Assembly: GCF_009708075.1 (NCBI RefSeq)
Contig: NZ_WMBT01000002.1
Coordinates: 248,001-312,000, forward strand
DNA from: Paracoccus lichenicola
GTDB taxonomy: Bacteria > Pseudomonadota > Alphaproteobacteria > Rhodobacterales > Rhodobacteraceae
Direction of reading: 5' to 3'
Length of the DNA stretch: 64,000 nucleotides
Shown: positions 1-64,000 of the stretch, piece by piece
Layout: each line of letters opens with the position of its first letter
Numbering within the stretch: position 1 is the first letter of the stretch
Translations under genes and position numbers: made by a program
The notes under the pieces: model-generated
Database searches by the model: none
What the model was told of the DNA's origin: nothing
What the model saw: the letters and a program-made list of their open reading frames with translations, nothing else

Positions 1-1
1 C

Positions 2-790
2 GCCGCCGCGATCAGCCTGCACGGGGCCGAAATCCTGGGCCTGCTGGACGACCGGCAGGCGGTGCTGCTGACGCATTTCCTGGACGATGCCTATGTGGAC
101 AGCGACCAGATGCTGCCCCCGTCCGACCGCATGACCCCCCTGGATTTCCGCATCCACGAGGCGATCGGCCAGCCCTTGCCCACATCGTCCCTGCCCATCG
201 CCTTCGCCCATTCCGACCTGCGCCCCAACAACGGCTGGAAGGCCCGGCTGGAGGCGGCGGAACGGCTGGCCCGCGCCGGTGCCATCGCGCCCGCCACCCT
301 GCGCGCGCTTTACAGCGAACAGAAGCCCGCGGCATCGGGCGGGGTGTGGGAACGCGCGGGCGCCATGCGCACGCTGGAGGCCGCGCTGGCCGGCGGCGAC
401 CCCTCGCCCGCGCTGCCCCGGGCCTTTGACGAGTTCCGCAAGGCGGGCATGGCCGACGTGCTGGCCGCCATGATCGCCGCCGACCTGCCCGAGGGGGGCG
501 AGGGTCCGTCGGCCGAGATCGCGACCAGGCTGCGCCAATGGCAGGGCCTGCCGACCCCGGTGCCGCTGGTCCTGGACGCAGGCCTGAAGGCCGATCCCGT
601 CGTGGCCCCCGCCACCCATCAGGGCGAGGCGCTGCTGAACGCCATGGCCGACATCGACGCGGGCCTGGACGGTGACCTGCCCCGCGCGGGCCGGGGCCTT
701 GCCACCCTGCGCGCCCTTGGCCTGACGGCCGAGGCCGATGGGGCGGCGGCGCAACTGTCGCTGCTGCCGGTGATGCGGCAAGACCCATGA
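2..790 (+). CDS. Hypothetical protein, 5'-truncated by window edge
   Basis: The reading frame is open from base 2, so the gene begins upstream of the window; 262 residues of its C-terminal part are visible. The visible part is Ala/Leu/Gly-rich, predicted mostly helical, with no transmembrane segment and no motif I recognise. Its stop codon overlaps the ATG of the downstream xerD by 4 bases (ATGA), so the two are probably translationally coupled. A GTG at 62 is an internal codon of this frame, not a convincing start, because the frame continues upstream without interruption. Function unknown. Confidence 0.75.
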   Translation, partial: AAAISLHGAEILGLLDDRQAVLLTHFLDDAYVDSDQMLPPSDRMTPLDFRIHEAIGQPLPTSSLPIAFAHSDLRPNNGWKARLEAAERLARAGAIAPATLRALYSEQKPAASGGVWERAGAMRTLEAALAGGDPSPALPRAFDEFRKAGMADVLAAMIAADLPEGGEGPSAEIATRLRQWQGLPTPVPLVLDAGLKADPVVAPATHQGEALLNAMADIDAGLDGDLPRAGRGLATLRALGLTAEADGAAAQLSLLPVMRQDP

Positions 791-1728
791 TCGCCGATCA
801 TCGCGCCATATCGGCCTTTCTGGACGCCAAGGCCGCCGAATCGGGATCCGCCCGCAACACGGTCCTGGCCTATGGGCGCGACCTGCGCGACCTGTCGGAC
901 TGGCTGGCCGGGCGCGGGCTGGCGATGGCCGACCTGACCCGCGAACGGGTCGAGGATTACCTGGCCCATTGCGACGCCCAAGGCCTGTCGCGGGCGACGC
1001 GGGCGCGGCGGTTGTCGTCCATCCGGCAGTTCACGCGTTTCGCGCTGGAGGAAGGCTGGCGCGACGACGACCCCGCCATCCGCATCAGCGGGCCGGGCCG
1101 CGCCAGGCGCCTGCCCAAGATCCTGGACCGCTCCGAGATCGAGGCCCTGCTGGCCGCCGCCCCGCTTGTCGGCCGGTCCGACGCCGAGCGGGCGCGAAAC
1201 CTGTGCCTGATCGAACTGCTCTACGCCACCGGGATGCGCGTCAGCGAGCTGGTCGCCCTGCCTGCCGCCACCTGCCGGGGCGATCCGCGCGTGCTGCTGA
1301 TCCGCGGCAAGGGCGACAAGGAACGCATGGTGCCGCTGACCCCGCCGGCCCGGCGCGCGCTGGCGGCCTGGCTGGCGATCCGCGACGATGCGCCCAAGGA
1401 CAGCGCGCTTGGCCGCCTGGTCGCCGGCAAGGGCGCGCGGTGGCTGTTTCCCGCCCCCGGCGTGGCGGGCCACATGCCGCGCCAGAGCTTCGGACGGCTT
1501 CTGAACGACATGGCGGTGGCGGCGGGCGTGTCGCCGTCGCGCGTGACGCCGCATGTCATCCGCCACGCATTCGCCACGCACCTGCTGGAAGGCGGCGCCG
1601 ACCTGCGATCCATCCAGACCCTGCTGGGCCATGCCGACCTGGGCACGACCGAGATCTATACCCATGTCCTGGACAGCCGGATGCGCGACCTGGTCCTGAC
1701 CCATCACCCTCTGGCGAAGAAAGCCTGA
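787..1728 (+). CDS. xerD: Tyrosine recombinase XerD
   Basis: Site-specific tyrosine recombinase that, with XerC, resolves chromosome dimers at dif. The 313-residue length fits the Xer family. An N-terminal SAM-like core-binding domain (about residues 1-95) is followed by the catalytic domain with the full active-site set: R151 (ATGMRVSEL), K175 (RGKGDK), H256 and R259 (HVIRH), H282 (LLGHADLGTT) and nucleophile Y291 (EIYTHV). Start ATG overlaps the upstream stop. XerD is preferred over XerC because of overall similarity to XerD and linkage to an unknown gene upstream as in related genomes, but the paralogue assignment is by eye. The next gene begins 4 bases after the stop. Confidence 0.9.
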   Translation: MIADHRAISAFLDAKAAESGSARNTVLAYGRDLRDLSDWLAGRGLAMADLTRERVEDYLAHCDAQGLSRATRARRLSSIRQFTRFALEEGWRDDDPAIRISGPGRARRLPKILDRSEIEALLAAAPLVGRSDAERARNLCLIELLYATGMRVSELVALPAATCRGDPRVLLIRGKGDKERMVPLTPPARRALAAWLAIRDDAPKDSALGRLVAGKGARWLFPAPGVAGHMPRQSFGRLLNDMAVAAGVSPSRVTPHVIRHAFATHLLEGGADLRSIQTLLGHADLGTTEIYTHVLDSRMRDLVLTHHPLAKKA

Positions 1729-1731
1729 AGG

Positions 1732-2613
1732 ATGCCGGACCTGCGCCATCCCGCGAACGCCCGGACGGCGGGGATCCTGCTGATGCTGGCCGCGATCCTG
1801 GGCTTCACCATGATGGACGCGACGGCGAAACACCTGACCCAGACCTATCACCCCGCCCAGGTCGTCTGGGCGCGCTTTGTCGGCAACCTGCTGATCTTCG
1901 CCGTCCTCTTTCGCGCCGCGATGTTTCCGCTGCTGCGCACCCGCCGTCCCGGCCTGCAATGCGCCCGCGCGCTGATGCAGCTTGGATCGGTCGGGCTGTT
2001 CTTTTCCTCGCTCCAGGTGATCGGGCTGGCCGAGGCGACGGCGATCATGGACCTGAACCCGGTCCTGATCACCCTGGGCGCCGCGCTGTTCCTGGGCGAA
2101 AAGATCGGTCCCCGGCGGCTGGCGGGCATCGGCGCCGCGCTGGTCGGCGCGCTGATCATCATCCGCCCCGGCGTGGGCGTCTTCCAGCCCGCAGCCCTGC
2201 TGCCGCTGGCCGGGGCCTTCACCTATGCGGCAGGCGCGCTGCTGACGCGGATGGCACGCACGGATTCGGTCGCCACGTCCGTCATGTGGTCGGCGGTGGT
2301 GGGCAGCGCGCTGACATCGCTGGCGGTGCCTTTCGTCTGGCAGCCCATCGCCCCATCCGACCTGTGGGCCTTCGCGCTGCTGGGGGTCTTCGGCACGGCC
2401 AGCCAATACCTACTGGTCCGCGCCTTTGCCACGGCCGAGGCCGGGGTTCTGGCGCCTTTCGGCTATACCGGTCTGGTCTGGGCGGGGCTGTGGGGCTGGC
2501 TGCTGTTCGGCCAGCTTCCCGATCTCTGGACGGTCGCGGGGGCCACGCTTATCGTGGTGGCGGGCCTGTATGTCTGGTCCCGAGAAGCCCGCGCGGCGCG
2601 AAAGACCCCATGA
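1732..2613 (+). CDS. EamA/DMT-family transporter
   Basis: Inner-membrane transporter of the drug/metabolite superfamily, 293 residues, built from two EamA repeats of about five helices each (residues about 15-145 and 155-285). The N-terminal repeat has the typical opening with a small-residue-rich first helix and an MDATAKHL segment. Substrate cannot be told from sequence; characterised relatives export amino acids, metabolites or riboflavin. The stop overlaps the ATG of the following acyltransferase (ATGA), consistent with an xerD-eamA-acyltransferase operon. Confidence 0.88.
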   Translation: MPDLRHPANARTAGILLMLAAILGFTMMDATAKHLTQTYHPAQVVWARFVGNLLIFAVLFRAAMFPLLRTRRPGLQCARALMQLGSVGLFFSSLQVIGLAEATAIMDLNPVLITLGAALFLGEKIGPRRLAGIGAALVGALIIIRPGVGVFQPAALLPLAGAFTYAAGALLTRMARTDSVATSVMWSAVVGSALTSLAVPFVWQPIAPSDLWAFALLGVFGTASQYLLVRAFATAEAGVLAPFGYTGLVWAGLWGWLLFGQLPDLWTVAGATLIVVAGLYVWSREARAARKTP

Positions 2614-3482
2614 GCCAGCCTGATACCCCACCCCTGCCAGACCGGATCGCCAATGCCGCCTTTCTGTCGGTGATCGGCCTTGCCCGGCTGCTGCCCTATG
2701 AAAGGCGCATTCCTGCGGTAGGCTGGTTCTTCGCGCATGTCCTCGGCCCCCTGGCGGGCTGGCGCGGTCGGATCCGCGAGAACCTGGCGCTCGCCCGCCC
2801 CGACCTGAGCGCCGACGAGGTCAAGGCCCTGACCCGCGCCGTCCCGGACAACGCCGGCCGCTCCGTGGCCGAGATCTATTCGGGCGAGGAATTCACCGCC
2901 CGCATCCGCGACGCCGACCCGCTGGAAGGTCCCGGCCTGCCCGCGCTGGAAGCCGCCTTCGACGCGCATCGCCCCGTCATCATCGCCTGCGCGCATTTCG
3001 GCAACTACGACGCCATGCGCACGGCCCTGGCAGGGCGCGGCTGGCCCGTGGGCGCCCTTTATCGCCCGATGAACAACGAGGCGTTCAACCGCCACTACAT
3101 CCCCGCCATCCATGCCATCGCGGAACCCCTGTTCCCGCGCGGGCGGTCGGGTCTTGCGTCCATGCTGCGGTTCCTCAAGGGCGGCGGCTGGCTGGCGCTT
3201 GGCTTTGATCAATACGACCGGCACGCCCCGGAACTGCGCTTCTTCGACCTGCCCAGCCGAACGGTGCTGACGCCCGCCGAACTGGCGCTGCGATACGACG
3301 CGCTGCTGGTGCCGGTCCACGGCATCCGCTGCCCCGACGGTCTGCGCTTCCGCGTCCATGTGGGCCAGCCCGTCGAACATGGTCCCCCCGCCGCCATGAT
3401 GCAGGCGCTGAACGACGATCTTGAGATGCTGGTGCGGCGGCACATGGACCAGTGGTTCTGGGTCCATCGCCGCTGGAAGTAG
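2610..3482 (+). CDS. LpxL/HtrB-like lysophospholipid acyltransferase family protein
   Basis: Membrane-associated acyltransferase of the lipid A late-acyltransferase (LpxL/LpxM) superfamily, 290 residues. The catalytic H(X4)D motif is present as HFGNYD (H129, D134) in the segment IIACAHFGNYDA. A later YRPMNN block at about residue 150 matches the substrate-binding block of this family. The N-terminus has a weak amphipathic or membrane-proximal helix. Probable role is acyl transfer to a lipid A precursor or another lipid at the cytoplasmic face of the inner membrane; the exact acceptor cannot be deduced. The start at 2610 is chosen because it makes an ATGA overlap with the transporter stop. Confidence 0.8.
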   Translation: MSQPDTPPLPDRIANAAFLSVIGLARLLPYERRIPAVGWFFAHVLGPLAGWRGRIRENLALARPDLSADEVKALTRAVPDNAGRSVAEIYSGEEFTARIRDADPLEGPGLPALEAAFDAHRPVIIACAHFGNYDAMRTALAGRGWPVGALYRPMNNEAFNRHYIPAIHAIAEPLFPRGRSGLASMLRFLKGGGWLALGFDQYDRHAPELRFFDLPSRTVLTPAELALRYDALLVPVHGIRCPDGLRFRVHVGQPVEHGPPAAMMQALNDDLEMLVRRHMDQWFWVHRRWK

Positions 3483-3593
3483 CGCCCGGTCCGATCCTTG
3501 GCGCACAACCCCTGCGCGCCGGCGAACCTTGCGGGATGGCCGGGCCAGCCCCTACATCGGTCCCAAGGCGCATCCCGCGCACAAGGGAATGTC

Positions 3594-4613
3594 ATGAAGA
3601 AGATCGGCTTTCTGTCCTTTGGCCACTGGTCGCCCGAACGCGGCTCGCAGGTCCGCACGGCGCAGGACGTGCTGCTGCAATCCATCGACCTGGCCGTGGC
3701 GGCCGAGGAGTTGGGCGCGGACGGCGCCTATTTCCGCGTCCATCACTTCGCCCGCCAGCTTGCATCCCCCTTTCCCCTGCTGGCCGCCGTCGGCGCGCTC
3801 ACCAAGCGGATCGAGATCGGCACCGGCGTCATCGACATGCGCTATGAAAACCCGCTCTACATGGTCGAGGACGCGGGCGCGGCCGACCTGATCTCCGGCG
3901 GGCGGTTGCAGCTTGGCATCAGCCGGGGCAGCCCGGAACAGGTGGTCGATGGCTGGCGTTACTTCGGCTATCAACCCGCCGAGGGCGAGACGGATCAGGA
4001 CATGGCCCGCCGCCATACCGAGGTCTTCTTGCAGCAGCTTGAAGGCCAGGGCTTCGCCCGCCCGAACCCGCGCCCGATGTTCCCGAACCCGCCGGGCCTG
4101 TTGCGCCTGGAACCCCATTCCGAAGGGTTGCGCGACCGCATCTGGTGGGGATCGGCCTCGAACGCCACCGCCGAATGGGCGGCGCGGATGGGCATGAACC
4201 TGCAAAGCTCGACCCTCAAGGTGGACGAAGGCGGAGAGCCGTTCCACGTCCAGCAGGCCCGCCAGATCCGCACCTATCGCGAGGCCTGGAAGGTCGCGGG
4301 CCACGCCCGCACCCCGCGCGTGTCCGTCAGCCGGTCGATCTTCGCCCTGGTCAGCGACATGGACCGCCGGTATTTCGGACGCGGCGGCAAGGACAGCGAC
4401 CAGATCGGCAACATCGACAACTATCGCGCCGTCTTCGGCCGCAGCTATGCCGACGAACCCGACCGCCTGGTCGAGGAACTGCGCGAGGATGAAGCCATTG
4501 CCGAGGCCGATACCCTGCTGCTGACCGTGCCGAACATGCTGGGGGTGGACTACAACATCCATGTCATCGACAGCATCCTGCGCCATGTCGCCCCGGCGCT
4601 TGGCTGGCGCTAG
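3594..4613 (+). CDS. LLM-class flavin-dependent oxidoreductase
   Basis: Luciferase-like (bacterial luciferase family) FMN-dependent monooxygenase, 339 residues, TIM-barrel fold. Family signatures include the N-terminal GFLSFGHW strand, AEELGADGAYFRVHHF at the end of strand 2, and the later EIGTGVIDMRYENPL and LQLGISRGSPEQV blocks. Substrate unknown. The longer frame begins at 3498 but the start at ATG 3594 is preferred because it is preceded by an AAGGGA Shine-Dalgarno and begins at the conserved first beta strand. It converges with the following minus-strand gene; the two stop codons overlap by 4 bases at 4610-4613. Confidence 0.88.
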   Translation: MKKIGFLSFGHWSPERGSQVRTAQDVLLQSIDLAVAAEELGADGAYFRVHHFARQLASPFPLLAAVGALTKRIEIGTGVIDMRYENPLYMVEDAGAADLISGGRLQLGISRGSPEQVVDGWRYFGYQPAEGETDQDMARRHTEVFLQQLEGQGFARPNPRPMFPNPPGLLRLEPHSEGLRDRIWWGSASNATAEWAARMGMNLQSSTLKVDEGGEPFHVQQARQIRTYREAWKVAGHARTPRVSVSRSIFALVSDMDRRYFGRGGKDSDQIGNIDNYRAVFGRSYADEPDRLVEELREDEAIAEADTLLLTVPNMLGVDYNIHVIDSILRHVAPALGWR

Positions 4614-4966
4614 CCCAGGCCGGTCTCGCGCAGATACAACCGCACCGCATCCGCCACATGACGGAAGCGGTCGCCGCCCAGTTGCTTGCCGCCATACCAC
4701 CGCGTCACGATCACGACATGATCGTGCAGCCCCGCGCGCTCCAGCATCTGCAGGATCAGCGCGCCCGCGCCGGCCTCTCCGTCGTCGTCCTTGACCGCCT
4801 CACCCCCCAGGATCGCGGCCCAACTGTTGTGCGTGGCCTTGGCGAACCGCTTGGCGCGCTTCAACTCGGCCAGCAAGGCCGCCGCCTCGGCCCGGCTGGC
4901 CGCCGCCCCGCCCGACACCGCATAGCGCGACCCCCGGTCCGAGATGATCTTGTCGAAGACCTGCAT
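4610..4966 (-). CDS. YigZ/IMPACT-family protein (UPF0029 domain only)
   Basis: 118-residue protein matching the N-terminal UPF0029 domain of YigZ/IMPACT proteins: an early KRFAKATHNSWA block, then DDDGEAGAGALIL and VTRWYGGKQLGGDRF, all hallmarks of the family. E. coli YigZ is about 200 residues, so the second domain is absent, as in other alphaproteobacterial versions. Family members are linked to translation or RNA biology but the biochemical role is unclear. ATG 4966 is chosen over an upstream start at 5002: the extra residues would be encoded by a repeat element (4967-5030), and the repeat end supplies an AAGG close to this ATG. It follows the Fur gene on the same strand. Confidence 0.82.
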   Translation of the reverse strand: MQVFDKIISDRGSRYAVSGGAAASRAEAAALLAELKRAKRFAKATHNSWAAILGGEAVKDDDGEAGAGALILQMLERAGLHDHVVIVTRWYGGKQLGGDRFRHVADAVRLYLRETGLG

Positions 4967-5030
4967 TTGCCTTGGCTCAAATATCCCGGGGGAGTCCCGC
5001 AAGGACGGGGGCAGCGCCCCCCTGACCCCG
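4967..5030. repeat. Intergenic hairpin repeat element, copy A
   Basis: Contains a 6-bp hairpin (GGGGGC 5007-5012, GCCCCC 5016-5021) next to the core CCCGGGATATTT read on the minus strand, ending in GAGCCAAGG. The same core recurs at about 7275, 56241 and 60159. Here the element overlaps the 3' end of the Fur gene and directly abuts the start codon of the YigZ-like gene, so it supplies coding sequence for the former and a possible Shine-Dalgarno for the latter. Confidence 0.6.
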
Positions 5031-5438
5031 CCGCCGCACGTACAATTCCAGCCGGTGATGCACGATCTCGTAGCCCATCTCGGCCGCGATCTCGGCCTGC
5101 AGCCGCTCGATCCGGTCGTCGGCGAACTCGACCACGGTGCCCGTGTCCACGTCGATCATGTGGTCGTGGTGGCGCTGGTCCGCGGCTTCCCACCGGGCAG
5201 GCTCGCCCTGGAATTCCAGCTTCTCGATCACGCCCTGGGTCTGCAACGTGGTCAGCGTCCGGTACACGGTGGCCAGCGACACGCCCGCCCCCGCGGCCTC
5301 GGCCCGGCGGTGCAGTTCGGCGGCGTCGGGATGATCCTCGCTGGCGGCAATGACGCGCAACAGCGCGGCCCGTTGCCGCGTCACGCGCACCCCCGCGTCG
5401 CGCAGGGCCTGTTCCAGTTGCAGGGCACGATGTTCCAT
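4977..5438 (-). CDS. Fur-family metalloregulator (probable Mn/Fe uptake repressor)
   Basis: Ferric-uptake-regulator family DNA-binding repressor, 153 residues. The winged-helix part (about 1-85) shows GVRVTRQRAALL and SLATVYRTLTTLQ; the dimerisation/metal part has HHDHMIDVDTGTVVEF with the histidine cluster typical of the family. It lies divergently beside sitABCD, so regulation of Mn/Fe import (Mur-like) is more likely than zinc, by context. Start chosen at the second Met (5438) of the longer frame, giving the usual Fur N-terminus. The last roughly 16 codons lie inside repeat copy A, and the C-terminal tail after the LYVRRR segment is unlike Fur relatives; it probably arose from repeat insertion. 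Confidence 0.85.
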   Translation of the reverse strand: MEHRALQLEQALRDAGVRVTRQRAALLRVIAASEDHPDAAELHRRAEAAGAGVSLATVYRTLTTLQTQGVIEKLEFQGEPARWEAADQRHHDHMIDVDTGTVVEFADDRIERLQAEIAAEMGYEIVHHRLELYVRRRGQGGAAPVLAGLPRDI

Positions 5439-5551
5439 GGAACCGTGATGCCTCAACCGACGTTCAGTTGCAACTAATTCTCAACTATTGACAGTTGCGA
5501 ACCGCTCGCACAGAACTTGGGCATGGACAGAACGCGTTGGAATATCCGCCG
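5439..5551. promoter_or_regulatory. Divergent fur-sitA control region with candidate metal-responsive operator
   Basis: The 113-base divergent region contains a perfect -35 hexamer TTGACA at 5488-5493 facing sitA, with only a weak -10 match near 5511-5516. Overlapping and upstream of it are AT-richer repeats of the AGTTG/CAACT type: the 10-bp palindrome AGTTGCAACT at 5466-5475, CTCAACT at 5480-5486 and CAGTTGC at 5492-5498. This arrangement suits binding of the adjacent Fur-family protein to both promoters. The operator call rests on symmetry and position, not on a match to a defined consensus. Confidence 0.5.
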
Positions 5552-6424
5552 ATGAAACTGCCCCTTGCCTTGGCCGTGGCCCTGATCGCCCTGCCCGCCC
5601 ATGCCGAACAACTGAAGGTCGCGACCACCTTCACGATCATCGCCGACATGGCCCGCAACGTGGCGGGGGATGCGGCGGTGGTCGAATCCATCACCAAGCC
5701 GGGGGCCGAGATCCACAATTACCAGCCGACCTCGGGCGACCTGATCCGCGCCTCGGACACGGACCTGATCCTGGTGAACGGGCTGAACCTGGAAAGCTGG
5801 TTCCAGCAGTTCATCGACCAACTGGGCGACGTGCCGGTCGCCGTGGTCAGCGACGGCGTGGAACCCCTGTCGATCACGGGGGGCGATTACGACGGCAAGC
5901 CCAACCCCCACGCCTGGATGGGCCTGGACAACGCGCTGATCTATGTGGACAACATCGCCGCCGCGATGGCCACGGCCGATCCCGGAAACGCCGCCGCCTA
6001 TCAAGCCAACGCCGACGCCTACAAGGCGCAAATCACCGCCACCATCGCCCCCCTGCGCGACATGGCCCGCGCCCTGCCCGAGGACCGCCGCTGGCTGGTC
6101 ACGTCCGAAGGGGCGTTCTCCTATCTCGCCCGCGACTTCGGGCTGCGGGAACTGTATCTGTGGCCCATCAACGCCGACGCCCAGGGCACGCCGCAGCAGG
6201 TGCGCCATGTCATCGACGTGATGCGCGACAATGGCATCGGGGTGGTGTTCTCGGAATCCACCGTGTCCGATCGCCCGGCCCGGCGCGTCGCGGCTGAAAC
6301 CGATGCGACCTATGGCGGCGTGCTTTACGTGGACAGCCTGTCGGATGCCGACGGCCCGGTGCCCACCTATCTGGACCTGCTGCGCGTCACGGCGGAAACC
6401 ATCGTGAACGGCCTTCGGGAATGA
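5552..6424 (+). CDS. sitA: SitA-like metal ABC transporter substrate-binding protein
   Basis: Periplasmic metal-binding lipoprotein-fold protein of the cluster 9 (ZnuA/PsaA/SitA) family, 290 residues. A signal peptide (residues 1-18, cleaved after AHA) precedes VATTFTIIADMARNV. Metal ligands of the family are placed in GAEIHNYQPT (His), NPHAWMG (His), VTSEGAFSYLARDFG (Glu) and the C-terminal YVDSLSD (Asp). The block LYLWPINADAQGTPQQV is characteristic of SitA/manganese-iron proteins rather than ZnuA, and the His-rich loop of ZnuA is missing. Start 5552 is the first Met giving a proper signal peptide; upstream codons to 5495 overlap the promoter. First gene of sitABCD; its stop overlaps sitB. 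Confidence 0.9.
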   Translation: MKLPLALAVALIALPAHAEQLKVATTFTIIADMARNVAGDAAVVESITKPGAEIHNYQPTSGDLIRASDTDLILVNGLNLESWFQQFIDQLGDVPVAVVSDGVEPLSITGGDYDGKPNPHAWMGLDNALIYVDNIAAAMATADPGNAAAYQANADAYKAQITATIAPLRDMARALPEDRRWLVTSEGAFSYLARDFGLRELYLWPINADAQGTPQQVRHVIDVMRDNGIGVVFSESTVSDRPARRVAAETDATYGGVLYVDSLSDADGPVPTYLDLLRVTAETIVNGLRE

Positions 6425-7266
6425 GCAACGGGATCCACGTCCAGAACCTGACCGTCGCCTATCGCAACGGCGTCACCGCACTGCGCGACGCCAGCTTCAC
6501 CGTCCCGGAAGGTTCCGTCACCGCCCTGGTCGGCATCAACGGCGCGGGCAAATCGACGCTGTTCAAGGCGCTGATGGGCCTTCTGCCCCATGCCTCGGGC
6601 CAGGTCCGCATCATGGGCGGCACGGTGGAACAGGCGCTGGCAAAGAACCTCGTCGCCTACGTCCCCCAGGCCGAGGAGGTGGACTGGACCTTCCCCGTCC
6701 TGGTGGAAGACGTGGTGATGATGGGCCGCTACGGCCACATGGGCTTCTTCCGCCGCCCCCGGCCCATCGACCGGCAGGCGGTGGACGCGGCCCTGGCACG
6801 GGTCAACATCGCCGACTTCCGCCGCCGCCAGATCGGCGAACTGTCGGGCGGCCAGAAGAAGCGCGTCTTCCTGGCCCGCGCCATCGCGCAGGAAGCGCGG
6901 GTGATCCTGCTGGACGAACCCTTCACCGGCGTGGACGTGCAGACCGAACAGGCGATCATCGCGCTGCTCAAGGACATGCGCGACGAAGGCCGGGTGATGC
7001 TGGTCTCGACCCACGACCTCGGCTCGGTCCCCGAATATTGCGACCGCGTGGTGATGGTGAAAGGCACGGTGCTGGCCCATGGCCCGACCGAGACGACCTT
7101 CACCCCCGAAAACCTGCGCCACGCCTTCGGCGGCGTGCTGCGCCATTTCGTCCTGGGCGGCGCCGCGCTTCACGACGATGCGGACCAGCGCGCCGTGGAT
7201 GTCTTCACCGACGACGAACGCCCCCTGGTCTTTTACGACCAGCGCCCCCGCAGGAAGGACGAATGA
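6421..7266 (+). CDS. sitB: Mn/Fe ABC transporter ATP-binding protein SitB
   Basis: ATPase subunit of the manganese/iron importer, 281 residues. Walker A GINGAGKST (about residue 38), signature LSGGQKKRVFLARA, Walker B VILLDEPFTGVD and the switch His in STHDLG are all intact. Translationally coupled to sitA by an ATGA overlap. The C-terminal about 30 residues (after FVLGGAALHDD) form an extension seen in SitB proteins. sitC follows after a 70-base gap filled by repeat copy B. Confidence 0.92.
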   Translation: MSNGIHVQNLTVAYRNGVTALRDASFTVPEGSVTALVGINGAGKSTLFKALMGLLPHASGQVRIMGGTVEQALAKNLVAYVPQAEEVDWTFPVLVEDVVMMGRYGHMGFFRRPRPIDRQAVDAALARVNIADFRRRQIGELSGGQKKRVFLARAIAQEARVILLDEPFTGVDVQTEQAIIALLKDMRDEGRVMLVSTHDLGSVPEYCDRVVMVKGTVLAHGPTETTFTPENLRHAFGGVLRHFVLGGAALHDDADQRAVDVFTDDERPLVFYDQRPRRKDE

Positions 7267-7274
7267 CAGCCCAT

Positions 7275-7324
7275 TCACCTTTGCCCAAATATCCCACGGG
7301 GGTGCGGGGGTGTGAAACCCCCGC
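7275..7324. repeat. Intergenic hairpin repeat element, copy B
   Basis: Lies between sitB and sitC inside the operon. It holds the AAATATCCCACGGGGG core (the minus-strand form of the family core) and a 7-bp hairpin GCGGGGG (7304-7310) with CCCCCGC (7318-7324). It is placed immediately upstream of the sitC start and leaves no recognisable Shine-Dalgarno for it. Confidence 0.6.
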
Positions 7325-7336
7325 CTGCGACGCCTG

Positions 7337-8188
7337 ATGCTGGACACCCTGCTGATCCCCTTCACCTATGGCTACATGACAAACGCCATCTGGGTTTCGG
7401 CCCTGGTCGGCGGCGTCTGCGCCTTCCTGTCGGCCTACCTGATGCTCAAGGGGTGGAGCCTGATCGGCGATGCCCTCTCGCATTCCATCGTCCCGGGGGT
7501 CGCCGGCGCCTACATGCTGGGCCTGCCCTTCGCGCTTGGCGCCTTCCTGTCGGGGGGCCTGGCCGCGCTGACGATGCTGTTCCTGAACAGCCGCACGGGG
7601 CTGAAGGAGGACGCGATCATTGGCCTGATCTTCACCGGCTTCTTCGGGATCGGGCTGTTCATGATCTCGCTGAACCCGGTATCGGTCGATCTGCAGGCAA
7701 TCACCATGGGCAACATCCTGGCGATCTCTCCCGCCGACACGGTCCAGCTGGCGATCATCGGGGGGGTGTCGCTGGTGATCCTGCTGGCGAAATGGCGCGA
7801 CCTGATGGTGGTGTTCTTCGACGAAAGCCACGCGCGCACCATCGGCCTGCATCCTGGACGGCTGAAGGTGCTGTTCTTCACGCTTTTGGCCGGATCGACG
7901 GTCGCGGCCATGCAGACCGTGGGCGCCTTTCTGGTCATCGCCATGGTGGTGACGCCCGGCGCCACCGCATACCTGCTGACCGACCGCTTTCCGCGCCTGA
8001 TCGCGCTGTCGGTCGCCATCGGCACGCTGACCTCGGCCATCGGGGCCTATGCCAGCTTCTTCCTGGACGGCGCGACGGGCGGCATCATCGTCGTCCTGCA
8101 AACGCTGATCTTCCTGGCGGCCTTCGTCTTCGCGCCGACCCACGGCATCCTTGCCAGCCGCCGCCGCGTCCGAAGGGCCACCGAATGA
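7337..8188 (+). CDS. sitC: Mn/Fe ABC transporter permease SitC
   Basis: Integral membrane subunit of the SitABCD importer (ABC-3 family), 283 residues with about eight hydrophobic segments. Family motifs include LMLKGWSLIGDALSHSIVPG near residue 35-55 and VVTPGATAYLLTDR near residue 210. The start is ATG 7337, with no good ribosome site because repeat copy B abuts it; coupling to sitB translation may be needed. The stop overlaps the next permease ATG (ATGA). Confidence 0.9.
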   Translation: MLDTLLIPFTYGYMTNAIWVSALVGGVCAFLSAYLMLKGWSLIGDALSHSIVPGVAGAYMLGLPFALGAFLSGGLAALTMLFLNSRTGLKEDAIIGLIFTGFFGIGLFMISLNPVSVDLQAITMGNILAISPADTVQLAIIGGVSLVILLAKWRDLMVVFFDESHARTIGLHPGRLKVLFFTLLAGSTVAAMQTVGAFLVIAMVVTPGATAYLLTDRFPRLIALSVAIGTLTSAIGAYASFFLDGATGGIIVVLQTLIFLAAFVFAPTHGILASRRRVRRATE

Positions 8189-9012
8189 CCTGGCTGACCG
8201 CCCCCTTCGCCTTTCCCTTCATGGTCGAGGCCATGCTGATCACCGCCATCGTCAGCATCCCCGCAGCCCTGCTCAGCTGCTTTCTGGTGCTGAGGGGATG
8301 GGCGCTGATGGGCGACGGCATCAGCCATGCGGTGCTGCCGGGGATCGTGCTGGCCTATCTGGCCGGGATCCCGCTGCTGATCGGCGCCTTCGTCGCGGGC
8401 ATGATCTGTGCCCTGTCGGCGGGCTGGCTGGACGCCAACAGCCGCGTCAAGCCGGACACGACGCTGGGGGTGGTCATGTCGGGCATGTTCGGCCTGGGGA
8501 TCGTGATCTATACGCAGTTCCCGACCGACGTGCATCTGGACCACATCCTGTTCGGCAACATCTTGGGCATCGGGCGCGACGACTTCATCTCGGCCGGGTC
8601 GATCTCGGCCGTGGTCAGCTCGGTGCTGATCCTGAAGTGGCGGGACTTCGCGCTTTTGGTCTTCGACCCGGTGCAGGCGCGGGTGGCGGGCCTGGCCATC
8701 GGCTGGCTGCACTACGGGATGCTGGCGATGATCTCGGCCGTTGTCGTCGCCATGCTGTCGGCGGTGGGGATCATCCTGTCGGTGGCGCTGCTGATCGCGC
8801 CGGGGGCCATCGCCTTCCTGCTGACCCGGCGGTTGCAGGCGATGCTGGTCCTGTCGGTCGTGATCGCGGTCGCCTCCAGCCTGGCGGGCATCTGGATCAG
8901 CTTCTGGCTGGACAGCGCCCCCGCGCCGACCATTGTTGTGGTGATGACCGCGCTGTTCGCGCTGGTGTTCTTCTGGCGGCAACTGACCCACCGCCGCACC
9001 GCTGCCACGTAA
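8185..9012 (+). CDS. sitD: Mn/Fe ABC transporter permease SitD
   Basis: Second ABC-3 family permease of the importer, 275 residues, about eight transmembrane helices. LRGWALMGDGISHAVLPG mirrors the equivalent block of SitC, showing the paralogous pair. The longer frame open from 7312 is a shadow; ATG 8185 is selected by its overlap with the sitC stop. Together with SitA and SitB it would import Mn2+ or Fe2+ under control of the divergent Fur-family protein. Confidence 0.9.
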   Translation: MTWLTAPFAFPFMVEAMLITAIVSIPAALLSCFLVLRGWALMGDGISHAVLPGIVLAYLAGIPLLIGAFVAGMICALSAGWLDANSRVKPDTTLGVVMSGMFGLGIVIYTQFPTDVHLDHILFGNILGIGRDDFISAGSISAVVSSVLILKWRDFALLVFDPVQARVAGLAIGWLHYGMLAMISAVVVAMLSAVGIILSVALLIAPGAIAFLLTRRLQAMLVLSVVIAVASSLAGIWISFWLDSAPAPTIVVVMTALFALVFFWRQLTHRRTAAT

Positions 9013-9022
9013 GGAGGATGCG

Positions 9023-10336
9023 ATGCTGCCCGACCGTTCCACCTTCCCGCCGGACTTTACCTTCGGCGTCGCCACCTCGGCTTATCAGATCGAGGGATCG
9101 AGGCACGGCGGCGCGGGCCTGTCGCATTGGGATACCTTCGCGGCCACGCCGGGGAACATCGCGGATGGCAGCAACGGCAGCTTCGCCTGCGACCATTACC
9201 ACCGCTGGCCCGAGGATCTGGACCTGATCCGCGACGGGGGCTTTACGGCCTATCGCTTCTCGGCATCCTGGGCGCGGGTGATGCCGGACGGGGTGACGGT
9301 CAATCCGCAGGGTCTGGATTTCTATGACCGGCTGGTGGACGGGATGGTCGAACGCGGGCTGGCGCCGCACCTGACCTGCTATCACTGGGACCTGCCCGCC
9401 GCGCTGTCAGACCTCGGCGGCTGGCAGAACCGCGACATCGCCGCCCGCTTCGCCGATTACTGCGCGGCGATCCACGGCCGGCTGGGCGACCGCCTGGCCA
9501 GCACCGCCACGCTGAACGAACCCTGGTGCATTGCCTGGCTGTCGCATTTCCTGGGCCAGCACGCGCCGGGCCTGCGCGACATCCGCGCCGCCGCCCGCGC
9601 CATGCACCATGTCCTGCTGGCCCATGGCACGGCCATGCAGGCCTTGCGGGCGGATGGGGCGTCAAACCTTGGCATCGTGCTGAACTTCGAGACCGCGCAG
9701 CCCGCCGACGACAGCCCCGGCGCAGCCCGGGCGGCCCAGGTGCAGGACGCCATCTACAACCACTGGTTCATCCGCGCGCTCATGGGCCAGGGCTATCCGC
9801 AAGCCGCGCTCGACGGGCTGGAGCCGCATCTGCCGCAAGGCTGGCAGGCCGACATGGCCCTGATCGCGCAGCCTATCGACTGGCTGGGCGTCAACTACTA
9901 CACCCGCCGCCTTTACGCGGGCGGCGCCGGCCTCTGGCCGCAGGGAGAGGCGGTGGACGGTCCCCTGCCCAAGACGCAGATGGGGTGGGAAATCCGTCCC
10001 GAAGGCCTGACCGAGTTCCTGACCCGCCTCGCCCGCGACCACGTGGGCGACCTGCCGATGGTGGTCACCGAAAACGGCATGTCCGAGGCCGCAGGCCCTG
10101 ATGTCACCGACGATCCCCGCCGCGTGGCCTTCATCGGCGACCACCTGCGCGCCGCGCGGGCCGCGATGGATGGGGGCGTGAACCTGCGCGGCTTCTTCTA
10201 TTGGTCGCTTCTGGACAATTTCGAATGGGGTTGGGGCTATGGCCCGCGCTTCGGGCTGGTCCATGTCGATTACGAAACGATGGCGCGGACCCCCAAGGCC
10301 AGTTGGCACGCCTTCCGCGCCATGCTGCGGGGATAG
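9023..10336 (+). CDS. GH1 family beta-glucosidase
   Basis: Glycoside hydrolase family 1 retaining beta-glucosidase, 437 residues, which is the normal family length. N-terminal signature FTFGVATSAYQIEGS, acid/base Glu166 in TATLNEPW and nucleophile Glu350 in VVTENGM are intact; the NYYTRR and WSLLDNFEWGWGY blocks also match. No signal peptide, so cytoplasmic, acting on imported beta-glucosides or cellobiose. A strong AAGGAGG Shine-Dalgarno at 9012-9018 fixes the start. It stands 10 bases after sitD, possibly by chance read-through; no sugar transporter or regulator is adjacent. Confidence 0.93.
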   Translation: MLPDRSTFPPDFTFGVATSAYQIEGSRHGGAGLSHWDTFAATPGNIADGSNGSFACDHYHRWPEDLDLIRDGGFTAYRFSASWARVMPDGVTVNPQGLDFYDRLVDGMVERGLAPHLTCYHWDLPAALSDLGGWQNRDIAARFADYCAAIHGRLGDRLASTATLNEPWCIAWLSHFLGQHAPGLRDIRAAARAMHHVLLAHGTAMQALRADGASNLGIVLNFETAQPADDSPGAARAAQVQDAIYNHWFIRALMGQGYPQAALDGLEPHLPQGWQADMALIAQPIDWLGVNYYTRRLYAGGAGLWPQGEAVDGPLPKTQMGWEIRPEGLTEFLTRLARDHVGDLPMVVTENGMSEAAGPDVTDDPRRVAFIGDHLRAARAAMDGGVNLRGFFYWSLLDNFEWGWGYGPRFGLVHVDYETMARTPKASWHAFRAMLRG

Positions 10337-10403
10337 CGCCTTGGTTGCGCCCACCCCGTCCAGCCGCTATCTGGAAGCCTCAAGCAGATGCCAAGGGGCC
10401 ACC

Positions 10404-10568
10404 ATGATCGTCATCGCCGCAGCCATCATCGGCGCTGCCCTCGGCTGGCGCCGGGCCGGGCAACTGGGGGGCACCCGGCGCGACCGCGCGCAATATGCGG
10501 CATCCTTCGCCGTGGCCTTTGCCGTGCTGGGCCTGTTCGCCACCGTCATCCTGGATCGGCTGATCTGA
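10404..10568 (+). CDS. Small two-helix membrane protein, unknown function
   Basis: 54-residue protein with two hydrophobic helices (about 2-15 and 31-51) separated by a basic loop GWRRAGQLGGTRRDR. ATG 10404 is the most plausible start. The stop TGA shares a base with the ATG of the VWA gene (TGATG), a coupling pattern that supports its being a real gene. Function unknown; the positive loop suggests an inner-membrane hairpin. Confidence 0.65.
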   Translation: MIVIAAAIIGAALGWRRAGQLGGTRRDRAQYAASFAVAFAVLGLFATVILDRLI

Positions 10569-11749
10569 TGTTCGTCCCGTTCCTCGACAGCCTGCGCCGG
10601 CAAGGGGTTCCGGTCTCGCTGCGGGAATGGCTGGACCTGATGGCGGGGATGCAGGCGGGGGTGGCGGACTGGACCGTGGACGGCTTCTATCACCTGGCGC
10701 GCCTGGTGCTGGTCAAGGACGAACGCCACATCGACCGCTTCGACCGTGCCTTCGCCGAGGCGTTCTCGGGTCTGGAAACGATCCCCGTCGAGGCGCTCGT
10801 GACCGAACAGGCGATCCCGCGCGAGTGGCTGGAAAAGCTGGCCGAGAAGCTGCTGACGGACGCCGAAAAGGCGCAAATCCAGGGCAGCGGCAGTTTCGAG
10901 GATCTGATGCGCAAGCTGCGCGAACGCCTGGCCGAACAGCAGGGCCGCCACCAGGGCGGGTCCAAGTGGATCGGCACGGGCGGCACCTCGCCCTTTGGCG
11001 CATACGGTTACAACCCCGAAGGGGTGCGCATCGGCCAGGACGCATCCCGCCACCGCCGCGCGGTCAAGGTCTGGGACAAGCGCGAATTCCGCGACTTCGA
11101 CGACGGCGTGGAACTGGGCACCCGCAACATCAAGGTCGCGCTCAAGCGCCTGCGCCACTGGGCGCGTCACGGCGCGGCGGACGAACTGGACCTGCCCGCC
11201 ACCATCCGCGCCACAGCCGACCACGGCTATATCGACGTGCAGACCCGGCCCGAACGGCGCAACGCGGTCAAGGTGCTGCTGTTCCTGGACGTGGGCGGGT
11301 CGATGGACGACCACATCCGCGTCGTGGACGAGCTTTTCAGCGCCGCCCGGGCCGAGTTCAAGCACATGGCGCATTTCTATTTCCACAACTGCCTTTACGA
11401 AGGCGTGTGGACGGACAACCGCCGCCGCTGGACCGAACAGACGCCCACCTGGGACGTGCTGCACCGGTATGGGCGCGACTATAAATGCATCTTCGTGGGC
11501 GATGCGTCGATGTCGCCCTATGAAATCGCCGTGCCCGGCGGGGCCAATGAACACTGGAACCCCGAGGCGGGCGAGGTCTGGCTGAAGCGTGCGGCCGAGA
11601 CCTGGCCCGATCACGTCTGGCTGAACCCGGTCCCGCAGGCGCATTGGGGCCATACCCAGTCCATCGCCATGATCGGCCAGATCTTCGAGAACCGCATGAT
11701 GCCCCTGACGCTGGACGGGTTGACGCAGGCCATGCGGATCCTCGGCTGA
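10568..11749 (+). CDS. CoxE-like VWA domain-containing protein
   Basis: 393-residue cytoplasmic protein with an N-terminal helical region and a C-terminal von Willebrand A domain starting near residue 233. The MIDAS-like motif is DVGGSM (D241-S245), with Gly at the position of the first Ser of DxSxS. The middle holds a conserved glycine-rich GTGGTSPFGAYGYNP segment. Proteins of this kind usually pair with a MoxR/CoxD-type AAA ATPase, but none is adjacent here. Role probably in assembly or maturation of a protein complex; client unknown. Start fixed by TGATG coupling with the small membrane protein. Confidence 0.85.
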   Translation: MFVPFLDSLRRQGVPVSLREWLDLMAGMQAGVADWTVDGFYHLARLVLVKDERHIDRFDRAFAEAFSGLETIPVEALVTEQAIPREWLEKLAEKLLTDAEKAQIQGSGSFEDLMRKLRERLAEQQGRHQGGSKWIGTGGTSPFGAYGYNPEGVRIGQDASRHRRAVKVWDKREFRDFDDGVELGTRNIKVALKRLRHWARHGAADELDLPATIRATADHGYIDVQTRPERRNAVKVLLFLDVGGSMDDHIRVVDELFSAARAEFKHMAHFYFHNCLYEGVWTDNRRRWTEQTPTWDVLHRYGRDYKCIFVGDASMSPYEIAVPGGANEHWNPEAGEVWLKRAAETWPDHVWLNPVPQAHWGHTQSIAMIGQIFENRMMPLTLDGLTQAMRILG

Positions 11750-11788
11750 CCTCTGGCGAAGGCGCCGGGGCGGGACCATATTGGGGCC

Positions 11789-12472
11789 ATGAAATACCTG
11801 CCGATCATCCTGCTGGTCCTGTATCTGGCCGCCGTCTGGTTCTTTTCCCTGTGGCGGCTGCGGCAGGAACTGGACCAGAAATCGACGCCGCTCAACCATC
11901 CGCGGCTGACGCCCATGCTGGAACGGCTGGGCCAGGCCATGGACCTGCCCCCGGTCCGCGCCCATGTCTATGAGGTCGATCCCGTCAACGGCCTCGCCGC
12001 CCCCGACGGGCGCATCTTCCTGACGCGCGGCTTCATCCGGAAACTCGACGCGAACGAGGTCACGCCCGAGGAACTGGCCAGCGTCATCGCGCACGAGTTG
12101 GGCCATGTGGCGCACGGGCACGCGCGGCGGCGGATGATCGACTTTGCGGGCCAGAACGCCATCCGCATGGCGCTGGCGGGCGTCCTGGGCCGCATCATCC
12201 CGGGCCTTGGCATCTGGATCGCGGGGATGATCGCGACGGCGGTCGCCGCCCGCCTGTCGCGCGACGACGAATTCGAGGCCGACCGCTTCGCCAGCGCGCT
12301 GCTGATCCGCGCGGGGCTTGGCACCGCGCCGCAAATCTCGCTGTTCCGGAAGCTCGACCGGCTGACCGGCGGACGCGCGGGCCAGGCCCCCGCCTGGCTG
12401 CTGTCCCATCCCCCCGTGGCCCGCCGCATCGCCGCCATCCAGTCGCAGGAAGCCCGCTGGCGCCAGGGCTGA
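11789..12472 (+). CDS. M48 family zinc metalloprotease
   Basis: 227-residue membrane-anchored peptidase of the HtpX/Oma1 clan. An N-terminal transmembrane helix (about 4-22) is followed by the zinc site HELGHVAHGH (H102, E103, H106) and a downstream DEFEADRFA block giving the third ligand Glu. A hydrophobic segment at about 135-152 may be a second membrane segment. Likely role is quality control of membrane or periplasm-facing proteins. It is 39 bases after the VWA gene on the same strand. Confidence 0.88.
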   Translation: MKYLPIILLVLYLAAVWFFSLWRLRQELDQKSTPLNHPRLTPMLERLGQAMDLPPVRAHVYEVDPVNGLAAPDGRIFLTRGFIRKLDANEVTPEELASVIAHELGHVAHGHARRRMIDFAGQNAIRMALAGVLGRIIPGLGIWIAGMIATAVAARLSRDDEFEADRFASALLIRAGLGTAPQISLFRKLDRLTGGRAGQAPAWLLSHPPVARRIAAIQSQEARWRQG

Positions 12473-12530
12473 ATCGCCTTGCGACACGCCCGGGTTGTCC
12501 TATGCTGCGCCCGCACCACGGGACACCACC

Positions 12531-13721
12531 ATGACGCGACCCTTCCGCCGCCGGGTTCTGTACCTTCCCGGCTTCGATCCCATGCCCCCGCGCCGATACC
12601 GCGAGATGTATCGCCGCGAATCGCGGATGCAGGCGCGGATCAGCGGCTATGACCTGGCCATGGAACGGCCTGCCCAGGGGACCGCGTTCGGCTGGCAGAC
12701 GCGCGCGCGCTTTCCCGAGGGAGAGGCCGAGGCGCGGGTCGAGGTGCTGGTCTGGTCCGACCTCGTGCAGGCCTCGATGCGCACCGGGATCATGGCGACC
12801 TATGCGCAGATGCTGCGGACGGCCTGGATCTATGTACGCTCGGGCGCGCTGCGGCGGATGATGCGGCTGCGGCGGGGTCCGGTGCTGGCTGCGCTGTATC
12901 CGGTCGCGGTGCTGCTGGGGCAACTGCTTGGCGCGGTCCTGGCCGCGGTGCTGGCGGGATGGGCGGTCATGGCCCTGACCGGCCTGCCCTGGCTTGCGGT
13001 CCCCCTGGCGCTGGTCGCCGCATGGGGCGCGCTGGTCGCGGCCAAGTCCCAGGACCACCGGCTGTTCGCGCATTACCTGATCCACGACTATGCCTTCACG
13101 GCCAGCCTGCACGGCGCCTATCCGCCGGTCCTGGAAGACCGGCTGGCCCGGTTCACGGACCGCCTGTCGGACGCGCTGGCCGAGGATATCGACGAGGTTC
13201 TGGTCGTCGGCCACTCCTCGGGTGCCTATCTGGCGGTGTCGCTGGTGGCCGACGTTCTGCGCCGGGGGGCTGGCGGGACCGGTCCCGCGCTGGCGCTGCT
13301 GACCCTGGGCCATGTGGTGCCGATGGCGGCCTTCCTGCCGGGCGCCCATCGCCTGCGCGCCGACCTGGGCCTTCTGTCCGAACGGCCGGATCTGTTCTGG
13401 CTGGATGTCACCGCGCCCGGGGACGCCTGCAGCTTCGCGCTCTGCGATCCGGTGGCCGTGACGGGCATGGCCGGGCCGGGGCAACGCTGGCCGCTGGTGA
13501 TCTCGGCCGCGTTTACCCAAACCCTGTCGCCCCGCCAGCAGCGCGACATGCGCCACCGCTGGATCCGGCGGCACATGCAGTATCTGTGCGCCTTCGAGCG
13601 GCCGGGCGATTACGATTACTTCGCCATCACCGCCGGGCCGCGCCGCCTTGCCGACCGCTTCGCGGACAGGCAGCACTCGCCCGGCCGCATCACGACCCCT
13701 GTCGCAGGACGGATGCGATGA
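12531..13721 (+). CDS. Membrane-inserted alpha/beta hydrolase-fold protein, unknown substrate
   Basis: 396-residue protein. The N-terminus reads VLYLPGFDPMPP, an alpha/beta-hydrolase-like first strand and oxyanion loop, and the nucleophile elbow is GHSSG (S229). Between them lies a strongly hydrophobic stretch (about 117-170, two to three helices), so the fold is interrupted by a membrane insertion. A basic arginine-rich patch precedes it. ATG 12531 is chosen over the in-frame start at 12495. The stop overlaps the P450 start by ATGA, so hydrolase and P450 are translationally coupled and probably act on the same, perhaps lipid, substrate. That link is inference. Confidence 0.7.
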   Translation: MTRPFRRRVLYLPGFDPMPPRRYREMYRRESRMQARISGYDLAMERPAQGTAFGWQTRARFPEGEAEARVEVLVWSDLVQASMRTGIMATYAQMLRTAWIYVRSGALRRMMRLRRGPVLAALYPVAVLLGQLLGAVLAAVLAGWAVMALTGLPWLAVPLALVAAWGALVAAKSQDHRLFAHYLIHDYAFTASLHGAYPPVLEDRLARFTDRLSDALAEDIDEVLVVGHSSGAYLAVSLVADVLRRGAGGTGPALALLTLGHVVPMAAFLPGAHRLRADLGLLSERPDLFWLDVTAPGDACSFALCDPVAVTGMAGPGQRWPLVISAAFTQTLSPRQQRDMRHRWIRRHMQYLCAFERPGDYDYFAITAGPRRLADRFADRQHSPGRITTPVAGRMR

Positions 13722-15073
13722 TCCCCCCCCGCCCCCCGACAAGCGAAGGCCAGGGCAGCGTCCTGCGCTTTGCCCGCGCCTTCCGCCGCGACCTGCTGTC
13801 GGCCCTGCCCGAACGGCTGTACGGCGCCTGGATGGCGGAATTCCGCAGCCCCCTGATCCACAGCTTCGTCTGCAACGACCCGGCCCTGGTGCGCCTGATC
13901 CTGAAGGACCGCCCCGGTGATTTCCCCAAGTCGGACCGGCTGCGCGCCGGACTGGCGCCCCTGCTGGGCGAATCGGTCTTCGTCACCAACGGCGCGCAAT
14001 GGGCCGCGCAGCGCCGCATCATCGACCCCGCCTTTGAAGGCGGGCGCCTGCACGACAGCCTGCCCGCGATCTTCGCCGCAACGGATGCCACCGTCGCCCG
14101 CCTGCGCCCCGGCGAACAGGATATCGAGCCCGAATGCAGCCACGCCGCCGCCGACGTGATCTTTCGCGCGCTGTTCTCGATGCCCATCGAACACGACACC
14201 GCCGCGCGGGTGTTCCGCGCCTTCCGCGCCCACCAGGACGCGCAGCCGGTGGTCAACCTGGCGGCTCTGCTGCCCTGGCCGCGCTGGCTGCCGCACCCTC
14301 ATTCGCGCCGCACGCGCCGCACGGCAGCCGAGATCCGGGGCCTCATCGCCACCCTTGTCGCCAACCGGATGCAGGCGATCCGCGAGGGCACCGCCCCCGA
14401 CGACCTGGCCACGCGGATCATGACGACGCCGGACCCGCAGACAGGCCGCCGCTTTTCCGCGCCCGAGATGGTGGACCAAGTCGCGATCTTCTTCCTGGCG
14501 GGCCACGAGACCAGCGCCTCGGCCCTGGCCTGGGCGCTGTGGCTGTTGGCGGCCTATCCCGAATGGCAGGACGCCATTGCGGCCGAGGCCGCCGCCCTGA
14601 CCCCCGACATGGCCGCAATCAACGCCCTGCGCACCACCCGCGCCGTCTTCCGCGAGGCGCTGCGCCTTTATCCCCCCGTCCCGATGATGGTCCGGCAGGC
14701 CACGCGGGCGGAAACGATGCGCGGCCGCCCCGTGCCCGCAGGCGCGCAGCTGGTCCTGTCGCCCTGGCACCTGCACCGCCACCATCGCCTGTGGGACCGG
14801 CCCGACGACTTCGACCCCGGCCGCTGGTCCCGCCCCGAGGGCAAGGCCAGCGCCCGCGACGCCTTTATCCCCTTTTCGGCGGGCCAGCGCGTCTGCCCCG
14901 GGGCGGGCTTCGCCATGATCGAGGGCGTGGTGATGCTGGCCCGCATCGTCGCGGCCTTCCGCCTGGAACCGGGGAGCAAGCCCCCCGTCCCCGTCGCCCG
15001 CCTGACCGTCCGCGGCCGCGACGGCATCGCCATCCGCCTGACGCCGCGCGAAAACCTCGCGCCCCCCGCTTGA
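13718..15073 (+). CDS. Cytochrome P450
   Basis: 451-residue soluble P450 monooxygenase. All landmarks are present: I-helix AGHETSAS (261-268), K-helix ExxR (E313-R316 in REALRLYP), and heme-binding FSAGQRVCPG with cysteine ligand C393. No membrane anchor or fused reductase; electrons must come from separate ferredoxin partners not in this window. The length and motif spacing resemble the CYP families acting on fatty acids or sterol-like lipids, but substrate is unknown. ATG 13718 overlaps the hydrolase stop. Confidence 0.92.
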   Translation: MIPPRPPTSEGQGSVLRFARAFRRDLLSALPERLYGAWMAEFRSPLIHSFVCNDPALVRLILKDRPGDFPKSDRLRAGLAPLLGESVFVTNGAQWAAQRRIIDPAFEGGRLHDSLPAIFAATDATVARLRPGEQDIEPECSHAAADVIFRALFSMPIEHDTAARVFRAFRAHQDAQPVVNLAALLPWPRWLPHPHSRRTRRTAAEIRGLIATLVANRMQAIREGTAPDDLATRIMTTPDPQTGRRFSAPEMVDQVAIFFLAGHETSASALAWALWLLAAYPEWQDAIAAEAAALTPDMAAINALRTTRAVFREALRLYPPVPMMVRQATRAETMRGRPVPAGAQLVLSPWHLHRHHRLWDRPDDFDPGRWSRPEGKASARDAFIPFSAGQRVCPGAGFAMIEGVVMLARIVAAFRLEPGSKPPVPVARLTVRGRDGIAIRLTPRENLAPPA

Positions 15074-15107
15074 CATTCCCTCGCCACGGGACAAAAAGGG
15101 CGCCAGT

Positions 15108-15183
15108 GGGGCCGTAGCTCAGTTGGTAGAGCGCGTCGTTCGCAATGACGAGGCCAGGGGTTCGATTCCCCTCGGCTCCACCA
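15108..15183 (+). tRNA. tRNA-Ala (anticodon CGC)
   Basis: A full 76-base cloverleaf with encoded CCA. Acceptor GGGGCCG pairs with CGGCTCC and contains the G3:U70 wobble pair that specifies alanine. The D arm is GCTCAGTTGGTAGAGC, the anticodon loop TTCGCAA gives anticodon CGC (reads GCG), and the T arm is AGGGGTTCGATTCCCCT. It lies downstream of the P450 and converges with the NCS1 permease gene. Confidence 0.95.
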
Positions 15184-15191
15184 GTTCTCTC

Positions 15192-16625
15192 CTACACCGC
15201 ATCTCCGCGCCGCAGCGCATAGTAGACGCCGCCGCCCACGGCCACGCCGAAGAACCAGCCATAGGTGCCCCACCAGGCGGGCAGAAGCGTGGTGAAGGTC
15301 GGCAGGATCGACGAAAAGACCATGCCGATGCCAAAGGCGATGAAGGCCTTGGAGTGCCAGCCGTTCTGGAACCGGAACTCGCCGTTTTCCTGATAAAGCG
15401 CGGCCACGTCCAGGCGCGACCTGCGGATCAGGTAGTAATCCACCATGATGATCCCGAAGATCGGACCCATGGTCGAGCCGATGAAGTTCACGAACTGCGC
15501 CGCCCCCGTTTCCCACGGCGCCCAGGGAAACAGCGCCAAGGATATCAGCGCCGCGATATAGCCGCCGCCCTTGAAGGAAATCCGCGACGGGAACGTGTTG
15601 GAAAAGTCGAAGGCGGCGGACACGAAGTTCGCCACCACGTTGATCCCCAGCGTCGCCACGGCGAAGGTCAGGGCGGCCAGGATCGCCAGGAACAGGCTGT
15701 CGAACTTGGCCGAGATCTGTTCGGGGTGAAGCAGCACCTCGCCATAGACGGCATAGGCGGCGGTGGTGGTGACGCCCGCGACCAGGCAGAAGGCCAGCAG
15801 GTTTACCGGCAGGCCCCACAGGTTGCCCTTCAGCAGCGCGCGTTCGTCGGTGGCATAGCGCGAGAAGTCGCAGAAGTTCAGGTAAAGCGCCGCGAAATAG
15901 GTGATCCAGGTCGCGGCGACGGCGGCCAGCGCGGCGAAGCTGCCGGGGGCCGAGGTGACGCCCGCATCGCGCGTGGCGGCGATCAGCACGTCTTGCGGGA
16001 TCTCTGACCCAAAGGAAAAGGTGCCGGATTTCGCGACCAGATAGACCGCCAGGACCAGCATCACGATCCAGACGGCGGGACCGGCCCAGTCCTGGAACTT
16101 GCGGACCGTTTCCATCCCGTTCTGGATGATCAGAAGCTGCGCGCCCCAGACGATCAGGAAGCAGATGAAGGTCAGGGTCGAATGGCCCAGCAGGAAGCTG
16201 GTCTGGTGAAATTCCAGCAGCGCCGGGCTGCGGATCAGCAGGGCGACCAGGGCGCCTGCCGCAGCCGCCGTCTGCGCGCCGTACCAGAAGCAGGCGACCA
16301 CCGCACGGACCAAGGCCGGGACGTTCGCGCCGAAGGTGCCGAAGGACGCGCGGGCCAGCACCGGGAAGGGCACGCCGGTGCGCACGCCCGCGTTGCCGAC
16401 CATGGTCATCAGCACGAAGATCACCAGCGACCCGATGCCGATCGCCAGCACGAAGTTGACGAAGCTGCCGCACAGCAGGAACAGGCTTGCGGCCAGATAA
16501 TAGCCCCAAAGGCTGTGCACGTCCGAGGTCCAGACGTTGAAGATCGAGAAGGCGCCCCACTTGCGGTCCTGCGCAGGCGCAAGATCCTCGTTGTAAAGGG
16601 CGGGAGATGGGTTTTCCAGCTGCAT
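15192..16625 (-). CDS. NCS1 family nucleobase/hydantoin:cation symporter
   Basis: 477-residue permease of the nucleobase:cation symporter-1 family (cytosine, allantoin, uracil or hydantoin uptake), with about 12 hydrophobic helices. N-terminal signature FSIFNVWTSDVHSLWGYY fits helix 1 of the family, and GSTMGPIFGIIMVDYYLIRR near the C-terminus is also diagnostic. AGGAGG five bases before ATG 16625 fixes the start. Substrate not assignable; the window also carries guaD/xdhBC 45 kb away, so a purine or pyrimidine salvage role is plausible. Confidence 0.88.
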   Translation of the reverse strand: MQLENPSPALYNEDLAPAQDRKWGAFSIFNVWTSDVHSLWGYYLAASLFLLCGSFVNFVLAIGIGSLVIFVLMTMVGNAGVRTGVPFPVLARASFGTFGANVPALVRAVVACFWYGAQTAAAAGALVALLIRSPALLEFHQTSFLLGHSTLTFICFLIVWGAQLLIIQNGMETVRKFQDWAGPAVWIVMLVLAVYLVAKSGTFSFGSEIPQDVLIAATRDAGVTSAPGSFAALAAVAATWITYFAALYLNFCDFSRYATDERALLKGNLWGLPVNLLAFCLVAGVTTTAAYAVYGEVLLHPEQISAKFDSLFLAILAALTFAVATLGINVVANFVSAAFDFSNTFPSRISFKGGGYIAALISLALFPWAPWETGAAQFVNFIGSTMGPIFGIIMVDYYLIRRSRLDVAALYQENGEFRFQNGWHSKAFIAFGIGMVFSSILPTFTTLLPAWWGTYGWFFGVAVGGGVYYALRRGDAV

Positions 16626-16778
16626 GATACCCTCCTGCTGGGTTGCCGGGCGGGGGCCATGGCGACAGGCTGCGGTCCCGATGACACCACAGGATCATGC
16701 ATCACGGTTTCGTGGAAAGACGTATCGGCACCGCGCGGCAAAAAAGCCGAAGGGGCGCGGCAAAACGGCATCAAGGGA

Positions 16779-16806
16779 ACAGCCGCCAGAGGGGACCGGC
16801 GGCTGT
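16779..16806 (-). terminator. Hairpin after the DAHP synthase gene
   Basis: Perfect 9-bp inverted repeat ACAGCCGCC (16779-16787) and GGCGGCTGT (16798-16806), 9 bases past the minus-strand stop. On the minus strand it is not followed by a T-run, so it may be an imperfect or processing hairpin. Confidence 0.5.
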
Positions 16807-16814
16807 CCGGGTTT

Positions 16815-18224
16815 TTATCCCGCCAGGGCGTCCGGCTGGACCTGGACGCCCGCCTCTCGGCGGTTGCGCAGTTCCTCGGCCACCAGGAAGGCCAGTTCCA
16901 GCGACTGGCTGGCGTTCAGGCGCGGGTCGCAGGCGGTGTGGTAACGGTCCGACAGATCCTCGTCGGTGACGGCGCGGACGCCGCCGGTGCATTCGGTCAC
17001 GTCCTTGCCGGTCATCTCGAAATGCACGCCGCCGGGGATGGTGCCTTCCGCCTTGTGGACGGCGAAGAATTCCCGCACCTCGCGCAGGATCGAATCGAAG
17101 GCTCGCGTCTTGTAGCCGGAGGACGACTTGATGACGTTGCCGTGCATCGGGTCGCAGGACCAGACGACATTCGCGCCCTCGGCCTGCACGGTCTGCACCA
17201 GGCGCGGCAGGTGGTCGCCCACCTTGCCCGCCCCGAAGCGCGCGATCAGCGTCAGCCGCCCCGGTTCGTTTTCCGGGTTCAGCTTGGCCATCAGCGCCTT
17301 GAGGTCGTCCGCCGTGGTCGTGGGTCCGCATTTCAGGCCGATGGGGTTCTGCACGCCCCGGCAGAATTCGACATGCGCGCCGTCCACCTGGCGGGTGCGG
17401 TCGCCGATCCAGATCATGTGGCCCGAACCCGCCACAGGCAGGCCGGTGGTCGAATCGACGCGGGCCAAGGCTTCTTCGTATTCCAGCAGCAGCGCCTCGT
17501 GGCTGGTGTAGAAATCGACCTTGGACAGCTGGTGCGCGGTGTCGGAATTGACGCCGGCTGCCTGCATGAAGGCCATGGCGTCAGCAATGCGCCCCGCGAT
17601 GTCGCGGTATTTCGCGGCCTCGGGTCCGCCCACGAAATCGGCGATCCAGCTTTGGACGCGGTGCATGTCGGCAAAACCGCCCGTGGAAAACGCCCGCAGC
17701 AGGTTCAGGGACGCCGCCGCCTGCGTATAAGCCGCCAGCATCCGCTGCGGATCGGGAATGCGCGATTCTGCCGTGAAGTCGAAGCCGTTGATGATGTCGC
17801 CGCGATACGAGGGCAGCTCGACCCCGTTCATCACCTCGGTCGGCGCGCTGCGGGGCTTGGCGAACTGGCCCGCCATGCGGCCCACCTTGATCACCGGCAT
17901 CTGCGCGCCCCAGGTCAGCACCACGGCCATCTGCAACAGCACCTTGAAGGTGTCGCGGATGTTGTCGGCGCTGAATTCGGCGAAACTTTCTGCGCAATCG
18001 CCGCCTTGCAGCAGGAAGGCCTTGCCTTCCGCCGCCAGGGCAAGCTGGGCCTTCAGGCGCCGCGCCTCGCCCGCAAAGACCAGGGGGGGATAGCGGCGCA
18101 ACTGCGCCTCGACCGCCTGAAGGGCCACAGGGTCGGTATAATCCGGCATCTGGACGCGGGGATAGGCGCGCCAGCCGGCCTTGTCCCAGCTTTGGGTGGC
18201 GGTCTTGCGGTTCTCCTGCGTCAT
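16815..18224 (-). CDS. Class II 3-deoxy-7-phosphoheptulonate (DAHP) synthase
   Basis: First enzyme of the shikimate pathway, condensing phosphoenolpyruvate with erythrose 4-phosphate. The 469-residue length and sequence place it in the class II (plant/Mycobacterium-like) type, not the AroFGH type: [10 protein letters not shown] near the start, [40 protein letters not shown] and WSCDPMHGN are class II blocks carrying the metal Cys/His and substrate residues. The frame stays open to 18761, but ATG 18224 is preceded by AAGGAG and gives the family N-terminus. Divergent from the GlxA-like regulator. Confidence 0.95.
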
Positions 18225-18369
18225 GGCACGCACTCCTTGGGAAATGGTCGTGACGGTATAGACGGGATGAGGGCAAAGGAAAAGCCGGACTGCATGGTCC
18301 CTGCCCCCTCTTGCGGCGACCCCGAATCCCTGATGATGTCGTGCGATCACGCGCGCAAAGACTGCCCCC

Positions 18370-19347
18370 ATGCCATCCGACAAGCCCCGCCGGTTCACGT
18401 TCCTGCTGCTGGACCGTTTCACCATGCTGCCCTTTACCGCGGCGATCGAGCCGCTGCGCCTGGCCAACCGCGCGGCGGGCCGGACGCTGTATGGCTGGCG
18501 GCTGGTCGGGCCGGGCCAGGACCACGCCACATGCTCGAACGGGGCGCGGGTCGTGCTGGACGCGTCGATCGAGGTGGAAACCCCGGCGGAACGCGACGAC
18601 GTGGTGATCGTCTGCGGCGGCACGGACATCGCGCGGACCGCGACAAGGCCGGTGCTGAACTGGCTGCGCAAGCAGGCGCGCGGGGGCGCGACCATGGGGG
18701 GCGTCTGCACCGGCGCGTGGGTCCTGGCCGAGGCGGGCTTGCTGGACGGGCGCAAGGCCACGATCCATTGGGAAAACCACGACGGCTTCGCCGAGGCCTT
18801 TCCTCAGGTGGACCTGTATCGCTCGGTCTTCGTGAACGACGGCAACCGGCTGACGGCTGCGGGCGGCACGTCGTCCATCGACCTGATGCTGCACCTGATC
18901 GCCGAGGCTCATGGCGACGCCCTGGCGACCGAGGTGGCCGACCAGATGCTGCACACCGCCATCCGCACCGACCAGGACCGGCAACGGCTGTCGATCCCCA
19001 CCCGGATCGGCGTCCGCCATCCGCGCCTGGCCGCCGTGATCGCGCGGATGGAATCGAACCTGGAGGAGCCGATCAGCCCTGCCCGACTGGCGGCGGATGC
19101 GGGCATGTCCACGCGGCAACTGGAACGGCTGTTCCGCCGATACCTGAACCGCAGCCCGAAACGCTATTACATGGAAACGCGGCTGGCGCGCGCGCGCAAC
19201 CTGCTGATGCAGACCGAAATGCCCATCATCGAGATCGCGCTGGCATCAGGCTTTTCCAGCCCGTCGCATTTCTCGAAATGCTACCGCGCGTTCTATGGCA
19301 GCACGCCTTATCGAGAGCGCGGGACCGGGGCTGCCGCATCCGCATAG
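18370..19347 (+). CDS. GlxA-family transcriptional regulator (DJ-1/PfpI plus AraC HTH)
   Basis: 325-residue regulator with an N-terminal DJ-1/PfpI-like amidotransferase-fold domain (about 8-190; [19 protein letters not shown] holds the Cys) and a C-terminal AraC/XylS DNA-binding domain (about 225-320; [20 protein letters not shown] and [20 protein letters not shown] are the two helix-turn-helix motifs). Related proteins control glycine betaine, carnitine or quaternary-amine catabolism genes, but no such genes neighbour it here. It ends 4 bases before a strong bidirectional terminator. Confidence 0.88.
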
Positions 19348-19350
19348 AAA

Positions 19351-19380
19351 AACCCCGGCGCGGGGTGCCGCGCCGGGGTT
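19351..19380. terminator. Bidirectional terminator between the glxA-like gene and atpC
   Basis: Perfect 13-bp stem AACCCCGGCGCGG (19351-19363) and CCGCGCCGGGGTT (19368-19380) with a 4-base loop, flanked by an A-run on the left and TTT on the right. Placed between convergent genes, so it can stop both transcripts. Confidence 0.85.
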
Positions 19381-19399
19381 TGTCAGGGATCGGACCGGA

Positions 19400-19849
19400 T
19401 CAGCTTGGAACGGTGGACTGGTTCGGATCGAGGCCAACATGGGTGCCCAGGGCCTCCATGTCCGCCAGCAGCTTGGCGGCGGCGGTGACGACATCCTCGC
19501 CCACCGAGTCGCGGCGGCTTTCGGCGGCGCGGCGGTTGCGATGCGCATCCGCCATCATCTCGTTGAAGACGGCTTGGGTCAGTTCCCCGCGCGCATGGCC
19601 GCGTTCGGCCAGCAGGCTGACCGAATCGGGACCGATCTCGACAAAGCCGCCGGTCACGGCGAAATCACTCGCCGACCCGTCGGCGCCGATCACCGTGACC
19701 AGGCCGGGCCGCAGTGTGACGATGGTCGGCGCATGGCCGGGCATGGCGGTCAGGTCGCCATCCGTGCCCGGCAGGCGCACCTCGCGCACCGCGACGGAAA
19801 CCAGTCTCCGTTCCGGCGACACGAGGTCGAACTGCATGGTATCGGCCAT
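19400..19849 (-). CDS. atpC: F1 ATP synthase epsilon subunit
   Basis: 149-residue central-stalk subunit of F1F0 ATP synthase. The beta-sandwich domain carries FDLVSPERRLVS and LPGTDGDLTAMPGHAPTIVTLRPG, the family hallmark. The C-terminal helical region is short, as in alphaproteobacteria. Last gene of atpHAGDC, 9 bases after atpD. Start could alternatively be Met5. Confidence 0.93.
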   Translation of the reverse strand: MADTMQFDLVSPERRLVSVAVREVRLPGTDGDLTAMPGHAPTIVTLRPGLVTVIGADGSASDFAVTGGFVEIGPDSVSLLAERGHARGELTQAVFNEMMADAHRNRRAAESRRDSVGEDVVTAAAKLLADMEALGTHVGLDPNQSTVPS

Positions 19850-19858
19850 CCTGCCCCC

Positions 19859-22179
<2,321 letters not shown>

Positions 22180-22191
22180 CTATTCCCCCTC

Positions 22192-23726
<1,535 letters not shown>

Positions 23727-23727
<1 letters not shown>

Positions 23728-24293
23728 TATCCGACCTCTTTCATAGCATTCTGGAGGGAGGCAAGCTTCGAGCGGATCGAGCTGTCGATCATCTGCGAGC
23801 CTAGCTTGACGATCATGCCGCCGATGAGGGTTTCATCGACGCGCGTGTTCAGTTTGACGATCTTGCCCGACTTCAGGGCCAGCGTGTCGCGCAGGCGCGC
23901 CTGCTGCTCGCCGGTCAGCGCGACCGCGCTTGTGACATCGGCCGTGACCTCGCCGCGTTCCACGGCAATCCGGTCCTGCAACTGGCGCACCAGTTGCGGC
24001 AGCACGAACAGGCGGCGGTTCCGGGCCATCAGTTGCAGCGTGTTCGACAGCACCGGCGACAGGCCCATCTTCTGCGCCACGGCACCGATGGCGCGGGCCT
24101 GGTCGTCGCGGGTGTAAAGGGGCGAACTGATCAGGCTGTGCAGATCCGCGCTGTCATGCAGCGCCGTGCCCAGATCCTCGGTCTGCCGGGCCAGGGCGTC
24201 CAGGCCCCCGTCTTCCTTGACGATGTCGAAGACGGCCTGCGCATAGCGCCCGGCGATGCTCTGGGACATGGAAACAGAGTTGGCCACGGTCAT
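23727..24293 (-). CDS. atpH: F1 ATP synthase delta subunit
   Basis: 188-residue peripheral-stalk subunit (OSCP-like) linking F1 to F0. [17 protein letters not shown] and the C-terminal [21 protein letters not shown] are family blocks. First gene of atpHAGDC; the F0 genes are not in this window, as is common in alphaproteobacteria. Start at 24293 has an AAAGG immediately before it; an alternative start at Met9 (24269) cannot be excluded. Confidence 0.93.
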
Positions 24294-24751
24294 CCTTTAC
24301 GGTTTGCGCAAGCCCCGCTGGCGGGCCGGGCGTTCGTCCGGTCTGTCGCGGGGTGCGGGTCGCGTTCGCACGGCCTTTGGGACCGTCATGAAATCTGCGG
24401 CGTCTCTAGCAGGTGAAATCGGCCCGGGCAACCGGCTAGCGCACGGAAATGAGAAGGATTGCGACCTTCGGATCGCAACGGCACCCGCAGCACGGGCGGC
24501 ATCGCGGCGCCGAAGCGAAGAACGCTTGCCGCGGGACCGGTCCTTCGCAGTTGCAGCATGGATCGCGTGAACAACCCGGCGTGACCTGCCACCCATGCAG
24601 GTGACGCGCCACGCCGGGACTACTGGCAACGATACAAGGCAGGCGTTTTTCCGGTTCCAGGCGATGCCGAACGCGGCGAAACGGAAGACTCGTTAACGGC
24701 AGGCCACCAGATACAGGCTTCATATAGGCGACTTTGCTGCACTGCGGCAGT
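24294..24751. other. 458-bp gene-free region with a long hairpin
   Basis: Upstream of the atp operon and downstream of the methyltransferase gene (both minus strand). It should contain the atp promoter; TTGCCC with TAGAGA 17 bases on, read on the minus strand around 24409-24437, is only a weak candidate. No credible ORF. The one clear structure is a two-part hairpin at 24575-24618. No match to tmRNA, SRP RNA or tRNA was recognised. Confidence 0.5.
24575..24618. other. Long imperfect hairpin in the atp upstream region
   Basis: Outer 9-bp arms CCCGGCGTG (24575-24583) and CACGCCGGG (24610-24618) enclose inner 6-bp arms ACCTGC (24584-24589) and GCAGGT (24597-24602) with a 7-base asymmetric bulge. 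It may be part of a small RNA or a terminator for the methyltransferase transcript; no T-run follows. Confidence 0.45.
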
Positions 24752-25582
24752 TCACCTTATGGACAGGTCCTGATCGATTCGGGCCGGCTGCCGGTCATTT
24801 TCTTGCAGATGCTGCAAGTTTCGCCCCGCAGGCGCACGGGTCGGACGCGGCCTGACGACGCCATCCAGGATCTCCAGCGGGCTTGGCACGTGGACGCGCA
24901 GGTCAGGTCCCAGGGGGGCGCGAACCTGCTTGGTCAACTCGATCAGCACCACGCCCGCGATCAGCACCCGGCTGATGCGCGCGCCCGTGCGTTCCCACAT
25001 CTGCGCGCTGCCCAGCCAGAAGCGGCGGTCCGAGGGCGGGATATACACCGCCGAGCCGTGCCAGTCGGGCACGAAGCCCGCGCGGCGCGCCTGCGTCTCG
25101 ATCTGCCCGGTGGTGTAGCTGCGCCCGAAACCGAAGGGCGTGCGGTCGGATGCCGCCCACAGCCCCGCGCGGTTCGGCACCATGACCATCATCCGCCCGC
25201 CGGGACCGAGCACGCGCCAGGCCTCGGCCAGCAGGGCGGCGGGATCGTCGCTGGTCTCCAGCCCGTGAAGAAGCACCAGCCGGTCCACGCTGCCGGTTTC
25301 CAGCGGCCAGGCGGTCTCGTCGCACAGGACGCTGTGATTGGGCATCCCGGCGGGCCAGGCCATCACCCCCTGCGGGCCGGGCATCAGCGCCGTGACGCGC
25401 CGCGCCGTCGGCAGATAGGGTCTCAGCATCGGGGCGGCGAAGCCGAAGCCCGCGACGTTCATGCCGGTGCAGCCCCCGGGCGGCCAGCGCGTCATCAGCC
25501 GGTCGCGCAGGATGCGCTGGACGACGCGCCCAAGCGCGCGCTGGTAATAGAAGCTGCGGAGATCGGCGATATCGTGGTGCAT
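24752..25582 (-). CDS. Class I SAM-dependent methyltransferase, unknown substrate
   Basis: 276-residue type-11 methyltransferase. The SAM site is atypical in sequence (NVAGFGFAAPMLRPYL instead of a clean GxGxG) but the acidic block CDETAWPLETGSVDRLVLLHGLE and the post-motif VLGPGGRMMVMVPN are those of the family. The C-terminal part is basic and has a hydrophobic stretch near 200-215. It starts 52 bases from gloB, divergently; in related genomes this gene sits beside gloB, but its substrate is unknown. Confidence 0.8.
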   Translation of the reverse strand: MHHDIADLRSFYYQRALGRVVQRILRDRLMTRWPPGGCTGMNVAGFGFAAPMLRPYLPTARRVTALMPGPQGVMAWPAGMPNHSVLCDETAWPLETGSVDRLVLLHGLETSDDPAALLAEAWRVLGPGGRMMVMVPNRAGLWAASDRTPFGFGRSYTTGQIETQARRAGFVPDWHGSAVYIPPSDRRFWLGSAQMWERTGARISRVLIAGVVLIELTKQVRAPLGPDLRVHVPSPLEILDGVVRPRPTRAPAGRNLQHLQENDRQPARIDQDLSIR

Positions 25583-25640
25583 TGCGCCCCGGCCCGGCTT
25601 TTGACAGGCTCGACCTCATCACAGGAAAGGGATTTTGCCA

Positions 25641-26387
25641 ATGCCGCTGGAACTGGTCACGCTGCGCTGCCGCCAGGACAACTATGCCTATCTGCTGCAT
25701 GGCGACGAGGGCACGGTCCTGATCGACGCCCCCGAAGCCGCGCCGGTCCTGCGCGACCTTCAGGCGCGGGACTGGGGCCTGTCGGCGATCCTGCTGACCC
25801 ATCATCATGGCGATCACGTCGATGGCGTGGCGGAACTGGTGCGCGAAACCGGGGCGATGGTGATCGGCGCAGCGGCGGATGCGCACCGCCTGCCGCCTCT
25901 GGACCTGCGGATCACGCCGGGCGAGCCGCTGGAAGCCCTGGGCGAGCCGGTCGAGATCATCGACGTTCCCGGCCACACCGTCGGCCACGTCGCCTTCCAT
26001 TTCCCCCAATCGGGCTATGCCTTCACCGCCGACAGCCTGATGGCCCTTGGCTGCGGCCGCCTGTTCGAGGGAACGGCCGCGATGATGTGGGACAGCCTGT
26101 CGCGCCTGAACGCCCTGCCCGCCGATACGCTGATCTGCTCGGGCCACGATTACTGCGCGGGCAACGGCGCCTTCGCCCTGTCGGTTGATCCCGGCAACCA
26201 GGCGCTGCGCGACCGGCTGGCGGCGGTCCAAGAGGCGCGCCAGCCCTGCGCGCCTGCCACCCTGGCCCTGGAACGCGACACCAACCCCTTCCTGCGCGTC
26301 GCGGCGCTGCGCGCCCCCCTGGGGATGGAAAACGCCCCCGACGCCGAGGTCTTCGCGCGTCTTCGATCCATGAAGGACGCGTTCTGA
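25641..26387 (+). CDS. gloB: Hydroxyacylglutathione hydrolase (glyoxalase II)
   Basis: 248-residue metallo-beta-lactamase fold enzyme that hydrolyses S-lactoylglutathione to D-lactate in methylglyoxal detoxification. Metal motif LTHHHGDHVDG (THxHxDH), then VPGHTVGHVAF, FTADSLMALGCGRLFEG, and CSGHDY supply the binuclear site and GloB-specific glycine/lysine region. A TTG two codons upstream is possible, but ATG 25641 with AGGAAAGGGA upstream is preferred. Confidence 0.94.
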   Translation: MPLELVTLRCRQDNYAYLLHGDEGTVLIDAPEAAPVLRDLQARDWGLSAILLTHHHGDHVDGVAELVRETGAMVIGAAADAHRLPPLDLRITPGEPLEALGEPVEIIDVPGHTVGHVAFHFPQSGYAFTADSLMALGCGRLFEGTAAMMWDSLSRLNALPADTLICSGHDYCAGNGAFALSVDPGNQALRDRLAAVQEARQPCAPATLALERDTNPFLRVAALRAPLGMENAPDAEVFARLRSMKDAF

Positions 26388-26599
26388 CGGGCAAGTGAAA
26401 AGCCCCGCTTCGCGAGCCGCGCTTGAAATTCGCGCGGCGGCGCATCACATCTGCCTCAACCGTGGGAAAATCGTGGCATCCGCGTGAAAAAGCACTTGAT
26501 GCCGACCGAATTCCACCAAATCTTAACTGTATCGTGACAGTCTGGGCAGGTGGGCACAAGATATGCCCATACCGCCAGCCGACTGGACAGGAGACGACC

Positions 26600-28921
26600 G
26601 TGCCAAGTTTCTCGACCTCCCTGGAACAGGCCATTCACCAGGCGCTTGCGCTGGCGAACGAACATCGACACGAGCTTGCCACGCTCGAACACCTGCTGCT
26701 GGCCCTGACCGAGGAACCGGACGCGGTCAAGGTGATGCGGGCCTGCAACGTCGATCTGGATGAATTGCGCAAGCTGTTGATCGACTTCATCGAAGACGAT
26801 CTTTCGACCCTCATCACCGATGTCGAAGGATCCGAGGCCGTGCCCACCGCCGCCTTCCAGCGGGTGATCCAGCGCGCCGCGATCCATGTCCAAAGCTCGG
26901 GCCGGCAAGAGGTGACGGGCGCCAACGTGCTGGTCGCGATCTTCGCCGAACGCGAATCCAACGCGGCCTTCTTCCTGCAGGAAATGGACATGACCCGTTA
27001 CGACGCGGTCAACTTCATCGCGCATGGCGTGGCCAAGAACCCGTCCTTCAACGAAAACCGCAAGGTCGTGGGGTCGGACGAACCCGAACAGAAGCAGGCC
27101 GAGGCCGCGCCCGAATCCAAGGACGAAACCGCCCTTGGCAAGTACTGCGTCGATCTGAACGCCAAGTCGAAAAAGGGCGACGTGGACCCCCTGATCGGCC
27201 GCGAGCCTGAGGTCGAACGGGCCATCCAGGTCCTGTGCCGCCGCCGCAAGAACAACCCGCTGCTGGTGGGCGATCCGGGCGTCGGCAAGACCGCCATCGC
27301 CGAAGGCCTGGCGCTGAAGATCACGCGCGGGGAAACCCCCGACGTGCTGGCAGGCGCCACGATCTTTTCGCTGGACATGGGCGCGCTGCTGGCGGGCACC
27401 CGCTATCGCGGCGACTTCGAGGAACGCCTGAAGGCCGTCGTGAAGGAGCTTGAGAACCACCCCGACGCGATCCTGTTCATCGACGAGATCCACACGGTGA
27501 TCGGCGCGGGCGCGACCTCGGGCGGGGCGATGGATGCGTCGAACCTGCTGAAACCGGCTTTGTCGGGCGGCAAGCTGCGCTGCATGGGATCGACCACCTA
27601 CAAGGAGTTCCGGCAGCACTTCGAAAAGGACCGCGCCCTGTCGCGCCGGTTCCAGAAGATCGACGTGAACGAGCCTTCGGTGGCCGACACCATCAAGATC
27701 CTGATGGGCCTGAAGCCCTCCTTCGAGAAGCACCACGACCTGCGCTATACCAACGAGGCGATCAAGTCGGCGGTGGAACTGGCCAGCCGCTACATCAACG
27801 ACCGCAAGCTGCCCGACAGCGCCATCGACGTGATCGACGAGGCGGGCGCGGCCCAGCACCTGGTCAGCGAAAGCAAGCGGCGCAAGACGATTTCCCCCAA
27901 GGAGATCGAGGCCGTGGTGGCCAAGATCGCCCGCATCCCGCCCAAGAACGTCAGCAAGGACGATGCCGAGGTTCTGCGGGACCTGGAAGCGACGCTCAAG
28001 CGCGTGGTCTTCGGCCAGGATGCGGCGATCACCGCGCTGTCCTCGGCCATCAAGCTGGCGCGGGCGGGGTTGCGAGAGCCTGAAAAGCCCATCGGCAACT
28101 ATCTGTTCGCCGGACCCACGGGCGTGGGCAAGACCGAGGTCGCCAAGCAGTTGGCCTCGACCCTGGGCGTCGAGCTGCTGCGCTTCGACATGTCGGAATA
28201 CATGGAAAAGCACGCGGTTTCCCGCCTGATCGGCGCGCCTCCGGGCTATGTCGGCTTTGACCAGGGCGGGATGCTGACCGACGGCGTGGATCAGCACCCC
28301 CATTGCGTGCTGCTGCTGGACGAGATCGAGAAGGCGCACCCTGATGTCTACAACATCCTGCTGCAGGTGATGGACCACGGGAAACTGACCGACCACAACG
28401 GCCGTCAGGTGGATTTCCGCAACGTGATCCTGATCATGACCTCGAACGCGGGCGCGTCCGACATGCAGAAGGCCGCGATCGGTTTCGGCCGCGACAAGCG
28501 CGAGGGCGAGGATACCGCCGCCATCGAGCGGACCTTCACGCCCGAATTCCGCAACCGCCTGGACGCGATCATCAGCTTTGCCGCGCTGTCGCGCGACGTG
28601 GTGGTCCATGTGGTCGAGAAGTTCGTGCTGCAACTGGAAGCGCAGCTGATGGACCGCAATGTCCACATCGAGCTGACCGCTGAGGCCGCCGACTGGCTGG
28701 CCGAAAAGGGTTACGACGACAAGATGGGCGCCCGTCCCCTGGGCCGCGTGATCCAGGAACACATCAAGAAGCCGCTGGCCGAGGAACTGCTGTTCGGCCG
28801 GCTGACCAAGGGCGGCGTGGTCCGCGTGAAGATCGAGGACGACAAGCCCGCCTTCGACATCACCGGTCCCGACGCCCCGCGCATCGGCAAGTCCAAGACG
28901 CCGCTGCTGACGGCGGAGTGA
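26600..28921 (+). CDS. clpA: ATP-dependent Clp protease ATP-binding subunit ClpA
   Basis: 773-residue AAA+ unfoldase partner of ClpP. The N-domain (1-140) begins PSFSTSLEQAIHQALALANE; the first AAA module has Walker A GDPGVGKT (K230), and the second GPTGVGKTEVAK with DEIEKAHPDVYN as Walker B. The ClpP-docking IGF loop is present as AAIGFGRD. GTG 26600 preceded by CAGGAG is the start; the frame remains open upstream to 26423 but those codons do not resemble ClpA. No clpS precedes it in this window. A strong terminator follows. Confidence 0.96.
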   Translation: MPSFSTSLEQAIHQALALANEHRHELATLEHLLLALTEEPDAVKVMRACNVDLDELRKLLIDFIEDDLSTLITDVEGSEAVPTAAFQRVIQRAAIHVQSSGRQEVTGANVLVAIFAERESNAAFFLQEMDMTRYDAVNFIAHGVAKNPSFNENRKVVGSDEPEQKQAEAAPESKDETALGKYCVDLNAKSKKGDVDPLIGREPEVERAIQVLCRRRKNNPLLVGDPGVGKTAIAEGLALKITRGETPDVLAGATIFSLDMGALLAGTRYRGDFEERLKAVVKELENHPDAILFIDEIHTVIGAGATSGGAMDASNLLKPALSGGKLRCMGSTTYKEFRQHFEKDRALSRRFQKIDVNEPSVADTIKILMGLKPSFEKHHDLRYTNEAIKSAVELASRYINDRKLPDSAIDVIDEAGAAQHLVSESKRRKTISPKEIEAVVAKIARIPPKNVSKDDAEVLRDLEATLKRVVFGQDAAITALSSAIKLARAGLREPEKPIGNYLFAGPTGVGKTEVAKQLASTLGVELLRFDMSEYMEKHAVSRLIGAPPGYVGFDQGGMLTDGVDQHPHCVLLLDEIEKAHPDVYNILLQVMDHGKLTDHNGRQVDFRNVILIMTSNAGASDMQKAAIGFGRDKREGEDTAAIERTFTPEFRNRLDAIISFAALSRDVVVHVVEKFVLQLEAQLMDRNVHIELTAEAADWLAEKGYDDKMGARPLGRVIQEHIKKPLAEELLFGRLTKGGVVRVKIEDDKPAFDITGPDAPRIGKSKTPLLTAE

Positions 28922-28940
28922 TCGCCTGACCTGACCTTGG

Positions 28941-28979
28941 AAGCCCCGCCCGACCCTGTCGCGGCGGGGCTTTCGTTTT
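28941..28979 (+). terminator. Rho-independent terminator after clpA
   Basis: Perfect 10-bp stem AAGCCCCGCC (28941-28950) and GGCGGGGCTT (28963-28972), followed by TCGTTTTG. It lies 20 bases past the clpA stop. Confidence 0.85.
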
Positions 28980-29104
28980 GAAGTGGCGCGATGCTTCCGC
29001 TCTCTGGGGGATTGCTTCCAGGCGATAGCTGTTCTCGTGGGGGCTTTCGTCTGCCGAAGGCGCGACGTTTCCGGCCCCCTCGACGGGGGTTGGAAACGCT
29101 CCCC

Positions 29105-29740
29105 TCAGGCCAGGCGCGCCGGAATCAGGCCGCGCAGGGCGTTGCCCATGAACAGATCCCCGGTCTCCAGATCGGCGGGCAACAGCCGCGCCTCTTGGAC
29201 TTGGCCCGTTTCGATCAGCGACTGGCGCAGCACGCCGGGCAGCAGCCCGCAATCCAGCGGCGGCGTCAGGAGCCGATCCTCCCGCCGCAGGAACAGGCTG
29301 GTGATGGTTCCCTCGCACACCTCGCCGCGTTCGTTCAGCAGGATCGCTTCGTCAATGCCACCCGGCAGCGCGGCGCGGGCGCGGTCATAGACCGGACGAT
29401 GCGAGGTCTTGATGCGCAGCCAGGGATCGCCGCTGTCCAGCCGCAGGGGCGACAGGACCACCCACCAAAAGCCCGGGTTTGGCCGCAGCGGCTGGTGCGT
29501 CACGCCGATCGTCCCCGCCGCATCCACGCTCAGCCGCGCCCGCAGGATCTGCCCGCGCGGCAGGCCAGCCAAGGCGCCCTCGACCGCCGCCCAGTCTAAA
29601 GAAAATCCCACCGCCGCGCAGTCCCGCCGCAGCCGGTCGCGGTGCAGCGGCCACAGCGCGATGCGGCCATCCGCCTCGGCCCGCATGGTCTCGAAGACGG
29701 TCAGCCCCTCGGGGACAGGTCCAGGAACGCGGCCTTGCAC
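29105..29740 (-). CDS. Class IV aminotransferase, probable aminodeoxychorismate lyase
   Basis: 211-residue fold-type IV PLP enzyme, short for the family. Motifs include TVFETMRA at the start, a catalytic-lysine candidate in LRIKTSHRPVYDRA, ILLNERGEVCEGTITSLFL and LLPGVLRQSLIE. Its location after pabB indicates the PabC role: releasing pyruvate from aminodeoxychorismate to yield p-aminobenzoate for folate. Two starts are possible: ATG 29755 and GTG 29740. GTG is preferred because GGAGGAA precedes it by six bases. Either overlaps the 3' end of pabB by about 40-55 bases, so translation is coupled. Confidence 0.8.
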   Translation of the reverse strand: MQGRVPGPVPEGLTVFETMRAEADGRIALWPLHRDRLRRDCAAVGFSLDWAAVEGALAGLPRGQILRARLSVDAAGTIGVTHQPLRPNPGFWWVVLSPLRLDSGDPWLRIKTSHRPVYDRARAALPGGIDEAILLNERGEVCEGTITSLFLRREDRLLTPPLDCGLLPGVLRQSLIETGQVQEARLLPADLETGDLFMGNALRGLIPARLA

Positions 29741-30813
29741 AGCGCTTCCTCCCATTCCGATCCGGCGCGGCTGTCATGGGTGATGCCGCCGCCGACGTTC
29801 AGCAACAAGCGGTTTGGCGCCTCCAGCACGGGCGTGCGGATCGCCACCGAAAAGCGCATCGGCCCGGCCGGATCCATCCAACCGATCGCCCCGCAGTAAA
29901 CCCCGCGCGGCGCCCCTTCCAGTTCCGCGATGATCTGCATGGCCCGGATCTTGGGCGCGCCGGTGATCGACCCGCAGGGAAACAGCGCCCGCAGGATCGC
30001 CGGCAGACCCGTCCCCGGCGCCAGTTGCCCGGTGACGGTCGAGATCATCTGGTGGACCGTCGCATAGGTTTCGACATGGAACAGCCGCGGCACGCGGACG
30101 CTGCCGGGCAGGCAGACGCGCGACAGGTCGTTGCGCAGCAGGTCCACGATCATCAGGTTCTCGGCCCGGTCCTTTTCGGACGCGGCGAGGGCGGCACGCT
30201 CCGCGTCTTGGGCGGCGTCAGCCCCACGCGGGGCGGTGCCCTTCATGGGCCGCGTCTCGATCCGGCCCGAGGCATCGACGGCGAAGAACAGCTCGGGGCT
30301 GCGCGACAGCACGACCGGGCCGCCCAGATCGACGAAGGCCCCCTCGCCCACCGGCTGACGCGCAGCCAAGGCGGCATAGAGCGCCAAGGGATCGCCCGCC
30401 GCATCGGCCCCCATCGGAAAGGTCAGGTTCACCTGATAGCAATCGCCCGCCGCGATGTAGTCCCGCGCCTTGGCGATGGCCGCGTCATAGCGTGCCCGCG
30501 ACCACAACGGCCGCGCGGGGCCGATGGTCCCCGCCGGATCGGGCAAGGCGGGCACGGGGCGCGGCGCGTCGAAGACGCCCATCAGGATCAGCGGGTGATC
30601 GCGCCGGGCGGGCATCAAGGGGGCCAGCTTCGGGATCAGCGCATGGCCCAGTTCATAGGACAGGCAGCCCGCGACCCAATGGCCCTGCGCCCGCGCGGCC
30701 TCGATGGCCGTCAGGGCCGGGCCGACCCCCGCCGCGGTGTCGGCGCGGATCACCGTGCGGGGCGCCGCGAACAGGGTACCGCCGGGCAGCGGCCCGTGGT
30801 CGAAGCGGATCAC
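29701..30813 (-). CDS. pabB: Aminodeoxychorismate synthase component I
   Basis: 370-residue chorismate-utilising enzyme making 4-amino-4-deoxychorismate in folate biosynthesis. GDCYQVNLTFP, a KGTAPRG block, SEKDRAENLMIVDLLRNDLSRV and PCGSITGAPKIRAMQII identify the chorismate-binding domain of PabB; the N-terminal anthranilate-synthase-like domain is short. The start is GTG 30813, overlapping the mfd stop (GTGA); the frame upstream is open only as a shadow of mfd. A glutamine amidotransferase partner (PabA) is not in the window. Confidence 0.9.
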   Translation of the reverse strand: MIRFDHGPLPGGTLFAAPRTVIRADTAAGVGPALTAIEAARAQGHWVAGCLSYELGHALIPKLAPLMPARRDHPLILMGVFDAPRPVPALPDPAGTIGPARPLWSRARYDAAIAKARDYIAAGDCYQVNLTFPMGADAAGDPLALYAALAARQPVGEGAFVDLGGPVVLSRSPELFFAVDASGRIETRPMKGTAPRGADAAQDAERAALAASEKDRAENLMIVDLLRNDLSRVCLPGSVRVPRLFHVETYATVHQMISTVTGQLAPGTGLPAILRALFPCGSITGAPKIRAMQIIAELEGAPRGVYCGAIGWMDPAGPMRFSVAIRTPVLEAPNRLLLNVGGGITHDSRAGSEWEEALCKAAFLDLSPRG

Positions 30814-33800
30814 TTTCCGGCCTTGGCCTTGGCCGCGAGGTCGCGCGCGACGGCGAAGGCGCCCTTGATGCGGTCGGCGTCGGATTTCCAGTCGCGCGGC
30901 ACGAAAATCTTGTTGTCGGTGATCTTGGCCTTGCCGTTCTGCTCGGTCAGGAACTCGACCAGACCGGCGGGGTTGGGGAACTTGTCCATGTGGAACTGGA
31001 CGGTCGCCCCCTTTGGCCCGGCATCCAGGCGCGAGATATTGGCGCGCTTGGCCATGGCCTTGATGCGGATGACCAGCAGCAGGGTGTTCACTTCCCTTGG
31101 CAGGGGTCCGAAGCGGTCGATCAGTTCGGCGGCGAAGCCCTCGAGTTCCACCTTGGTGGTCAGGCCGGACAGGCGGCGGTAAAGGCCCAACCGCACGTCC
31201 AGGTCGGGGATATAGCTTTCCGGGATCGTGACCGGCACGCCCAGGTTCAGCTGCGGCGCCCATTCGTCCTCGGGCGTGCCCTCGATCTCGCCCGATTTCA
31301 GCTTGGCGATGGTTTCCTCCAGCATCTGCTGGTAAAGTTCGAACCCCACTTCCTTGATATGGCCCGATTGTTCCTCTCCCAGCAGGTTGCCCGCGCCGCG
31401 CAGGTCCAGATCCTGGGATGCGAGGTTGAAGCCCGCGCCAAGCCCGTCGATGGACCCCAGGAACTTCAGCCGCCGCATGGCCTGCGGGGTCAGCGGCTGG
31501 CGCGGCTTGGTGGTCAGATAGCAATAGGCGCGCGTCTTGGACCGGCCGACGCGGCCCCGGATCTGGTACAATTGCGCCAGGCCGAACATGTCGGCGCGCC
31601 AGACGACCATGGTGTTGGCGGTGGGGATGTCGAGGCCGCTTTCGACGATGGAGGTCGCCACCAGCACGTCGTGGCTGCCGTCGTAAAAGGCGTTCATCCG
31701 CCCGTCCAGATCGCCCGCCGCAAGCTGGCCATGGGCGACCAGGTAGTTCAGCTCGGGCATGTTCTCCTTCAGCCAATGTTCGACATCGGGCAGGTCGGTC
31801 AGGCGCGGCACCACGAAGAAGCTTTGCCCGCCCCGGTATTTCTCTCGCAGCAGGGCTTCGCGGATCGTCACGCTGTCGAATTCGCTGACATAGGTGCGGA
31901 TCGACAAGCGGTCCACGGGGGGCGTGCCGATCACCGACAGGTCGCGCACGCCGGTCAGGGACAGTTGCAGCGTGCGCGGGATGGGCGTCGCGGTTAGGGT
32001 CAACACGTGGATGTCGCTGCGCAGTTCCTTGAGCCGTTCCTTGTGGGCCACGCCGAAATGCTGTTCCTCGTCGATGATGAGCAGGCCGAGGTTCTTGAAC
32101 CGCACGCCCTTGGCCAGCACCGCATGGGTGCCGACGACGATGTCGACGGTGCCGTCCGACAGCCCTTCGCGCGTCTTCGCGGCGTCCTTGGTGGACACGA
32201 AGCGCGACAAGGGGCGCACGCAGATCGCCGTGCCGCGGAAGCGTTCGGCGAAGGTGCGGAAATGCTGGCGCGCCAGCAGCGTCGTGGGCGCAACCACCGC
32301 GACCTGCATCCCCTGGCTGGCGGCGATGAAGGCCGCGCGCATCGCGACCTCGGTCTTGCCGAAGCCCACGTCGCCCACGATCAGGCGGTCCATGGGGCGG
32401 CCTGCGGACAGATCCTCCATCACGTCCTCGATGGCGGACAGCTGGTCCTCGGTCTCGGAATAGGGGAAGCGGGCGGCGAAGGCCTGCCAGTCGTGATCTT
32501 CCGGCTCCAGCACGGGGGCGGCGCGCAGCAGGCGTTCGGCGGCCACCCGCATCAGCTTGTCGGCGATCAGCTTGATGCGTTCCTTGAGGCGCGCTTTCCG
32601 CGCCTGCCAGGCCCCGCCGCCCAGGCGGTCCAGCAAGCCTTCCTCATGCCCATAGCGGGACAGCAGCTCGATGTTCTCGACCGGCAGATACAGGCGGTCG
32701 CCGCCCGCGTATTCCAGCGCCACGCAGTCGTGGGGCACGCCCGCCGCCGTGATGGTTTCCAGGCCGGTATAGCGCCCGATGCCGTGTTCGACATGGACCA
32801 CCAGATCGCCCGGCGTCAGGCTGGTGGTGTCGCGCAGGAAGTTGTCGGCCTTGCGGCGCTTTTTCGCGCCCCGGATCAGCCGGTCGCCCAGCACGTCCTG
32901 TTCGGAGATCACCGCCAGCTTGCCCAACGCCTGCCCGTCGGCCACGAAGCCTTCGTCCAGCGGCCAGACGGCAAGACCCACCACGCCCGGTTTGTCGGAC
33001 AGGTCGCGGACATCGGTGATGGGCTTGGCGCCCGCCAGGCCTTCGTCGGCCAGCAGCCCCGACAGGCGTTCCCGCGCGCCGTCCGAGAAACTGGCGACGA
33101 TGACCCGGTGATCCCTGGAAAGCGCCTTCACATGATCGGCTAGGGCCTTGAACAGGTTGATGCTTTCCGCCTGGCGTTCGGGCGCGAAGTTGCGCCCCAC
33201 GCGCCCGCCCGCGTCCAGCACCCCCGGTCCCGGCGGCTGCGGCAGGACCGACAGGCGCAGCACGCGATACGCGGCCAGCCAGCCGTTCCATTCCCCCTCG
33301 GTCGGGAACATCGCGTCTGGCGGCACGGGCTTGTAGACCGTGTCGCTACGCCCCTTGGCGGCCATCGCGGCCTTTCGCGCGCCGAACTGTTCCCCGATCA
33401 TGCCGCGCCGGGCGTCGATCACCTGGCCGATATGATCGTCCAGCACGACGGATGCGCCGGGCATGTAATCGAACAGGCTTTCCATCCGGTCGTGGAACCA
33501 GGGCAGCCAGTGTTCCATCCCCGCCGTCTTGCGGCCCGCGCTGACGCTTTCATACAGCGGGTCGTTGGTGCCGCCGCCATATTCCATGCGGTAATTCTGG
33601 CGGAACCGGGTGATCGCGTCGGGATCCAGGATCACCTCGGACATCGGGGCCAGTTCGATCCGGGACAGCTTTTCCGTGGTGCGCTGCGTTTCCACGTCAA
33701 AGCGGCGCGCGCCGTCCAGAACATCGCCGAACAGGTCGAGCCGCACCGGACCGGATTCGCCCGGGGGGAAGATGTCGATGATGCCGCCGCGCACGGCATA

Positions 33801-34256
33801 GTCGCCGGGTTCCGTCACCGTGGGCGATTGGGAAAACCCCATGCGCACCAGGAAATCGCGCAACGCGGATTCATTGATGCGGTCGCCCACGCGGGCGATG
33901 AAGCTGGCGTCCCGGACCACGTCGCGCGCGGGCACGCGTTGCAGGACCGCGTTCAGCGTGGTCAGCAGCACGAACGGCCCCTTGACCGCCCCCTGCGCCA
34001 GGCCTGCCAGCGTCGCCATCCGCGCCGCCTGGATGTCGGGCGAGGGCGAGACGCGGTCATAGGGCGTCGTGTCCCAGGCCGGGAAATCCAGCACGGCAAG
34101 ACCGGGCGCAAGGAAAGCCAGGGCCGCGCGCATGGCGGCCATGCGGCGGTCGTCGCGGGCGATGTGGATGACGGGCGCGCCGCGCGCGGCCTCGCGCGCG
34201 ATCAGGGCGGCGTCATAGCCTTCGGGCGCGCCGGAAAGGATCAGGTGTTCGGCCAT
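30810..34256 (-). CDS. mfd: Transcription-repair coupling factor Mfd
   Basis: 1148-residue DNA translocase that removes stalled RNA polymerase and recruits UvrA. From N to C: UvrB-like damage-recognition domain, RNA polymerase interaction domain (GDLVVHVEHGIGRYTGL near 480), RecG-like helicase with Walker A GDVGFGKTEVAM and DEEQHFGV box, the ATPIPRTLQLSL motif, and a C-terminal TRCF domain. A GTG at 34277 is in frame, but ATG 34256 gives the usual MAEHLILSGAPEG start. Upstream of pabB and the aminotransferase gene. Confidence 0.96.
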   Translation of the reverse strand: MAEHLILSGAPEGYDAALIAREAARGAPVIHIARDDRRMAAMRAALAFLAPGLAVLDFPAWDTTPYDRVSPSPDIQAARMATLAGLAQGAVKGPFVLLTTLNAVLQRVPARDVVRDASFIARVGDRINESALRDFLVRMGFSQSPTVTEPGDYAVRGGIIDIFPPGESGPVRLDLFGDVLDGARRFDVETQRTTEKLSRIELAPMSEVILDPDAITRFRQNYRMEYGGGTNDPLYESVSAGRKTAGMEHWLPWFHDRMESLFDYMPGASVVLDDHIGQVIDARRGMIGEQFGARKAAMAAKGRSDTVYKPVPPDAMFPTEGEWNGWLAAYRVLRLSVLPQPPGPGVLDAGGRVGRNFAPERQAESINLFKALADHVKALSRDHRVIVASFSDGARERLSGLLADEGLAGAKPITDVRDLSDKPGVVGLAVWPLDEGFVADGQALGKLAVISEQDVLGDRLIRGAKKRRKADNFLRDTTSLTPGDLVVHVEHGIGRYTGLETITAAGVPHDCVALEYAGGDRLYLPVENIELLSRYGHEEGLLDRLGGGAWQARKARLKERIKLIADKLMRVAAERLLRAAPVLEPEDHDWQAFAARFPYSETEDQLSAIEDVMEDLSAGRPMDRLIVGDVGFGKTEVAMRAAFIAASQGMQVAVVAPTTLLARQHFRTFAERFRGTAICVRPLSRFVSTKDAAKTREGLSDGTVDIVVGTHAVLAKGVRFKNLGLLIIDEEQHFGVAHKERLKELRSDIHVLTLTATPIPRTLQLSLTGVRDLSVIGTPPVDRLSIRTYVSEFDSVTIREALLREKYRGGQSFFVVPRLTDLPDVEHWLKENMPELNYLVAHGQLAAGDLDGRMNAFYDGSHDVLVATSIVESGLDIPTANTMVVWRADMFGLAQLYQIRGRVGRSKTRAYCYLTTKPRQPLTPQAMRRLKFLGSIDGLGAGFNLASQDLDLRGAGNLLGEEQSGHIKEVGFELYQQMLEETIAKLKSGEIEGTPEDEWAPQLNLGVPVTIPESYIPDLDVRLGLYRRLSGLTTKVELEGFAAELIDRFGPLPREVNTLLLVIRIKAMAKRANISRLDAGPKGATVQFHMDKFPNPAGLVEFLTEQNGKAKITDNKIFVPRDWKSDADRIKGAFAVARDLAAKAKAGK

Positions 34257-34292
34257 GGGGGTGAGGTAAAGCGCCACGCGGCGGAGTCAAGC

Positions 34293-34865
34293 TTAGAAGC
34301 CATAGGGATGGACCACCGACCACAGCGCCCCCCACAGCGCCGTGACCGCCACCGCCGCCATGGACAGGATCGTGACCAGCCGGCGGTGGATCACCATGCG
34401 CCGGACCGCCTCGGCCGCTGCCTCGGGGACGGGCCGGGCGCCCTGCTCGGCCGCCTCCAGCAGCGGCATCAGGCGGCGGGCCAGCGCCACGCGCATCCAG
34501 AACAGCACCGCGAAGGGCAGCAGCAGCAGGAACGCGGCCAGCGCCAGTTCCAGCGCATAGCCGATGCCCATGATCGCAAGCGAGGTCAGCACGAAACCCG
34601 TCAGCCCCAGGAACGCCACGCCTTCGCGCGCGCCAAGCCGCCAGCGCGGCAGCACCAGCGACAGCCAGTCCAGCAGGTGCAGCATCGCCGGGCAATCCCC
34701 CTCGCCCGCCTGGATCGCGTCGCGGGCGCGGCCCACGATCTCGGCCGGGACGCCGATCACGTGGCGGCCGGTCAGGGACCAGGCGCCGATCACCACCAGC
34801 CAGTACCAGACCGTGCCAAAGGACCGGCTGTCCAGAAAGCCGATCAGGCTGTCGAATTGCGGCAC
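34293..34865 (-). CDS. Membrane protein resembling 'component of SufBCD complex' family
   Basis: 190-residue protein with four or so hydrophobic segments (about 16-32, 85-103, 104-123, 165-182). The opening PQFDSLIGFLDSRSFGTVWYW and an RHVIGVPAEI segment recall a Rhodobacteraceae family annotated as component of SufBCD complex; that name is historical and no biochemical role is established. GTG 34865 with AAGGAAG five bases upstream is the start; longer in-frame extensions run into hemB's upstream region antisense and are rejected. Sits upstream of mfd on the same strand. Confidence 0.6.
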   Translation of the reverse strand: MPQFDSLIGFLDSRSFGTVWYWLVVIGAWSLTGRHVIGVPAEIVGRARDAIQAGEGDCPAMLHLLDWLSLVLPRWRLGAREGVAFLGLTGFVLTSLAIMGIGYALELALAAFLLLLPFAVLFWMRVALARRLMPLLEAAEQGARPVPEAAAEAVRRMVIHRRLVTILSMAAVAVTALWGALWSVVHPYGF

Positions 34866-34953
34866 GCGGGCTTCCTTGTCCTTGGTCGCGGGCGACCTTA
34901 GAACGGTCGGGGGCGAAGGAAAAGCCGTCCCGGTCCCGGAAAAGGAATACGCC

Positions 34954-35958
34954 ATGCCCACCCCGATCATCGCCCCCTTCCCCGCCTCGCGCCTGCGCCG
35001 GTTGCGCCGCACCCCCGCGATCCGCGCCATGGTGTCGGAATGCGACGTGACGCCCGGCAACCTCATCTGGCCGATCTTCGTGACCGAGGTTGCAGGGGCC
35101 GAGGGCGAGATCGCGTCCATGCCCGGGGTGGAGCGGCTGACGCTGGACGGGGCAAGGCGGGCGGCGGAACGGGCGGCGGAGCTGAACATCCCGGCGGTCT
35201 GCATCTTTCCCCATTCAGACGGGGACCTTAAGACCGAAACCTGCGAGCGTGCCTGGGATCCCGACAATATCGGCAACCGCGCCATCCGCGCCGTCAAGGA
35301 AGCCGTGCCGGATCTGGCGGTGATGACCGACATCGCGCTCGATCCCTATAACGCCAACGGCCATGACGGCATCGTCGTGAACGGAGAGATCCTGAACGAC
35401 GAAACGGTCGAGGCCCTGGTGCGCATGGCCCTGGTCCAGGCCGAAAGCGGGGCGGACATCCTGGGGCCAAGCGACATGATGGACGGGCGCATCGGCGCGC
35501 TGCGCGGGGCGCTGGAAAGCGCGGGCCACAAGCACGTGGCGATCCTGTCCTATGCGGCGAAATTCGCCTCCAGCTTCTATGGTCCGTTCCGGGACGCGGT
35601 GGGCGCGTCGGGGCGGCTGGTGGGCGACAAGAAGACCTATCAGGTGAACCCCGCCAACCGGGGCGAGGCGATCCGCTGCGTGGCCCGGGATCTCGCCGAG
35701 GGCGCAGACATGGTGATGGTCAAGCCCGGCCTGCCCTATCTGGACATCTGCCGCGCGGTGAAGGACCAGTTCGGCGCGCCGACCTTCGCCTATCAGGTCA
35801 GCGGCGAATACGCGATGCTGGAGGGTGCCATCCGCAACGGCTGGCTGTCGCGGGACGCGATGTTCGAGAGCCTGCTGTGCTTCCGCCGGGCGGGCTGCGA
35901 CGGGATCCTGACCTATTTCGCGCCCCTGGTGGCCGAGGCGATCAAGGCCCGCGCCTGA
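34954..35958 (+). CDS. hemB: Delta-aminolevulinic acid dehydratase (porphobilinogen synthase)
   Basis: 334-residue TIM-barrel enzyme condensing two 5-aminolevulinates to porphobilinogen in heme and tetrapyrrole synthesis. The two active-site lysines are in SYAAKFASSFYGPFRDA and MVMVKPGLPYLD. The metal region reads DIALDPYNANGHDG, lacking the three Zn cysteines of eukaryotic enzymes, so it is of the Mg-dependent alphaproteobacterial type. ATG 34954 has AAAAGGAA upstream and gives the family's arginine-rich N-arm. Confidence 0.96.
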   Translation: MPTPIIAPFPASRLRRLRRTPAIRAMVSECDVTPGNLIWPIFVTEVAGAEGEIASMPGVERLTLDGARRAAERAAELNIPAVCIFPHSDGDLKTETCERAWDPDNIGNRAIRAVKEAVPDLAVMTDIALDPYNANGHDGIVVNGEILNDETVEALVRMALVQAESGADILGPSDMMDGRIGALRGALESAGHKHVAILSYAAKFASSFYGPFRDAVGASGRLVGDKKTYQVNPANRGEAIRCVARDLAEGADMVMVKPGLPYLDICRAVKDQFGAPTFAYQVSGEYAMLEGAIRNGWLSRDAMFESLLCFRRAGCDGILTYFAPLVAEAIKARA

Positions 35959-36070
35959 AGGGCAGGCGATGTGCCGCCCGCCTGCATGGCGGCGGGTGAC
36001 AGGCTTGCGGAAATCCCCTAGCATCCGCCCAAAATGCCGGGTCTTCCGGCATGATGATGTGGGACATGTG

Positions 36071-36706
36071 ATGAGCAACGATTTTCAGGTGAAACTGGGC
36101 CGCCGAACCCTTCTGAAGGGCGCGGCCGGCACCGCCGCCCTGGCCCTGGCGGGGTGCAGCAATGCAGTGGGCACGAATGCCAGCGCCGAACTGGACGCAC
36201 GGGTCGATGCGACGCACCAGTACCTGATCCAGAACTATCCGTCTGCGCAGGCCCTGGTGCAGAACGCGCGCGGCGTGCTCTACATGCCCCTGATGACCGA
36301 GGCCGCGTTCGGCTTTGGCGGCGCCTATGGCCAGGGCGCGCTGCGCATCGGGGGGGCGACGGTGGATTACTATTCCGCCACCCGCGCGACGGTGGGCCTG
36401 CAGGCGGGCGCGCAGCAATATGCGCATGTGCTGATCTTCCAGACCGATGGCGCGCTTGCGTCCTTCCGCGCCTCGCCCGGCTGGCTGGCGGGGGCCAATG
36501 CCTTCTACGCGATCCCGCAAGGTGGCATGGCGCTCGGGGCCGACACGATCACGGCGCAGCTTCCCGTGGTGGCGATGATCTTCGGCCAGGCGGGGCTGAT
36601 GGCCGGCGCGTCAATCGAGGGCACGAAATACACCCGCATCATCCCGTCCGAGATCCCGAAGCTGGGCTTTGGCGGGATGGGCCTGCCGCAGATGGGCCGG
36701 GGCTGA
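36071..36706 (+). CDS. SYLF/YSC84-like lipid-binding lipoprotein
   Basis: 211-residue exported protein of the YSC84/SYLF (Ysc84-actin-binding-like) family. The N-terminus has a twin-arginine-like GRRTLLKG (RR at 11-12), hydrophobic segment and lipobox LAGC with C29, suggesting a lipoprotein perhaps exported by Tat. The SYLF core includes NARGVLYMPLMTEAAFGFGGAYGQGAL, and the C-terminal glycine-rich segment follows. Bacterial members are periplasm-facing with unclear function; lipid binding is known from eukaryotic relatives only. Converges with the GntR gene across a hairpin. Confidence 0.82.
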   Translation: MSNDFQVKLGRRTLLKGAAGTAALALAGCSNAVGTNASAELDARVDATHQYLIQNYPSAQALVQNARGVLYMPLMTEAAFGFGGAYGQGALRIGGATVDYYSATRATVGLQAGAQQYAHVLIFQTDGALASFRASPGWLAGANAFYAIPQGGMALGADTITAQLPVVAMIFGQAGLMAGASIEGTKYTRIIPSEIPKLGFGGMGLPQMGRG

Positions 36707-36714
36707 GGTTCGGC

Positions 36715-36738
36715 TGGCGAAGGCCATCGCCTTCGCCA
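36715..36738. terminator. Convergent-gene hairpin
   Basis: 9-bp inverted repeat TGGCGAAGG (36715-36723) and CCTTCGCCA (36730-36738) between the stops of the SYLF gene and the GntR regulator. No U-tract on the plus strand beyond a short AATCTCAG, so termination strength is uncertain. Confidence 0.5.
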
Positions 36739-36741
36739 ATC

Positions 36742-37389
36742 TCAGCCCGAGGTCAGGTGCCTCAACCCGTGCGTGACATCGGCGCGCACGGCCAGCCGCA
36801 GGGCGGGTTCGTCCCCCGCCCGCAGCGCGGCCAGGATCATGCGGTGATGGCGCGGCGGCTCGTTCCGCTTCACGCGGCCATAAAGCGCGCGCATCGTCGG
36901 ACCCAGTTGCAGCCAGATCGTTTCCAGCATCGCCAGCATCGCCGGGGCCTGCGCGCGCAGATACAGCATCCGGTGGAATTCCAGGTTGCAGCGGATGTAA
37001 CCCACCGCATCGTGGTTTTCCACGGCATCCGCGATGCGGGCGTTCATCTGCGCCAGCCGGTCGATCAGCGCGAAATGGGCGCGCGGCAGGGCGCGGGCGG
37101 CCAGTTCGGGTTCGATCAGCGCCCGCAGCGCCGCCAGTTCCTCGATCCGGTCGTCCGACAGCGCGGGCGTGGTGACGCGGCCCGAGGCCGACAGCGTCAG
37201 CGCGCCCTCGGCCACCAGGCGGCGCACGGCTTCGCGCGCGGGGGTCATGGACAGGTTGTATTCGTGGGCGATGCCGCGCAGGGTCAGCGCCTTGCCCGGA
37301 GGAAGCTCGCCCAGCATGATCCGGCTGCGCAGGTTGCGATACAGCTTTTCATGGGCGGAGGGGTCGGTCGATCGGGCGGGGGCGTTCAT
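36742..37389 (-). CDS. GntR-family (FCD-type) transcriptional regulator
   Basis: 215-residue regulator with N-terminal winged helix (about 10-75; GKALTLRGIAHEYNLSMTPAREAVRRLV) and C-terminal all-helical FCD ligand domain (about 85-205), with metal-type histidines in NLEFHRMLYLRA and HHRMILAALRAGD. Two Met starts are possible, 37398 and 37389; 37389 is favoured since the 10-bp palindrome TGTGATCACA at 37398-37407 lies just upstream and is a good autoregulatory operator. Regulated pathway unknown; no catabolic operon is adjacent. Confidence 0.85.
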   Translation of the reverse strand: MNAPARSTDPSAHEKLYRNLRSRIMLGELPPGKALTLRGIAHEYNLSMTPAREAVRRLVAEGALTLSASGRVTTPALSDDRIEELAALRALIEPELAARALPRAHFALIDRLAQMNARIADAVENHDAVGYIRCNLEFHRMLYLRAQAPAMLAMLETIWLQLGPTMRALYGRVKRNEPPRHHRMILAALRAGDEPALRLAVRADVTHGLRHLTSG

Positions 37390-37397
37390 GGCCTGCA

Positions 37398-37407
37398 TGT
37401 GATCACA
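37398..37407. promoter_or_regulatory. Palindrome TGTGATCACA, candidate GntR operator
   Basis: Perfect 10-bp palindrome immediately upstream of the GntR gene's start. It is of the GTnnnnAC type bound by FCD-class GntR proteins, hence a candidate autorepression site. Confidence 0.45.
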
Positions 37408-37420
37408 AACGGCGCCCGCG

Positions 37421-38119
37421 TCAATCCCCGGCCGGATCGCGGAACTGCCAGGCCATAAGCTCTGCCCCGTGCCGCCGCAGCCAGTCGCGATGGCGGGCAT
37501 ATTCCGGCATCAGGCCCGCCACCGTTGCCCAGAAGGCAGGCGAATGGTCCATGTGGCGCAGGTGGGCCACCTCATGCGCGGCGACATAGTCCAGCACCAC
37601 CGGCGGCGCCATCGCCAGCCGCCAGGAAAACATCAGCCGCCCGTCGGACGTGCAGCTGCCCCAGCGGGACCGCGTGTCGCGCAGCACGATGGCCCGGTAA
37701 CTGCGGCCAACCGCCGCTGCATGACGGTCGCAGGCGGCGCGCAGCTGTTCCATCGCCCGGTGCTTCAGAAAGGCCTGCACCACCGCTCCAGCCGGGCGGC
37801 TGGCGGGCAGCAGCAGCGCATCCCCCGCAACCGCCGCCGTGCGCACGGCGGCGGGCGTCAGCGCCAGCATCGCCCCGCCCACCGGCATCACCGCCCAGTG
37901 CCGCGCGATGGCGGGTGCGGGCCGCCGTTCGGCCGCCTGTTGCAGCCAGCCCGCGCGCGACTCGGCAAAGGCCGCGCCGTCCGACAGCGCGACATGGGCA
38001 GGCAGCGTCAACACCACCGGCCCGCCGTCGCGCGGCACCCGCAGCACCATGCGCCGCGCCCTTGGCGAGCGCCGGCACATGATCCGCATTCCGTTGCCGA
38101 TGGTGAACGCCTCGGCCAT
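37421..38119 (-). CDS. YgjP-like M48/DUF45 family metallopeptidase
   Basis: 232-residue protein of the YgjP/DUF45 zinc-peptidase-like family. The C-terminal metal motif is VAAHEVAHLRHMDHS (HExxH), with a distal His in the SPAFW region, and RSRWGSCTSDGRLMFSWRL is the family hallmark. Substrates are unknown. The start at ATG 38119 gives the usual N-terminus with CRRSPRARRMVLRV; the frame is open further upstream, but those residues would be unrelated to the family. Separated by 110 bases from the divergent TIGR02300 gene. Confidence 0.85.
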   Translation of the reverse strand: MAEAFTIGNGMRIMCRRSPRARRMVLRVPRDGGPVVLTLPAHVALSDGAAFAESRAGWLQQAAERRPAPAIARHWAVMPVGGAMLALTPAAVRTAAVAGDALLLPASRPAGAVVQAFLKHRAMEQLRAACDRHAAAVGRSYRAIVLRDTRSRWGSCTSDGRLMFSWRLAMAPPVVLDYVAAHEVAHLRHMDHSPAFWATVAGLMPEYARHRDWLRRHGAELMAWQFRDPAGD

Positions 38120-38229
38120 CCGCCTGCCCTTGCCCCGTCCCCCGGTTGCTGTCAAAAGCCTTTGACACCCCCCCGTGCCTGTGGCAGGGGGACCCCCGAT
38201 TTCCCTAAACACGGCGGAAGGAAAATGCC

Positions 38230-38544
38230 ATGCCCAAAGAGGAATGGGGCACGAAACGCCTGTGCCCGCACTGCGCGACGCGGTTCTATGACCTGCGCGC
38301 CAATCCCATGACCTGCCCCGCCTGCGGGAACACGTTCACGCTGGAAAGCCTGACCGACAGCCGCGGCAAGACCCTTGTGACCGAAAAGGCCGTCGTCCGC
38401 GACGACGAGGATCTGGTCGATGAGGACGAGGATCTGGGCGACGATGCCGGCGATCTGGACGATGACCTGCTGGAGGAAGACGATGACGACGGCGACGTGT
38501 CGCTGGACGACATCGCCGATGTCGCCGAACCCGACGAAGACTGA
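38230..38544 (+). CDS. TIGR02300 family acidic zinc-ribbon protein
   Basis: 104-residue protein. A zinc ribbon (C12xxC15 and C29xxC32) surrounds the diagnostic RFYDLRANP, and the C-terminal 45 residues are almost entirely Asp/Glu. The family is nearly universal in alphaproteobacteria but has no known function; the acidic tail suggests mimicry of nucleic acid or binding to basic proteins. Followed 2 bases later by a strong terminator. Confidence 0.9.
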   Translation: MPKEEWGTKRLCPHCATRFYDLRANPMTCPACGNTFTLESLTDSRGKTLVTEKAVVRDDEDLVDEDEDLGDDAGDLDDDLLEEDDDDGDVSLDDIADVAEPDED

Positions 38545-38546
38545 GG

Positions 38547-38576
38547 AAAAAGGCCGGTCGCAGGACCGGCCTTTTT
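38547..38576 (+). terminator. Rho-independent terminator after the TIGR02300 gene
   Basis: 13-bp stem AAAAAGGCCGGTC (38547-38559) and GACCGGCCTTTTT (38564-38576) with loop GCAG and a terminal T-run. Confidence 0.9.
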
Positions 38577-38726
38577 CATGGCCCGCCACGCCTCGGGCAT
38601 CGCTTGCGCCGAAGGCGCGCGAACACCGGGCCAGGGCCGGTCCCGCTGCCGGGGCAACTTCCCTGTTGTCCGGCCAACTGCCCGGGGGGTATCAAGACCC
38701 GGGGGTTCGGGATGCGGAGAAAGCCG

Positions 38727-39784
38727 ATGGCCACAGCTTTTCACAAGGCGGCAGCCCTGTTCCTGGCCACCATCATGGCAGCGGCTCCGACCGCCGACGC
38801 CTGCACGCGCGCGGTCTATCTGGGACCCGAGGGGCGTGTCCTCACGGGCCGCAGCTTCGACTGGAGCGCGCCCATCACCAGCAACCTGTGGGTCTTCCCG
38901 CGCGGCATGGAACGGGACGGCCGGGCCGGGCCGCGCTCGGTCACATGGACCTCGCGCTATGGCAGCCTGGTCGTGTCGGGCTACGACATCTCGACCGTGG
39001 ACGGCATGAACGAGGCGGGGTTGGCAACCAACCTGCTGTGGCAGGTGGATACCGAATATCCGGGGGACGACGGCACGACCCCGCGCATGTCACTGTCGAT
39101 CTGGGCGCAATATTTCCTCGACAATTTCGCCACCGTGGCCGAGGCCGTGGATCACCTGCGCGCAAACCCCTTCGACGCCGTGACGGGCGAGGTTCCGGCC
39201 ATGCCCGGGCGGATGACGACGGTGCATCTGTTGCTGTCGGACGCCACTGGCGACAGCGCCATCCTGGAATGGATCGACGGCGAGCTGACGATCCACCACG
39301 GGCGCGACTATCGCGTGATGACCAACGAGCCGCGCTACGAGGAGCAGTTGGCCGTGCGCGCCTATTGGAACCGGGTGAACCCGCGCGACTTCCTGCCGGC
39401 ACCAGCCGGGCCACCGACCGCTTCGTGCGCGCCTCGTTCTATATCGACGCCGTGCAGCAGTCCTCTGACCCGCGCGTGGCCGCCGCCGCGACCATGAGCG
39501 TGATCCGCAACGCCTCGACCCCCTGGGGCATCAGCGTGCCGGGACAGCCCAACCTCGCCACCACCCGCTGGCGCGTCGTGGCGGACCAGACCGACCGGCT
39601 GTTCTATGCCGAGTCCGCCCTGTCGCCCAACGTGTTCTGGGTGGACCTGAAGCGGCTTGATTTTTCGGAAGGCGCACCGGCGATGAAGCTCGACCTCGGC
39701 GTGGACATGAGCCGCATCCTGTCGGGCGAGGTGTCGGGCCAGTTCGTGGCTGCCGATCCGTTCGCCTTTGAACCCGCCGAATAA
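38727..39784 (+). pseudogene. Linear amide C-N hydrolase (choloylglycine hydrolase family), frameshifted
   Basis: Exported Ntn hydrolase of the penicillin V acylase / bile-salt hydrolase family. The start codon 38727 is preceded by CGGAGAAA; a signal peptide (to ADA) leaves catalytic Cys as the first mature residue (C in ADACTRAVY), followed by GRSFDWS and a late NEAGLATNLLW block. The frame changes near 39395-39400: the first frame runs to a stop at 39497, while family-like sequence (TSRATDRFVRASFYIDAVQQ onwards) continues to 39784 in the frame one base back. One G seems missing from a GGG run. Real disruption or sequencing error; either way the intact product would be about 350 residues. 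Confidence 0.75.
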
Positions 39785-39864
39785 GGCGGGGAGGATGAGC
39801 GGGCAATCGCTGCCGCACATCCTTGTCCGGTAGCCCTGCCAACCACGCCGGATCGATCTGGAGC

Positions 39865-39893
39865 CATCCCGGCTGCAGCGCGCCGCCGGGATG
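39865..39893. terminator. Hairpin between convergent genes at the island border
   Basis: 9-bp inverted repeat CATCCCGGC (39865-39873) and GCCGGGATG (39885-39893), between the hydrolase pseudogene end and the stop of the giant minus-strand gene. No U-tract on either strand, so termination is tentative. Confidence 0.4.
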
Positions 39894-39914
39894 CATAAGG
39901 GGGAAAGGATCGGT

Positions 39915-42900
39915 TCACGCAGGTTGGTGAACGTCCGAAAGGTCGAAGGCCAGAATACGGGAGGCAGCGTCGCCCAAGCGGTCCTCGATGATCCCTTGCG
40001 CCGTGGAAAAGAAGAAGTCCTCATTCAGGACCAGCCTTTCGGCCGCCAGCCAAAGCTGCTGCGCCGATCCGCCCCATTTGGCGAACAGCACCTGCTTGCG
40101 GTCGTCCAAGGCGGAAAACTGGACCGCGCCGGTCGTGACGACAAGGCTGCCCCGGTCCAGTTCCGCCTCGCCGATCTGGATGGCCCCGCCGCCCTTGCGG
40201 GACGTTTCGGCGTCCAGCAGGACCAGCCGCTTGTCGGCGTCAGCCAGGCCGCGCAGCCCGTCCAGAACGGCGCGGATCGCCCGCAGCTTGTTCACGCCCG
40301 CCACGCCGGCCATGATGTCCATGGCCATGGCATCCAGCGTGGCCTTCAGATCCCTGGCCGTCGCCTGGCGCGTGATGGATCCGGTGATGGTCCATCCCGC
40401 GGCGGCAAGCGCGGCGTTGTAGGTTGTCCACCACGCCGTGCGATCCATCAGGCGATCTGCAGTTGCATCGGCGGCGCGTTGCGCAAATTGGGACGAATAC
40501 AGCACCGCCCGGCGCTGATCGGCCGTCAGGGCGTCGCCCAGTGCCATCACCTGGGCGCCATTCACGGCTGCAGTCGCCTGTTCCAGGTCACTGTCAAGCC
40601 TGTGGGTCCCGTCGCCGCGCGGGCGGCGGCTTTCGGGCATCGTGTCCGCGATCCGGCGCAACCGGGGGAGCGCGCGGTCGTCGCCTTGCGTTCCCGACGT
40701 GGAAAGAGAGCTTTTCGGCCAGTCCTGATTGACGCCGCGCGTGTCGACATGGGTAAAGCCGGCATAGCGCCCGATGCCGCCTCGGAAATCGCCTTCGTCG
40801 CGCATCCGGGCCAAGGCGTCCGCGACACGCGACGGCGCGATTCCGTCGGCGGTGATGTCGCAGGCGCGGAACTGCAGGTGCCAGGATTGCCCCGCCCCGT
40901 CGATCGCCTTGTTGTATTCGGGGGTGCGGTAGGCACTCGTGATGCGGATCGGCGCATCAAGCCGCGTCCGAAGCTTGTCGAGCACCTGCGCAGTGGGAAC
41001 GATGTTCGCCCACAGGGTTTCCGGCGGCGGCGCGTTCAGGCCGCGCTCCTTGCCGTTCCCGAAATGGGCCGATCCCAGGTACAGGAACTCCTCGGGGTCG
41101 AAATGGACGATGCCAAAGGGCTTCATGAAGTCGCGGAACCTGCTGACCACCGCGTCGGGCACGCTCAAGGCCCTGCCCTGGCTTCGGGCGGGGTGCAGCG
41201 CGGTTTCCGCAGCATCCTCGCCCTCGTCGGCCAGGGTCAGCGGATCGGCGTCCTCATCGCGGCCAGGCGTCCCGTCCTGGCCCGGTTCAGGCTCTCTTTC
41301 GGGATCGTCCGCCGCCGCATGGCCGCGGTCCTGGTCCGGGCCGTCCTCCGCCCCGGACCGCGGCACCGTGAAGGGCCGCTGCCTTGCGAAGGCCGGATCC
41401 CGGGGCTGAGGCGTGAACAAGCCCGGCGTCTGCGTTGTGCCCGCCAACTCCTCGGCCAGCTTGCGCTTCAGGGCGGTGTGGCTGCCGGTAAACGCGCCGC
41501 TGTCCCAGATGCGCAGCAGGGCGGCGGTGAAGGCGCCGTTCTGATCGCCGTCGGCGGCCTCCTGGTCGTCCTCGCAGGCGCTGAACTGGATCACGGTCGC
41601 GTCAAGGGGCGTGATGGCCGAGGCGAGGATCGCCCGGTCCACATGCGGCAGTTCGCGGGCGATGCGTTCGTAGAAATCGCGGTTCTGATCCTCGACCGCG
41701 GCGGCGACCGCGCGGGGCAGGTTGCGCGGGCGGATCGGCGCGGCGGCCTCCATCGCCAGGGGCATGAACCCCTTGCGGGCCATCGTGCCGGAATGGCAGC
41801 AGTCCGCCACAACCGTGACGCGCACCCCCTTCTGGAAGCCGGAGCACAGGTGCCAGAATTCGTCGTCGATCATCTGGCTGTCGAACAGGCACAGCGTGCT
41901 ATCCATCAGGCCCTTGGGGTTGGTCTTCTCGTCGCCGTTCATGTCGGTGATGCGCGATCCGTGGCCCGCGAAGGTGAACAGGAACTGGTCGCCTCCCTGC
42001 AGGTCGCGCGCGGCCCGGCGCATCCCTTCGATCACCGCCTCGCGAGTCGCGTCGGCCGTCAGCAGGATGTCGGCCTTGAAGCCTTCGGCGCGGGCCAGGC
42101 CGCGCATGGCGCGAGCGTCGTTCTCGCAGCCATACAGCTTGCCGTCGTTGCCGGCGTAATGGCGCGGATCGAGGGTGTTCAGGCCGACATGCAGGGAATA
42201 GGCGCGGTTCTGATGCCCCGCCCGCATGTGGGCGGTCTGCTGCAGGCTTTTCCAGGACGCGGACCGGGCGGGCTGCGGGCGGCGTGCGGTGATTTCCTTC
42301 ACCTTCGTCAGGACCAGGGACGCCACCTTGGCGAACCCCTTGTCAGTGGGGTGCAGTTCGTCGAACCAGTCGCCGTCGCCAACGCAGCCCCGGCAATCGA
42401 CATAGGCGACATGGTCCAGGCCCCGCGCCATGCGGCGCAATTCGCGGTTGAACTGGTCGATCATCTCGGCCGCGATGGCGCGCTGCAGGGCGCGGTCGAT
42501 GATGCCCTGTTCGGCCATGGGCTTGCCCAGCCAGCGGCCGTCAGGGATCACGTAGTCATAGCCGTGGACAACGACCGTGACGCCCGGGAAATGCCGGTTC
42601 ACGTCGCGGCAGATCCGTTCATAGGATGCGATAGCGTTGTCCATCACCGCCCGATAGCTGCGCCTGAGATAATCGGCGGGTTTCAGCGCCGGATCGAACC
42701 GTTCCAGGTGCCGGGCCAGGTTGCCGCCCGCGCAAACGTCGTTGCCGCCCGCCGACAGCAGCAGGATTTCGGCCTCGCTGCGCTTCAGGGCGTCGATGTA
42801 TTCGCGCTTGCGGGCCATGTTTTCCAGCAGGTCGCCCGCGGCCGAGGTGTCGAAGACGGCGTAATCCCGGGCCACATAGTCGATCACGTCGAACAAGCGC

Positions 42901-45176
42901 AACGGATACTGGAACCAGCTGTCGCCCTCGGACGCGATGCGCGGCCCGTCATAGCCGCTGCCGATACGCGCATCGTATTGCGACCGCCGCACCCACCGGG
43001 CGGCCGCATTGGCCGAATTGAGAGCCAGGGCCGAACGCGATCCGGGCGGCACCTGCACGGTGTCGGGATTGATGACCAGGACCGGAGAGAACGGCCCCGA
43101 TTTCTTCTCGTCCACCGTGAAGTACCGGCGCATCTCGTCGGGCGTCAGTTCGCCCGAATTGATGCGGTCCTGCAATTCCTTCAAGGTGATCTTCGGCGGA
43201 TATGCGGTGTCCATGGCATGCTCCTTCGGGATGGAGGGGGGCGGATCGGGCCGGTCGGCGCGGATGGGGCGGCCGGCGACGGCCTTGATGACCCAGTCTT
43301 CAAGACAGGGGTCGTCTTCCAGGTCTTGCTGGTCCAGGCGGTCGGTCCGCCGGGTTTCGTGGGGTTCCAGAAGGGGGTCGAGGGGCGCGCCGGGAAAGCT
43401 GCCCAGCATCGGGCGCAACCTGTTGCGGTCCCGTTCCAGGAACGACTGCGACACCAGCTGCAGGATCGACCGGCCATAGCCCGAGACCGTCAGCCGTCCC
43501 TCAAGCCCCTGCGACGGCACGAGGATGCGCGCCGCCCCGTCCCGGTCCCGCGCCATCGCGCGCGCCAGCGGCAGGATCCGCAGCCCGGCCTGGTCCAGCG
43601 GCACCGCCGGAAAGGTCAGGAACAGGCCTTGAAGCCCCGGCAGCCAGCCCAGGGGATTTTCGCGGTTTTCGTGCGTCTGGACCCGCTTCAGCAGCGCGTC
43701 CACGACCAAGGCACCGCTGCCGTTCGCAAGCAGGTGCAGCGCCTTGCCGTTATCGGCGCAGGCCTGCGCCAGGTCCAGGACGGCGTCGCCCAGCCGCCCC
43801 CGATCATCGACGCAGCCAGGTTCGTCCTGCCACAGTTCGCTATCGGGATCGCAGGGCATCGCCGCGCAATAGGCGTGGCGTTCGATGTCGCGCCAGAAGG
43901 CCCGGCCTGCGCCGCGGGCGGTTTCCTCGAACAGGGCGTCCAGGGATTTGGCGTCGCCTCCGGCCCGGTCGCGGCAGCGGGCGAAGATGTCGCTCAGCAC
44001 GGCCTGCATTTCGGCGGCAATGTTGGCCGACCAGAAGCAGGTCAGGAATTCCATGTCCAGCGTCGCGAAGGCGCTCTTCAGCCGGACGGCCCGGGCGAAG
44101 CCGCACGCCTCGCCCTCGAACACGCCGGGCAGGGCCACGACCACGCCGCGGCATTCCGCATCGTCGTGCAGGCGGTCCCAAATCCGCGCCACGGTCTCCC
44201 GCGCGGCAGGTTCTGGGGTGGCAAGCGGACCGGTCTGCTGCCAGCGTCCCGCGTCCAGGTTGAGGAAGTGCCCGCGAAGCATGCGTTGGGGAACGGTGCG
44301 CCGCGCGTCCCGGGATCGGTCGCGGCTCAGTCCCTGGTCGTCAGCGTTGATGGCAAGGGCTTCTTCTCCGGGGACGCCCAGCCGCAGCACCCATCCGTCC
44401 GCGATGGAACGCGCCCAGTCGGCATAGGGCAGGATCGCCAGGCCCTTGGCCGGGGTGGGCCTGCCGGGCACGGGAACCCCGCCCCAGCCGGACCCCCAAC
44501 TGTTCAGGACCAGAAACCCTTGTCTGTCGTACCCCACGATGACGAAGGCGTGCAGCGGTCGGCCTTCCTTGCCTTGCCCGTCGCGGATAACACCTTGCGG
44601 ATCGGGTTGGCGCCAGCCATCGTGAATCTCGGCCGTCGCCAGGACCGCGCCCGCCTCGACAATGGCGCAATGGTAATGATGCAGGATGGGTTGCAGCCGG
44701 CTGTATGCCCCCAGCGTGAACCGCGTGGCCGCATCCGCCTGTTTTCTTGAAAGCCATGATCTTTCCAAGTCGTCCTCTGGCCAGCCGCCTTCCCCGCTGT
44801 CCATGCAGGCGCCGTGGTGGAAAAAGGCCTTGATCGCCGAACGCAGGGTTCTGATGCCGGGATGTGCGTCGTTCCCCTTATGGTCCGGCATGTCGAAAAA
44901 GCGCGCCATCTGATACAGCATCGCGGCGCTAACATGACTCTCGGGGGGCGTCCCGCGAAGAATGGCCTGGATTTCGATCAATGCGGCAAGCGCGTGACCC
45001 ACGCATGTCCCATCTTTTTGCGTGCGGATCAGCCTGGCCAGGTTATCCTCGGCCAGCAGGCCGTCCCACGGTATATGCTCGACCGGCAAAAGCGCAGGGC
45101 GCGGCATATAGGAATAGTCACGAAGATCCGTGATATCCCGCTTGGCGCCAAACAACTCGGGAATCGAACCATTCAT
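39915..45176 (-). CDS. Giant multi-hydrolase: papain-like, SGNH, caspase-like and M15 peptidase domains
   Basis: 1753-residue protein with several catalytic modules. Residues 1-275: papain-like C1 fold with Q53/C58 (QKDGTCVGHA), H209 (PLHAFVIVGY) and N225 (NSWGSGWGG). 330-620: possible alpha/beta-hydrolase-like part with LLANGSGAL (S487). 740-965: SGNH hydrolase with S753 (EGDSWFQYP), N812 (AGGNDV) and D939/H942 (DELHP). 990-1260: caspase/metacaspase-like, H1072 (FAGHGSR) and C1127 (ADCCHSG). 1273-1330: acidic linker. 1345-1485: M15 zinc peptidase, H1433, D1440 (HLQFRACD) and H1476 (HVD). 1500-1753: unnamed C-terminal domain. No signal peptide or TM helix. ATG 45176 has AAGG eight bases upstream; TTG 45293 is less likely. 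Role unknown; domain calls are by motif. Confidence 0.85.
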   Translation of the reverse strand: MNGSIPELFGAKRDITDLRDYSYMPRPALLPVEHIPWDGLLAEDNLARLIRTQKDGTCVGHALAALIEIQAILRGTPPESHVSAAMLYQMARFFDMPDHKGNDAHPGIRTLRSAIKAFFHHGACMDSGEGGWPEDDLERSWLSRKQADAATRFTLGAYSRLQPILHHYHCAIVEAGAVLATAEIHDGWRQPDPQGVIRDGQGKEGRPLHAFVIVGYDRQGFLVLNSWGSGWGGVPVPGRPTPAKGLAILPYADWARSIADGWVLRLGVPGEEALAINADDQGLSRDRSRDARRTVPQRMLRGHFLNLDAGRWQQTGPLATPEPAARETVARIWDRLHDDAECRGVVVALPGVFEGEACGFARAVRLKSAFATLDMEFLTCFWSANIAAEMQAVLSDIFARCRDRAGGDAKSLDALFEETARGAGRAFWRDIERHAYCAAMPCDPDSELWQDEPGCVDDRGRLGDAVLDLAQACADNGKALHLLANGSGALVVDALLKRVQTHENRENPLGWLPGLQGLFLTFPAVPLDQAGLRILPLARAMARDRDGAARILVPSQGLEGRLTVSGYGRSILQLVSQSFLERDRNRLRPMLGSFPGAPLDPLLEPHETRRTDRLDQQDLEDDPCLEDWVIKAVAGRPIRADRPDPPPSIPKEHAMDTAYPPKITLKELQDRINSGELTPDEMRRYFTVDEKKSGPFSPVLVINPDTVQVPPGSRSALALNSANAAARWVRRSQYDARIGSGYDGPRIASEGDSWFQYPLRLFDVIDYVARDYAVFDTSAAGDLLENMARKREYIDALKRSEAEILLLSAGGNDVCAGGNLARHLERFDPALKPADYLRRSYRAVMDNAIASYERICRDVNRHFPGVTVVVHGYDYVIPDGRWLGKPMAEQGIIDRALQRAIAAEMIDQFNRELRRMARGLDHVAYVDCRGCVGDGDWFDELHPTDKGFAKVASLVLTKVKEITARRPQPARSASWKSLQQTAHMRAGHQNRAYSLHVGLNTLDPRHYAGNDGKLYGCENDARAMRGLARAEGFKADILLTADATREAVIEGMRRAARDLQGGDQFLFTFAGHGSRITDMNGDEKTNPKGLMDSTLCLFDSQMIDDEFWHLCSGFQKGVRVTVVADCCHSGTMARKGFMPLAMEAAAPIRPRNLPRAVAAAVEDQNRDFYERIARELPHVDRAILASAITPLDATVIQFSACEDDQEAADGDQNGAFTAALLRIWDSGAFTGSHTALKRKLAEELAGTTQTPGLFTPQPRDPAFARQRPFTVPRSGAEDGPDQDRGHAAADDPEREPEPGQDGTPGRDEDADPLTLADEGEDAAETALHPARSQGRALSVPDAVVSRFRDFMKPFGIVHFDPEEFLYLGSAHFGNGKERGLNAPPPETLWANIVPTAQVLDKLRTRLDAPIRITSAYRTPEYNKAIDGAGQSWHLQFRACDITADGIAPSRVADALARMRDEGDFRGGIGRYAGFTHVDTRGVNQDWPKSSLSTSGTQGDDRALPRLRRIADTMPESRRPRGDGTHRLDSDLEQATAAVNGAQVMALGDALTADQRRAVLYSSQFAQRAADATADRLMDRTAWWTTYNAALAAAGWTITGSITRQATARDLKATLDAMAMDIMAGVAGVNKLRAIRAVLDGLRGLADADKRLVLLDAETSRKGGGAIQIGEAELDRGSLVVTTGAVQFSALDDRKQVLFAKWGGSAQQLWLAAERLVLNEDFFFSTAQGIIEDRLGDAASRILAFDLSDVHQPA

Positions 45177-45510
45177 GAGCAAACCTTGAAACACACACCC
45201 GGCTTTGTCATCAGGCCGAAGACAGGAACGACAGCCAGATCGCCGAAATAAATGATGTGATGAACAGCATACGGAATCAGAAGATATTTTCAACGGTCAT
45301 CTGCATTTTGACATTCCTTAACAATCCTCGACCGTCTCCTTTCAACACGGAACACAGATGCAGCTTGAAACAACCATAAATAAATTATCAGCTTTACAGG
45401 CAGATGGACGGAACCACCGGGCGGCGCATATTCCGGAACGGCAGTGGTATTTTATTGATTGCCCTTGGAAGATATGATACCGTTAATCATCTTTAATCAG
45501 GAGTTTCAAG
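45177..45510. promoter_or_regulatory. AT-rich divergent control region of the island
   Basis: 334 bases between the giant gene and the secreted-peptide gene, markedly more AT-rich than its surroundings, as in acquired islands. Minus-strand promoter candidate: TTGAAA (45293-45288) with TATGCT (45271-45266), spacing 16. Plus-strand candidate: TATGAT at 45473-45478 (5/6) with only a weak -35 near 45450. Two in-frame mini-ORFs on the minus strand (45277-45306 and 45211-45270) are separated by one UGA. No regulator gene is present, so control may come from elsewhere. Confidence 0.55.
45211..45306 (-). other. Two in-frame leader mini-ORFs upstream of the giant gene
   Basis: ATG 45306, preceded by TAAGGA, opens a 9-codon ORF (MQMTVENIF) ended by TGA at 45277-45279. 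In the same frame ATG 45270 opens a second 19-codon ORF (45211-45270), a single hydrophobic helix starting MLFITSF. It could be a leader peptide or the remnant of a small membrane protein split by a stop codon. Evidence for translation is limited to the first Shine-Dalgarno. Confidence 0.25.
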
Positions 45511-45624
45511 ATGCGTGCCCTGACGATCCTGCTTGCCGGATGTCTTGTTCTCTTTTCGGCAATGTCGGCGCCGCAGCCGCTCCAGGCCGGCGCGCCGTGC
45601 GATCCCAACGTCCGAACCTGCTGA
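45511..45624 (+). CDS. 37-residue secreted peptide with two cysteines
   Basis: Small ORF with a strong Shine-Dalgarno AGGAG (45499-45503) seven bases before the ATG. Residues 1-26 form a signal peptide (hydrophobic core LLAGCLVLFSAM, cleavage favoured after LQA), leaving a predicted mature peptide GAPCDPNVRTC with Cys at 30 and 37 able to form a 6-residue loop. An LAGC lipobox at residues 8-11 is an alternative, but a long hydrophobic stretch after it argues against lipidation. It is 52 bases upstream of the membrane/SBP gene on the same strand, suggesting an operon. A signalling peptide or ligand for the neighbour's binding domain is conceivable. Unrecognised; small ORFs of this size can be spurious, though the SD supports translation. 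Confidence 0.6.
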   Translation: MRALTILLAGCLVLFSAMSAPQPLQAGAPCDPNVRTC

Positions 45625-45676
45625 CAGCCTATCCTGCTTTTATGGTTGGTCCTGATCCTTGACGCGGAGTCAGGGG

Positions 45677-48600
45677 ATGATGAATCTATTGGTTGAAATT
45701 TGGCCTGAAACCGTCCCGGATTCTCTTTGGAATTACAGCCGTTCGCTTCCGGGCGCGTTCAGCGACCAGGCCTTTCCCTTGACGAATTTCGACGTTAACG
45801 GCGAATTGCTGATGTATTTCCTGATCGGCCTCGTGGTCGTCTGGCTTTACGCCTGGAATCGCTTCAATCGCCGCAGTTACGAACCCGCGCCTTTCGATTA
45901 TAAGGTCTTGCGGGAATTGCAGCCTGCGCAGATGCGGGATTCGCTGCTGATGCAGCGGGCGTTTCTTCTTTACGCGCTTGTCCTGTCGCTTCTGTATGCC
46001 ACCTTCACCTTTTTCAGCGGCGTTATCCTGCGGATCGCGAAATACGTGCCGTCGATCGGGCCTATCGATCTTGACGCGCAGGCGCTTCAAAGCCCGCAAT
46101 GGCCCCTGATAATTGCCTTTGGCCTGGCCGGGCTGACGCAGTTGATCGGGCCGCTGGACCATCTGGAAAAGACCTTGCGTGGGCATATCCACCGATCCCT
46201 GGGCATCCCGATCCGTATCAAGGAATACACGCGCCTGCTGGTGGCGCACCAGCTGAGGGAACTGAACGCCGAGGCGGCGGAGCTGGCTGTTCCGACCGAT
46301 GCCGCGCCCAAGGACAGCGGCCCTGTAGAGAAAAATTTCCGAAACCTCTCCGGCCATGTCACGGGCCTGAAACCCTGGGCGCGAAACGAGATCGCCCAGA
46401 CCTATCAGGTCGAGGACGTGCTGGGCAAGCTGGTGGTGCTGTGGCGCATGATCGACAGCCTTTACAGCCCGCAATGGCCACGCGAAAGCGTGCGCGACGA
46501 AATGCGGCCGCTGATGTCGCGGCAACTGGCCGAAGCGCGGGCCGCCGCACGTTATCTGTCGGAACTGCTGGACACGCCGATGGCCGGCAAGGCCGAAACC
46601 GCTGCCTCGGGCGACGACGGGGGCGGATACGAATCAACGCAGTTCCGGACCCGCCAGGAACAGCAACTGGTCATCGCGATCGAAAGCATGGAGCGCCACT
46701 TGTACGAGATCGGGGCCATCAACGCGGTTTATGCCCAGCGGGATCGCGAATACAAGAACATGTCGAACGGCAGCTTGAAAGAGGCCGTCACGGCTGTCTT
46801 CAAGGCCGAGGATTACGGACCTTCGCTGCGCCAGCTTGCCTGCTGCGCGGCGGTTCTGTTCATCGGCTACATCGCGGCCATCAGCTTTCTCGACCACGGG
46901 CTGATGGCGTCGATGCCGCGCAACTTCTGGACCAAGGGCGTCAGCGCAGCATATGAGACGTTGCGCACGATGTGCATCTATGTGTTCCCGGTCCTGTTCG
47001 CCATATACGCGACCAGTCCGAACCCCGAACAGCCGCGCCCCCGCACCGCCATGGGCGTCGCGATGAGCGCGGCTTTGTGGGCGGGCTTCGCGAACCTGAT
47101 CCTGATGGCGCTGCTGGCCATGCTGTATACATGGCTCGTGGCGCGCGACAGCGACCATTTCAACCAGCTTCTGCTGGGCCGTCTCAACACGGATGCAAGC
47201 TTTCCGCCGTTCCTGTGGTGGTTCATGTCGGCGGCCCCGTTCTCGGCCTTCGTTGCCGCTTGCGTCGTGATGGCGCGGCGGGTGCGCCCGAATGCGGGGC
47301 ATGGCCTGACGATGGGCCTGGTCGCGGTCCTGGCCGCCGTTCTCGCGGCCCTGCACGGATCGTTGTTCGGATCGGGTTTCCCCGCCTGCTTCGACCCCGA
47401 TCAAACGATCACGGTCGTGTCGGACCCGCCCGCCTGCTGGAAGAACGTGGTCGATGGCGTGGCCAACAATCTCATCGACGCCGTGGCGGCCCTCGTGTCG
47501 ATCCTGTTCCTGATGCAGACAACAGGCTCGGGCCGGGTCGCGGCGGAAAAGCCGGATGAGAAGCCGAAGAAAAAGTCGGATGAAAAGTCATCCGACCTGT
47601 CAGGGCCGCCCGCCGGTTCCGAAACGGCCACGATTATTCTTACGGCCATTCTGATGCTGGCTTTGATGTCCTGGACGCAGGCGCAGGCGCAAGAACAGGA
47701 CCACTCCAGACGCGTCGTGCTGGGGATGCGAGAGGACGCGGCCCCCTTCGCCTATCGCGATCCCCCCAGCACCGGCCGCCATCAGGGTTATCTTGCCGAT
47801 CTCTGCTACGAGATTTTCGCGGGGTCGCAAGATTATGATGTCGTCACGAAGACCATCACGATACGCGACCGCTTCGAACGCCTGCGTCCCGGCAAAGTTG
47901 GCGCAAGCCCGGACGATCTGGTGGACATCGTCTGCGATCCCGTGACCGTACGGTATGACGATCCCCAGCGGACGCAGAACGCCATCTTCTCGCCCATCGT
48001 GTTCGCGACAGGCGTGACCTATCTGAAGCGGAAAAACGCCCGTACGGATCTGGACATAGAAATCGCCTATGTCGACGGGACCACGGCGAAAACCGTCGTT
48101 CTGGACATCTGCCGCGACGTGTCGGCAAGAACGGCCGAGGAATGCCGGGACGGCGGAAGCACCCCTTCAGACGCATCGCCTGACCCCTTGGAAGCCACCG
48201 AACCGCCAGACGGGAAAAACTGGTTCCTGCGCCTCGGGAACAGGATTTCCGCACGCCTTCGAAATGCTGATGATCGCGACAGGACATTCACGTATTACGG
48301 AATGAAAAGCCATGAACAGCTGGCCAGGTGGTTTTGCAGGGACAACCCAAGGGTCCAGAAATTCTACATCGGCGACCGCGATGTGATATGGACGAAATGG
48401 AACCGGGCGCGGGCGCGCAGCGGCGGCTGCGATGCCGAGGCTACGTCGCAACTGTTCACCTACGAGCCTTACGCCCTGATGATCACCAAGGACAGGCCGG
48501 ACCTCGTGCAGTTCGTGCAGCGCCGCATTTACGAGATCTTCTCGGACGCCAGCAAGGCGCGGGCGATCTTTTCGGCGACGTTCCCGGCTTCGCAGATGTC

Positions 48601-48694
48601 CACGTCGCTAGCCTATCTTTTCCTGCTGAACGGGGTGGATGAGGATTACATGCCCCGCTACCCCGACGGCAGCCCTGTCCCCTTGCGGCCATAG
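45677..48694 (+). CDS. Polytopic membrane protein with C-terminal solute-binding (SBP3-like) domain
   Basis: 1005-residue protein. About ten hydrophobic helices are seen: near 45-60, 95-117, 141-160, 388-405, 430-446, 459-486, 513-533, 543-562, 596-614 and 651-668. A cytoplasmic-looking region of about 225 residues (162-387) sits between helices 3 and 4. After a lysine-rich linker (622-640) and the last helix ending in AQAQ, residues 678-985 form a periplasmic solute-binding (PBP type 2) domain: RRVVLGMREDAAPFAYRD, GYLADLCYEIFAG, LVDIVCDPVTVRYDD and FSPIVFATGVTYL match SBP-3 (amino-acid or ionotropic receptor) folds. No ABC or channel motif is seen. Start ATG 45677 has GGAG upstream. Role as a ligand sensor for the divergent hydrolase is inference. 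Confidence 0.8.
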   Translation: MMNLLVEIWPETVPDSLWNYSRSLPGAFSDQAFPLTNFDVNGELLMYFLIGLVVVWLYAWNRFNRRSYEPAPFDYKVLRELQPAQMRDSLLMQRAFLLYALVLSLLYATFTFFSGVILRIAKYVPSIGPIDLDAQALQSPQWPLIIAFGLAGLTQLIGPLDHLEKTLRGHIHRSLGIPIRIKEYTRLLVAHQLRELNAEAAELAVPTDAAPKDSGPVEKNFRNLSGHVTGLKPWARNEIAQTYQVEDVLGKLVVLWRMIDSLYSPQWPRESVRDEMRPLMSRQLAEARAAARYLSELLDTPMAGKAETAASGDDGGGYESTQFRTRQEQQLVIAIESMERHLYEIGAINAVYAQRDREYKNMSNGSLKEAVTAVFKAEDYGPSLRQLACCAAVLFIGYIAAISFLDHGLMASMPRNFWTKGVSAAYETLRTMCIYVFPVLFAIYATSPNPEQPRPRTAMGVAMSAALWAGFANLILMALLAMLYTWLVARDSDHFNQLLLGRLNTDASFPPFLWWFMSAAPFSAFVAACVVMARRVRPNAGHGLTMGLVAVLAAVLAALHGSLFGSGFPACFDPDQTITVVSDPPACWKNVVDGVANNLIDAVAALVSILFLMQTTGSGRVAAEKPDEKPKKKSDEKSSDLSGPPAGSETATIILTAILMLALMSWTQAQAQEQDHSRRVVLGMREDAAPFAYRDPPSTGRHQGYLADLCYEIFAGSQDYDVVTKTITIRDRFERLRPGKVGASPDDLVDIVCDPVTVRYDDPQRTQNAIFSPIVFATGVTYLKRKNARTDLDIEIAYVDGTTAKTVVLDICRDVSARTAEECRDGGSTPSDASPDPLEATEPPDGKNWFLRLGNRISARLRNADDRDRTFTYYGMKSHEQLARWFCRDNPRVQKFYIGDRDVIWTKWNRARARSGGCDAEATSQLFTYEPYALMITKDRPDLVQFVQRRIYEIFSDASKARAIFSATFPASQMSTSLAYLFLLNGVDEDYMPRYPDGSPVPLRP

Positions 48695-48725
48695 CTTCCC
48701 GACCAAGTCTTGGCGAACGGCCGGT

Positions 48726-50216
<1,491 letters not shown>

Positions 50217-50423
50217 TCACGGGCGGCAGGGTTTGTCCAGTGCGCACCGGCGATTTTGTTGCGCGGGGCCGGCGGGGCGGAACAACCGAAAGTTGCTGCA
50301 AAGCCACGGGCGGGGCGCGCGTTCCGGGCGAACGCCGCGTCATGTTGCGCTGTTAATTGATTCGTAGAACATCGGCGATAAGTTGCGAGTCCAGCGGTCC
50401 CATGACTGCTAAGGGAGGAACCT

Positions 50424-51575
50424 ATGAAGAAAATCCTGACAGGCGGCGCGGTCCTGCTGATCTCGGCCTCGCCGATGGTCGCGGGCGGGATCGAACGTGC
50501 GCCGCAATCCTTGTCGATCCTGTTCGAGGAAGGAAACTACGCCGAGTTGAGCTTTGGCGGTGCCGATCCGACAGTCGAGGGCACCGACAGCCTGGGCTTC
50601 GACACGGGCGACGTGGCGCAGGGCTATGGCTTCGTGGGCCTGGCCTACAAGCACCAGTTCACCGACAACCTGTCGGCGGCGTTCATCATGGAACAGCCCT
50701 TCGGGGCGGATATCCTGTATCCCGCGGCGGCCGAGGGGGGGTCCGTCCTGTTGGGGGGGACGCGCGCGCAGGTGGATTCGACCACCTTCACGGCCCTTGG
50801 CCGCTATCGCTTCGACAACAACTTCTCGATTCATGGCGGTATTCGCGCGTCGAAGGCCAACGGGCTGGTGACGCTGGACGGCCTGGCCTATGGGCCGGTT
50901 GCCGGATACAGCGTCGATCTGGATGACGCCTGGGGCGTGGGCTATGTTATCGGCGCTGCCTATGAAATCCCGGAAATCGCGGCGCGCGTCTCGCTGACAT
51001 ACAACTCGTCGGTGGACCACGATTTCGACACGGTGGAAACCGGGCCGCTGATCGATCCCGACGGGCCGGGCGCGATCCCGGCCCTGCCGCTGCTGAACGG
51101 CACCTCGACCACCACGGTCAAGACGCCGCAATCGGTCACGCTGGAAGGCCAGACCGGCATTGCCGAAGGCACGCTGCTGTTCGGCTCGATCCGTTGGGTG
51201 AAATGGTCCGAATTCCGCGTCGATCCCGTGAACTTCACGACCGTCACCGGTGGCGGGTTGGTCGATCTGGAAAACTCCACGACCTACACCATCGGCCTGG
51301 GCCGCAAGTTCACCGAAAACTGGTCGGGTTCGGCGGCCTTCACCTATGAACCGACAGGCGACGACCTGGTCTCGCCGCTGGCGCCCACCAACGGGCGCAA
51401 GGGGATCACGCTGGCCGCGATCTATACCATGGACAACATGAAGATCACGACCGGCATCAACTATTCCAGGCTGGGCGACGCGCGTCCCGAAACCGGCACG
51501 CCCGACACCGAGCGCGCCCGGATGGAGGACAACGACCTGTGGGGCATCGGCGTGCGCATCGGCTACAGCTTCTGA
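50424..51575 (+). CDS. FadL/TodX-family outer-membrane transport protein
   Basis: 383-residue outer-membrane beta-barrel of the FadL/OmpP1 family, taking up long-chain fatty acids or other hydrophobic compounds. A signal peptide (to about residue 20, VAG) precedes GIERAPQSLSILFEEGNYAEL, matching the N-terminal hatch of these proteins; alternating hydrophobic beta strands continue to a C-terminal RIGYSF ending in Phe, required for Bam-mediated insertion. AAGGGAGG upstream of ATG 50424 sets the start. A strong terminator follows. Confidence 0.88.
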   Translation: MKKILTGGAVLLISASPMVAGGIERAPQSLSILFEEGNYAELSFGGADPTVEGTDSLGFDTGDVAQGYGFVGLAYKHQFTDNLSAAFIMEQPFGADILYPAAAEGGSVLLGGTRAQVDSTTFTALGRYRFDNNFSIHGGIRASKANGLVTLDGLAYGPVAGYSVDLDDAWGVGYVIGAAYEIPEIAARVSLTYNSSVDHDFDTVETGPLIDPDGPGAIPALPLLNGTSTTTVKTPQSVTLEGQTGIAEGTLLFGSIRWVKWSEFRVDPVNFTTVTGGGLVDLENSTTYTIGLGRKFTENWSGSAAFTYEPTGDDLVSPLAPTNGRKGITLAAIYTMDNMKITTGINYSRLGDARPETGTPDTERARMEDNDLWGIGVRIGYSF

Positions 51576-51599
51576 TCCCGGACTAACCCCGACAACGGC

Positions 51600-51623
51600 A
51601 AGGCCCCGCCCCGGCGGGGCCTT
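51600..51623 (+). terminator. Rho-independent terminator after the fadL-like gene
   Basis: 11-bp stem AAGGCCCCGCC (51600-51610) and GGCGGGGCCTT (51613-51623), tight loop, followed by TGCTTTC. Confidence 0.75.
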
Positions 51624-51675
51624 TGCTTTCGCGGGCGCGCGCATTACCTATGCGCGCGAAACGAAAGGGCATCCG

Positions 51676-52539
51676 ATGATCCATGGCAGCGGCGGCGAAT
51701 GGCTGGGGGCGGCGTCCAGGCGCGTCGTCCTGTTCGGGATGTCCGGCCTGGGCAAGACCTATCTGGCCAACATGCTGCGCGAGGCGGGCGACTGGTTCCA
51801 TTATTCCGTCGATTACCGCATCGGCACCCGCTACATGGGCGAATTCATCGCCGACAACTTCAAGCGAGAGGCGATGAAGGTGCCCTTCCTGCGCGAATTG
51901 CTGCTGTCGGACAGCATCTATGTCGCCAGCAACATCACCTTCGACAACCTGGCGCCCTTGTCCACCTATCTGGGCAAGCCCGGCAGCCCCAGTCGTGGCG
52001 GCCTGCCCTTCGACGAATACTGCCTGCGCCAGAACCAGCACCGCCGGGCGGAAATCGCGGCCCTGCTGGACACGCGGCACTTCATGGACCGCGCCCGCGA
52101 CATCTATGCCATCCCGCATTTCGTCTGCGACTCGGGCGGCTCGATCTGCGAGGTGGTGGACCCCGATGATCCCGCCGATCCGGTCCTGACCGCCTTGGCG
52201 CGCGATCTGCTGATGGTCTGGATCAAGGGGTCGGACGCGCATACCGCCGAACTGGTGCGCCGCTTCGACCGCGCGCCCAAGCCCATGTACTACCAGCCGG
52301 AATTCCTGGAAAAGGCCTGGATTGCCTATCGCGTCGAAAAGGGCCTTGAGGGGGACGAGGTCAATCCCGACGACTTCATCCGCTGGACCTATGCCCGCGC
52401 GCTGGCGCACCGCCAGCCGCGATACGAGGCGATGGCGCGGCGCGGCGTCACCGTCCTGGCCGAGGAGGTGGCCCAGGTCCGCAGCCCGGCGGATTTCGAC
52501 GCCCTGATCGCCCGCGCCATCGACCGCAAGGAAGCCTGA
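51676..52539 (+). CDS. P-loop ATPase of unknown function
   Basis: 287-residue soluble protein with an N-terminal P-loop [18 protein letters not shown] (GMSGLGKT near residue 22-29). The rest is unlike well-known kinases; conserved-looking blocks include [25 protein letters not shown] and [11 protein letters not shown]. Annotated as ATPase in related Rhodobacteraceae, often next to metA as here. Function unknown. Its stop is one base from the metA ATG. Confidence 0.75.
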
Positions 52540-52540
52540 C

Positions 52541-53467
52541 ATGCCCATTACCCTGAACGAGAACCTCCCCGCCTATCGCATCCTGTCGGACGAAGGCGTG
52601 ATGGTCATGTCGCCGGGCCGGGCCGCCACCCAGGACATCCGCCCGCTGCGCATCGGGCTGCTGAACCTGATGCCCAAGAAGATCCAGACGGAAAACCAGT
52701 TCGCCCGGCTGATCGGGGCCACGCCGTTGCAGATCGACTTCCAGCTGATCCGCATGTCGGACCACGAAAGCCGCAATACCGCCGCCGACCACCTGGAAAG
52801 CTTCTACCGCCCCTTCCGAGAGGTAGAGGCCACGGGAGAGAAGTTCGACGGCCTCATCATCACCGGCGCCCCGGTCGAGCTGTTGCCCTTCGAGGACGTG
52901 ACCTATTGGGACGAACTGACCCGGGTCTTCGCTTGGACGCAAAGCCATGTCCATTCGACCTTCGGCGTCTGCTGGGGCGGCATGGCGATGGCCTGGCATT
53001 TCCATCGGCTGGAAAAGCACCCTCTGGATCACAAGGCCTTCGGCTGCTTCCGCCACCGCAACCTGGCCCCGGCATCCCCCTATCTGCGGGGCTTTTCCGA
53101 CGACGTTCTGGTCCCCGTCAGCCGCTGGACCGAAATCCGCCAGGCCGAGGTGGACGCCCGCCCCGCCCTGCGCACCCTGCTTGCCAGCGACCAATGCGGC
53201 CCCTGCCTGCTGGAGGATCCGGGGCACCGCGCGCTGTATATCTTCAACCACCTGGAATACGACAGCACCACCCTGAAAGAGGAATACGACCGCGACGTGG
53301 CGGCAGGAAAGCCCATCACCGTGCCGCTGAACTATTATCCCGACGACGATCCGGCGCGCGCGCCCTCGAACCGCTGGCGCAGCCATGCGCATCTGCTTTA
53401 CGGTAACTGGATCAACGAGATCTATCAGACGACCGAATACGACCTGTCCCGCATCGGCGAAGGATGA
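52541..53467 (+). CDS. metA: Homoserine O-acetyltransferase (MetA family)
   Basis: 308-residue MetA-family acyltransferase activating homoserine in methionine synthesis. Catalytic Cys lies in FGVCWGG, with RHRNL and later HLEYD blocks supplying His/Glu. The position that sets acyl-donor choice (equivalent to E. coli 111) is Glu in [16 protein letters not shown], predicting acetyl-CoA, not succinyl-CoA. That inference uses published MetA specificity rules. One base after the ATPase stop, and AGGAAG precedes it. Confidence 0.9.
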
Positions 53468-53470
53468 ACG

Positions 53471-54349
53471 ATGGTCAAGACACCGGACCTGCCGCTGGTC
53501 GGCCAGATCACCGCCGCGCTGAAGGCCGCGCCCAAGGACATCCGCAAGCTGCTGGACGGCGCGGGCAAGGACGACATCCTGGACCCGACCTATCCTTACC
53601 GCGCGGGCATGGACAAGAAGGCCTACGAGGCGCAGATGGACCGGTTGCAGTTGCAACTGGTGCGGATGATGCATGACATCGTCGCCACCAGAAAGCGTCT
53701 GGTCGTGCTGTTCGAGGGGCGCGACGCCGCCGGCAAGGGCGGCACCATCGAACGGACGCGCGAAAACCTGAACCCGCGTTCCGCCAACATCGTGGCCCTG
53801 CCCACCCCCACCAGCCGCGAGGCGGGCCAGTGGTATTTCCAGCGTTACGTGGACTGGTTGCCCGCCGCGGGGGAAATCGCGCTGTTCGACCGCAGCTGGT
53901 ACAACCGCGGCATCGTCGAACGCGTCTTCGGCTTTTCGACCGAACAGCAGAGGAACGCCTTTTTCCGGCAATTGCCGGGGTTCGAGCAGACCCTGGTCGA
54001 TGACGGCATCATCCTGGTCAAGCTGTGGCTGAACGTGGGCCGCGCCGAGCAGTTGCGCCGCTTCCTGGACCGCGAGGCCGATCCCCTGAAGCAATGGAAG
54101 CTGTCCTCGATCGACGTGGACGGGTTGGCGAAATGGGACGACTATACTGTGGCGATCCGCGACACGCTGAACCTGTCCCATTCGCCCATCGCGCCCTGGA
54201 CCGTGATCCGGTCCGACGACAAGCGCCGCGCCCGCATCGCCGCGATCCAGACGATCCTGAACGCGGTGGATTTCGCGGGCAAGGACAGGGATGCGATAGG
54301 CCTGCCCGACCCCGCCATCACCGGCGGGCCGGAACTGCTGGACGCATGA
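53471..54349 (+). CDS. ppk2: Polyphosphate kinase 2
   Basis: 292-residue PPK2-family enzyme transferring phosphate between polyphosphate and nucleotides. Walker A-like [11 protein letters not shown], lid and catalytic block [15 protein letters not shown] and the [14 protein letters not shown] segment are diagnostic. Family subclass I (single domain) by length. It follows metA by 3 bases, a spacing that suggests cotranscription though no functional link is clear. Confidence 0.92.
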
Positions 54350-54356
54350 GGGAACC

Positions 54357-55079
54357 ATGGATCTGAAGAACAGCCGCGCCATCGTCACCGGCGGCGCATC
54401 CGGCCTGGGGGCGGCGACGGCTGCGCATTTCCGCGAGCGCGGCGCGACGGTGGTCATCCTGGACCGCGCGGCGGGCGACGATCCGAATCATGTGCAGGCG
54501 GATGTGACATCCGCCGACAGCGTGGGCCAGGCCATCGCTCAGGCGGTGGGGATCATGGGCGGCATCGACATCTGCGTGAACTGCGCGGGCGTGGTGATCG
54601 GGGAAAAGACCCTGGGCCGGAACGGGCCGCATGATCTGGACGCCTTTCGGCGTGTGGTCGAGGTGAACCTGATCGGCAGCTTCAACGTCCTGCGGCTGGC
54701 CGCAGCCGAGATGGCCAGGAACGGGCGGGCGGAAAACGGCGTGATCGTCAACACGGCGTCCATCGCGGCCTTCGACGGGCAAAAGGGCCAGGCGGCCTAT
54801 GCGGCGTCCAAGGCGGGGATCGCGGGCATGACCCTGCCGCTCGCGCGCGACCTGGCGGGCGTGGGCGTCCGCGTCTGCGCCATCGCGCCGGGCATCTTCG
54901 CCACGCCCATGCTGCGCGGGCTGCCGCCCGACGTGCAGGACGGGTTGGCCGCCGACATCCCCTTTCCGCCGCGCTTGGGCGATCCGGCGGAATTCGCGCG
55001 CCTGGCCGCGCATGTCGTCGAAAATGCCTATCTGAACGGCGAGGTGATCCGGCTGGACGGCGCCTTGCGGATGCGCTGA
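54357..55079 (+). CDS. SDR-family oxidoreductase, HSD10-like 3-hydroxyacyl-CoA dehydrogenase
   Basis: 240-residue short-chain dehydrogenase. NAD site [17 protein letters not shown], catalytic Ser in [15 protein letters not shown] (Tyr and Lys). The sequence resembles type II 3-hydroxyacyl-CoA dehydrogenases (HSD17B10-like), e.g. the [14 protein letters not shown] block, acting on beta-hydroxyacyl-CoAs. Substrate not proven. Seven bases after ppk2. Confidence 0.87.
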
Positions 55080-55082
55080 TCA

Positions 55083-55097
55083 CCGGTCCTTGACCGG
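55083..55097 (+). terminator. Small hairpin after the SDR gene
   Basis: 6-bp stem CCGGTC (55083-55088) and GACCGG (55092-55097), 3 bases after the stop, with no T-run; weak candidate. Confidence 0.3.
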
Positions 55098-55173
55098 CGC
55101 GCGATGCCCTTGCGCGGCGGTTTGCCCGCCGCTAGCGTTTGCATCAAACCGCCCAACAGGAAGGCCCGATTTC

Positions 55174-56214
55174 ATGCGCTTGCTGATCACCACCGCCCTC
55201 GCCTCTGCCATCGCCCTGCCCGCCCTGGCGGCGGACCCGGACCTGACCGTCTTCGACTGGGCGGGGTTCGAGGAGCCGTCGATCTTCCAAGGCTATATCG
55301 ACAAGCACGGCGACAGCCCCACCTATGCCTTTTACGGCGACGACGACGAGGCGTTCCAGAAGATCGCCTCGGGCTTCAAGGCCGACGTGGCGCATCCGTG
55401 CAGCCAGATGGTCAGCAAATACCGCGACGCGGGCCTGATCGAGCCGTGGGACACCTCCAAGATCCCCAACTTCGACAAGATCGACCCGCAGTTCCTGGAA
55501 TCCGAGGTGTTCAAGGATGCCGAAGGGGTTTGGTACATCCCGACCGACTGGGGCGCGACCGCCATCGCCTATAACCCCGAAACGGTGCCTGCCGAGGATG
55601 TGTCCACCTTGCAGGTCTTCACCGATCCCAAATACCAGGGGCGCGTCTCATTGCCGGATTCGTCGGACGATGTCTGGGCGCTGGCCTATCTGGCGACGGG
55701 CACGACCGACTGGACGGACGTGACCGACGAACAGTTTGCCGCCGCCGCCGACTGGTTGCGCAAGGCGCACGGGAACGTCGCGGCCTATTGGGCGGATCCG
55801 TCGGAACAGGCGCAACTGATGGCGTCCGGCGCCGTGGACATCGCCTGGTCCTGGAACGACGGCGTGACCTATCTGCGGGCCGACAACTTCCCCGTGGCCT
55901 TCCAGCGCGCGCCCAAGGAAGGGTCGTCCACCTTCTTCTGCGGCTACATCAACCTGAAGGACGGGCCGGGCAACGAGGAAAAGGCCTATGACTTCATCAA
56001 CGCCTGGCTGGAGCCGCGCGCGGCCAAGGCCCTGCTGGACACGATCGGCTATGGCCACACCTCGACCGAGGCGATGGCGACCATCGCGGATGAGCCTGCG
56101 GTGAAGGAAGGGCTGAGCGAAGTCGACGCCCCGATCCTGGCCCAGACCCCGAACGACCCGGCGCAGCGCGAGAAGCAACTGGCCGAGTTCGAGAAGATCA
56201 AGGCGGGGTTCTGA
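55174..56214 (+). CDS. PotD/PotF-like ABC transporter substrate-binding protein
   Basis: 346-residue periplasmic binding protein for polyamines or similar cationic compounds. A signal peptide of about 21 residues (ending ALA) is followed by LTVFDWAGFEEP, and further blocks YAFYGDDDEAF, DVAHPCSQMVSKYRDAGLIEPWDTSKIPN and WSWNDGVTYL recall PotD/PotF. ATG 55174 is the start; AAGG sits upstream. No permease or ATPase gene is adjacent: the downstream gene is convergent metH, so it is either an orphan or partnered elsewhere. Confidence 0.85.
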   Translation: MRLLITTALASAIALPALAADPDLTVFDWAGFEEPSIFQGYIDKHGDSPTYAFYGDDDEAFQKIASGFKADVAHPCSQMVSKYRDAGLIEPWDTSKIPNFDKIDPQFLESEVFKDAEGVWYIPTDWGATAIAYNPETVPAEDVSTLQVFTDPKYQGRVSLPDSSDDVWALAYLATGTTDWTDVTDEQFAAAADWLRKAHGNVAAYWADPSEQAQLMASGAVDIAWSWNDGVTYLRADNFPVAFQRAPKEGSSTFFCGYINLKDGPGNEEKAYDFINAWLEPRAAKALLDTIGYGHTSTEAMATIADEPAVKEGLSEVDAPILAQTPNDPAQREKQLAEFEKIKAGF

Positions 56215-56219
56215 GAAAG

Positions 56220-56272
56220 CCGGGGGCTTCGCGCCCCCGGACCCCCGCGGGATATTTAGGCAAAGGTGAAGG
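56220..56272. repeat. Intergenic hairpin repeat element, copy C
   Basis: 8-bp hairpin CCGGGGGC (56220-56227) and GCCCCCGG (56233-56240) followed by the core ACCCCCGCGGGATATTTAGG and CAAAGGTGAAGG. It lies between the convergent stops of the PotD-like gene and metH, where the hairpin could serve as a bidirectional terminator. Confidence 0.65.
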
Positions 56273-56280
56273 GGCGAGGC

Positions 56281-59002
<2,722 letters not shown>

Positions 59003-59010
<8 letters not shown>

Positions 59011-60046
59011 ATTCTGGCACCTTTCGGGGGGCATATTGGGCGACAGCCTCGGCAATGGCGCGGATGTGGTCGGGCGTGGTGCCGCAGCAGCCGCCGACGA
59101 CGTTTACCAGGCCCTCGCGGGCGAATTCGGCCACCTGGACGGCGGTGTCGTTCGGTCCTTCGTCATACTGGCCGAAGGCGTTGGGCAGGCCTGCGTTGGG
59201 ATAGGCGCAGATGTGGGTGTCCGCCACGCCCGCCAGTTCCGCCAGGTGCGGGCGCATGGCGGATGCGCCAAGCGCGCAGTTCAGCCCCACCGACCAAGGT
59301 CGGGCATGGCGCACCGAATACCAGAAGGCCGTCGGCGTCTGCCCTGACAGCGTGCGCCCCGACGCGTCGGTGATCGTGCCCGAAATCATCAGCGGCAGTT
59401 CCTGCCCATGGCCCTGCATCGCCTGGATGCAGGCAAAGATCGCGGCCTTGGCGTTCAGCGTGTCGAAGATCGTCTCGATCAGCAGGATGTCGGCCCCGCC
59501 TTCGATCAGGCCCTGCGCCTGTTGCAGATAGGCCGCGCGCAGGTCGTCAAAGGTCACGGCGCGGTATCCCGGGTCGTTCACGTCCGGGCTGATGGAGGCG
59601 GTGCGATTGGTCGGCCCGATGGCGCCCGCGACGAAACGGGGCCGCCCGTCCTGGGCCGTCGCCCGGTCCAACGCCCGGCGCACGATGCGCGCGCCTTCGA
59701 CGTTCAGGTCGTGGACCGCCGCCCCCATCCCGTAATCGGCCTGGGCGATGGTGGTGGCGGAAAAGGTGTTCGTTTCCACGATGTCGGCGCCCGCCATGGC
59801 ATAGCGGTAATGGATCTCCTCGACCGCCTGGGGCTGCGTCAGGATCAGCAGGTCGTTGTTGCCCTGCTGCGGATGGTCCGAATGGTGGCGGCAGGCATGG
59901 CCTGACCCATGGCCAGTATAATCATCCTCGCCCAGGCCAAGCTGCTGGATCTGCGTGCCCATGGCCCCGTCGAGGATCAGGATCCGTTCGGCCGCCACAG
60001 CGTCAAGCGCCGCGAATGCGGGGGATCGGGGAAGTCTGCCGGTCAT
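59003..60046 (-). CDS. metH: Methionine synthase, homocysteine-binding part of split MetH
   Basis: 347-residue homocysteine S-methyltransferase domain. The N-terminal [16 protein letters not shown], the first zinc Cys in VGLNCALGA and the Cys pair in [15 protein letters not shown] give the Zn site. The length equals the N-terminal module of full-length MetH, and its stop lies at the domain boundary, so this is a genuine two-gene enzyme, not a chance frameshift. The gene is upstream of the folate/B12 part and probably in the same operon. Confidence 0.92.
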
Positions 60047-60056
60047 TGTCTCACCC

Positions 60057-60127
60057 TTGCCAGGAAGGCGCAGATATAGACGTTGGTCCTCGCAACGGCA
60101 AATTCATAATCCTATAGAAGATTATGA
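60057..60127 (-). promoter_or_regulatory. metH leader with palindrome and possible SD-masking pairing
   Basis: Upstream of the metH start: an AT-rich 8-bp inverted repeat TCATAATC (60104-60111) and GATTATGA (60120-60127), possible operator. Closer in, TTGCC (minus strand, 60101-60097) can pair with GGCAA (60061-60057) next to the AAGGG Shine-Dalgarno, and GTTG/CAAC can pair inside it. No known riboswitch consensus was recognised. Confidence 0.35.
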
Positions 60128-60158
60128 GGCCCCGCGATAAAGCCTCCTGCATTGGACC

Positions 60159-60194
60159 ATAAATATCCCGGGGGTGCGGGGGCTGGCCCCCGCC
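60159..60194. repeat. Intergenic hairpin repeat element, copy D
   Basis: Core AAATATCCCGGGGG followed by a 7-bp hairpin GCGGGGG (60176-60182) and CCCCCGC (60187-60193). It abuts the manC stop codon (60195), where it may act as its terminator. Confidence 0.65.
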
Positions 60195-61628
60195 TTACTC
60201 CGCGCTGTCGCGGGCATAGACATCCTCGTACCGGATGATGTCGTCCTCGCCCAGATAGCTGCCGGTCTGCACCTCGATCAGCACCATCGGCACCTTTCCG
60301 GGGTTTTCCATCCGGTGAACCGCGCCCAAGGGGACATAGATCGACTGGTTCTCCGTCACCAGCGTCACCTTGTCGTCCACCGTGACCTTGGCGGTGCCGC
60401 TGACGACGATCCAGTGTTCGGACCGATGCACATGGCTTTGCAGCGACAGGGCCGCGCCGGGCTTCACGACGATGCGCTTGACCTGGAAGCGGTCGGCGAG
60501 CGCCAGCGTCTCGAACCATCCCCAGGGGCGGTGATCGCGCGGGAAAGCGGTGGCCTGCTTGCAGCCCTTGGCCTTCAAGGCGGCGACGGCATGGCGCACG
60601 TCCTGCGCGCGGCTCTTGTCCGCCACCAGCACCGCGTCCGCGGTCGCGACGACCATCACGTCGGTCAGCCCGATGCCCACGACCTGCAAATCCTCGCTGT
60701 CCGAACGCAGCAGCACGTCATGGCAGTCGATGGCGGTCGAGTTGCCGTCCGTCACCACGCCATCATCAGCAGGCGCCTCCAGCAGCGCCTCGCGCCAGAC
60801 GGCATCCCAACCGCCCAGATCCGACCAGCGTTCGGAAAAGCGCACAACGGTCAGGTTGGGGGCCTTTTCCATCACGGCATAGTCGATGGACTGGTCGGGC
60901 AGGCTGTCCCACGGACCCTTGGCCAGCCGCAGGAAGCCGATGTCGTCCTTGGCCTCGTCCAGCGCCGCCAGGACGGGGGACAGGTAGTCCGGGGCATGGG
61001 CACGGAAGGCGTCGATCATCACGCTGGCCTTGAACAGGAAGATGCCCGCGTTCCACAGGAAATTCCCCTGCGCCAGCATGTCCGCCGCCGTGGCCGCATC
61101 GGGCTTTTCGACAAAGCGCGCAAGCGGCTGCGGGCCGTCGCCCTGCCCGGCCAGCTCCAGATAGCCATAGCCGGTCTCGGGCCGGTCGGGGGTGATGCCG
61201 AAGGTGACGATCTGTCCTTCCGCAGCCGGTCCCACGCCCTGCCGCACGGCGCGCGCAAAGGCAGCCTCGTCGGGGATGACATGATCCGAAGGCGCAACCA
61301 GAAGCAGCCCATCCGGGTCTTTCGCCGCCACCATCAACGCCGCGACCAGGATCGCGGGGGCGGTGTTGCGGCTTGATGGCTCGATCACGATGGCGCCGGG
61401 CCGGATGCCCACCTGGTCCAGTTGCTCGGCCACGATGAAGCGGAAATCGGCGTTCGTCATCACCACCGGATCGGCGAAGTCCGGGCCTGCCAGCCTGCGG
61501 GCCGATGCCTGGAACAGCGTCTGATCCCCCACCAGGGGCGCGAACTGCTTGGGAAAGCTCTTGCGGGACACCGGCCACAGCCGGGTGCCGGAACCGCCGG
61601 CCATCAGAACGGGGGTGATCTTGGTCAT
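60195..61628 (-). CDS. manC: Mannose-1-phosphate guanylyltransferase / mannose-6-phosphate isomerase
   Basis: 477-residue type II bifunctional PMI/GMP enzyme making GDP-mannose for exopolysaccharide or LPS. N-terminal nucleotidyltransferase signature LMAGGSGTRLWPVSRKSFPKQF, FVEKPD block, and a C-terminal cupin PMI domain (RPWGWFETL, QSHVHRSEHW, GAVHRMEN) are present. ATG 61628 with AAGGGA seven bases upstream is chosen over an open extension to 61706. No manB or pgi neighbour here. Confidence 0.94.
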   Translation of the reverse strand: MTKITPVLMAGGSGTRLWPVSRKSFPKQFAPLVGDQTLFQASARRLAGPDFADPVVMTNADFRFIVAEQLDQVGIRPGAIVIEPSSRNTAPAILVAALMVAAKDPDGLLLVAPSDHVIPDEAAFARAVRQGVGPAAEGQIVTFGITPDRPETGYGYLELAGQGDGPQPLARFVEKPDAATAADMLAQGNFLWNAGIFLFKASVMIDAFRAHAPDYLSPVLAALDEAKDDIGFLRLAKGPWDSLPDQSIDYAVMEKAPNLTVVRFSERWSDLGGWDAVWREALLEAPADDGVVTDGNSTAIDCHDVLLRSDSEDLQVVGIGLTDVMVVATADAVLVADKSRAQDVRHAVAALKAKGCKQATAFPRDHRPWGWFETLALADRFQVKRIVVKPGAALSLQSHVHRSEHWIVVSGTAKVTVDDKVTLVTENQSIYVPLGAVHRMENPGKVPMVLIEVQTGSYLGEDDIIRYEDVYARDSAE

Positions 61629-61702
61629 GGCGCTGTCCCTTGCAACCTGGTTACGTGCAAGGGATAGCCTGCCGATCTGAAACGGGAAAGCCCGCCCGCG
61701 AC

Positions 61703-62986
61703 TCAACCTGCGGTTTTCATGGGCTGGCCCGCCACATAGGTCTGGCGGATGCTGCGGTCGTCGCCCATGATCTGCAGGACGAACAGCTCCTGTTCCAGCG
61801 TCTCGGCCCGCTCCATGCGCAGGGCCATGGCAGGCGTGGCGCGGGCGTCCAGCACCACCAGATCCGCCATGCTGCCGGGCGCCAGCGTGCCGATGTCGTC
61901 CGCCATCCCCAAGGCCAGGGCATTGCCGCGCGTGATCCAGTGGAAGGCCTGCAAGGGCGTCAGCTTCTGGCCGCGCAGTTGCAGGATCTTGTAGCCCTCG
62001 TTCAGGGTCTGCAGCATGGAATAGCTGGTGCCGCCGCCCACGTCGGTGGCAATGCCGCTGGTGACGCCCGCCGCGCGCAGGCCCGCTTCGTCGAACAGTC
62101 CCGAGCCGAGAAACAGGTTCGAGGTCGGGCAGAACACCGCCCGGCTGCCGGTTTCCGCCATGCGCGCGATCTCTCGCGGGCGCAGGTGGATCGAATGGCC
62201 CAGCAGCAGCTTGTCCGAAAGAAGGCCATGGGTTTCGTAGATGTCGAGGTAATCGCGCGCCTGCGGATAGAGGCTGAGGGTATAGTCGATCTCGTCCTTG
62301 TTCTCGGACAGGTGGGTCTGGACGTGACAGTCGGGATGCTCGCGGACCAGTTGCCCCGCCATTGCCATCTGTTCGGGGGTCGAGGTGATCGCGAAGCGCG
62401 GCGTGATCGCGTAACGCTGGCGGCCCGTGCCGTGCCAGCGGGCGATCAGGGCCTTGCTGTCGTCGTATCCCCTCTGCGGCGTGTCCAGAACCTCGGGCGG
62501 GGCATTGCGGTCCATCATCACCTTGCCCGCCACCATCGCCATGTTCCGGGCGTGGGCTGCGGAAAACAGCGCCTCGGCGGATTGCGGGTGGACGGAACAG
62601 AAGGCCACGGCGGTGGTCGTGCCGTGGTCGGTCAGCAGGGTCAGGAAGGCCTCGGCCATAGCGGGGGCGTGGCCCTGTTGGGCGAAGCGCGCTTCCTCGG
62701 GGAAGGTATAGGTGTTCAGCCAGTCCAGAAGCTGCGCGCCCCAGCTGGCGATCACCTGGACCTGAGGGAAATGGATATGCGTGTCGATGAAGCCCGGCAG
62801 GATCAGGTGGGGGCGGTGGTCGATCTCGGCCAGGCCGGGGCGGGCCAGCGCGGCTTGGTCATCCACGGCGAGGATCTTGCCGTCCTCGACCAGGATGGCG
62901 CCATTCTCGATATAGCGATGGTTGTCTTGCGTGTCGTGGGGGTCGGCGTGGAAGGACAGCACGCGGCCCCGGATCAACTGTTGCAT
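61703..62986 (-). CDS. guaD: Guanine deaminase
   Basis: 427-residue amidohydrolase converting guanine to xanthine. Metal ligands in DTHIHFPQ, then VQTHLSENKDEI, LLGHSIHLR and IATDVGGGTSYSM, and the substrate-binding PRFAITSTPEQM segment. Downstream of xdhC and overlapping its 3' end by 13 bases, so it is in the xdhBC operon; guanine deaminase then feeds xanthine to xanthine dehydrogenase. Confidence 0.93.
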   Translation of the reverse strand: MQQLIRGRVLSFHADPHDTQDNHRYIENGAILVEDGKILAVDDQAALARPGLAEIDHRPHLILPGFIDTHIHFPQVQVIASWGAQLLDWLNTYTFPEEARFAQQGHAPAMAEAFLTLLTDHGTTTAVAFCSVHPQSAEALFSAAHARNMAMVAGKVMMDRNAPPEVLDTPQRGYDDSKALIARWHGTGRQRYAITPRFAITSTPEQMAMAGQLVREHPDCHVQTHLSENKDEIDYTLSLYPQARDYLDIYETHGLLSDKLLLGHSIHLRPREIARMAETGSRAVFCPTSNLFLGSGLFDEAGLRAAGVTSGIATDVGGGTSYSMLQTLNEGYKILQLRGQKLTPLQAFHWITRGNALALGMADDIGTLAPGSMADLVVLDARATPAMALRMERAETLEQELFVLQIMGDDRSIRQTYVAGQPMKTAG

Positions 62987-63714
62987 GGATATTTGCGTGA
63001 AGAAGAAGTGGCGGTCAGCCGCGCGATCAGTTCGGCGGCGGTGAAGGCGGCGATCACCGCCGGGCGCTTGTCGGGGGAAAAGCCTGCGCCGATGGGGCAG
63101 ACCAGGGGCGTGGGGTCGATGCCGCGCGCGCGGGCAAAGCGGGTGAACTGCGCGCGCTTGGTCGCGCTGCCGATCATGCCGACATAGGACAGGTCCGGGC
63201 GCGCCAAGGCCTCGGCCGCCAGCAGGAAATCGAGCGCGTGGTCATGGGTCAGGATCACCACGGCGCTGCCGGGGCGGGCGGCGCGGATCTCGGCCTCGGG
63301 CAGCGGGATCAGGCGGGTCGCGATGCCGGGGGCGGCCCGAGCCAATTCCTCGGGGCGCGGGTCGATCAGCGTGACGTTCACCGGCAGGGGGTGCAGGGCC
63401 AGGGTCAGCGCGCGCCCGACATGGCCCGCGCCGAAGACCAGCACGTCGGGGTGATCCTGCGGCGTGGGGCCTTCGCGGTCCAGGTGCAGGACCACGCGGC
63501 CCCCGCAACATTGCCCGATCTCGGGGCCGAGGGGGATGTCCATGTCCGCGCGTTCCTCGCCCGACGCCAGCATGGCCCGCGCACGGTTGATGGCCATGTA
63601 TTCCAGTTGCCCGCCGCCGATGGTGCCATCCACCCTGTTGGGACAGACGAACATCTCGGCCCCCGCGTCGCGTGGGGTGGATCCCAGGGCCTGAATGACC
63701 CGGACGCGGATCAT
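62974..63714 (-). CDS. xdhC: Xanthine dehydrogenase accessory protein XdhC
   Basis: 246-residue chaperone that binds molybdenum cofactor, promotes its sulfuration and inserts it into XdhB. Conserved blocks: RVIQALGSTPRDAGAEM, GTIGGGQLEYMA, QCCGGRVVLHL (paired Cys), VFGAGHVGRAL (Rossmann) and YVGMIGSATKRAQF. The N-terminus is about a dozen residues shorter than many XdhCs. ATG 63714 overlaps the xdhB stop by four bases. Confidence 0.92.
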   Translation of the reverse strand: MIRVRVIQALGSTPRDAGAEMFVCPNRVDGTIGGGQLEYMAINRARAMLASGEERADMDIPLGPEIGQCCGGRVVLHLDREGPTPQDHPDVLVFGAGHVGRALTLALHPLPVNVTLIDPRPEELARAAPGIATRLIPLPEAEIRAARPGSAVVILTHDHALDFLLAAEALARPDLSYVGMIGSATKRAQFTRFARARGIDPTPLVCPIGAGFSPDKRPAVIAAFTAAELIARLTATSSSRKYPCNS

Positions 63715-64000
63715 TTCCGCAGCGCCTCGATCGCCATCAGCACGCGTTCGGGCGTGGCGGGGGCGTCCAGCCGCGCGGGTTCGCGATAGCCGTTGAACGA
63801 GGCCACGGCCATGTTGATCGCCTCGAAGACGGAAATGCCCAGCATGAAGGGCGGCTCTCCCACGGCCTTGGACCGCTTGATGGTGCGCTCGGACGCCTCG
63901 GACCAGTCGGCCAGCTTGACGTTGAAGACGCGCGGGCGGTCGGATGCCAGCGGCACCTTGTAGGTGGACGGCGCGTGGGTGCGCAGCCGGCCCTTGTCGT
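63711..64000 (-). CDS. xdhB: Xanthine dehydrogenase molybdopterin-binding subunit, C-terminal fragment
   Basis: The last about 96 residues of the XdhB large subunit, cut by the right window edge. STYKVPLASDRPRVFNVKLAD and KAVGEPPFMLGISVFEAINMA are the conserved C-terminal segments containing the catalytic Glu (VGEPP) that hydroxylates hypoxanthine and xanthine. The frame is open past the apparent GTG start at 63956 to the edge. Operon xdhB-xdhC-guaD. Confidence 0.93.
   Translation of the reverse strand, partial: DKGRLRTHAPSTYKVPLASDRPRVFNVKLADWSEASERTIKRSKAVGEPPFMLGISVFEAINMAVASFNGYREPARLDAPATPERVLMAIEALRK

Follow-up and report, generated by a model that had tools for sequence, protein, structure and literature searches.

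The window, by which we mean the whole stretch of 64,000 nucleotides of Paracoccus lichenicola DNA that was analysed, encodes on its minus strand (45176 to 39915) a protein of 1753 aa, which is read from a single uninterrupted open reading frame (ORF) at 39915..45176; a preliminary description had reported this ORF without its strand. It consists of two fused parts, here termed gene A (aa 1-654) and gene B (aa 655-1753), and our analysis supports a chain of four enzyme domains with intact catalytic residues, namely a papain-like C1 protease, an SGNH esterase, a caspase/metacaspase and an M15_3 zinc peptidase. All four had been proposed in the preliminary description: C14, M15_3 and GDSL_2 are recovered with Pfam profiles and C1 by predicted fold, and every catalytic residue named there proved correct and is invariant in alignments of relatives. 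Near-duplicates and some other sequences were removed from these alignments, which hold, besides the window protein, 30 of 37 sequences for gene A and 36 of 48 for gene B.

Domains of the fused protein

The C1 domain (aa 11-270; 44367..45146) has xylellain (PDB 3ois), the C1 protease of Xylella fastidiosa, as its closest solved fold: the AF2 model aligns to it with a Z score of 24.5 and an rmsd of 2.2 over 225 residues, and to cathepsins with Z of about 20. C58, H209 and N225, along with the oxyanion-hole glutamine Q53, are invariant in all 31 rows. The Pfam C1 profile (PF00112) stays below threshold in the 1753-aa protein (12.5 bits vs a cut-off of 20.7) and does hold in a relative (L049, 36.6 bits). 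Xylellain was solved as a lone protease, and we know of no fused pseudo-hydrolase or partner gene for it.

The C1 domain is followed by a region (aa ~300-640; 43257..44279) for which an α/β-hydrolase-like fold had been considered possible. The corresponding strand-turn-helix pattern is indeed present in the predicted secondary structure, but the expected nucleophile is missing in 31 of 31 rows, so this region is probably catalytically dead. Position 486, placed by motif and not by coordinates, is glycine in 29 of the 31 rows, alanine in one and arginine in another; position 487 is alanine in 29 rows and serine in two (the window protein and L106). A profile of the region had no matches against PDB sequences, and the matches listed by fold are to the C1 domain.

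Gene B begins with the SGNH module, which includes an N-terminal segment of ~80 aa (aa 655-975; 42252..43214). Pfam recognizes GDSL_2 at aa 777-949 (43.9 bits vs a cut-off of 32.9), and the predicted domain aligns to EstL5 (8ik1) with Z 19.6 and an rmsd of 2.4 over 190 residues. S753, N812, D939 and H942, which we take to be the block I serine, the block III asparagine and the block V aspartate and histidine, are invariant in 37 of 37 rows; a separate SGNH alignment of 26 rows has the serine, asparagine and histidine invariant and the aspartate nearly so. The caspase/metacaspase domain (aa 990-1273; 41358..42209) matches C14 at aa 1006-1256 (67.9 bits vs a cut-off of 21.4), retains its His-Cys dyad (H1072/C1127) in all 37 rows and resembles the metacaspase-like GSU0716 of Geobacter sulfurreducens (PDB 3bij; Z 38.2, 40% identity). 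The EACC1-associated caspase model (NF047832) was rejected at 24.8 bits against a cut-off of 140.

An acidic linker leads from the caspase to an arginine-containing boundary (aa 1323-1342; 41151..41210), which is a candidate processing site. Arginine occurs at the caspase-M15 boundary in 25 of 25 proteins, making up 57 of 500 residues there as compared to 53 of 1118 in the remaining linker. A shuffle test reached this enrichment in 0 of 5000 trials, a result that overstates the case because the boundary segment was chosen after the sequences had been viewed and the 25 rows are related. Beyond the boundary, sequence features support a predicted M15_3 zinc peptidase (aa 1346-1490; 40707..41141): the Pfam match spans aa 1385-1478 (64.3 bits vs a cut-off of 23.2), and the zinc ligands H1433, D1440 and H1476 are invariant in the 21 rows that have this domain. 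The predicted structures thus display the C1, SGNH and caspase folds, with the M15 assignment resting on the profile and ligands; the matches listed by fold are to the caspase and SGNH domains. MepK (NF053624) was tried for this domain and rejected (25.7 bits, cut-off 185). The protein ends in a domain of helices and β-strands in the AF2 secondary structure (aa 1506-1753; 39918..40661), where Hydro_N_hd scores below threshold (16.5 bits vs 27) and no fold match is found among the matches listed, which the other domains filled.

The enzyme domains are under purifying selection and the linker is neutral. Relative to a remnant copy in another genome (G461), dN/dS is 0.11 for the caspase, 0.17 for M15, 0.22 for the C-terminal domain and 0.99 for the linker, as against 0.06 for guaB and 0.10 for ALAD among nearby core genes; the domains are therefore constrained, though less so than those core genes. 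Conserved residues and low dN/dS together rule out decay of the fused ORF, in agreement with what had been argued from its intact catalytic sets.

A conserved gene pair and a modular SGNH family

The domain order of the fused ORF had been thought to match no described family. We likewise found no paper with this order in the open-access literature searched (titles and abstract openings, with subscription papers mostly outside it), but the fused ORF is not alone in having it: a C1 gene followed by an SGNH-caspase gene, often with M15, is a conserved pair of the same order. In all 36 named-genome loci with both gene A and gene B, the two are separate, which indicates that the 1753-aa ORF is a fusion of a pre-existing pair. 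A second Paracoccus species (G410) carries the same fusion at 51% identity with no internal stop, which argues against the possibility, raised at the outset, that a sequencing error or frameshift joined two genes artificially.

The junction preserves traces of the separate genes. A ribosome-binding-site-like AAGGAG (43221..43226, minus strand) has AAGGAC as its counterpart at the same place in G410 and in an unfused relative (L100), and the ATG of M655 (43212..43214, minus strand), a possible internal start, corresponds to where gene B begins in unfused relatives. As a ribosome-binding-like site is kept in the fused ORF, the two halves may act apart. Among nine unfused junctions inspected, the genes are 12-40 bases apart in six and overlap in three. 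The short junctions and the retained site and ATG, with a similar site in G410, are also compatible with a stop-loss accident, after which gene B would be translated from its own start and the enzymes would work as they do unfused, in some ordinary turnover of protein or wall. We regard such an origin as unlikely, given that an unselected accident would rarely survive as an open fusion in two species at 51% identity and that the catalytic domains are under selection.

We place the SGNH domain in a modular family with at least 506 relatives in one scan, for which we found no description; public annotation of its members varies between 'caspase family protein', 'N-acetylmuramoyl-L-alanine amidase' and 'hypothetical protein'. 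We compared 91 loci (97 rows minus six without a called SGNH gene, with 15 duplicate or repeat loci excluded and close relatives remaining), using domain profiles built for this analysis, not Pfam, and, outside annotated records, genes called with a simple codon-usage script. A caspase or trypsin is present in the SGNH chain in 74 of the 91 loci, the window included, and the chain is without a protease in 17; some loci add a wall hydrolase or nuclease, either within the protein or elsewhere in its operon. The architectures are SGNH-caspase (28 loci), SGNH-caspase-M15 with or without the C-terminal domain (23), full fusions (2), trypsin in the SGNH chain (21), chains without a recognised protease (14) and SGNH-Amidase_3-M15 (3, each beside a trypsin-nuclease gene). 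In all 23 loci with an SGNH-caspase-M15 gene, a C1 gene is found no more than three genes away; the same holds for 13 of 25 loci with an SGNH-caspase gene (two of the 12 misses being at contig edges) and for none of the 29 other loci of the same set. One of the 25 SGNH-caspase loci (L131) reads as TRYP-NUCA-SGNH with our own profiles and is probably misfiled.

Operon neighbours of the family (Pfam, n=108) include Trypsin_2 (9), An_peroxidase (6), Amidase_3, M15_3 and PG_binding_1 (3 each), and S8, C14, CHAP and EAD1 (2 each); none of these nine families appears in a control of 91 non-operon genes as far as its listing goes, which gives 25 of 161 families; the operon listing likewise ends at 25. 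Each set started from 113 genes, those of the control being sampled from 451 others, and some at stretch ends were dropped. Trypsin-NucA and FGE-caspase genes do occur in the control, at least once each (L044 and L049), but too rarely to enter its listed families. Other partner domains are GH19 (L065), GH25-NlpC (L108) and CHAP (L049). SGNH genes adjoin EAD1-trypsin, STAND and trypsin-NucA genes in L040 and L125, trypsin and STAND in L140, and trypsin in L044 and L128. EAD1 or STAND is present in just two of the 91 loci with our profiles, and PADLOC models matched few operon neighbours (one or two members each for 11 families), so the link to defence is thin.

Genomic setting, spread and cell location

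Upstream of the fused ORF lies a divergent gene on the plus strand (longest frame 45659..48694, start possibly at 45779) with about eight hydrophobic stretches and a family-3 solute-binding domain (SBP_bac_3, 47717..48550; Pfam 29.6 bits), which makes it a candidate sensor. The same divergent pair occurs in P. aerius (L067 and L114). Membrane or solute-binding genes are found within five genes in just 13 of the 91 loci, and none lies beside the fused copy of G410. Both genes are contained in a block of ~10.2 kb (38545..48725) that related genomes either lack or have in another form. It is flanked by a FYDLN_acid gene and guaB (IMPDH), and matches to these two genes are 0.2-1.8 kb apart in five of the eight Paracoccus stretches compared. 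The phyletic spread is patchy, with any match in 28 of 125 genomes of the genus and 37 of 394 of the family, the source genome counted, and the lowest GC3 values within the window have z scores of -3.7 and -1.6. With regard to a possible phage origin, a scan of viral contigs gave five weak relatives (26-28% identity) of the SGNH part alone, and the 20 listed of 242 matching phage records cover only the M15 or caspase part.

The absence of a signal peptide from the fused protein, as first described, is borne out by hydropathy: the protein has no hydrophobic N-terminal stretch and no stretch above 1.5 anywhere. Likewise, 55 C1 and 105 SGNH proteins (duplicate loci counted) all lack such a stretch within residues 1-60, and 12 companion proteins (nine wall hydrolases, a chitosanase, a transpeptidase and a peroxidase) have none at any position. 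The type VI secretion (T6SS) sheath gene (PF05591) is missing from 11 of the 13 genomes searched, the host genome among them, and present in G355 and G342; a T6SS effector role thus finds no support.

Proteases, lipases, wall hydrolases and nucleases are typical weapons. The family could accordingly be imagined as a set of toxins that digest rivals after leaving the producer, by some route or when some of the cells lyse; its domains are of this type, its companions include chitosanase, GH19 and GH25, and in one locus (L050) the caspase gene has, at a distance of 5.5 kb, a gene annotated as a Rap1a/Tai immunity protein. Such outward antagonism appears improbable in the face of the missing hydrophobic N-termini and the scarcity of T6SS sheath genes, and, in the clusters of at least three loci, no small gene is found repeatedly next to the SGNH gene except among close relatives.

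Possible function and relation to known systems

We tentatively prefer, at somewhat less than even probability, to see the fused multi-hydrolase as part of a self-lysis module that is cytosolic, protease-gated and acquired horizontally. A signal, which the divergent membrane/solute-binding gene product may relay in this genome, would activate the C1 and/or the caspase domain, and cleavage at arginine-containing linkers would then free both the SGNH part and the M15 part. The SGNH enzyme would harm membrane lipids and thereby give the M15 peptidase access to peptidoglycan, and the end result would be lysis of the producing cell. Infection would be the likeliest trigger, given that EAD1/STAND conflict loci harbour some of the relatives. 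Rather more doubtful is a specific form of this module, an as yet undescribed class of death system that has no NLR-type ATPase. Here a periplasmic ligand-binding membrane protein would signal to a cytosolic polyprotein that C1 and caspase process; a lipase would be freed together with a peptidoglycan peptidase, and membrane and wall would be dismantled in one step.

Lysis might instead be regulated or developmental and unrelated to infection, serving for example the release of gene transfer agents, DNA or vesicles. In Caulobacter, LypABC causes the lysis by which gene transfer agents are released (PMC13236601), and SGNH relatives adjoin trypsin-NucA genes; we nevertheless assign this a low probability, as the patchy distribution and the empty site suit an accessory trait better than a housekeeping one.

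The self-lysis module that we prefer has partial parallels in several described systems. The LypABC system is CARD-NLR-like, with trypsin and trypsin-endonuclease proteins, and the CARD-NLR systems need proteases for cell lysis (PMC13236601); unlike these, the fused protein and 11 neighbouring window genes have no Pfam match to a CARD-like adaptor or NLR ATPase. The NucA-trypsin/EAD1 'System 3', found mostly in alphaproteobacteria, couples peptidases to effectors (Kaur et al. 2020, PMC7159879). The adjacency of SGNH relatives to trypsin-NucA, EAD1-trypsin and STAND genes in L040/L125, and the trypsin-NucA and trypsin genes of L044, recall that system, whereas the 12 window genes scanned have no Pfam match to NucA, trypsin, EAD1 or STAND, for all four of which Pfam holds models, and the same paper has no mention of GDSL, lipase or SGNH. 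The protease unmasks a partner enzyme in nuclease-protease pairs, of which a caspase version exists in the caspase-nuclease (canu) loci (PMC12799240); the partner described there is an MBL-type nuclease, in contrast to the lipase-type and wall-peptidase-type domains seen here. Among prokaryotic metacaspases, that of Chitinophaga pinensis is joined to Amidase_2 and Lipase_GDSL and was termed 'a highly destructive weapon', and an amidase domain occurs within the G. sulfurreducens metacaspase operon (Asplund-Samuelsson 2012, PMC3501461). In the available text of that survey we found neither a combination of C1 with M15 nor an SGNH-centred family or a gene pair of this kind, and the term M15 is missing from its main text; the open-access literature searched yielded nothing on a metacaspase together with an SGNH hydrolase.

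If correct, the proposed self-lysis module would mean that bacterial caspase-like and papain-like proteases are tied directly to lytic effectors in one chain, and would provide a simple, testable model of proteolytic cell death without an NLR switch. The analysis also outlines a broad SGNH-centred family and, with it, candidates for the lytic effector of LypABC-type systems, which has yet to be identified (PMC13236601).

Domains and catalytic residues of the fused protein

The 1753-aa ORF of the preliminary description is borne out at 39915-45176 on the minus strand, with its start at 45176. Pfam recognizes three domains in it above the curated cut-offs, namely a caspase (67.9 bits), an M15_3 peptidase (64.3 bits) and GDSL_2, the SGNH domain (43.9 bits); the papain-like C1 domain lies below its cut-off in this ORF (12.5 vs 20.7 bits), and one relative passes. 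AlphaFold models of the two ORF halves (mean pLDDT 80.7 and 74.5) provide the C1, SGNH and caspase folds: aa 11-268 match xylellain (3ois; Z 24.5, rmsd 2.2, 225 residues), aa 742-964 EstL5 (8ik1; Z 19.6, rmsd 2.4, 190 residues), and aa 990-1273 GSU0716 (3bij; Z 38.2, rmsd 2.1, 263 residues, 40% identity). The M15 assignment is based on Pfam and the zinc ligands. All catalytic residues had been named correctly: C58/H209/N225 of the C1 domain are invariant in 31/31 alignment rows, S753/N812/D939/H942 (SGNH) and H1072/C1127 (caspase) in 37/37, and the zinc ligands H1433/D1440/H1476 in all 21 M15-bearing rows.

A further α/β-hydrolase-like region had been suspected, and the order of strands and helices in aa 300-640 does fit such a fold, but its elbow is without the expected nucleophile. 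Most relatives have E-G-A-G at the elbow; the window protein has N-G-S-G, with the serine shifted by one place (position 487). A profile search for solved relatives of the region did not confirm the fold, and it is probably a dead enzyme.

Fusion of a conserved gene pair

Relatives encode the ORF as two genes, A (C1 and the hydrolase-like region, equivalent to aa 1-654) directly before B (aa 655-1753), the latter encoding SGNH-caspase or, in a longer form, SGNH-caspase-M15, which may additionally carry a C-terminal helical and β domain (CTD, aa 1506-1753). Both genes were present in 36 loci of the named-genome scan and separate in every one; on the S. meliloti plasmid psymA they are annotated 'C1 family peptidase' and 'caspase family protein'. 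Nine inspected junctions comprise six gaps of 12-40 bases and three overlaps. Across the examined loci, fusion was seen in two genomes, that of the window and G410 of the same genus, whose 1804-aa protein is 51% identical over aa 10-1746 and has no internal stop. The domain order, for which the preliminary description knew of no family, is not unique to this ORF: the gene pair has the same domains in the same order. The window ORF is a natural fusion within a conserved modular set, and the simplest account is that a stop codon was lost before the two species split. A ribosome-binding-like site followed by Met is retained at the junction (AAGGAG in the window, AAGGAC in G410), as it is in the unfused Paracoccus locus L100; a separate gene B product may therefore still be made from the fused ORF. 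The copy at L069/L106 (Paracoccus sp. DMF-8) looks degraded, with a gene A of just 503 aa and two stops within the gene B match.

The SGNH-centred family and its neighborhoods

A family scan with an SGNH-module alignment of 26 sequences found relatives encoded in at least 506 of 589 candidate stretches from GTDB genomes, of which the best 80 loci were used. Architectures were scored on 91 loci with profiles built in this analysis. The caspase-bearing forms are SGNH-caspase (28/91), SGNH-caspase-M15-CTD (19), SGNH-caspase-M15 (4) and the full fusion (2). The others are SGNH-trypsin and SGNH-trypsin-EEP nuclease (6 each), SGNH with a tail (5) or with a tail and trypsin (2), SGNH-trypsin-NucA, SGNH-Amidase_3-M15 and trypsin-SGNH (3 each), trypsin-NucA-SGNH (1) and SGNH alone (9). 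A protease lies within the SGNH chain in 74/91 loci, and it is trypsin in 21. Within the named set, a C1 gene lies at most three genes away in 23/23 SGNH-caspase-M15 loci, 13/25 SGNH-caspase loci and 0/29 others; outside it, loci L041, L045 and L072 combine SGNH-trypsin with genes for a haem peroxidase and a C1 protease. Among the matches listed, trypsin, haem peroxidase, amidase, M15, peptidoglycan-binding and CHAP domains are more frequent in operon neighbours than in non-operon genes of the same stretches. A single cluster of neighbours, an animal-type haem peroxidase by Pfam (L037), is encoded at most five genes from the SGNH gene in nine loci (L038, L041, L045, L047, L072, L096 (= L037), L102, L107 and L142), in several between the SGNH and C1 genes. 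A ~350-aa protein unmatched in Pfam and containing six hydrophobic stretches is encoded next to the SGNH gene on the same strand in 12 loci (L084:12454-13509 and 11 more, mostly Aliiroseovarius).

The window ORF stands head to head with a gene of 971-1011 aa, encoding about eight hydrophobic stretches and a family-3 solute-binding domain. This divergent gene (45659-48694, plus strand) is itself a fusion of a membrane and a solute-binding protein, which are separate genes in L050, L051, L046, L073 and L100. In P. aerius the equivalent fused gene, likewise divergent, adjoins unfused A and B; on the P. seriniphilus plasmid p420573 the membrane and binding genes are separate and followed by genes for an SGNH-amidase-M15 protein and a serine protease. 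Since such membrane and/or binding-protein genes lie at most five genes away in 13/91 loci, they are a recurring, not constant, partner.

Among the 44 window genes longer than 200 codons, GC3 is lowest in the divergent gene (z -3.7) and the fused ORF (z -1.6). The two genes lie in a block flanked by the FYDLN_acid gene and guaB, matches to which are 0.2-1.8 kb apart in 5/8 related stretches, vs 10.2 kb in the window; the FYDLN match was absent from the fetched part of the other three. In Paracoccus the block between these flanks (window 38545-48725) resembles an insertion site whose cargo varies. At the same site the sister species G461 retains only aa 948-1753 (L066:6988-10805, 93% identity), adjoined by a couple of short genes (118 and 195 aa) resembling a toxin-antitoxin pair; no membrane/solute-binding gene was found at this site. 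Counting any match and the window's own genome, the spread is patchy, with 28/125 genus and 37/394 family genomes. Also in the block, a choloylglycine-hydrolase-like gene (CBAH; 38727-39497, plus strand, continued in the frame of 38420-39784) appears frameshifted near residue 226: in seven relatives with open frames of 350-747 aa, the match stops at residue 225-226, and the C-terminal remainder can be read in a different frame.

A predicted intracellular lytic system

By hydropathy alone, a hydrophobic N-terminus was found in 0/55 gene A products, 0/105 SGNH proteins and none of 12 companion enzymes examined. T6SS sheath genes are absent from 11 of the 13 genomes searched, including that of the window. 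The predicted location of all parts is the cytosol, and the keeping of lipid- and wall-cutting enzyme types inside the cell together with proteases suggests regulated self-lysis.

The acidic linker between the caspase and M15 domains evolves neutrally (dN/dS 0.99), and its flanking domains are constrained (0.11 for the caspase, 0.17 for M15). An Arg-containing stretch ends this linker in 25/25 proteins; Arg density is 57/500 residues vs 53/1118, matched by 0/5000 shuffles, with rows that are related and a test interval picked after viewing the sequences. Cleavage after Arg or Lys is generally known of metacaspases. A wheat metacaspase is described as arginine/lysine-specific (PMC3881575). Given this specificity and the Arg-containing stretch, self-processing there is plausible. 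We infer the function of the ORF overall as follows: the C1 protease or the caspase would act first, the lipase second and the wall peptidase last.

The nearest printed precedents that we found are a Chitinophaga pinensis metacaspase carrying amidase and GDSL domains and, in G. sulfurreducens, an amidase domain encoded in a metacaspase operon (PMC3501461). Neither the C1 and SGNH-caspase pair nor the family centred on SGNH was found described in the literature searched. Some SGNH relatives without a caspase adjoin EAD1-trypsin, STAND or trypsin-NucA genes (loci L040/L125, L044 and L140), the gene set described as System 3 by Kaur et al. (PMC7159879), which resembles LypABC (PMC13236601). Such relatives, including those beside trypsin genes (as at L128), may serve these systems as lytic effectors. 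The window ORF itself is not assigned to CARD-NLR or System 3, whose defining parts were not found by profile scans of the ORF and neighbouring genes. The PADLOC caspase model matches the ORF (E 1.3e-12), and PADLOC matches among operon neighbours are few. We place the window system, as a variant that we did not find described, among the bacterial protease-driven conflict or death systems, and the conserved modular set behind the ORF is more surprising than the single protein.
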